Part shown: piece by piece, positions 1 through 21,840 of the stretch
Numbering within the stretch: position 1 is the first letter of the stretch
Layout of the letters: each line of letters opens with the position of its first letter
DNA from: a virus
IMG/VR virus record: IMGVR_UViG_3300033273_000059
Coordinates: 1 to 21,840 of that record
Reading direction: 5' to 3' (one strand)
DNA length: 21,840 bases
Notes under the pieces: generated by a model
The model's database searches: none
Told to the model about the DNA's origin: nothing
Seen by the model: the letters and a program-made list of their open reading frames with translations, nothing else
Position numbers and translations under genes: made by a program

Positions 1-137
1 AACCAACCATTAGGATCTAACCAGAAGTGACTCATTGTGCCACCATAACCTTCCTCAATGTCTTTGGTTTGACATTCAGTTTCCGTGAAGTGATTGCCAA
101 GATTATATGAGGATCGGAAGTAATCAAACATGCCCAT
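1..137 (-). CDS. Conserved phage protein of unknown function, 3' part cut by window edge
   Basis: The reading frame begins with an ATG at 137 and runs open to the left edge, giving 45 complete codons. The protein starts MGMFDYFRSSYNLGNHF and continues with a short Cys-containing segment (ECQTKDIEEG) and aromatic residues. An ATG at 131 (MFDYFRSS) is an alternative start. Its ATG shares one base with the TAA stop of the upstream 160-residue gene (TAATG), so the two are probably translationally coupled. I believe similar N-termini occur in unnamed proteins of T4-like cyanophages, but I cannot name a function. The C-terminal part lies outside the window. Confidence 0.72.
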   Translation of the reverse strand, partial: MGMFDYFRSSYNLGNHFTETECQTKDIEEGYGGTMSHFWLDPNGW

Positions 138-619
138 TATGTTACACCATTAGCAGAGTCAATATCGTTATCCAACTTACCCTGTGCTTCAAGCTCAGCA
201 ATATACTTGTTCTTCCAATACATTGCCTCTACATTATCAGCAACCGTATCCGTTTTCTTCTCCAATCGTGCCCATTCTTCTTCTGCTTTCTTCCAATCCT
301 CAAACTTAGCCTTCAAATCCTCATCCATAGTCAGCTCATACTCAGCACAAACTTTGCGCTGTTCTTCTTCGTTGGTGTGATCATTGAAGACCAATGACAT
401 AGCACCGCTACGGATAGATTGTGGGCACATACCAACACACAGCATGAACTTCTCAAACAATTTGAAGTATTGTGTGGCATTGAGATCAGCAGCAGGTGCT
501 GTGATCACATAATGCTCTTCAGGGATAAAGTCATCATCAACAGTAGAACCAAACCCACTGTTATAGGTGGGAGTCCAGGTAGCATCAAACTTGAATGTCA
601 GTTCAGCGTTGTAAGTCAT
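137..619 (-). CDS. Conserved hypothetical protein, 160 aa, coiled-coil-like C-terminus
   Basis: The protein has 160 residues and no membrane segment. The N-terminal half is rich in Thr, Asn, Phe and Tyr and looks like beta structure (MTYNAELTFKFDATWTPTYN). Residues about 85-150 are strongly charged and helical (AEEEWARLEKKTDTVADN), suggesting a coiled coil. Its ATG overlaps the TGA stop of the upstream membrane-anchored gene by four bases (ATGA), and its own stop shares a base with the next start. It therefore belongs to the polycistron that begins at the late promoter near 2600. A virion or assembly role is an inference from this position only; I do not recognise the family. Confidence 0.8.
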   Translation of the reverse strand: MTYNAELTFKFDATWTPTYNSGFGSTVDDDFIPEEHYVITAPAADLNATQYFKLFEKFMLCVGMCPQSIRSGAMSLVFNDHTNEEEQRKVCAEYELTMDEDLKAKFEDWKKAEEEWARLEKKTDTVADNVEAMYWKNKYIAELEAQGKLDNDIDSANGVT

Positions 620-1395
620 TTGGGCTTGAGCGTTTGTCTCAATGCCATTATAGCACGGTTTCGGTCCCGTTGCTCGTTTCTGCGTTCGGCAGTGGACAGT
701 ACCTTAACTGTCTTCCCCCTGATCTTGGCAATCTTCTTCATCACCTTCTTGACTGTTGGTTTGACAACCTTCAATAGAATGTCAGCAAGAGGTTTAGCAA
801 GCAGTGCTGATGCTGTTGCTACCACAGCAATACTTGCGGTTGTCATCACGACACCAGCACTGGGAGCACCAGCAATAATTTGTTCTGGCAGTGGTACCTT
901 CTCTGTTATCTGAACGCACTCCTTCCCTATAAGTTTGTATTCAGTAACCTTCTTCCTGAAACCTTCGATGTATGTTCCTACAGGTTCCTTTGCCTGCTGT
1001 GCTGGTGTAGGACAATCGATCTTAGCAGTGACAGGATTTGCTGTTGGTGGTAGTTCTACCTGTCCTGGTGGTTCTGGTTCTTTCTTCTGTCTGGTATCAA
1101 CACCAGCAGGATAAGTGGGAACTATCTGCTCAGGTTCATAATTAATAGGATTAAAATTAGGAAGACCAGAATCGCAGTACGTAACCAATCCTCTGTCGTC
1201 ATCACTTCCGACAGTTTTGGATTTGTTGTTCGCTTCGTGTGCCTCAACACAGCCAGGCACGTCAACGATAGGCACACCAATATTTACCACAACTGGTGGT
1301 GCTGCAGGGATTGCGGGTGAAGTAGTATTAAGAGTATTGGGTATTTCAATCTCCCCAATATCAATATTGGGAGAAGTAATAATAGGGATATCCAT
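616..1395 (-). CDS. Proline-rich single-pass membrane protein, unknown function
   Basis: From ATG 1395 the protein has 259 residues. I reject a TTG two codons upstream because the ATG shares one base with the TAA stop of the previous gene (TAATG). Residues 1-165 are rich in Pro, Val, Ile and Thr (DIPIITSPNIDIGEIEIPNT) with scattered cysteines. A hydrophobic Ala/Val segment spans about 179-200 (MTTASIAVVATASALLA). It is followed by a very basic tail of about 55 residues (VKKVMKKIAKIRGKTVKV, then Arg-rich). This looks like one transmembrane helix with a proline-rich arm on one face and a positively charged, nucleic-acid- or lipid-binding tail on the other. It sits in a run of four such proteins, so a virion or envelope-contact role is possible but unproven. 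Confidence 0.8.
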   Translation of the reverse strand: MDIPIITSPNIDIGEIEIPNTLNTTSPAIPAAPPVVVNIGVPIVDVPGCVEAHEANNKSKTVGSDDDRGLVTYCDSGLPNFNPINYEPEQIVPTYPAGVDTRQKKEPEPPGQVELPPTANPVTAKIDCPTPAQQAKEPVGTYIEGFRKKVTEYKLIGKECVQITEKVPLPEQIIAGAPSAGVVMTTASIAVVATASALLAKPLADILLKVVKPTVKKVMKKIAKIRGKTVKVLSTAERRNEQRDRNRAIMALRQTLKPK

Positions 1396-2003
1396 TAGCA
1401 ATCATTAAATACTTGACCAACCTCAGACCCAATAGCAGATCCAGCTTTTTGTCCTAGAAGCAGTGCCCAACCACCTGCCAACCAACCCACGTATGGAATA
1501 CCAGACAGTGCAGGGACTGCTACGCCAGCAGCAATAGCACTACCTGCCATCGCACCTTGTGACCGTGCTCCAGCGTCCGCCACTATGCACTCGATGTCTT
1601 TTGCAGACTTTCCCTCTTCTGTAGTCGCACCTCCTAGGTTTCTGTTACCTTCTCTGGTGTATTCATCACGACGAAGCTCACGACGCATCTCAACTTGCTC
1701 CCCAAACAATCCTTGCTTGCTTTTATTCAACTGCAAAGATCTATTTGATTCTAATACTTTAGGATCATCTGCACGATACTCAATCTCATATCCATCCTTA
1801 CCTGCTTTGATTCGGTAGGATGAATATGGACCACGGGGGATATTAATAGTTGGTATTTGCTGGACCCTCTCTTGTGGTCTGAGCACATATCCTAGAAGTC
1901 CAATGTGAGCAATGCCAACCAAAGATAACAATGCCAATCCAGCGATCTTAATTGGCGATCTTTTAGTTGTTGGTGTTTCCGTTGGCGTTTCGGTCTTTTT
2001 CAT
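1395..2003 (-). CDS. Membrane protein with N-terminal TM helix and glycine-rich hydrophobic C-terminus
   Basis: The protein has 202 residues. A Thr/Pro/Lys N-terminus (MKKTETPTETPTTKRSP) precedes a clear transmembrane helix at about 19-41 (IAGLALLSLVGIAHIGLLGY). The middle, 45-145, is soluble and charged with many arginines. The end, about 148-195, is hydrophobic and rich in Gly and Ala (AGSAIAAGVAVPALSGIPY, then QKAGSAIGSEVG) with glycine-zipper-like spacing that could insert into or pack within a membrane. Two cysteines flank this region. It starts two bases after the stop of the upstream 89-residue membrane protein. Function is unknown; a lysis, injection or structural role is inferred only from hydrophobicity and the late promoter upstream. 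Confidence 0.8.
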   Translation of the reverse strand: MKKTETPTETPTTKRSPIKIAGLALLSLVGIAHIGLLGYVLRPQERVQQIPTINIPRGPYSSYRIKAGKDGYEIEYRADDPKVLESNRSLQLNKSKQGLFGEQVEMRRELRRDEYTREGNRNLGGATTEEGKSAKDIECIVADAGARSQGAMAGSAIAAGVAVPALSGIPYVGWLAGGWALLLGQKAGSAIGSEVGQVFNDC

Positions 2004-2005
2004 TG

Positions 2006-2275
2006 TTAGAGGGGGAGAGCGGGTCCTGTCGTCTTAGGAAGGGACGCACCACCTTGGGGAATAGCACCGCCTGTTACCTCAGGCATCTTGGGCATAGCAG
2101 CATCCAGCATACCAGGGAGAGCAGCAGTGACTGCTTCCGTTGCTGCTTTAGCAGCAGCACTCTTTGCTTGGTCGATCAGGGCATCCTTATTAAGAAGGAC
2201 GTAACCAGCACCACCGATGAGGGTAACACTGGTGAGACCTGATAGCAGGGCGACAACGTTAATTAGTTTTTGCAT
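2006..2275 (-). CDS. Small single-pass membrane protein with Ala-rich helix and Pro/Gly tail
   Basis: I chose ATG 2275 (89 residues). A longer frame would need a TTG at 2302 and overlap the upstream gene further. One transmembrane helix or uncleaved signal anchor covers residues 2-27 (LINVVALLSGLTSVTLIGG). An alanine-rich amphipathic helix follows (AKSAAAKAATEAVTAALPG), then a Pro/Gly/Met-rich unstructured tail ending ALPL. The start lies inside the end of the upstream 105-residue membrane gene (17 nt overlap). No family is recognised. The layout of anchor, helix and flexible tail fits a membrane-tethered accessory protein. Confidence 0.72.
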   Translation of the reverse strand: MQKLINVVALLSGLTSVTLIGGAGYVLLNKDALIDQAKSAAAKAATEAVTAALPGMLDAAMPKMPEVTGGAIPQGGASLPKTTGPALPL

Positions 2276-2576
2276 CTTTCTTTGGTTCGATAGCGGAAAC
2301 AACTTCGGGTTCTTTCTTAGCTACTGCTTTGCCGTTTCCGTTACCACCTGATTTAGCAGGAGACAGTCCGAACGCAGCTAACGAGCCAGAAAACACCGAG
2401 GCGATAAAGGTAGGATCAAAATCAAGAATCTTTTGACCGTTTGGAAGTCTAACGTAGGAAAATGTGAGGAGAGAAGCAGACCAAATAAGTACGACGACTT
2501 TCACCAAATTACCAAGAACTTCACTTTTATCTTCATCGTGGTCTTCCTTCTCTACAGCGGGTTTTGTATCCGACAT
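2259..2576 (-). CDS. Small two-TM membrane protein with charged ends, first gene of a late operon
   Basis: The protein has 105 residues. An acidic N-terminus (MSDTKPAVEKEDHDEDKSEV) is followed by a transmembrane helix at about 24-43 (VKVVVLIWSASLLTFSYV), a short loop, and a second hydrophobic segment at about 56-73 (TFIASVFSGSLAAFGL). It ends in a hydrophilic Gly/Lys/Glu-rich tail. Small size, two helices and charged ends resemble many phage holins in outline, but no family match is asserted. It is the first gene after the late promoter at 2598-2604, with about 21 bases between that element and the ATG. Holin or structural membrane protein are both possible. Confidence 0.78.
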   Translation of the reverse strand: MSDTKPAVEKEDHDEDKSEVLGNLVKVVVLIWSASLLTFSYVRLPNGQKILDFDPTFIASVFSGSLAAFGLSPAKSGGNGNGKAVAKKEPEVVSAIEPKKDAKTN

Positions 2577-2597
2577 AATAGAGAGGTAAGGCTCAGT

Positions 2598-2604
2598 TAT
2601 TTAG
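2598..2604 (-). promoter_or_regulatory. Late promoter (CTAAATA) over the stop codon of the preceding gene
   Basis: The minus strand reads CTAAATAACTG over 2604-2594, with the heptamer at 2604-2598. This matches the relaxed T4-type late promoter seen in cyanophages (T4 consensus TATAAATA). Its TAA is also the stop codon of the 62-residue gene. The same 11 bases occur before the probable gp3 gene. It would drive the membrane-protein genes to the left. Confidence 0.65.
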
Positions 2605-2789
2605 CAGTCATCACACTGTTCTTTATGCCACTTCTTACGAACCTTCTTCAGTTCTTTCAGTTCCATTTTGATGTTTTGATATGCGGTCTCAGCATCAAGT
2701 TTCTTTGCCATTTCCATAGCACAGATCATACTGACCCTGGTACCAAATAGTTGGACCGCCTTATCATAACAATCCATCTCATCGTACAT
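2601..2789 (-). CDS. Small hypothetical protein, 62 aa, downstream of regA
   Basis: The protein has 62 residues, acidic at the start (MYDEMDCYDKAVQLFG) and basic and helical at the end (LKELKKVRKKWHKEQCDDC), with a CxxC-like pair in the last residues. No domain is recognised. It starts two bases after the RegA stop, so it is the last gene of the gp62-regA unit. The late promoter for the next operon is built over its stop codon. In T4 the DNA polymerase gene 43 follows regA; here this small gene takes that place. Confidence 0.72.
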   Translation of the reverse strand: MYDEMDCYDKAVQLFGTRVSMICAMEMAKKLDAETAYQNIKMELKELKKVRKKWHKEQCDDC

Positions 2790-2791
2790 AA

Positions 2792-3220
2792 TTAAACCTC
2801 AGCAGTTTTCTTCTTGCCGATGTTGTACTTAGACTCAAGAATCCACTCGCCTTTCTCACGGAAGGCAATGACTTTAATCTGATTGAGAGGAGCGATGTCT
2901 TCAATTTGACTCTCAGTCACAATACTAATCAGACCCCAGTCGGACAGGAGTTTAGTAATTCTGTTGCGACGTTGCACATCATTTGTTGTTAGGTTGGTGT
3001 GCTTACCATCCAGAGCAAACAACTCTTTGAAGTGAACGATATAATACTTTCCTTTCTTGTGTAGAATATGACAAGACTGAAACAATTTCTTTTCTTTGCG
3101 TGACGCTACACCAATTCTAGTAAGAGTCTCACGCACTTTTAGAAAATCATCTGGTTGGTGGAGGGTAACCTCTACCATCATTTCAGGATCCCAAGCGATC
3201 TCGGTGGCTTGATCCATCAT
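2792..3220 (-). CDS. regA: RegA translational repressor of early mRNAs
   Basis: RegA binds translation start sites of phage early messages and blocks ribosome loading. The match to T4 RegA is strong along the length: PDDFLKVRETLTRIGVA, then FQSCHILHKKGKYYIVHFKE, then a DWGLI segment and a KYNIG ending. The protein has 142 residues against about 122 in T4. The extra part includes about 14 residues before the M that corresponds to the T4 start (MVEVTL). I keep the longer start because its ATG overlaps the gp62 stop (ATGA) and lies six bases from a perfect GGAGG. The order gp62-regA is the same as in T4. Confidence 0.93.
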   Translation of the reverse strand: MMDQATEIAWDPEMMVEVTLHQPDDFLKVRETLTRIGVASRKEKKLFQSCHILHKKGKYYIVHFKELFALDGKHTNLTTNDVQRRNRITKLLSDWGLISIVTESQIEDIAPLNQIKVIAFREKGEWILESKYNIGKKKTAEV

Positions 3221-3621
3221 CCTTTGCCTCCTGTATTCATTTTTGATCTAATCAATTCAATCTGATCTTTAGTCAGAATTCGTAACGCATCCCGTGCTTT
3301 TTCATCTGAATACTTGAAGTAATCTTTGATGAGGTCAAAGTCTTCTACCTTGTCCTTCTTCTGCCAGGGAGAGAAACGGCGTTTCTTTCTCAAACTATTT
3401 AGATAAAACGAATATTGAAGATCATTATCAAGACCGTGCAAGCGATTCATCTCGTTAGCATACATAATCGCATCAACGTGACTAGACAAACAACGGTTGA
3501 CAATGTATGCAGGATAGTTCTTACCAAATCCCTCACCATTCTCACCCTCCAGAAGATTATCCTTAGAGAAGTTGATGGTGTTTAGGTAATCTTTCAGAGG
3601 GTACTGGTCGCGCTTGCTCAT
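3217..3621 (-). CDS. 62: Clamp loader small subunit gp62
   Basis: The small subunit works with gp44 to load the gp45 sliding clamp onto primed DNA. The protein has 134 residues, shorter than T4 gp62 (187) but similar in layout. Recognisable parts are the N-terminal FSKDNLLEGENG, the segment YPAYIVNRCLSSHVDAIMYA, and the basic LRKKRRFSPWQKK patch that resembles the T4 RGKRYGKW region. Its position directly before regA supports the call. The ATG overlaps the stop of the upstream oxygenase (ATGA) and has GAGG seven bases before it. Unlike T4, it is separated from gp44 by about 3.2 kb of inserted genes. Confidence 0.82.
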   Translation of the reverse strand: MSKRDQYPLKDYLNTINFSKDNLLEGENGEGFGKNYPAYIVNRCLSSHVDAIMYANEMNRLHGLDNDLQYSFYLNSLRKKRRFSPWQKKDKVEDFDLIKDYFKYSDEKARDALRILTKDQIELIRSKMNTGGKG

Positions 3622-4139
3622 AATATATCCTCAAGTTGGGTGTCGTCAGTTGGATGTGATTGGAAAACAATACTATACCGTCGAGGGTACCCATCACGTA
3701 CAGGGGGACGTGCAAGGTGAGGAATAGTAGAATCAAACTTAATCATTCTACCTGCTCTAGGGAGAACTGACTTTATGATGTCGTCAGTTTCAGTCTCAAT
3801 AAAGATTGTCTCACCACCCATATCAACAGACCACTCAAGATTTACATATAACAAATATGTAATTCCCTTTGGACTAAACGAATCGACGTGGGGTGAAGGT
3901 GAATCACCGTGCCTAAAACAGTTGTATAGACACTTTTTTGCTGGAGGTTTTCCTATTGCTTCGTAGATCTTAGCAGCAATAGGTTCCATCTCATCCATAT
4001 TGAACGTGTTACCAAGCGTATAGTTTGCTCCAGTATCGGGACTATCTGCTAGACGCTGCCACCCACTATACATATCCAGATAATAATATGCCTCTTGACA
4101 GAGGCGACGTGAGATAGCGTTGTCAATAACTTCAATCAT
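3618..4139 (-). CDS. 2OG-Fe(II) oxygenase, prolyl-4-hydroxylase-like
   Basis: The protein has 173 residues and is a compact double-stranded beta-helix dioxygenase. The iron triad is complete: H84-x-D86 (PSPHVDSFSPKG) and H141 (STIPHLARPP), with R153 or R154 (YPRRYSIVFQS) as the 2-oxoglutarate-binding basic residue. The segment DMGGETIFIE is typical of the prolyl-4-hydroxylase-like group. The family couples decarboxylation of 2-oxoglutarate to hydroxylation or demethylation of protein, nucleic acid or small molecules; the substrate here is unknown. The start overlaps the Dam methyltransferase stop by eight bases (ATGATTGA) and the stop overlaps gp62 by four, so it is co-translated with both. 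It is one of four oxygenase-like genes in this island. Confidence 0.85.
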   Translation of the reverse strand: MIEVIDNAISRRLCQEAYYYLDMYSGWQRLADSPDTGANYTLGNTFNMDEMEPIAAKIYEAIGKPPAKKCLYNCFRHGDSPSPHVDSFSPKGITYLLYVNLEWSVDMGGETIFIETETDDIIKSVLPRAGRMIKFDSTIPHLARPPVRDGYPRRYSIVFQSHPTDDTQLEDIL

Positions 4140-4953
4140 AATTTCGTACTAGCAGTTCTTTCCGCTTAGATTGTTCAAGGTTGTACGACCCAGTGGATCG
4201 CATTGTATAAGTTAGGTTCCACTCAGTGAGGTTGTAGTGTTGAAACAACTCACGAGTATTATCGTTTGAGTTATAAGTAATCATCCAATCGTGTTTGGAT
4301 GCTCTACACACCTCAGCAAAATACTTATGATCAAAACCCTTGTGCATTGTTCCACCCCTACCACCATAGAGGAAGTCTTTGATGTCGTAAGGGGGATCCA
4401 GAAACACAAAGGTCTCGTCGGTACCATCTTCCATAAGCAGATCACTATAATCGTTGTTAGTGATATGCCAATGCTGAATCAACTCCTGAAAGTCAGGAAG
4501 TCTTTTCATACCCCGTGCACTGAAGTTGGAGTTAGATGCTTGTGCAGAGAATGAAGAGTTCTCAGTGAGTCCAGAGAAGGAGCATTTATTTAGAACATAG
4601 AAGTAAACTCCCTGCATAAACTCATTAGCATCAGCGATCTCTTGCTTACACATAGCAAACAACTCTCGTGCTGACTCAGGGTCAGGATGCTTATCTTTCA
4701 GTGCAAGGAGAGTTTCTGACATACGGTCACCCTCTTCCTGCAGTTGCACCCAGAAGTTGTACAGGTAATAGTATTTGTCATTTACCCACACATCTGCTTC
4801 TGGGTTTGCCTTAGTAAAGGCAATAGCAACAGAACCACCACCAAGAAACGGTTCACGGTAGTCGGTAACATTGTCAGGGAATTGGAGTAGCAGGTATTGT
4901 GCTGCTCGGGATTTACCCCCTGGGTACCTGAGGGGTGTCTTCAGAGATTTCAT
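4132..4953 (-). CDS. dam: DNA adenine N6-methyltransferase (Dam / D12 class)
   Basis: The protein has 273 residues, matching the D12-class (alpha) N6-adenine methyltransferases. The order of motifs is right: N-terminal LRYPGGKSRAAQYLL (motif X), REPFLGGGSVAIAF at about 33-46 (motif I, AdoMet binding), and VFLDPPYDIKD in the second half (motif IV, catalytic DPPY). Such enzymes methylate adenine, often in GATC. GATC sites are common across this window, for example near 14 and 113, so no avoidance is apparent. The start overlaps the upstream 78-residue HTH-like gene by 41 bases. No later ATG would preserve the conserved N-terminal motif, so the overlap is likely real. Probable roles are protection from host restriction or marking of phage DNA. 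Confidence 0.9.
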   Translation of the reverse strand: MKSLKTPLRYPGGKSRAAQYLLLQFPDNVTDYREPFLGGGSVAIAFTKANPEADVWVNDKYYYLYNFWVQLQEEGDRMSETLLALKDKHPDPESARELFAMCKQEIADANEFMQGVYFYVLNKCSFSGLTENSSFSAQASNSNFSARGMKRLPDFQELIQHWHITNNDYSDLLMEDGTDETFVFLDPPYDIKDFLYGGRGGTMHKGFDHKYFAEVCRASKHDWMITYNSNDNTRELFQHYNLTEWNLTYTMRSTGSYNLEQSKRKELLVRNYD

Positions 4954-5149
4954 AATCAGGTTGATGGTACTTCAAGTATTCCCAGAAGGTTAGTTTCATT
5001 TCCTTCTCGGTCATCCCACAGTGCTTGGCAGCAGTGGGCAGATTCATTGTAGCACGAAAAAGTGCTTGGTTTGCCTCTTCCACATTTTGTGGTGTTGTCT
5101 TGACCTTTGGTTCGATCAGTTTGGACAGGTCAGTTTTGAATAGACCCAT
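4913..5149 (-). CDS. Small protein with helix-turn-helix-like segment next to dam
   Basis: The protein has 78 residues. The second half (LPTAAKHCGMTEKEMKLTFW) has the spacing of a helix-turn-helix: a helix ending in AAKHCG, a turn, then a second helix beginning at T-E. The N-terminal half is Lys/Pro-rich and may be flexible. It starts with a one-base overlap (TAATG) with the oxygenase upstream and runs 41 bases into dam. A DNA-binding or host-transcription-modulating role is an inference from the motif alone; the family is not named. Confidence 0.68.
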   Translation of the reverse strand: MGLFKTDLSKLIEPKVKTTPQNVEEANQALFRATMNLPTAAKHCGMTEKEMKLTFWEYLKYHQPDYEISEDTPQVPRG

Positions 5150-5691
5150 TAATAGGATGCCTCCATACCTCTGACAGTTATGTTACCAGACACTGAGATC
5201 CTTTGTCCATCGCATTTGAAAGGATACACATAATGATTCAACCAAGATGGGAAGATAAACACATCGCCCTTATCAGGTTTGATGGGTCCGAAGGTGCTTC
5301 TAGCACCAGGTAACTTCTCACCATAATTGAAGAAAATAGAACCTGCTGCTTGACTTTCTTCCCACATACCCTCAGGGATGTCAACGAAAGCCACAAAACT
5401 GTATTCACCATCGTGACTGTGCACTGGTTGCCAGTCACCAGCAACAGAGAAATTTACCCAGAGAGGTTCAACATCAATTTCACCTTTGATAAAAAGGTAC
5501 TCTCGAATCATATCGTGGAGTTCCTTAAGGACAGAATCAGATGGGTAAATATACAACTGATCCGTAACTTCACCAACAAGGATCGATGATGCATCAGCAT
5601 CTGCTTTGAAAGCATCCTCTAAAAGTTGCTTACGAATCCTTTCACTAAGTTTCCCCCTATACATCAGGGGACCGAATGGAGTTAGTATCAT
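5149..5691 (-). CDS. Putative 2OG-Fe(II) oxygenase, TIGR02466-like
   Basis: The protein has 180 residues. The core matches the TIGR02466-type putative oxygenases: a WVNF strand at about 78-81, then WQPVHSHDGEYSFVAFVDIP with H91-x-H93, a GDVFIFPSWLNHYVYPF segment with H153, and QRISVSGN with R164. The usual HxD pair is HSH here, followed directly by D94, so the acidic iron ligand is not in the standard place and catalysis is not assured. The start overlaps the next upstream oxygenase by four bases (ATGA). It probably arose by duplication within the island. The substrate is unknown. Confidence 0.75.
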   Translation of the reverse strand: MILTPFGPLMYRGKLSERIRKQLLEDAFKADADASSILVGEVTDQLYIYPSDSVLKELHDMIREYLFIKGEIDVEPLWVNFSVAGDWQPVHSHDGEYSFVAFVDIPEGMWEESQAAGSIFFNYGEKLPGARSTFGPIKPDKGDVFIFPSWLNHYVYPFKCDGQRISVSGNITVRGMEASY

Positions 5692-6299
5692 ACATTCACC
5701 TTTAGATTGACCATATTTTGACCGTACGGTCCAAAGTTTACACCACCATCAGGAAGACAATTCCAAGCAATAGCAGCACGGGGTTCTGGTCCGTGATGTG
5801 GTACCGACCAATGTATCATCCAACTTGGCCAGATGAGTAGTTGACCAGGCGTCGGTTCAATGCCAACAGCATTCTCATACGTTCCACTAATGATCTCCAA
5901 CTGGTTCATCGTACGTGGCGTCAGAGGGTCTTGGAAGACCGTAGGAGACCCTTCTGTGAGGTAATAGATACCAGACAGGTAGGAGAACGGATGTCTGTGT
6001 GCCTGATGGCACCCACCGCTATCAGGACCACTTACGTTACCCCAAGAAAGGCATACCTTAAAATCACCTTGGAACTGCAGTTGTTCCTCTTCCTTGATCT
6101 CGGCAAGGCAACTCTCAATCCAACGATGAAGTTCTGAGAACTCTTCCCTCTCGTGAAGATCCCCCTTAGTGGTCTCCACCATATTTGGAATGTTAAACAA
6201 CCCACGCTCCAACTCCATAAGAGCTGAAAGCGTGGGCTCTACCAGATCCTTATTCTCAAAGGTGTAAAATTTAACTGGGAAGAATGTGTGAGTTTCCAT
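5688..6299 (-). CDS. Putative 2OG-Fe(II) oxygenase, TIGR02466-like
   Basis: The protein has 203 residues with the same plan as its downstream neighbour: WGNVS, then HQAHRHPFSYLSGIYYL with H101-x-H103, PTPGQLLIWPSWMIHW with H163, and RAAIAWN with R174. The LSGIYYL and LLIWPSW strings are hallmarks of the TIGR02466 group. As in the neighbour, an HxH pair replaces HxD. The start lies inside the end of the upstream oxygenase (29-base overlap); the ATG at 6299 is the only one that gives the full N-terminus. A hydroxylase role is a family-level inference. Confidence 0.78.
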   Translation of the reverse strand: METHTFFPVKFYTFENKDLVEPTLSALMELERGLFNIPNMVETTKGDLHEREEFSELHRWIESCLAEIKEEEQLQFQGDFKVCLSWGNVSGPDSGGCHQAHRHPFSYLSGIYYLTEGSPTVFQDPLTPRTMNQLEIISGTYENAVGIEPTPGQLLIWPSWMIHWSVPHHGPEPRAAIAWNCLPDGGVNFGPYGQNMVNLKVNV

Positions 6300-6861
6300 A
6301 ATAATTAATATTCAAAATGGTACGGTGTTTATTTTTTCTTGGTGCTGTACCCGAATGATAATGGAGACCATCAAAGATAACATACTTACCCTTTACTGGA
6401 TCGATGTATTGCTTAGGTGTGACTGATTCTGGTGGAGTTCCATCATAGGTCTCTTTGTATATATGCGTTGGACCATCACTATCATTCACATAGTAGATCA
6501 TCACATAATGAGGTAGTGGTGAATCTACGTGTGGTTGAGTTGGAGGAACAAAGTCCTTCATAACTTTAGCAGCACGTACCCTCAGCAGTTGACCAAAGTC
6601 TATATCAGGTTCGTTGCGGATGACCCACTGCCACAGATCATTGAACACAATGTCATATGCATTCGATTGTATCTGGTTGTCTGTAGAAATTATATGCGCG
6701 AAATACGGATGCTCTTCATACCCAGGTAGTTGAAGAACTTCCGCATTGCCGTTGTATTTAGATGTAAATTCCTGATAGAACCAGGGAAAGGTGTTGTCCC
6801 TGCAGAGGACTTCATAAATCCAATCACTGATTTTATCTGGAACGTATCCGACCTTGATCAT
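6271..6861 (-). CDS. 2OG-Fe(II) oxygenase with complete HxD...H...R set
   Basis: I start at ATG 6861 (196 residues), whose ATGA overlaps the gp44 stop. The alternative is a TTG twelve bases upstream. The iron triad is complete: H111-x-D113 (TQPHVDSPLPHYVMIYYVN) and H169 (DGLHYHSGTAP), with R180 (KHRTILNINY) for 2-oxoglutarate. FDGLHYHSGTAP followed by R is a common ending for phage dioxygenases of this fold. It is the first gene of the insertion between the two clamp-loader genes and is translationally coupled to gp44. The substrate is unknown. Confidence 0.82.
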   Translation of the reverse strand: MIKVGYVPDKISDWIYEVLCRDNTFPWFYQEFTSKYNGNAEVLQLPGYEEHPYFAHIISTDNQIQSNAYDIVFNDLWQWVIRNEPDIDFGQLLRVRAAKVMKDFVPPTQPHVDSPLPHYVMIYYVNDSDGPTHIYKETYDGTPPESVTPKQYIDPVKGKYVIFDGLHYHSGTAPRKNKHRTILNINYYGNSHILPS

Positions 6862-7790
6862 TTGAATTGACAATGCATCATAAGTTCGGTTAGAAATGCC
6901 ACCAGGTTGATCTCCTGATCGGCAACGAAAGCAGACTTGTACTGGTACTCACCGATGATGAGTACTGCTTGAGGAATGCTTTGAGGTTGGAGATGGGTGT
7001 AAAGACTATCATAAATGCTCCTGATAATAGATGCTGGTTCATTGTCAAGATTCTGGACGACCCACTTACGCATCTTAGTGAACTCTTTATCCTTCAAGAA
7101 AGATATGAGATCATCGACTTTAGTAGATGCGTTAGCAAGAACTCCAGTATCGATCTGTCCCTGAGCACTGTACCGTTGCAACTCATTGAGGGTACGACGG
7201 AAATCAGGGAAATACTTCTGTACTAGCGCCGCCAGAACACGAGGTTCCGAAGTGATCCTTTCCTTGTCCAAGATGTCTTGGACTCGTTTGAAGAAGGTTG
7301 CGGCAAGTTGCTGCTTGTTTCCTCCAGTGAATTCAACCACTGAGCAACGGGAATGAAGTGGTTGGATGATTTTGTTTTTGTAGTTGCAAGTGAAGATGAA
7401 TCTGCAGTTGCTACTAAACTCCTCAATAGACGCCCGTAGGAGGAGTTGTACATCGTGCGTGGTGTTATCTGCCTCATCAATGATGATGACTTTGTGCTTA
7501 GAAGACGATGTAAGTGAGACGGTCGAAGCGAAGTTCTTCGCATTGTTTCTGACAGTATCGAGGAATCTACCCTCGTCAGATCCATTGATGACATAGTAAT
7601 CTGCTCCAAGTTGTTCGCAAAGTGCCTTTGCCACTGTGGTCTTACCGATGCCAGGAGGACCAGATAGCAGCAGGTTGGGGATTTCCCCCTTCTCTACAAA
7701 TTTTTGAAATACACTTTTAGTCTCATCGGGGAGAATACACTCATCGATGGTCTTGGGTCGGTACTTCTCAACCCAGAGAAAATCACTCAT
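6858..7790 (-). CDS. 44: Clamp loader large subunit gp44, AAA+ ATPase
   Basis: The protein has 310 residues (T4: 319). It opens with WVEKYRPKTIDECILPD, the standard clamp-loader start. Walker A is GPPGIGKT at 44-51, Walker B is VIIIDEAD at 101-108 and the SRC sensor/arginine-finger motif is at 147-149. Four copies with one gp62 open gp45 and place it on DNA using ATP. It follows speD by two bases and is coupled to the oxygenase downstream, not to gp62 as in T4. Confidence 0.95.
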   Translation of the reverse strand: MSDFLWVEKYRPKTIDECILPDETKSVFQKFVEKGEIPNLLLSGPPGIGKTTVAKALCEQLGADYYVINGSDEGRFLDTVRNNAKNFASTVSLTSSSKHKVIIIDEADNTTHDVQLLLRASIEEFSSNCRFIFTCNYKNKIIQPLHSRCSVVEFTGGNKQQLAATFFKRVQDILDKERITSEPRVLAALVQKYFPDFRRTLNELQRYSAQGQIDTGVLANASTKVDDLISFLKDKEFTKMRKWVVQNLDNEPASIIRSIYDSLYTHLQPQSIPQAVLIIGEYQYKSAFVADQEINLVAFLTELMMHCQFK

Positions 7791-7792
7791 AT

Positions 7793-8128
7793 TTATTCCA
7801 AAGGTCGAATAAATTCACGACTAACAATATTAGATGCCTCAAGCATCTTCTTCATATATTCTACACCCTTTTCAGGTGTTGTGTGGTCTCCACAAGTAAA
7901 GGCGTCACAAACTGCCATACCTTTCTCTGGCCAAGTATGAATGCTGATATGAGACTCAGCAAGCATAGCGATACCAGTGAAACCTTGTGGTTCAAACTTA
8001 TGCACTGATAAGTTGAGGAGGGTTGAGTTGCACTCTTTTGCTGCATTGTACAGCATCAGGCGCATATATTCTGTATCCTCCATCAACTCAACATTGCAAC
8101 CCTTCAATGTAAAGAGGACGTGTCTCAT
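7793..8128 (-). CDS. speD: S-adenosylmethionine decarboxylase proenzyme SpeD
   Basis: This pyruvoyl enzyme decarboxylates AdoMet to supply aminopropyl groups for spermidine. The 111-residue form from ATG 8128 contains the self-cleavage site AES59HISIHTWPE, where the E58-S59 bond breaks and Ser59 becomes the pyruvoyl group. It also has H64 and the conserved FTCGDHTTP with C79, as in the short prokaryotic class. I chose ATG 8128 because its ATGA overlaps the gp45 stop and a GGAG lies five bases before it; an ATG seven codons upstream is less likely. This is a known cyanophage auxiliary metabolic gene. Its place between clamp and loader implies expression with replication genes. Confidence 0.92.
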   Translation of the reverse strand: MRHVLFTLKGCNVELMEDTEYMRLMLYNAAKECNSTLLNLSVHKFEPQGFTGIAMLAESHISIHTWPEKGMAVCDAFTCGDHTTPEKGVEYMKKMLEASNIVSREFIRPLE

Positions 8129-8820
8129 TGTGGCTCCAATGCAATCCAATAATCAAGTGGTTTGGTTTCCATAGAGTTCAGATCGATAGCGGTAAACTTA
8201 GCAACCCTGGTACCATAGATACGAACCTGATAGTCTTCAGGTTGGAGACGCAGGTTCTCAACTTTGAAGCAAACGCAGACTTCTTTGTCAGGATCAATCT
8301 GACACACAGGAACCTCAAAGGTGTTGCTTGTATCGTTCTTCTTATCGCAAACGCGAAGAATTAGTTGATCGTCACGGGAATAGAGGCACAGGTCAGGTAC
8401 CTGGTAAACGCTAGCAGCACGGAGGAGAGCGTCAAGAGTCTTTGCTTCAAGAGTAAAGGAGACATTAACACCGTCAGGAGGATCCAAATCTTTGTTTGGG
8501 GGTTGTACCACCAGGTCAGGATCGGAGAAGAAGTAGTTCGTGTAAGACTTAGAATTCTCGTCACGAATAACTACCTTGCCATCAGTGTTAAAGTCGAAGA
8601 TCGGATTCTCAAACAGTGAGAGACCAGAGAGAAATACACCCAGGTCGTAAATTGCCATCTGAGTAGGAAACTCTTCCGCAACTTCAGTAGAAGCAAAAAT
8701 GTTCTTGTTGACAGAAATAGTACGGATCTTAGACCCAGGATTGATAACAATCGACTTGTTGATCGTTGCAAAGTTCTTAAGAGTGTTAAAGGTTTTCTTA
8801 GTGAGTTTGACTTGGGTCAT
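8125..8820 (-). CDS. 45: Sliding clamp gp45
   Basis: The protein has 231 residues (T4: 228) and no catalytic motif, as expected for a ring-forming processivity factor. The N-terminus (KLTKKTFNTLKNFATINKSI) and the repeated alternating beta-strand pattern fit T4-type clamps. Its position upstream of gp44 is the core T4 order. In T4 the clamp tethers DNA polymerase and also activates late transcription through gp33 and gp55, so it links the replication genes here to the late promoters in this window. The start overlaps the stop of the DUF3310-like gene by four bases (ATGA). Confidence 0.93.
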   Translation of the reverse strand: MTQVKLTKKTFNTLKNFATINKSIVINPGSKIRTISVNKNIFASTEVAEEFPTQMAIYDLGVFLSGLSLFENPIFDFNTDGKVVIRDENSKSYTNYFFSDPDLVVQPPNKDLDPPDGVNVSFTLEAKTLDALLRAASVYQVPDLCLYSRDDQLILRVCDKKNDTSNTFEVPVCQIDPDKEVCVCFKVENLRLQPEDYQVRIYGTRVAKFTAIDLNSMETKPLDYWIALEPQ

Positions 8821-9104
8821 TGATGGTACGTTTCTCGGTTAGCGTTTTTGTCATTGAAGTGTAGCAGAAGAACTGCGTAGTGGAGAATCTTTACGATGTC
8901 GCGACGGGCAGTACCCTTGCGATCGTAACGGGAAGCGTACTTAAGGATGTTGCTTCGGCAGAATGCTTCACCATCACCACACGCTTCAATCAGATCCAAT
9001 GTCTGAATAGCATCGTCACCACTAGAGTAATGCTGACGATAGGTGTCAGTAATGTACTGACGGAGTTCATCGAGGATTTTATCCTCGGAATACTTATACT
9101 GCAT
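8817..9104 (-). CDS. DUF3310-like small protein
   Basis: The reading frame from ATG 9104 gives 95 residues starting MQYKYSEDKILDEL; an ATG two codons earlier (9110) is equally open. The pattern of a helical start, a short acidic stretch, then AFCRSNILKYASRYDRKG and IVKILHYAVLLL matches the DUF3310 (SaV-like) family common in phages, in which the nIlKY.aRy.rKg segment is diagnostic. The biochemical role of the family is not settled. It overlaps the end of the 54-residue gene upstream and is coupled to gp45 downstream. Confidence 0.78.
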   Translation of the reverse strand: MQYKYSEDKILDELRQYITDTYRQHYSSGDDAIQTLDLIEACGDGEAFCRSNILKYASRYDRKGTARRDIVKILHYAVLLLHFNDKNANRETYHQ

Positions 9105-9258
9105 AACCATACTGCTCACGAAGAATCTTTTTGTAAGGAAGGTCATTCTCCCGAAGTTCCAAAACAAGTTTGAGTTTGTTGTGAAGTGGTGTGTTGCCAC
9201 CCAGTTTGAGTGCATCAATGATGCATTTCAATTCAGAGTTGTCAATCGGTAAATCCAT
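9094..9258 (-). CDS. Small hypothetical protein, 54 aa
   Basis: I start at ATG 9258, giving MDLPIDNSELKCIIDALKLG and ending ILREQYGYAV (54 residues). A longer open frame exists but would run through the hairpin and into cobS, so I reject it. The ATG follows directly after the T-run of the hairpin at 9259-9287. The protein is helical and mildly charged, with no recognised domain. It leads the gp45-gp44 unit. Confidence 0.68.
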   Translation of the reverse strand: MDLPIDNSELKCIIDALKLGGNTPLHNKLKLVLELRENDLPYKKILREQYGYAV

Positions 9259-9287
9259 AAAAAAGTTGTAGGGGTGGTCAACACCCC
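9259..9287 (-). terminator. Hairpin plus T-run after cobS
   Basis: On the minus strand a six-base-pair stem (GGGGTG/CACCCC, loop of five) is followed after six bases by TTTTTT. It lies between the cobS stop and the ATG of the 54-residue gene. The T-run is offset from the stem, so termination may be partial. It may equally be a 5' leader structure for the replication operon. Confidence 0.45.
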
Positions 9288-9295
9288 ATATAGTA

Positions 9296-10378
9296 TCACT
9301 GTTGGGGTTCTTTGTCAAAGTCTGCATCAATCTTGTCGTACAGTTCGATGAATGCCTGCTTGGTTTCATCGTCGAAACGGTTGATGCTGTACTTAATAGC
9401 ATCTTCCTTGTTACCAAAGATGCTAAAGGCACGGACAACGTGCACCAGACGACGGGTGGAGATTACCTCATCGATGCCACCGTCATAGAAGGTCTTGCGG
9501 ATAACTTGTGCCCAATCCACAAGACGGGTGATAAAGTTGTCATCATCAACACCAAGGGTCTCAGCAACCTTCATCAGGATCTTTGCTTCGACCGTGGAAG
9601 TTGGATACTCTTGCTCAAGGGTGATGGCAAATCGCTCAAGGAATGCTTCGTTTAGAACGTTGGTACCAATGAAGCGACCATCTTCAGAACCCTTACCCTT
9701 AGTGTTGGCAGTTGCAAACACATTGAAACCAGCGGCAGGTTTAACATACTTACCGATCTTCTTCAGGAAGACACCTTTGCCCTCAAGCACAGACTGTAAG
9801 CACAGGATCTTGTTAGATGCAAGGTCAACTTCATCTAGAAGCAGCACAGCTCCCCTCTCCAGAGCTTCCACAACGGGTCCGTTGTGCCAGACAGTTTCGC
9901 CATTAACAAGACGAAACCCACCAATAAGATCATCCTCGTCAGTCTCAACAGTGATGTTTACCCGAATGAACTCTTTATTTAGGAGTGCACACGCTTGCTC
10001 AACACCAAAGGTCTTACCGTTACCAGACAGACCAGAGATGAAAGTGGGATAGAAAATGCCAGACTTGATAATTTTCTTAATGGCAGCAAAGTTCCCGAAC
10101 GGGATGAAGTTGGGATCTTTGGTAGGAATCAGGACAGTTTGTTCCTGAGCAGGAACAGCAGCAGGAGCAGCAAAGGTCTTCTCCAGTTCCTTCACACTCA
10201 GATTCCACTTGCCACGACCAGACTTGTATTGATTAAGACGGTTTTTCACAGTGGGAAGGGAAACATTGAAGTGGTCAGCAGCAGACAGGAGATTGGTGGT
10301 ATTGACTTCGGTACCAAAGTTGTCTGACAAATAGGAAATGAGTTGTTCGGTAGTCACAGGAGCGGAAGTGAAAGGCAT
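9296..10378 (-). CDS. cobS: AAA+ ATPase annotated as CobS in cyanophages
   Basis: The 360-residue form starts at ATG 10378 (MPFTSAPVTTEQLISYLSDN); the frame stays open upstream but only through cobT. Walker A is GLSGNGKT at 116-123, Walker B LLLDEVD at 179-185, sensor ATANT at 222-226, and an EAFLERF arginine motif ends near 250. This MoxR/CobS-type pattern is typical of ATPases that remodel a VWA-domain partner. That partner is encoded directly upstream. Residues 1-60 (TNLLSAADHFNVSLPTVKNR) look like a helix-turn-helix. Cyanophage annotations usually call it a cobaltochelatase subunit; a general MoxR/VWA chaperone role is the alternative. Confidence 0.88.
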   Translation of the reverse strand: MPFTSAPVTTEQLISYLSDNFGTEVNTTNLLSAADHFNVSLPTVKNRLNQYKSGRGKWNLSVKELEKTFAAPAAVPAQEQTVLIPTKDPNFIPFGNFAAIKKIIKSGIFYPTFISGLSGNGKTFGVEQACALLNKEFIRVNITVETDEDDLIGGFRLVNGETVWHNGPVVEALERGAVLLLDEVDLASNKILCLQSVLEGKGVFLKKIGKYVKPAAGFNVFATANTKGKGSEDGRFIGTNVLNEAFLERFAITLEQEYPTSTVEAKILMKVAETLGVDDDNFITRLVDWAQVIRKTFYDGGIDEVISTRRLVHVVRAFSIFGNKEDAIKYSINRFDDETKQAFIELYDKIDADFDKEPQQ

Positions 10379-10394
10379 CGTTGGTTTGTTTGGT

Positions 10395-10408
10395 ATGTAC
10401 TCAGTATA
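10395..10408 (-). promoter_or_regulatory. TATACT-NN-GTACAT element before cobS
   Basis: The minus strand carries TATACT (10408-10403), two bases, then GTACAT (10400-10395), with the cobS ATG 16 bases on. A near copy (TATAGT-NN-GTACAT) precedes cobT with the same two-base gap. It is a possible -10 box or regulator site. No clear -35 and no Shine-Dalgarno sequence is seen in either leader. Confidence 0.35.
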
Positions 10409-10437
10409 GGGGTAGAACCACCCCTTTCTGGGGTGGT
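10409..10437 (-). other. Intergenic hairpin with alternative pairing between cobT and cobS
   Basis: A perfect eight-base-pair stem (ACCACCCC/GGGGTGGT, 10417-10424 with 10430-10437, loop of five) sits eight bases after the cobT stop. A second ACCCC at 10409-10413 on the minus strand can pair with the same GGGGT, so two mutually exclusive hairpins are possible. No U-tract follows, so a simple terminator is unlikely; attenuation or mRNA end protection is possible. Confidence 0.5.
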
Positions 10438-10445
10438 GTGGACAG

Positions 10446-12575
10446 TTATGCAACTGTCTGCACAAAGGCATTGAGCATCTTTTTATTGTTCTTCTTGGAC
10501 TTGAACATTTTCTTGAATGCTCGGGTGATCTCTGCCTTGCTTGCCTCTTCAGAGACACTATCCATTCCAGAAACATCTTCCTGGTTGGAAGTGGGCATCA
10601 CATAGAGTTGATGGTACCCACGACGGGAACAGACGGCATACTTATCTTTCTTGTAGGTAGCAACAAACTGCTCATATGCTTCATCAAATGTCCAGTTAAA
10701 CAGTTGACGGAAGAACGAACCAGACTCACGGGGAGCAAGCAAACGGAACCCAAGGAAGTTGACGGTGGGGAATCGATCACGCAGGTTCATCAGCAAGATC
10801 TCAGAAAGACTAGCATAGTTATCAGTAATCTTCTCATAAACCTTACCAAGTTTACGATCACGCAGTTGACAGTTCTGGCGGATATGGTTTGCCCAAGGGC
10901 GACCATCATAACGCCACTTGTCACTCCAGATTCCAGAACCTGCTGCCTCACCATCAGTAAGGATGCAGACGGTAACCTTCTCTGCCTGACGCTTCATCTG
11001 GGGAATCAGAGCGTGGAGACACACCAGCGCCTCATTCAGAGGGGTGCCAGAGAGACCCATACCAGGAGTAGAGGAGAAGAAGAACTCGTGACTAAAACCT
11101 TTGTATCCGATAGCACCAGCATTGAAGAACAGATACTTGAGAGAGTCCTCAAGGTCACGAGTCTTCTGCTTAGATGATGCCAGGTGCATCATTGCAAAGT
11201 AGTTATCGAGAGCAAACTGATTAGGAACTTCTTTGATAACGAGTTTACCACTATGGAAATCTTCAATACCATTACGCTCAAGACGCTTGTAGAGCATATA
11301 GGTCTCGTTAGTAAAAGCATAAACATCAAACGGGATGTTTGACTTCTGGCAGAACCAGCAGAGTTGGATGACCTGATTAACAGTATCAATAAGATTGTTG
11401 GACATAGAACCAGACCAATCAACCAGGAAAATCATACCGTGGTTCTTGCCTTCAGGGATCACAGAGACTCGCTTGAAGATATCATCGTTGTACTTATAGG
11501 TATGCAGTTTAGAGGTGTCTAGGACGCCCGTCTTGGTACTGCTAGAGCGAGCATAGGTACTTGCTGCCTTGCGACACTCAAACTCTTTCACAAGGTAGTT
11601 AACTTCCTGCTGGGAGTTCTTACGAAACTTCTTCCACGCATCCTCAGCAATCTGAATCTGCTCAGAATCGTTCTCTTGCAACCTACCAAAGTGATTACGA
11701 TGTTCCTTAAGAATATCAGCACAAGGTATAACAACCTGATCAGCAGTGAACTTAGGAAGTTCAAAGTAAACACTTTCAGAATATACCTGCTTAGTCAGTT
11801 CTTCCATTGCCTGCTCAAAGGCAGCATCAGTGGTTGCGTCCATTTCATCAGAACTACCACCCTGAAATCCACCAGTCTCTTGCTGCTCAGTTTGTTCGTC
11901 AGCGGTGCTTTTGTTTTCAGAGTCACCATCCTGTTCCTCACCATCTTCACCAGCACTGTTACCCATTGGCGAGGTAGCACTGCCTTCCTGTTCAACAGGG
12001 GGAGGAGTCGTTTCAGAAACCTTTTCCTGTTTGCGCTGGAGTTTCATATACTTCCAGATAGCATTGGCAACAGCAACAGCATCTTCAAAGGTTTCTGCTG
12101 CAGCAGTGTCATCAACAAACTTCTGTTCCTCTTCGGTGAACTTGACATCAATAAAGTTCCCGACCTTAAAAAAGATGTTGATACGATCCACGAGATTCAT
12201 ATTCTCAGTGGTACCACCAAGAGAAAAGAAGTCTTCGTCCTGCAGTTGCTGATATCCCCTGTAGAAGGTCTTGGGGAGACCAGGATACTTACGTTTCATC
12301 AGTTTCTCAACGCGAGCATCTTCAGTAACGTTGACGAAAGACTGTGGGCACACCATAGTCTCCCACTCATCAGCAGGAGTGAACAGAGCGTGACCAACCT
12401 CGTGAGCGACCAAGAGATCATACACATTCTCACTTGCCTTCTCCCAGTTGGGAAGAGTCAGGACACGCTTACCAACATCAAAAGATGCAGTGGAGACACT
12501 ACGGTGCTCGATCACCAGATCTTCAGTAGCGAGTAGTTTAGCGAGTGTACCCTTGACTCCAGTGTTGACCGTCAT
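10446..12575 (-). CDS. cobT: CobT-like protein: HEXXH metallopeptidase-like domain plus VWA domain
   Basis: I start at ATG 12575 (709 residues, MTVNTGVKGTLAKLLATEDL); a longer frame begins upstream of a hairpin and is unlikely. Residues 50-110 contain HEVGH at 58-62 and NVTEDARVEKLM at about 82-93, an HExxH zinc motif followed by the ED-R-E pattern of putative metallopeptidases. Residues about 185-255 form a Gln/Glu/Gly-rich acidic linker. The C-terminal half is a von Willebrand A domain with the MIDAS motif DWSGS at 386-390, the downstream GMGLSGTP and CILTDGEAAG. It precedes its probable ATPase partner CobS. Cyanophage annotation calls it a cobaltochelatase subunit; the zinc motif argues for a wider or different role. 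Confidence 0.86.
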   Translation of the reverse strand: MTVNTGVKGTLAKLLATEDLVIEHRSVSTASFDVGKRVLTLPNWEKASENVYDLLVAHEVGHALFTPADEWETMVCPQSFVNVTEDARVEKLMKRKYPGLPKTFYRGYQQLQDEDFFSLGGTTENMNLVDRINIFFKVGNFIDVKFTEEEQKFVDDTAAAETFEDAVAVANAIWKYMKLQRKQEKVSETTPPPVEQEGSATSPMGNSAGEDGEEQDGDSENKSTADEQTEQQETGGFQGGSSDEMDATTDAAFEQAMEELTKQVYSESVYFELPKFTADQVVIPCADILKEHRNHFGRLQENDSEQIQIAEDAWKKFRKNSQQEVNYLVKEFECRKAASTYARSSSTKTGVLDTSKLHTYKYNDDIFKRVSVIPEGKNHGMIFLVDWSGSMSNNLIDTVNQVIQLCWFCQKSNIPFDVYAFTNETYMLYKRLERNGIEDFHSGKLVIKEVPNQFALDNYFAMMHLASSKQKTRDLEDSLKYLFFNAGAIGYKGFSHEFFFSSTPGMGLSGTPLNEALVCLHALIPQMKRQAEKVTVCILTDGEAAGSGIWSDKWRYDGRPWANHIRQNCQLRDRKLGKVYEKITDNYASLSEILLMNLRDRFPTVNFLGFRLLAPRESGSFFRQLFNWTFDEAYEQFVATYKKDKYAVCSRRGYHQLYVMPTSNQEDVSGMDSVSEEASKAEITRAFKKMFKSKKNNKKMLNAFVQTVA

Positions 12576-12750
12576 AATACCGTTGCGTTGCGTTGATGTA
12601 CATACTATAAGACCCCCGACGCTGGTCGGAGGTCTTAGTGTGCCGCTTTTTGAAGTGGCGCAGTGCTTCACGCCGTGCCCTCATTGCTTGAGGTTTCAGG
12701 TGTCGCTTTTTTTCTTTCTTGCTGTGGTGTTGCCAGTTGGGGACTGTCAT
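12538..12750 (-). CDS. Overlapping small basic ORF, 70 aa (uncertain)
   Basis: This frame opens at ATG 12750 with an AAAGGA eight bases upstream, the best ribosome site in the area. Its first 40 residues are strongly basic and helical (KKEKKRHLKPQAMRARREAL, then HFKKRH), like a nucleic-acid-binding peptide. The rest runs through the hairpin at 12608-12637 and 38 bases into cobT and looks less natural. It shares 83 bases with the 47-residue ORF in another frame. I cannot decide which is expressed; both may be. Confidence 0.38.
   Translation of the reverse strand: MTVPNWQHHSKKEKKRHLKPQAMRARREALRHFKKRHTKTSDQRRGSYSMYINATQRYYDGQHWSQGYTR
12596..12609 (-). promoter_or_regulatory. TATAGT-NN-GTACAT element before cobT
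   Basis: The minus strand shows TATAGT (12609-12604), two bases, then GTACAT (12601-12596), and a CAACG triplet repeat before the ATG at 12575. It matches the element before cobS at the same internal spacing. No Shine-Dalgarno sequence precedes the start. Promoter or operator function is inferred only from the repetition. Confidence 0.35.
12608..12637 (-). other. Strong intergenic hairpin upstream of cobT
   Basis: On the minus strand, TAAGACCTCCGAC pairs with GTCGGGGGTCTTA around the loop CAGC: 13 base pairs including one G-U. This is the most stable-looking structure in the window. No U-run follows, and the stem runs into the TATAGT element, so it may combine an mRNA 3'-end with the start of the cobT unit. 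Confidence 0.6.
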
Positions 12751-12811
12751 CGTACTTGTCCTTTAGTTTGTTGATCAGATCATCATACCAAAGAGTGTTG
12801 TCGTCAGGCAT
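12668..12811 (-). CDS. Small hypothetical protein, 47 aa
   Basis: An ATG at 12811 overlaps the oxygenase stop by eight bases (ATGCCTGA), the same junction type as seen at gp46/oxygenase and dam/oxygenase. The protein begins MPDDNTLWYDDLINKLKDKY, contains SPQLATPQQERKK and ends at a TGA at 12668, before the hairpin. It is hydrophilic with no recognised domain. The junction geometry and its ending before the structured leader favour it as the real gene, although a second ORF overlaps it in another frame. Confidence 0.55.
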   Translation of the reverse strand: MPDDNTLWYDDLINKLKDKYDDSPQLATPQQERKKATPETSSNEGTA

Positions 12812-13385
12812 CAAGCATAGAGGGGAAACGCTCTCTTCTATCTATCTCATTAAGGGACAGCATAAAGGAAATTGTCCATCTTTCTTCATCTGAGTAGTTA
12901 TACAGGACTTCGTGATCAAGATAACCTGGCCAGATCAAAAGATCCGTTTCAGTTGGGATGTGCATATGAATACCAGCGTGGTACGGTTTATGCAGCATCA
13001 TTGCTTCTACAACTGGAGATGGATTGTAAAATTGAATTGCGCCCGAATCTGGATTCGGTACTTTCAAGTAATACGTTCCTGCCATATCACAGCAAGCGTG
13101 GTTGTGTCTAGTCTGATACGATCCAGGTGGATTGATGTTAACCCAACAGTATGCAACTTCCAACTTGTCATCATACTCTGCAATCGCCTCATTTAGAAAC
13201 TGACCAAACTCAGGGTACTCTCTATGCAATTTGTTCTGAGAACGAACTGTAGAGAACCCTGTACCGTTAAAGCGATTGTCTGGTACACAGAACTCTTCAC
13301 GACGACTCATAAGTCTAAACTTAAGTGCTTCGTGAACTTCTGGATCTAACTCTTTGGATCCTCTATATGATGGTACATCAAACAT
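12804..13385 (-). CDS. Putative 2OG-Fe(II) oxygenase, TIGR02466-like
   Basis: From ATG 13385 (eight-base overlap with the gp46 stop, ATGTTTGA) the protein has 193 residues; a TTG two codons earlier is less likely. The core is WVNINPPGSYQTRHNHACCD, with H94-x-H96, then MAGTYYLKVP, TETDLLIWPGYLDHEV with H158, and RWTISFML with R169. This is the same HxH variant plan as the two TIGR02466-like genes near 5.1-6.3 kb, so it is a distant paralogue placed outside that island. The reaction is inferred only from family. Confidence 0.76.
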   Translation of the reverse strand: MFDVPSYRGSKELDPEVHEALKFRLMSRREEFCVPDNRFNGTGFSTVRSQNKLHREYPEFGQFLNEAIAEYDDKLEVAYCWVNINPPGSYQTRHNHACCDMAGTYYLKVPNPDSGAIQFYNPSPVVEAMMLHKPYHAGIHMHIPTETDLLIWPGYLDHEVLYNYSDEERWTISFMLSLNEIDRRERFPSMLDA

Positions 13386-15096
13386 CTTCAATAATTTTAG
13401 AGAAGTTATTTACCTTATCGAATCGTAAGGTGCGTTGAAACTTATCAACCAGGATTTCTCCCTTGTGGGAGATAACAAAGAGATGAGTTTCTGCTCCAAG
13501 TCCCTTCAGAATTTTTAGAAGTTCTTCGGTAGCAGTATTATCTAGACTAGAATCAAAAACTTCATCCAGAATCAAAAGATTCGTAGTGACAGAGTTTTTG
13601 AGTTTCGCGACGTGTCTCCAAGTAAACAAAAGGGAGAGATCAATTTTTTGCTTCTCTCCTTCAGAAAAGGAAGCATATGAGAACTTATCGCGATGCCTAG
13701 ATTTTATCACTTCATTAAACTCTTCGTCAAGAGTGAAGTTAATATATGTGTCCATACTTCCAAGATGTCTGTTGATCGATTGATTGATAACAGGAATGTA
13801 CTTAGAAATAATCTTGGACTTAATTCCACCGTCCTTGAGAAGACTTTGAACAATTTTGTAATCAGAAGATAGTTTACTAACTTCAGAACAATCTTGTTCT
13901 TTCTTTGAATACTCGGCAAGTAAATTATCGAGTATGGTCTTCTCTTTATCGATGTCTGGTTTCTTAGAGAGTCTTTGGACCTCGCTAAGAATCTTAGCGT
14001 TGGTACCCATCAACTTATTCTCTTCGATCTTGAGGGCATCTACGTTGGACTTCAGTTCCCAGAATTTCTTCTGGTCTGCCTGAACAGATTTCATCTGATC
14101 ACGAACTTTCTTTAACTGATCCTCAAGTTGTGTTACCCCATCACCATAATCGGTGAACTTCTTACCCAAGATACCTATCTTGGCATTACGAAACTCTTCG
14201 TCGATAGGTCGTTGACACGTTGGGCAACTGGTGTTGTCGGTGAAGAAAGCAACATCTTTCTGAACCTTGTCGCGTTTCGCTGAAAGTTTTACCAAGATGT
14301 CGCGTACCTTTTTATACTGACCATCCAGTTGCGTTACTTTCTGATCAGATTCACCGACTGCTTTCATCTCTTCGGTGAGAGTTACACACTCAGACTGAAG
14401 AGATAACACCTTATCTTCGTTCTCTTTGAACTGAATGGTAAGGTGTTCGATCCGTTCGTCATTAACACTCGTGAGAGCATCGAGGGTCTTGCGTTGCGAT
14501 GCAACACGTTCTTCTGCAATCTGCATCTCATAGTTACAGTTGCGAAGGGACTCATTGTTATCTTTCACACGCTCTTTGAGGAGCGTATTCATATGTGAAA
14601 AGACTTGAATGTCCAGTAGATCTTCGATAACTTCTCGTCGATGAGCAGCAGGCAACTGCATAAAAGGGACAAAAGTGCTACTGCCAAGAATAACAACCTG
14701 AGTGAAAGACTTGAAGTTGAGTTTGAGAATGCTCTGCTCCAAGTATTTCTGGTAGTCTCTATTTGCTGCATCTTGATCAACGAGTGTACCTTGACGATAG
14801 ATCTCAAAGATACCAGGCTTGATGCCTCGTACCACTTTGTAATTCACAGACCCAATACGAAATTCAATCTCAACAACACATTCCTTTTCGTTGATCGAGT
14901 TTACCAGTTGCGGTTTATTGATCTTACGAAACGGTTTGTTGAACAGAGCAAAGCACAACGCATCAAGCATTGTACTTTTACCAGCACCATTAGATCCGAT
15001 AATCAAAGTGCTTGGTGATTCTGTGAAGTTGATTTCGGTAAACGAGTTACCTGTGCTCAGGAAGTTCTTCCAGCGAATCTTCTCAAACTGAATCAT
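13378..15096 (-). CDS. 46: Recombination endonuclease subunit gp46 (Rad50/SbcC-like ATPase)
   Basis: The protein has 572 residues (T4: about 560). Walker A is GSNGAGKST at 34-42. Two long coiled-coil arms surround a zinc hook CPTC at 291-294. The ABC signature is FSEGEKQK at about 477-484 and Walker B is LLILDEVFD near 507-515, followed by a switch histidine (VISHKGE). With gp47 it resects broken ends for recombination-dependent replication. The start overlaps the upstream small gene by four bases (ATGA) and lacks a Shine-Dalgarno sequence, so translation probably depends on coupling. Confidence 0.94.
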   Translation of the reverse strand: MIQFEKIRWKNFLSTGNSFTEINFTESPSTLIIGSNGAGKSTMLDALCFALFNKPFRKINKPQLVNSINEKECVVEIEFRIGSVNYKVVRGIKPGIFEIYRQGTLVDQDAANRDYQKYLEQSILKLNFKSFTQVVILGSSTFVPFMQLPAAHRREVIEDLLDIQVFSHMNTLLKERVKDNNESLRNCNYEMQIAEERVASQRKTLDALTSVNDERIEHLTIQFKENEDKVLSLQSECVTLTEEMKAVGESDQKVTQLDGQYKKVRDILVKLSAKRDKVQKDVAFFTDNTSCPTCQRPIDEEFRNAKIGILGKKFTDYGDGVTQLEDQLKKVRDQMKSVQADQKKFWELKSNVDALKIEENKLMGTNAKILSEVQRLSKKPDIDKEKTILDNLLAEYSKKEQDCSEVSKLSSDYKIVQSLLKDGGIKSKIISKYIPVINQSINRHLGSMDTYINFTLDEEFNEVIKSRHRDKFSYASFSEGEKQKIDLSLLFTWRHVAKLKNSVTTNLLILDEVFDSSLDNTATEELLKILKGLGAETHLFVISHKGEILVDKFQRTLRFDKVNNFSKIIEDV

Positions 15097-15365
15097 ACGG
15101 GGGGTATCACAAAGTCATTGGGAGAGATAATGGTGTAAGCATATCCGTGAGAGAGGCAATTCTCTTTCACGAGATCTTCTTCCACCTCAGTAATCTCTAA
15201 TTCTCTAGAGAAATTATCACTCTCCTCTAGCATCATATGATAGCGCACTGCGTCATCTCTGTCAACAAAAATCTGCACAACCTTCTCATCGATGGTCTCG
15301 CTATTGACGGCATAGACCCCGCCAGTTTTTGCATCGAGAAGTATGTACATCAGATCTTCATCCAT
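15093..15365 (-). CDS. Small acidic protein between gp47 and gp46
   Basis: The protein has 90 residues from ATG 15365, which shares one base with the gp47 stop (TGATG). It is acidic (MDEDLMYILLDAKTGGVYAV; later ITEVEEDLVKEN) and has an alpha/beta pattern without known motifs. It is coupled on both sides, so it is made in step with the Mre11/Rad50-type subunits. T4 also carries small genes in this region, but I see no specific homology. A regulator or cofactor of the nuclease is possible. Confidence 0.75.
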   Translation of the reverse strand: MDEDLMYILLDAKTGGVYAVNSETIDEKVVQIFVDRDDAVRYHMMLEESDNFSRELEITEVEEDLVKENCLSHGYAYTIISPNDFVIPPV

Positions 15366-16411
15366 CAAATGTTGAGTGCTTCTAAGTATAGAGACTTAAG
15401 GATCGTGACAATGTTCTTCTTATCGATGCTGTCTTCCAAATCATTTACATAGTTTTCGAGGATGGTAACAGTGTCTTCCATTTTAATGGAGTCATCTATG
15501 TCTTCCAATTCCAAGTTAACGTCTTCAATGATTTTGAGATCGGCAACACCGTTCTCCTGAAGACTCTTTACATATCGATCAAACCAGATTTGATTCTCTC
15601 GATTCTGTACGATAAGTTTCACATAAGATCCTTTAAGGTGACTACAGTCAGGAATTTCTGTGTAGTCATTAGCGACATCATCATAGAAGATCTTCGAGAA
15701 GATGTCAAAAGGATTACGAACGAACGTAAGTTTAAGTGTATCAGTATTTAGTACGTGAAACCCACGTTTCTGACCGTAATCATTCCAGTAAAGTTGGTAC
15801 GGATTACCAAGATATTGGATGTTTTCTTTGCGGGACTTCATATGGAAGTGCCCAGAACACACTAAGTCAAACTTACTAAAGGAACTGGGATCGTCCCCGT
15901 GTTCCATACGTACTCCAGGTAGAGACTCAAAACCGTTAAGTTCAAGATGCCCCAAGCACACAGATGCATCACTCTCCTCAATTTGTCTTCGGGTTCCTCC
16001 TCTATTCTCATCGCATATCCAAGGCAGAAGAAGAAACTTGCGGTTATCGAACTGTAACTCAGTAGGTACACTGATAATCGTAATGTTGTCATACCCCTTA
16101 AGAAGTGCTTCTGGTGCGTTGATCTTTAGAGTGTTCTTATAGTAGATATCGTGGTTACCCAGCAACATCCACATATGAACACCCTCATCACGAAGGGGAT
16201 CAAACCACATTTCCTTGGCAGAGTCAAGGGAAAAGAAGTTAATACTCTTTCGTTTGTCGAAGGTATCACCCAAACAAATAACGTGCTTGATGTTGTTCTT
16301 CCTGATATAGGGTAACACTACCCCAGTATAGAACTGCTGATACTTATCAATGAAGACTTGGTTGTCATTACGAACACCGAAATGTTGATCGGTAATCAAA
16401 AGAATCTTCAA
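15365..16411 (-). CDS. 47: Recombination endonuclease subunit gp47 (Mre11/SbcD-like)
   Basis: The protein has 348 residues (T4: 339). The calcineurin-like phosphoesterase motifs are in order: D8-x-H10 (LLITDQHFG), GDTFD at 48-52, GNHD at 85-88, GH near 154, and SGHFH at 186-190. The start codon is TTG at 16411: no ATG is available before the catalytic DxH, and a GGAGG lies six bases upstream. The TTG overlaps the previous stop as TTGA. With gp46 it forms the end-processing nuclease for recombination and replication restart. Confidence 0.94.
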   Translation of the reverse strand: MKILLITDQHFGVRNDNQVFIDKYQQFYTGVVLPYIRKNNIKHVICLGDTFDKRKSINFFSLDSAKEMWFDPLRDEGVHMWMLLGNHDIYYKNTLKINAPEALLKGYDNITIISVPTELQFDNRKFLLLPWICDENRGGTRRQIEESDASVCLGHLELNGFESLPGVRMEHGDDPSSFSKFDLVCSGHFHMKSRKENIQYLGNPYQLYWNDYGQKRGFHVLNTDTLKLTFVRNPFDIFSKIFYDDVANDYTEIPDCSHLKGSYVKLIVQNRENQIWFDRYVKSLQENGVADLKIIEDVNLELEDIDDSIKMEDTVTILENYVNDLEDSIDKKNIVTILKSLYLEALNI

Positions 16412-16701
16412 AGTTTTCCTCCAACAAAACCATCATTAACGACACGAGAGTATTCATCAAGGTTACCCTCTTGAATTGCTTTCAAGTGCCAACGTGTGAC
16501 TGAAAGAACTGTATCATACTCAAGACCAGTGATGAAGTGCTGTCCCAGAGGTTCTTTTAGAATACTGGTATGTAGACCAAAACGAGTCTTCATAATATAG
16601 AAGCAATCGTCAATCCATTCAACATCTTCTGGGATGTTGGTTTCCACGGTACCACCGAATGAGGTACTCAGTTTAGACTGCTTCTGTTTCGTTTCCTGCA
16701 T
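16408..16701 (-). CDS. Hypothetical protein, 97 aa, before gp47
   Basis: The protein has 97 residues. The middle (WIDDCFYIMKTRFGLHTSI) is followed by a helical section (YDTVLSVTRWHLKAIQEGNL), and it ends GFVGGKL. No motif is recognised. It begins inside the end of the 73-residue gene (29-base overlap), and its final codons contain the GGAGG ribosome site for gp47, so it is part of the gp55-gp47 message. Confidence 0.75.
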   Translation of the reverse strand: MQETKQKQSKLSTSFGGTVETNIPEDVEWIDDCFYIMKTRFGLHTSILKEPLGQHFITGLEYDTVLSVTRWHLKAIQEGNLDEYSRVVNDGFVGGKL

Positions 16702-16894
16702 CTGGTTTGTTAAATCCGAAAGGTCCTTCTTTTGATTCTAGCGCAAGTTTCAGTGCAACACCACCGACTGCTTCCATAACTTTAAGAATGTCTTCTGGTT
16801 TTGCACCTTCACCTAGTTCTTTAGCAACGTACCAATACTTTGGCCAGAATGTTTCTCCTGCCTTTTTGTAGTCTTCAAGTGTAAGTAGTTTCAT
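16673..16894 (-). CDS. Hypothetical protein, 73 aa, after gp55
   Basis: The protein has 73 residues (MKLLTLEDYKKAGETFWPKY), mostly helical with a Gly/Pro-rich end. No domain is recognised. It starts two bases after the gp55 stop and overlaps the next gene by 29 bases, so it depends on the gp55 transcript. Low complexity is not evident, and the codon pattern resembles its neighbours. Confidence 0.72.
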   Translation of the reverse strand: MKLLTLEDYKKAGETFWPKYWYVAKELGEGAKPEDILKVMEAVGGVALKLALESKEGPFGFNKPDAGNETEAV

Positions 16895-16896
16895 AA

Positions 16897-17367
16897 TTAA
16901 TAACGATTGTTCATTTCGATACGAGACTTAATTCCATTGTACATTGCATTATCGGAACTGTCATCGGTATGGAAGACTTGATCGAATCCAGACTTCTCTA
17001 CGATCTTTTCTCTTATTGCCTGCTGTCTCTTCTCTTTAGCAATACGTCTCAGGAATGCGTAGTACACGATCTGAGTAAAGTATGCGAAAGGATTCTTAGA
17101 CTTTTCTGGATTGAAGTTATCAATATATTGAACACAGTTCTCATATCCATCTGCGATCATATCGTCCTTGTACATATAGTTGATGAAGTTAGGACGATAA
17201 GAAAGGTGAGTGGCAATCTTTAGGAAGCATTCACCAAGGTATTCATCGATACGAGGTTTCTCTTTTCCAGCATCAGCAGCACGTTGTACCTTTGCCTTGT
17301 ACTGAATCAGAACTTCCAAGAACTTGGCATTGTCTACGTAGTGTTGATTTTTAGAACGTTTTGTCAT
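16897..17367 (-). CDS. 55: Late-transcription sigma factor gp55
   Basis: The 156-residue form starts at ATG 17367 (MTKRSKNQHYVDNAKFLEVL), which aligns with the T4 start; an ATG at 17379 is an alternative. The central region (DDMIADGYENCVQYIDNFNP, KSKNPFAYFTQIVYYAF, LRRIAKEKR) is the sigma region-2-like core that binds RNA polymerase and reads the late -10 element. T4 gp55 (185 aa) ends with a clamp-binding motif, SLDFLYE. That motif is absent here; the protein stops at SRIEMNNRY. It would read the CTAAATA promoters in this window. Two sigma70-like promoters precede it, fitting expression before the late phase. Confidence 0.92.
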   Translation of the reverse strand: MTKRSKNQHYVDNAKFLEVLIQYKAKVQRAADAGKEKPRIDEYLGECFLKIATHLSYRPNFINYMYKDDMIADGYENCVQYIDNFNPEKSKNPFAYFTQIVYYAFLRRIAKEKRQQAIREKIVEKSGFDQVFHTDDSSDNAMYNGIKSRIEMNNRY

Positions 17368-17406
17368 TAAAACACCCATAGTATTTGTGCCGAATTCATA
17401 ACAAAC

Positions 17407-17435
17407 ACTTTACAGAATTAGCATCACTTTGTCAA
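17407..17435 (-). promoter_or_regulatory. Sigma70-like promoter P1 before gp55
   Basis: The minus strand has TTGACA (17435-17430), a 17-base spacer, and TAAAGT (17412-17407). Spacing and the -35 box are perfect. Transcription would start about 20 bases before the first possible gp55 ATG. An odd-centred palindrome (17430-17444, arms TGTCAAG/CTTGACA) covers the -35 box. Confidence 0.7.
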
Positions 17436-17459
17436 GGCTTGACACTCTGCTAATAACTA

Positions 17460-17488
17460 ATTATAATCAACACTGTAAGGGTTGCCAA
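17460..17488 (-). promoter_or_regulatory. Sigma70-like promoter P2 before gp55
   Basis: The minus strand has TTGGCA (17488-17483), a 17-base spacer, and a perfect TATAAT (17465-17460). It lies about 53 bases upstream of P1, in the longest non-coding gap of the window (17380-17512). Two promoters in tandem before the late sigma gene imply use of host RNA polymerase early in infection. Confidence 0.7.
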
Positions 17489-17502
17489 ATACTCTTAGAG
17501 CT

Positions 17503-17509
17503 TATTTAG
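17503..17509 (-). promoter_or_regulatory. Possible late promoter (CTAAATA) in the gp55 upstream gap
   Basis: CTAAATA on the minus strand lies just past the stop of the 143-residue gene and upstream of both sigma70-like promoters. It would allow gp55 and the genes beyond it to be transcribed late as well. The same heptamer also occurs by chance inside several genes, so context is the only support. Confidence 0.45.
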
Positions 17510-17512
17510 AGA

Positions 17513-17944
17513 TTACTTATTAAAGAGATCTTCTAAAGATTTACGAGCTTGATCTACTTTACCAATGAGTCCCATTGATTCACTGATCTCAACTTCTCGT
17601 TCAGACTCATCAACATCTTCTAGATTGTACTCCCGACGAACAAACATTTTGTACATCATCTTTGCTTCAGTGGATTGAGGAGCAATGGAGATGATCTGAG
17701 TCTCAGGGATAATGTAGAAGTCTTCTTCAGAAAAGACCATCCACTTTTTCAATCCAATGATCATTGCTCGCTTGTTCTCTTGAACAGTTTCTGTTGTGTG
17801 TGCCTTTGCGGGGTTAGACATAAACACAATGTCACTACCGTCTGTGTCTTGAACAACAAGCATCTTGGCAAGGACTTCTGCACCGTCTGTTAGTTTGGCG
17901 GTACCATAGAATTCTTCGTCGTGTCGGATGTAACCTAAGGACAT
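17513..17944 (-). CDS. Conserved hypothetical protein with C-terminal clamp-binding-like motif
   Basis: The protein has 143 residues. Residues 1-100 alternate short beta strands (VLAKMLVVQDTDGSDIVFMS; then KKWMVFSEEDFYIIPE), suggesting a small barrel such as an Sm or SH3-like fold. The last third is acidic and helical and ends ARKSLEDLFNK. That ending resembles the short hydrophobic tails by which T4 gp43, gp55 and gp33 bind the gp45 clamp. It lies one base after uvsW and directly before gp55. A gp33-like late co-activator role is a hypothesis from position and tail only; no direct sequence match to gp33 is claimed. Confidence 0.78.
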   Translation of the reverse strand: MSLGYIRHDEEFYGTAKLTDGAEVLAKMLVVQDTDGSDIVFMSNPAKAHTTETVQENKRAMIIGLKKWMVFSEEDFYIIPETQIISIAPQSTEAKMMYKMFVRREYNLEDVDESEREVEISESMGLIGKVDQARKSLEDLFNK

Positions 17945-17945
17945 A

Positions 17946-19412
17946 CTAATCTTTACCTTTTAGATTGATCTCGGTGATGGAGTAGTCAAATTTCTCTTCC
18001 TTGTACGTTTTGACCCTAAAGATCATATGGTTCAAGGTTGCATTACGATGATGGTCATTACTAATGTCATCAGCAAAATCATAAAGATAGGCACACGCTT
18101 TGGAATCGTGTTTCCTTAGTGCTCTACCAATAGATTGTAAGTTTCGTATTCTTGATTTAGATGGTGAAGCGAATATGACATTGTGCAAGTTCTTAATATT
18201 GATTCCAGTGGAGAAAGTTCCATAGGATGCCAACACGATGGCATTATCAGTAGACTCACAAATTTGTCTTACTTGCTCCCGTTCATCAGTGTCAGTGCCA
18301 CCGTGAACAAAGAACAGTTGTTTGTTGTTCCCCTTACTATTTAGCAACTCCCACAAAGGGTTACCGTGTTTCTCAATGTAGTTGAACAAAATGAGAGTGT
18401 TACCATTCAAATCTCTAGCAAGAGATGTAATAATCTTGTTCCGTTGTTTATGTGAGATGATGTACTCAATCTCGTCCTGATAACTCTCAAAGAATTGGTA
18501 GTCGTGCTTACACACCAAGATATTGATCTTCAGTTCAGAAAGATGTCCTTCCTTCTGAAGTTGTTCTGTGCGAATAACTCTTTCAACTGGACCAAACAAT
18601 CCTTCCAGAACAAGTTGATGAGTCTCTGTACCATCAAGGGTACCTGTCAGACCCACACGATATTTACAACCGTGCATCTTTGTCAGAAGATTTGTCAGCG
18701 ACTTTGCTTTGAAGAGGTGCGCTTCATCTCCGATAACAACATCAAACCTATTAAAGAAATTGCGAGGCTCCTTGTAGATAGACTGCCACGTAGATATGAT
18801 AACAGGACTTCCTGTATAGCGGTCCTTTCCTCCATACACTTTGGAGCAATATTCCCTTGCATTCCATCCATACTGTTCAAAGTCCTTGTACATTTGTTCA
18901 ACCAAACTTGTGTTTGGTACAACCAACAGAATTTCTCTCTTATGTTGCAAATGCCATCTGATCAAACAATAAATTATGAAGGATTTCCCAGACCCAGTTG
19001 GTGATAGTAGAAGCCTTCTGTGATACTTAATAGCAGTATAAAGTCCTCGTAACTGGTAACCTCTTGCCTTGAAAGGCAGACCGAGAGATCTAACAAAACT
19101 TGTAACTGACTCAGGGGTGACAAATTCTTCCTCGTCTGCAGGGATACCATAATACTTAGACTCTTTTATCTCATACTCGTAGCTTTTCTTATCTAACCAT
19201 TCGACCAGATAATCGTAGAGACCCACATACAACTCACCGTTACCAGGAGAATACAAGCGAATCTTTCCGTCCCAATACTTGTATCGTCTTTGTCGTTGTA
19301 AAAACTTTGCGTTGGGAACTTCAAAGGTAAAGTAGTCAGATAACTCTTGGTGGACTGACGGTTCAGCATCAAGGTGCAAGAAGACTTCGTTCTTCTTAGT
19401 AATGACAATCAT
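17946..19412 (-). CDS. uvsW: UvsW superfamily-2 helicase
   Basis: The protein has 488 residues (T4: 503). Helicase motifs appear in order: Walker A SPTGSGKS at 137-144, DEAH at 229-232, TGT at 256-258, and motif VI QSIGRALR at 426-433. An N-terminal region of about 110 residues precedes the helicase core, as in T4. UvsW unwinds R-loops and branched DNA, ending origin-driven replication and promoting recombination-dependent replication. Its ATG follows the UvsY stop directly (TAA-ATG), so the recombination genes are co-translated. Confidence 0.94.
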   Translation of the reverse strand: MIVITKKNEVFLHLDAEPSVHQELSDYFTFEVPNAKFLQRQRRYKYWDGKIRLYSPGNGELYVGLYDYLVEWLDKKSYEYEIKESKYYGIPADEEEFVTPESVTSFVRSLGLPFKARGYQLRGLYTAIKYHRRLLLSPTGSGKSFIIYCLIRWHLQHKREILLVVPNTSLVEQMYKDFEQYGWNAREYCSKVYGGKDRYTGSPVIISTWQSIYKEPRNFFNRFDVVIGDEAHLFKAKSLTNLLTKMHGCKYRVGLTGTLDGTETHQLVLEGLFGPVERVIRTEQLQKEGHLSELKINILVCKHDYQFFESYQDEIEYIISHKQRNKIITSLARDLNGNTLILFNYIEKHGNPLWELLNSKGNNKQLFFVHGGTDTDEREQVRQICESTDNAIVLASYGTFSTGINIKNLHNVIFASPSKSRIRNLQSIGRALRKHDSKACAYLYDFADDISNDHHRNATLNHMIFRVKTYKEEKFDYSITEINLKGKD

Positions 19413-19841
19413 TTAGAATCCTGCTTCAAATCTCCTGTGTTCGAGCGCGTTTTTGATGTGGTAAGTTCGACTGTTGATTTGTTTGAGCACGCCCTCAATA
19501 TAATTTATGAGAGTTTCGAAATATGCAATTTTTAGTTGCTGTTTCTGAATGTCCTCATCCGCTTCCATAAATGTATCGATGTCACCCTTCAAGATCTTTA
19601 GATCGAAAGGTTGTTCAGCGTACACTTTGGCATCTGCTTTTCCTGTGTAATACAACCACTTGTCCCTCATAAGGGTACGCAGTTTGATGCGACTCTCGGA
19701 GAGTATGAGATTGTATTTCGAATAATAATCTTGGTATTTGGCGTGGAGAGATGGAATCTTGAGGGACTCTTGATCTAATTTGTCCTCATCAAATACACAG
19801 TCAGCAGCCCAAGACTGCTTGACCATTTCAAGTGGATCCAT
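19413..19841 (-). CDS. uvsY: UvsY recombination mediator
   Basis: The protein has 142 residues (T4: 137). It is highly helical and charged, and it ends in HRRFEAGF, very close to the T4 ending RAFEAGK. The central YYTGKADAKVYAEQPFD corresponds to T4 YYSGRGDGDEF. UvsY loads the UvsX recombinase onto gp32-coated single-stranded DNA. The gene pair uvsY-uvsW is conserved. UvsX itself is not in this window. Confidence 0.92.
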   Translation of the reverse strand: MDPLEMVKQSWAADCVFDEDKLDQESLKIPSLHAKYQDYYSKYNLILSESRIKLRTLMRDKWLYYTGKADAKVYAEQPFDLKILKGDIDTFMEADEDIQKQQLKIAYFETLINYIEGVLKQINSRTYHIKNALEHRRFEAGF

Positions 19842-19843
19842 AA

Positions 19844-20392
19844 TTAACTTAGTTTGTCAATGCGGTTACCGTTCAAGTCTTGGACTTGGAACGAAAGGTA
19901 ATCAAATTCTACTGTGGCAGTGAAGTAATCGGTGTCCGTCAAAGACGCATCAAACTCAAGCGTTGTGAGTGATGTGGGGTTCAGGTCTTTGAACGAAATG
20001 TTGAACTTGGGTTGGTAACTAGAGTTCAATACTGTCAGTGTACCATCTGCATATGGGAACGCACCGATACCAGGTTCTGTGTCGAGTTTTTCAAACGTTT
20101 CTCTCTCGGAGAAGTTATCGGGTACACCAAGACCACGCATCCAGTTGTGCAGGATCATATAGTTTTCAAGATCCTCATCAACCATAAAACGGAGAGTAAA
20201 GTTTTGATACTCCAAGGTACCATCTCTATAGATGGAACGATACGGAGTCTCCTGCTCTACCAGTTTCAGTTGAATACCTGGGATGTTTGCAGACTGTGCA
20301 AAGTAAGATACCTTGGGATACTTGCCAAGAGAAAAACGGAAACCGCCTGGGCTGAGGAAATTCCTATTAGTTAACTGTGAAGGGAAGGTCAT
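19844..20392 (-). CDS. 3: Tail tube-type protein, probable tail completion protein gp3
   Basis: The protein has 182 residues. The N-terminal part (NRNFLSPGGFRFSLGKYPKV, then SYFAQSANIPG) and the middle YQNFTLRFMVDEDLENYMIL plus HNWMRGLG match the tail-tube fold shared by T4-type gp19, gp54 and gp3. In cyanophages the gene between gp23 and uvsY is usually called gp3, the protein at the head-proximal tip of the tail; I favour that on synteny and length (T4: 176). A late promoter lies 25 bases before the start, as fits a structural gene. It could instead be another tube-family protein. Confidence 0.72.
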   Translation of the reverse strand: MTFPSQLTNRNFLSPGGFRFSLGKYPKVSYFAQSANIPGIQLKLVEQETPYRSIYRDGTLEYQNFTLRFMVDEDLENYMILHNWMRGLGVPDNFSERETFEKLDTEPGIGAFPYADGTLTVLNSSYQPKFNISFKDLNPTSLTTLEFDASLTDTDYFTATVEFDYLSFQVQDLNGNRIDKLS

Positions 20393-20417
20393 ATTTTAGC
20401 GGATGTTCCGTCACAGT

Positions 20418-20424
20418 TATTTAG
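20418..20424 (-). promoter_or_regulatory. Late promoter (CTAAATA) before probable gp3
   Basis: CTAAATAACTG on the minus strand (20424-20414) is identical over 11 bases to the element at 2604-2594. The TAA is also the stop of the 49-residue gene. The ATG of the tail protein follows after about 25 bases. Confidence 0.65.
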
Positions 20425-20570
20425 TCACGATACTCCTGAAGAATGTCGAGAACTCTGTTTAGTGCTTCGTGAGCACCATCGTGCCAATCACCATTTTTGT
20501 GAGACCAAGAACCATCGTAGAGTTGGTTCTTCAGTTTCAGAACACGTACTTCAATGTCTTTTTTAGTCAT
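20421..20570 (-). CDS. Small hypothetical protein, 49 aa, between gp23 and gp3
   Basis: An ATG at 20570, preceded by GAGG six bases upstream, opens a 49-codon frame: MTKKDIEVRVLKLKNQLYDG, a His/Trp-rich middle (SHKNGDWHDGAHEALNR), and an end in LQEYRD. It is helical and amphipathic, and the ribosome site is good for so small a gene. It follows the gp23 terminator, so it needs read-through or its own promoter; only an imperfect AT-rich sequence is visible upstream. Function is unknown. Confidence 0.7.
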   Translation of the reverse strand: MTKKDIEVRVLKLKNQLYDGSWSHKNGDWHDGAHEALNRVLDILQEYRD

Positions 20571-20602
20571 TGAATTCCTCGGCATAGTTTATTTCTATCT
20601 AT

Positions 20603-20629
20603 AAAAAAAGGGACCCCCTTGGGGTCCCC
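20603..20629 (-). terminator. Rho-independent terminator after gp23
   Basis: On the minus strand GGGACCCC pairs with GGGGTCCC (eight base pairs, three-base loop) and is followed at once by seven T. It lies about 26 bases after the gp23 stop and is the clearest terminator in the window. It should cap the abundant capsid mRNA. Confidence 0.88.
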
Positions 20630-20654
20630 GTGTGTTGAATATATGACCAATGGA

Positions 20655-21840
20655 TCACATAAGGTTGTCAACGAGTACGCGACGATAGTAGCGGTTAGCG
20701 TTGGCGGTAAGAGCACCGCTGCCTTGGGCGGTACCCTCAGCGAAGGGGTTAGCAACCAGACCGTAGCGGGTCTTGAAGCCGATCTTCGGCTGGAAGGTGT
20801 CCTGACCAACGGCACGAACCATTTGCAGGGGAACGTAGGGGCAATAGAACAGACCTGCGTCATATGCACTGCCACCCTTGTAACCAGCCACATAGAAGTG
20901 ACGGTCAGAAACATTAGCAGAATAAGGATCGACGTAGACCTTAATGCGACCGTTCAGAGTACCTGCGAGGGTGCTGCTGTTGTCGTCGGGGAGCAGACCG
21001 CTGTTGCCAGCCAGTGCGGGGGTGTAATCCAGAACGCCTGCCATCGACAGTGCCGAAGCAACGTCAGCAGAACAGATCAGGATGTTACCCTTGCCACGAC
21101 GAGTCTCGTGACCGATTGCGTTCATATCGCGCTCGATCTGGAACAGAAGACCCTTGAACTTCTCAACAGACCAGCGACCGTTGGAGTCAACGTCGAGGTC
21201 GAAGATACCAGCAGTTGCGGTGTTGTTCTGAGCGCCAGGACGTGCAATCTTGTAGACTGTACGAACAACCTCACGGTTGATTTCAGCCAGAACTTCGGTG
21301 CTGAGGATGTTCGCCAGCTCGGACTCAGCGTCCAGACCGTGAACTGCCTTCAGGTCCTGAGCGAGCTCAAGGCTGTACTCAGCTTTCAGCGCACGAGACT
21401 TAGCGGTCACGGTGACCTTCTCGATGCTGAAGTTCATTTCAGCGAAAGCGTTACCTGCAGCATCGCCCAGTGCCTCAGCCTCAGCGGTAGGCATACCTTC
21501 AGAGGTGTTGTAGGTACCACCGTCATTCAGCAGACCAGGGTTGGTGCCGCTCTGAGCGGTGCGACCCAGGTTGCTTGCTGCGTTCTCTGCGGAGAACTCG
21601 GTATCTGCTTCGTTGAAGAATGCCTCGGTGCCAGCGGTACGGTCGGTACCATAGCGGGAGCGCATTGCGAAGATCAGACCAGTAGGACCAGTCATCGGTT
21701 GAACACCAGCGATGTCATAAGCAATCAGCTTAGGCATCGAACGGCGGATCAGGCTGATCAGAACAGGGTCGAAACCTGCGACAGGACCAGTAGCGGTGCT
21801 GCTGCCACTGAAACCAGCGGTACCAGCAGACATTGTGGGG
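20655..21840 (-). CDS. 23: Major capsid protein gp23, 5' end outside the window
   Basis: The open frame covers at least 394 codons and continues past the right edge (two codons, Pro-Thr, precede the first visible Met at 21833). T4 gp23 has 521 residues and cyanophage versions about 460-470, so roughly 70 are missing. Recognisable segments are LIRRSMPKLIAYDIAGVQPM, GPTGLIFAMRSRYG, the Ala/Glu-rich middle, and NRYYRRVLVDNL at the end, close to the T4 gp23 C-terminus. It forms the HK97-fold hexamers of the head. The gene is noticeably richer in G and C, with strong codon bias, compared with its neighbours. Confidence 0.95.
   Translation of the reverse strand, partial: PTMSAGTAGFSGSSTATGPVAGFDPVLISLIRRSMPKLIAYDIAGVQPMTGPTGLIFAMRSRYGTDRTAGTEAFFNEADTEFSAENAASNLGRTAQSGTNPGLLNDGGTYNTSEGMPTAEAEALGDAAGNAFAEMNFSIEKVTVTAKSRALKAEYSLELAQDLKAVHGLDAESELANILSTEVLAEINREVVRTVYKIARPGAQNNTATAGIFDLDVDSNGRWSVEKFKGLLFQIERDMNAIGHETRRGKGNILICSADVASALSMAGVLDYTPALAGNSGLLPDDNSSTLAGTLNGRIKVYVDPYSANVSDRHFYVAGYKGGSAYDAGLFYCPYVPLQMVRAVGQDTFQPKIGFKTRYGLVANPFAEGTAQGSGALTANANRYYRRVLVDNLM

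Follow-up and report, generated by a model that had tools for sequence, protein, structure and literature searches.

A conserved block of four putative 2OG-Fe(II) oxygenase genes around an exchangeable adenine methyltransferase gene, between the clamp-loader genes of a marine T4-like virus

Four apparently working, iron-dependent 2OG-Fe(II) oxygenase genes, as judged from their sequences, lie around an adenine methyltransferase gene (dam) between the clamp-loader genes gp44 and gp62 of a marine T4-like virus of the cyanophage type, and this block is real, co-inherited and colinear in one virus lineage. We consider it probable that the gap between gp44 and gp62 is a long-standing, variable insertion slot of marine T4-like phages, that the lineage inherited the four active-looking oxygenases as a block around an exchangeable dam, and that these enzymes hydroxylate targets other than the product of Dam.

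Layout of the gp44-gp62 island

The window, that is, the whole stretch of 21,840 nucleotides analysed, contains on its minus strand the single run gp44-oxyA-oxyB-oxyC-hth-dam-oxyD-gp62-regA, with an overlap at every junction. The genes of this run, together with a fifth oxygenase gene outside the island, are as follows:

6858-7790, minus strand: gp44, large subunit of the clamp loader, bounding the slot upstream (PHROG 168, E 7e-138; PF00004; PF21328)
6271-6861, minus strand: oxyA, 2OG-Fe(II) oxygenase-like, 196 aa, HVD..H..R (PF13640, E 0.0026, under the cut-off)
5688-6299, minus strand: oxyB, 2OG-Fe(II) oxygenase, 203 aa, HRH..H..R (PF13759, E 2.4e-14)
5149-5691, minus strand: oxyC, 2OG-Fe(II) oxygenase, 180 aa, HSH..H..R (PF13759, E 3.3e-14)
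4913-5149, minus strand: hth, HTH-like protein, 78 aa (PHROG 1920, E 1e-34, function not annotated)
4132-4953, minus strand: dam, D12-class N6-adenine DNA methyltransferase with a DPPY motif (PF02086, E 3e-31)
3618-4139, minus strand: oxyD, 2OG-Fe(II) oxygenase, prolyl-hydroxylase-like, HVD..H..R (PF13640, E 3e-9)
3217-3621, minus strand: gp62, small subunit of the clamp loader, bounding the slot downstream (PHROG 225, E 2e-45; PF16790, E 1.5e-11)
2792-3220, minus strand: regA translational repressor, assigned by position (ATGA overlap with gp62; same order in annotated isolates)
12804-13385, minus strand: oxyE, fifth 2OG-Fe(II) oxygenase, adjoining gp46 and outside the island (PF13759, E 8e-18)

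The T4 clamp-loader profiles matched both subunits, in the order gp44..gp62-regA. The oxyA ATG lies within the gp44 stop (ATGA), with an alternative TTG start for oxyA at 6873, and the same ATGA arrangement is found at the oxyB/oxyC, oxyD/gp62 and gp62/regA junctions. The remaining junctions are overlaps of 29 nt (oxyA/oxyB), 41 nt (hth/dam) and 8 nt (dam/oxyD), and a TAATG (oxyC/hth). The earlier note had described an island that splits gp44 from gp62, with its genes joined by overlapping stops and starts; the ORF map and the PHROG matches of the two border genes confirmed the former, and the junctions, without exception, the latter.

Families, active sites and folds of the oxygenases

We assigned the enzymes by curated profile cut-offs (27 bits for PF13759, 27 bits for PF13640 and 62.5 bits for TIGR02466). 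As a result, OxyB (54.0 bits), OxyC (53.5 bits) and OxyE (65.1 bits) all exceeded the cut-off of PF13759 (2OG-FeII_Oxy_5), and only OxyE passed that of TIGR02466, with 68.5 bits against 57.4 for OxyB and 41.4 for OxyC. OxyD, which has the HxD..H..R set, scored 38.1 bits against PF13640. OxyA reached 19.1 bits with the same profile and is named oxygenase-like only, because this score is under the cut-off, though its HxD..H..R residues are present and invariant (H111, D113, H169 and R180 in 11 sequences). Likewise invariant are H101, H103, H163 and R174 of OxyB (28 sequences), H91, H93, H153 and R164 of OxyC among its relatives, and the active-site residues of OxyD among its own. The motifs are indeed as first read by eye, namely HxD twice (HVD in OxyA and OxyD) and HxH twice (HRH in OxyB, HSH in OxyC). 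The possibility that HxH marks a degenerate or inactive variant was ruled out, since the HxH..H..R of OxyB and OxyC aligns with that of the solved structures 3bvc and 2rg4 and is invariant among their relatives; it is the normal motif of PF13759.

The predicted structure of OxyB (pLDDT 89) adopts a double-stranded beta-helix fold like that of 3bvc and 2rg4, with 3bvc as the best PDB match (E 7e-12, TM 0.67), and after these PF13759 structures the model matched HygX, a P4H solved with EF-Tu (4iw3) and PHD2. The prediction for OxyA (pLDDT 45) was too poor for use, and its profile had no match among solved structures. The OxyD profile matched the P4H-domain protein 9ei6 (2e-5), OGFOD1 (3e-4) and PHD2 (about 1e-3). 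A search of genome contigs with back-translated patterns, which detects close relatives only, found no cellular relatives of OxyD, and a search of the virus's own genome for PF05118 (Asp/Arg hydroxylase) gave no match, the control being equally without one.

Inheritance of the block and of dam

At least 11 distinct variants, drawn from different metagenomes, share the colinear four-oxygenase order, and the block is therefore not a product of chance. At each of the 14 loci measured, oxyA and oxyB overlap by 29 nt, and oxyD and gp62 overlap by 4 nt at each of the 12 where both were read; OxyC identity among the variants falls to about 55%. Pairwise identities of the four oxygenases are correlated (0.79-0.92), and a single origin of the block is compatible with the gp44 tree of 100 rows. 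Furthermore, every gene is under purifying selection, with dN/dS mostly 0.04-0.15 between near relatives (0.09-0.14 for OxyA; 0.08-0.15 for OxyC versus its 3 nearest relatives). The linkage of the genes as a unit, claimed in the earlier note, thus holds within one lineage. Variants of the set also occur: OxyB is found without OxyA, OxyC and OxyD in other phages, OxyD in the alternative order oxyB-oxyD-dam, OxyA-C without OxyD in locus L268, and, at another location in L278, a homologue of OxyC next to an OxyA-like gene. The HNH nucleases and varied cargo of the slot would suit an island of passenger DNA at an insertion hotspot, weakly selected and without shared function, but purifying selection on every gene, and an order and overlaps that are kept even where protein identity is about 55%, largely contradict this reading already, and we regard it as very improbable.

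The methyltransferase behaves differently. Dam is well supported as an adenine methyltransferase, as had been claimed (109.5 bits against PF02086, cut-off 22; catalytic motif present as FLDPPYD), with 92.1 bits against TIGR00571, below the cut-off of 114.85. Between the window and its relative L001, however, Dam is only 59% identical, versus 88-91% for OxyA, OxyB and OxyD. Dam of the window groups with that of L083, which has a different island, whereas gp44 and OxyB of the window group with L001, and an AU test rejected the gp44 and OxyB relationships for Dam (p 0.006 and 0.0002). By these comparisons, Dam alone has been exchanged within an otherwise conserved block. The 78-aa gene hth (PHROG 1920) lies directly upstream of dam in 17 of 25 other cyanophages; inspection of the segment AAKHCGMTxKEMKLTFWEYL makes an HTH-like reading plausible, but Pfam, NCBIfam and PDB profiles gave no support, and we did not retain the HTH identity.

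The earlier note had raised the possibility that methylation and oxidation act in sequence, on nucleic acid or protein; in the DNA version, Dam would produce N6-methyladenine in phage DNA, and the oxygenases would oxidise this base or otherwise modify the DNA. Base modification by an oxygenase following methylation has a precedent in other phage enzymes (TET-type), the Dam and oxygenase genes are adjacent and overlapping, and Dam is present wherever a complete gp44-gp62 interval contains an OxyA-D ortholog. However, none of the five oxygenases matched the AlkB (PF13532) or TET/JBP (PF12851) profiles at E<=1, and on the gp44 tree Dam presence requires 12 changes versus 2 for OxyB presence, which does not suit an inherited functional pair. 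Each also occurs without the other: Dam lacking an oxygenase partner is common, including in the slot of many cyanophages, and the pelagiphages HTVC008M and Mosig have a different oxygenase in a slot without Dam. In addition, Dam-bearing phages have a near-normal GATC O/E whether an oxygenase is present (median 0.93) or not (median 0.82). Because the methylase is swapped independently of the oxygenases, such a DNA pathway is disfavoured, and we rejected it as scarcely credible.

Median GATC O/E was 0.88 with Dam versus 0.69 without, an association that was not significant in an independent-pair test (6 pairs), and GATC retention was thus rejected as proof of Dam specificity. GATC is kept in most Dam-bearing phages and still avoided in some (L126, L030).

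As a separate observation on short sites, CCGG is entirely absent from these phages and CATG essentially absent from the lineage of the window. Among the genomes compared, some of whose contigs are fragments, no convincing gene was shared by all CATG-free genomes but missing elsewhere; three of the five CATG-free genomes carry a SegE-type GIY-YIG gene.

Candidate roles and known counterparts

We propose that extra genes in the gp44-gp62 slot would ride on the replication operon, and that in the lineage of the window these are the inherited oxygenases around the exchangeable dam, here with hth. The island genes would be translated early in infection with the clamp-loader genes; expression with the replication genes, as claimed earlier, is a reasonable expectation, because the co-inherited overlapping block sits inside the replication operon. 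Dam would methylate GATC and so protect the phage DNA, and its product would not be the substrate of the oxygenases, which would act elsewhere, most likely on proteins of the host or the phage, as the prolyl-hydroxylase-like OxyD may indicate, or on a small molecule. The likeliest role of the oxygenases is auxiliary hydroxylation of proteins or small molecules by enzymes expressed early, protein hydroxylation being suggested by one enzyme of the four, OxyD, through a remote similarity.

A more specific possibility is that the four enzymes form one pathway for stepwise hydroxylation of a single host protein or RNA target, for example in the translation machinery. The recurrence of the four genes together, in order and overlapping, their correlated identities, the matches of OxyD to prolyl hydroxylases including OGFOD1, which is a ribosomal-protein hydroxylase, and the fold match of OxyB to the P4H-EF-Tu complex would all be consistent with it. 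However, co-inheritance in one lineage may be mere shared descent, and the separate occurrence of OxyB, the oxyB-oxyD-dam order and the loci L268 and L278 speak against it; we hold this pathway to be unlikely. An early-expressed version with a single essential target, for example a ribosomal protein, a translation factor or a phage DNA base outside GATC, we would call rather improbable. If true, it would represent phage takeover or protection of an undescribed kind, with the slot as a dedicated site for DNA protection and takeover.

A shift of cellular 2-oxoglutarate has also been proposed as the role of cyanophage oxygenases (PMC3037559), which would then have little substrate specificity and serve to stimulate NtcA or to provide succinate. 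The numbers of such enzymes, 1-5 per cyanophage and 24 in S-SCSM1 (PMC9602691), would be in line with this role, but the island encodes four diverged enzymes of two families, and since each conserves more than cofactor residues, specific substrates are suggested; a mainly metabolic effect appears quite improbable. Of the auxiliary genes in marine viruses that still lack an explanation, phage 2OG oxygenases are some of the commonest. In this lineage four of them are fixed in a single block that is conserved, overlapping and coupled to replication, which allows all four to be cloned and tested as one set. Naturally reduced versions in cultured phages (one or two oxygenases with Dam; an oxygenase without Dam) offer controls, and the separation of Dam from the oxygenases redirects such tests away from methyladenine oxidation.

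Among known enzymes, those of PF13759/TIGR02466 (3bvc, 2rg4) share the profile with OxyB, OxyC and OxyE, the HxH..H..R motif with OxyB and OxyC, and the fold with OxyB, but at only 17-21% identity in the fold comparison. The prolyl-4-hydroxylase-like enzymes of PF13640 (PHD2, OGFOD1, bacterial P4H) share with OxyD the profile and an HxD..H..R with an Arg-Tyr strand, although this similarity is remote and prolyl hydroxylation by OxyD is putative.

As for the site, gene content was compared for 100 gp44 sequences. The two clamp-loader genes touch in distant T4-like phages, and in marine T4-like phages they are separated by 0-4.3 kb (from an overlap upwards), usually with Dam; the cargo comprises Dam, oxygenases, a DruA-like protein, an epimerase, a class-I methyltransferase, HNH nucleases, glutaredoxin, pcyA and others. 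The comparison upheld a linked, colinear block in one lineage, whereas Dam varies separately and the slot content is variable across marine phages. In the pelagiphages HTVC008M and Mosig, gp44 and gp62 are likewise split by a 2OG oxygenase (PF13640), but it is another one and Dam is missing. S-SCSM1 resembles the window in the many diverse PF13640 and PF13759 genes of one phage, as given in the part of its published account that lists them (PMC9602691), but none of its oxygenases is annotated between gp44 and gp62, and that part describes no colinear four-gene oxygenase block. The closest counterparts are the deposited isolates S-WAM1, P-RSM6, S-SZBM1, S-H38 and P-TIM40, which carry at the same site a relative of OxyB (33-41% identity), the most widely shared oxygenase there, followed by Dam and gp62, with overlapping slot genes in S-WAM1. 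Where the window has four oxygenases, these cyanophages carry a single one, or two in the case of P-TIM40, and they lack OxyA, OxyC and OxyD. The split of gp44 from gp62 and the pairing of a 2OG oxygenase with Dam are thus already present in deposited cyanophage genomes, and the four-oxygenase block is an expanded variant of this arrangement.

The oxygenase-Dam island and the integrity of its genes

The window, a 21.8-kb IMG/VR fragment, belongs to a T4-like marine phage. In its capsid protein, this phage shares 96.5% identity with Synechococcus phage S-WAM1 and 94% with the Prochlorococcus phages P-RSM6 and P-TIM40. Its replication operon lies on the minus strand, where the clamp-loader gene gp44 is followed by oxyA, oxyB, oxyC, a 78-aa gene (hth), dam, oxyD and the second clamp-loader gene gp62. 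All junctions overlap, from which we infer that translation of the island genes is coupled. Re-reading of the ORFs confirmed the coordinates and motif descriptions of the earlier note, with the following assignments.

OxyA, 6271-6861, minus strand: 2OG oxygenase-like, weak profile match to PF13640, residue set complete
OxyB and OxyC, minus strand: PF13759
hth, minus strand: 78-aa gene, PHROG 1920 (function label: unknown)
Dam, minus strand: adenine methyltransferase, PF02086
OxyD, 3618-4139, minus strand: 2OG oxygenase, PF13640
OxyE, 12804-13385: fifth 2OG oxygenase, outside the island, PF13759, adjoining gp46

Pelagiphages carry an oxygenase between gp47 and gp46, a place similar to that of OxyE. 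PHROG 274, labelled 'DNA endonuclease V', matches OxyA and OxyD, and an S-CAM1 gene with an oxygenase motif (L181 2390-2920) apparently took over this label.

By sequence, OxyA-OxyD are intact. Relatives show no variation at the metal and 2OG residues of OxyA (H111, D113, H169, R180), OxyB (H101, H103, H163, R174), OxyC (H91, H93, H153, R164) and OxyD (H84, D86, H141, R154). HxH is the norm in PF13759: two solved structures of this family, 3bvc and 2rg4, have the residue set of OxyB and OxyC in alignments and are the closest solved folds to the predicted OxyB model (pLDDT 89). Furthermore, dN/dS was mostly 0.04-0.15 among near relatives, below 0.35 in every computable case, and comparable to that of gp44 and gp62.

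Origin of the block and separability of Dam

In scans with the OxyA, OxyC and OxyD profiles, the order oxyA-oxyB-oxyC-(hth)-dam-oxyD was kept in at least 11 variants, with OxyC identity across block variants down to about 55%; a further variant (L268) lacks oxyD, and that of L121 is truncated by a contig edge. In 14 of 14 loci, oxyA and oxyB share 29 nt; the oxyD/gp62 overlap measures 4 nt in each case where both are readable. On the gp44 tree (100 rows), the oxyA-B-C state requires two changes and is compatible with a single clade (p 0.84). The block appears to have formed once and then been inherited, as the kept order and overlaps, the two changes and the compatibility with a single clade suggest.

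Parts of the block also occur elsewhere. OxyD is found as oxyB-oxyD-dam (10 of 26 distinct cases), and hth lies directly 5' of dam in many phages without OxyA-OxyD oxygenases. Away from gp44, L278 carries, at 4939-5478 and 5992-6522, an OxyA-like oxygenase and an OxyC homologue (56%) close to each other; this pair directly precedes a 1160-aa gene, structural by appearance.

The evidence from identities and trees says that Dam is separable from the oxygenases. Between the window and its relative L001, OxyA, OxyB and OxyD share 88-91% and gp44 89% identity, versus 59% for Dam. The window's gp44 and OxyB pair with L001 in trees, and its Dam with L083 (84% identity), whose island differs. AU tests, for which the groups were chosen after viewing quick trees so that the p values are a guide rather than a strict test, rejected the window-L001 pairing (p 0.006) and whole-cassette grouping (p 0.0002) for Dam; for OxyB and gp44, they rejected pairing of the window with L083 (p < 1e-7). 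On the gp44 tree, the presence of Dam switches 12 times, and that of OxyB twice. A DruA-like protein (DUF4338, PF14236) occupies the gp44-gp62 slot in 7 of 17 Dam-less and 0 of 72 Dam-bearing intervals (Fisher p 3e-6, uncorrected for kinship; six changes on the gp44 tree), replacing Dam in L035 (1746-2873), L044, L067, L079, L080, L167 (SynMITS9220M01) and L168 (S-T4).

Proposed functions and the missing CCGG and CATG sites

A profile search matched the oxygenases to neither the AlkB nor the TET/JBP families. This, with the separability of Dam, speaks against the methylation-then-oxidation pathway proposed earlier, and Dam's product would not be a target of the oxygenases. The profile matches of OxyD were the P4H-domain protein 9ei6 (2e-5), OGFOD1 (3e-4) and PHD2 (about 1e-3), and its score against a FlmC-type oxygenase model fell far under the cut-off. 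The oxygenases would be auxiliary hydroxylases, co-expressed with the replication genes and acting most likely on proteins, or else on small molecules. Several 2OG oxygenases per cyanophage have been described, with proposed roles in DNA repair or 2OG balance (PMC3037559); PMC9602691 gives 24 for S-SCSM1.

Protection through methylation of GATC is the probable role of Dam. Median observed/expected GATC was 0.88 with Dam versus 0.69 without, and Dam-less pelagiphages, L166, L170 (HTVC008M) and L183 (Mosig), strongly avoid the site (0.07-0.27; 19 of 80 and 6 of 91 expected sites). Since an independent-pair test gave no significance to the Dam-GATC association, we infer this role only as probable.

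CCGG is absent from every phage of the oxygenase-Dam lineage examined: seven long contigs (739 kb) contain 0, against an expectation of about 680. In the window's sub-lineage, CATG is also missing from four contigs (0 versus about 1,200 expected), and a fifth, of 187 kb, has 12 versus 664 expected, all in its last 2.4 kb (L340 5063-7347). The window has two (129 and 443, inside its first 450 bp) versus about 76 expected. Sites in these two contigs thus lie only at the ends, which may represent chimeric sequence or a recent acquisition. The sister lineage (genomes G005 and G006, S-WAM1, P-TIM40) has nearly normal CATG. The CCGG and CATG observations come from the following stretches, where AGCT and GGCC are depleted as well, and GATC is not.

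The whole window
L325-L340 (187-kb contig)
L348-L352
L357-L361
L333-L334
L362-L365

The T4 genes for breakdown of host DNA are missing from cyanomyoviruses, which possibly use an undescribed method (PMC2984593). A candidate phage-borne sequence-specific nuclease would explain both the site loss and host-DNA degradation, although no gene for it was found; a nuclease of either phage or host is the obvious idea for the site loss.

The gp44-gp62 slot in known phages

We found no description of a gp44-gp62 oxygenase block in the literature, of which our coverage was incomplete. Two deposits annotated as 'cytosine-specific DNA methyltransferase', L171 12618-13481 (S-WAM1) and L174 5755-6603 (S-SZBM1), are relatives of the adenine methyltransferase Dam by sequence. 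In sister islands, a Methyltransf_24 gene (class-I, TylF-like) 5' of oxyB (L155 7783-8391, L338 15131-15730 and relatives) could be a small-molecule methyltransferase.

Among IMG/VR relatives, the gp44-gp62 gap ranges from an overlap to 4.3 kb. The two genes adjoin in the annotated records of Vibrio phage D492 and Salmonella phage SFP10; Dam and small genes fill the slot in Bellamy, S-RIM2, S-SCSM1, ACG-2014d and P-HM2, glutaredoxin occurs there in ACG-2014f and S-CAM7, and other contigs hold an epimerase, a class-I methyltransferase, HNH nucleases or the DruA-like protein. The slot contains an oxygenase without Dam in pelagiphages HTVC008M and Mosig. S-WAM1, P-RSM6, S-SZBM1 and S-H38 combine a single oxygenase with Dam there, and P-TIM40 has two oxygenases together with Dam and pcyA. 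The gene-content comparison suggested by the earlier note upholds the island as real, but for a marine T4-like phage the separation of gp44 from gp62 is ordinary, and public cyanophage records already contained the oxygenase-Dam pair. The novelty is the expansion of the slot content to four oxygenases.
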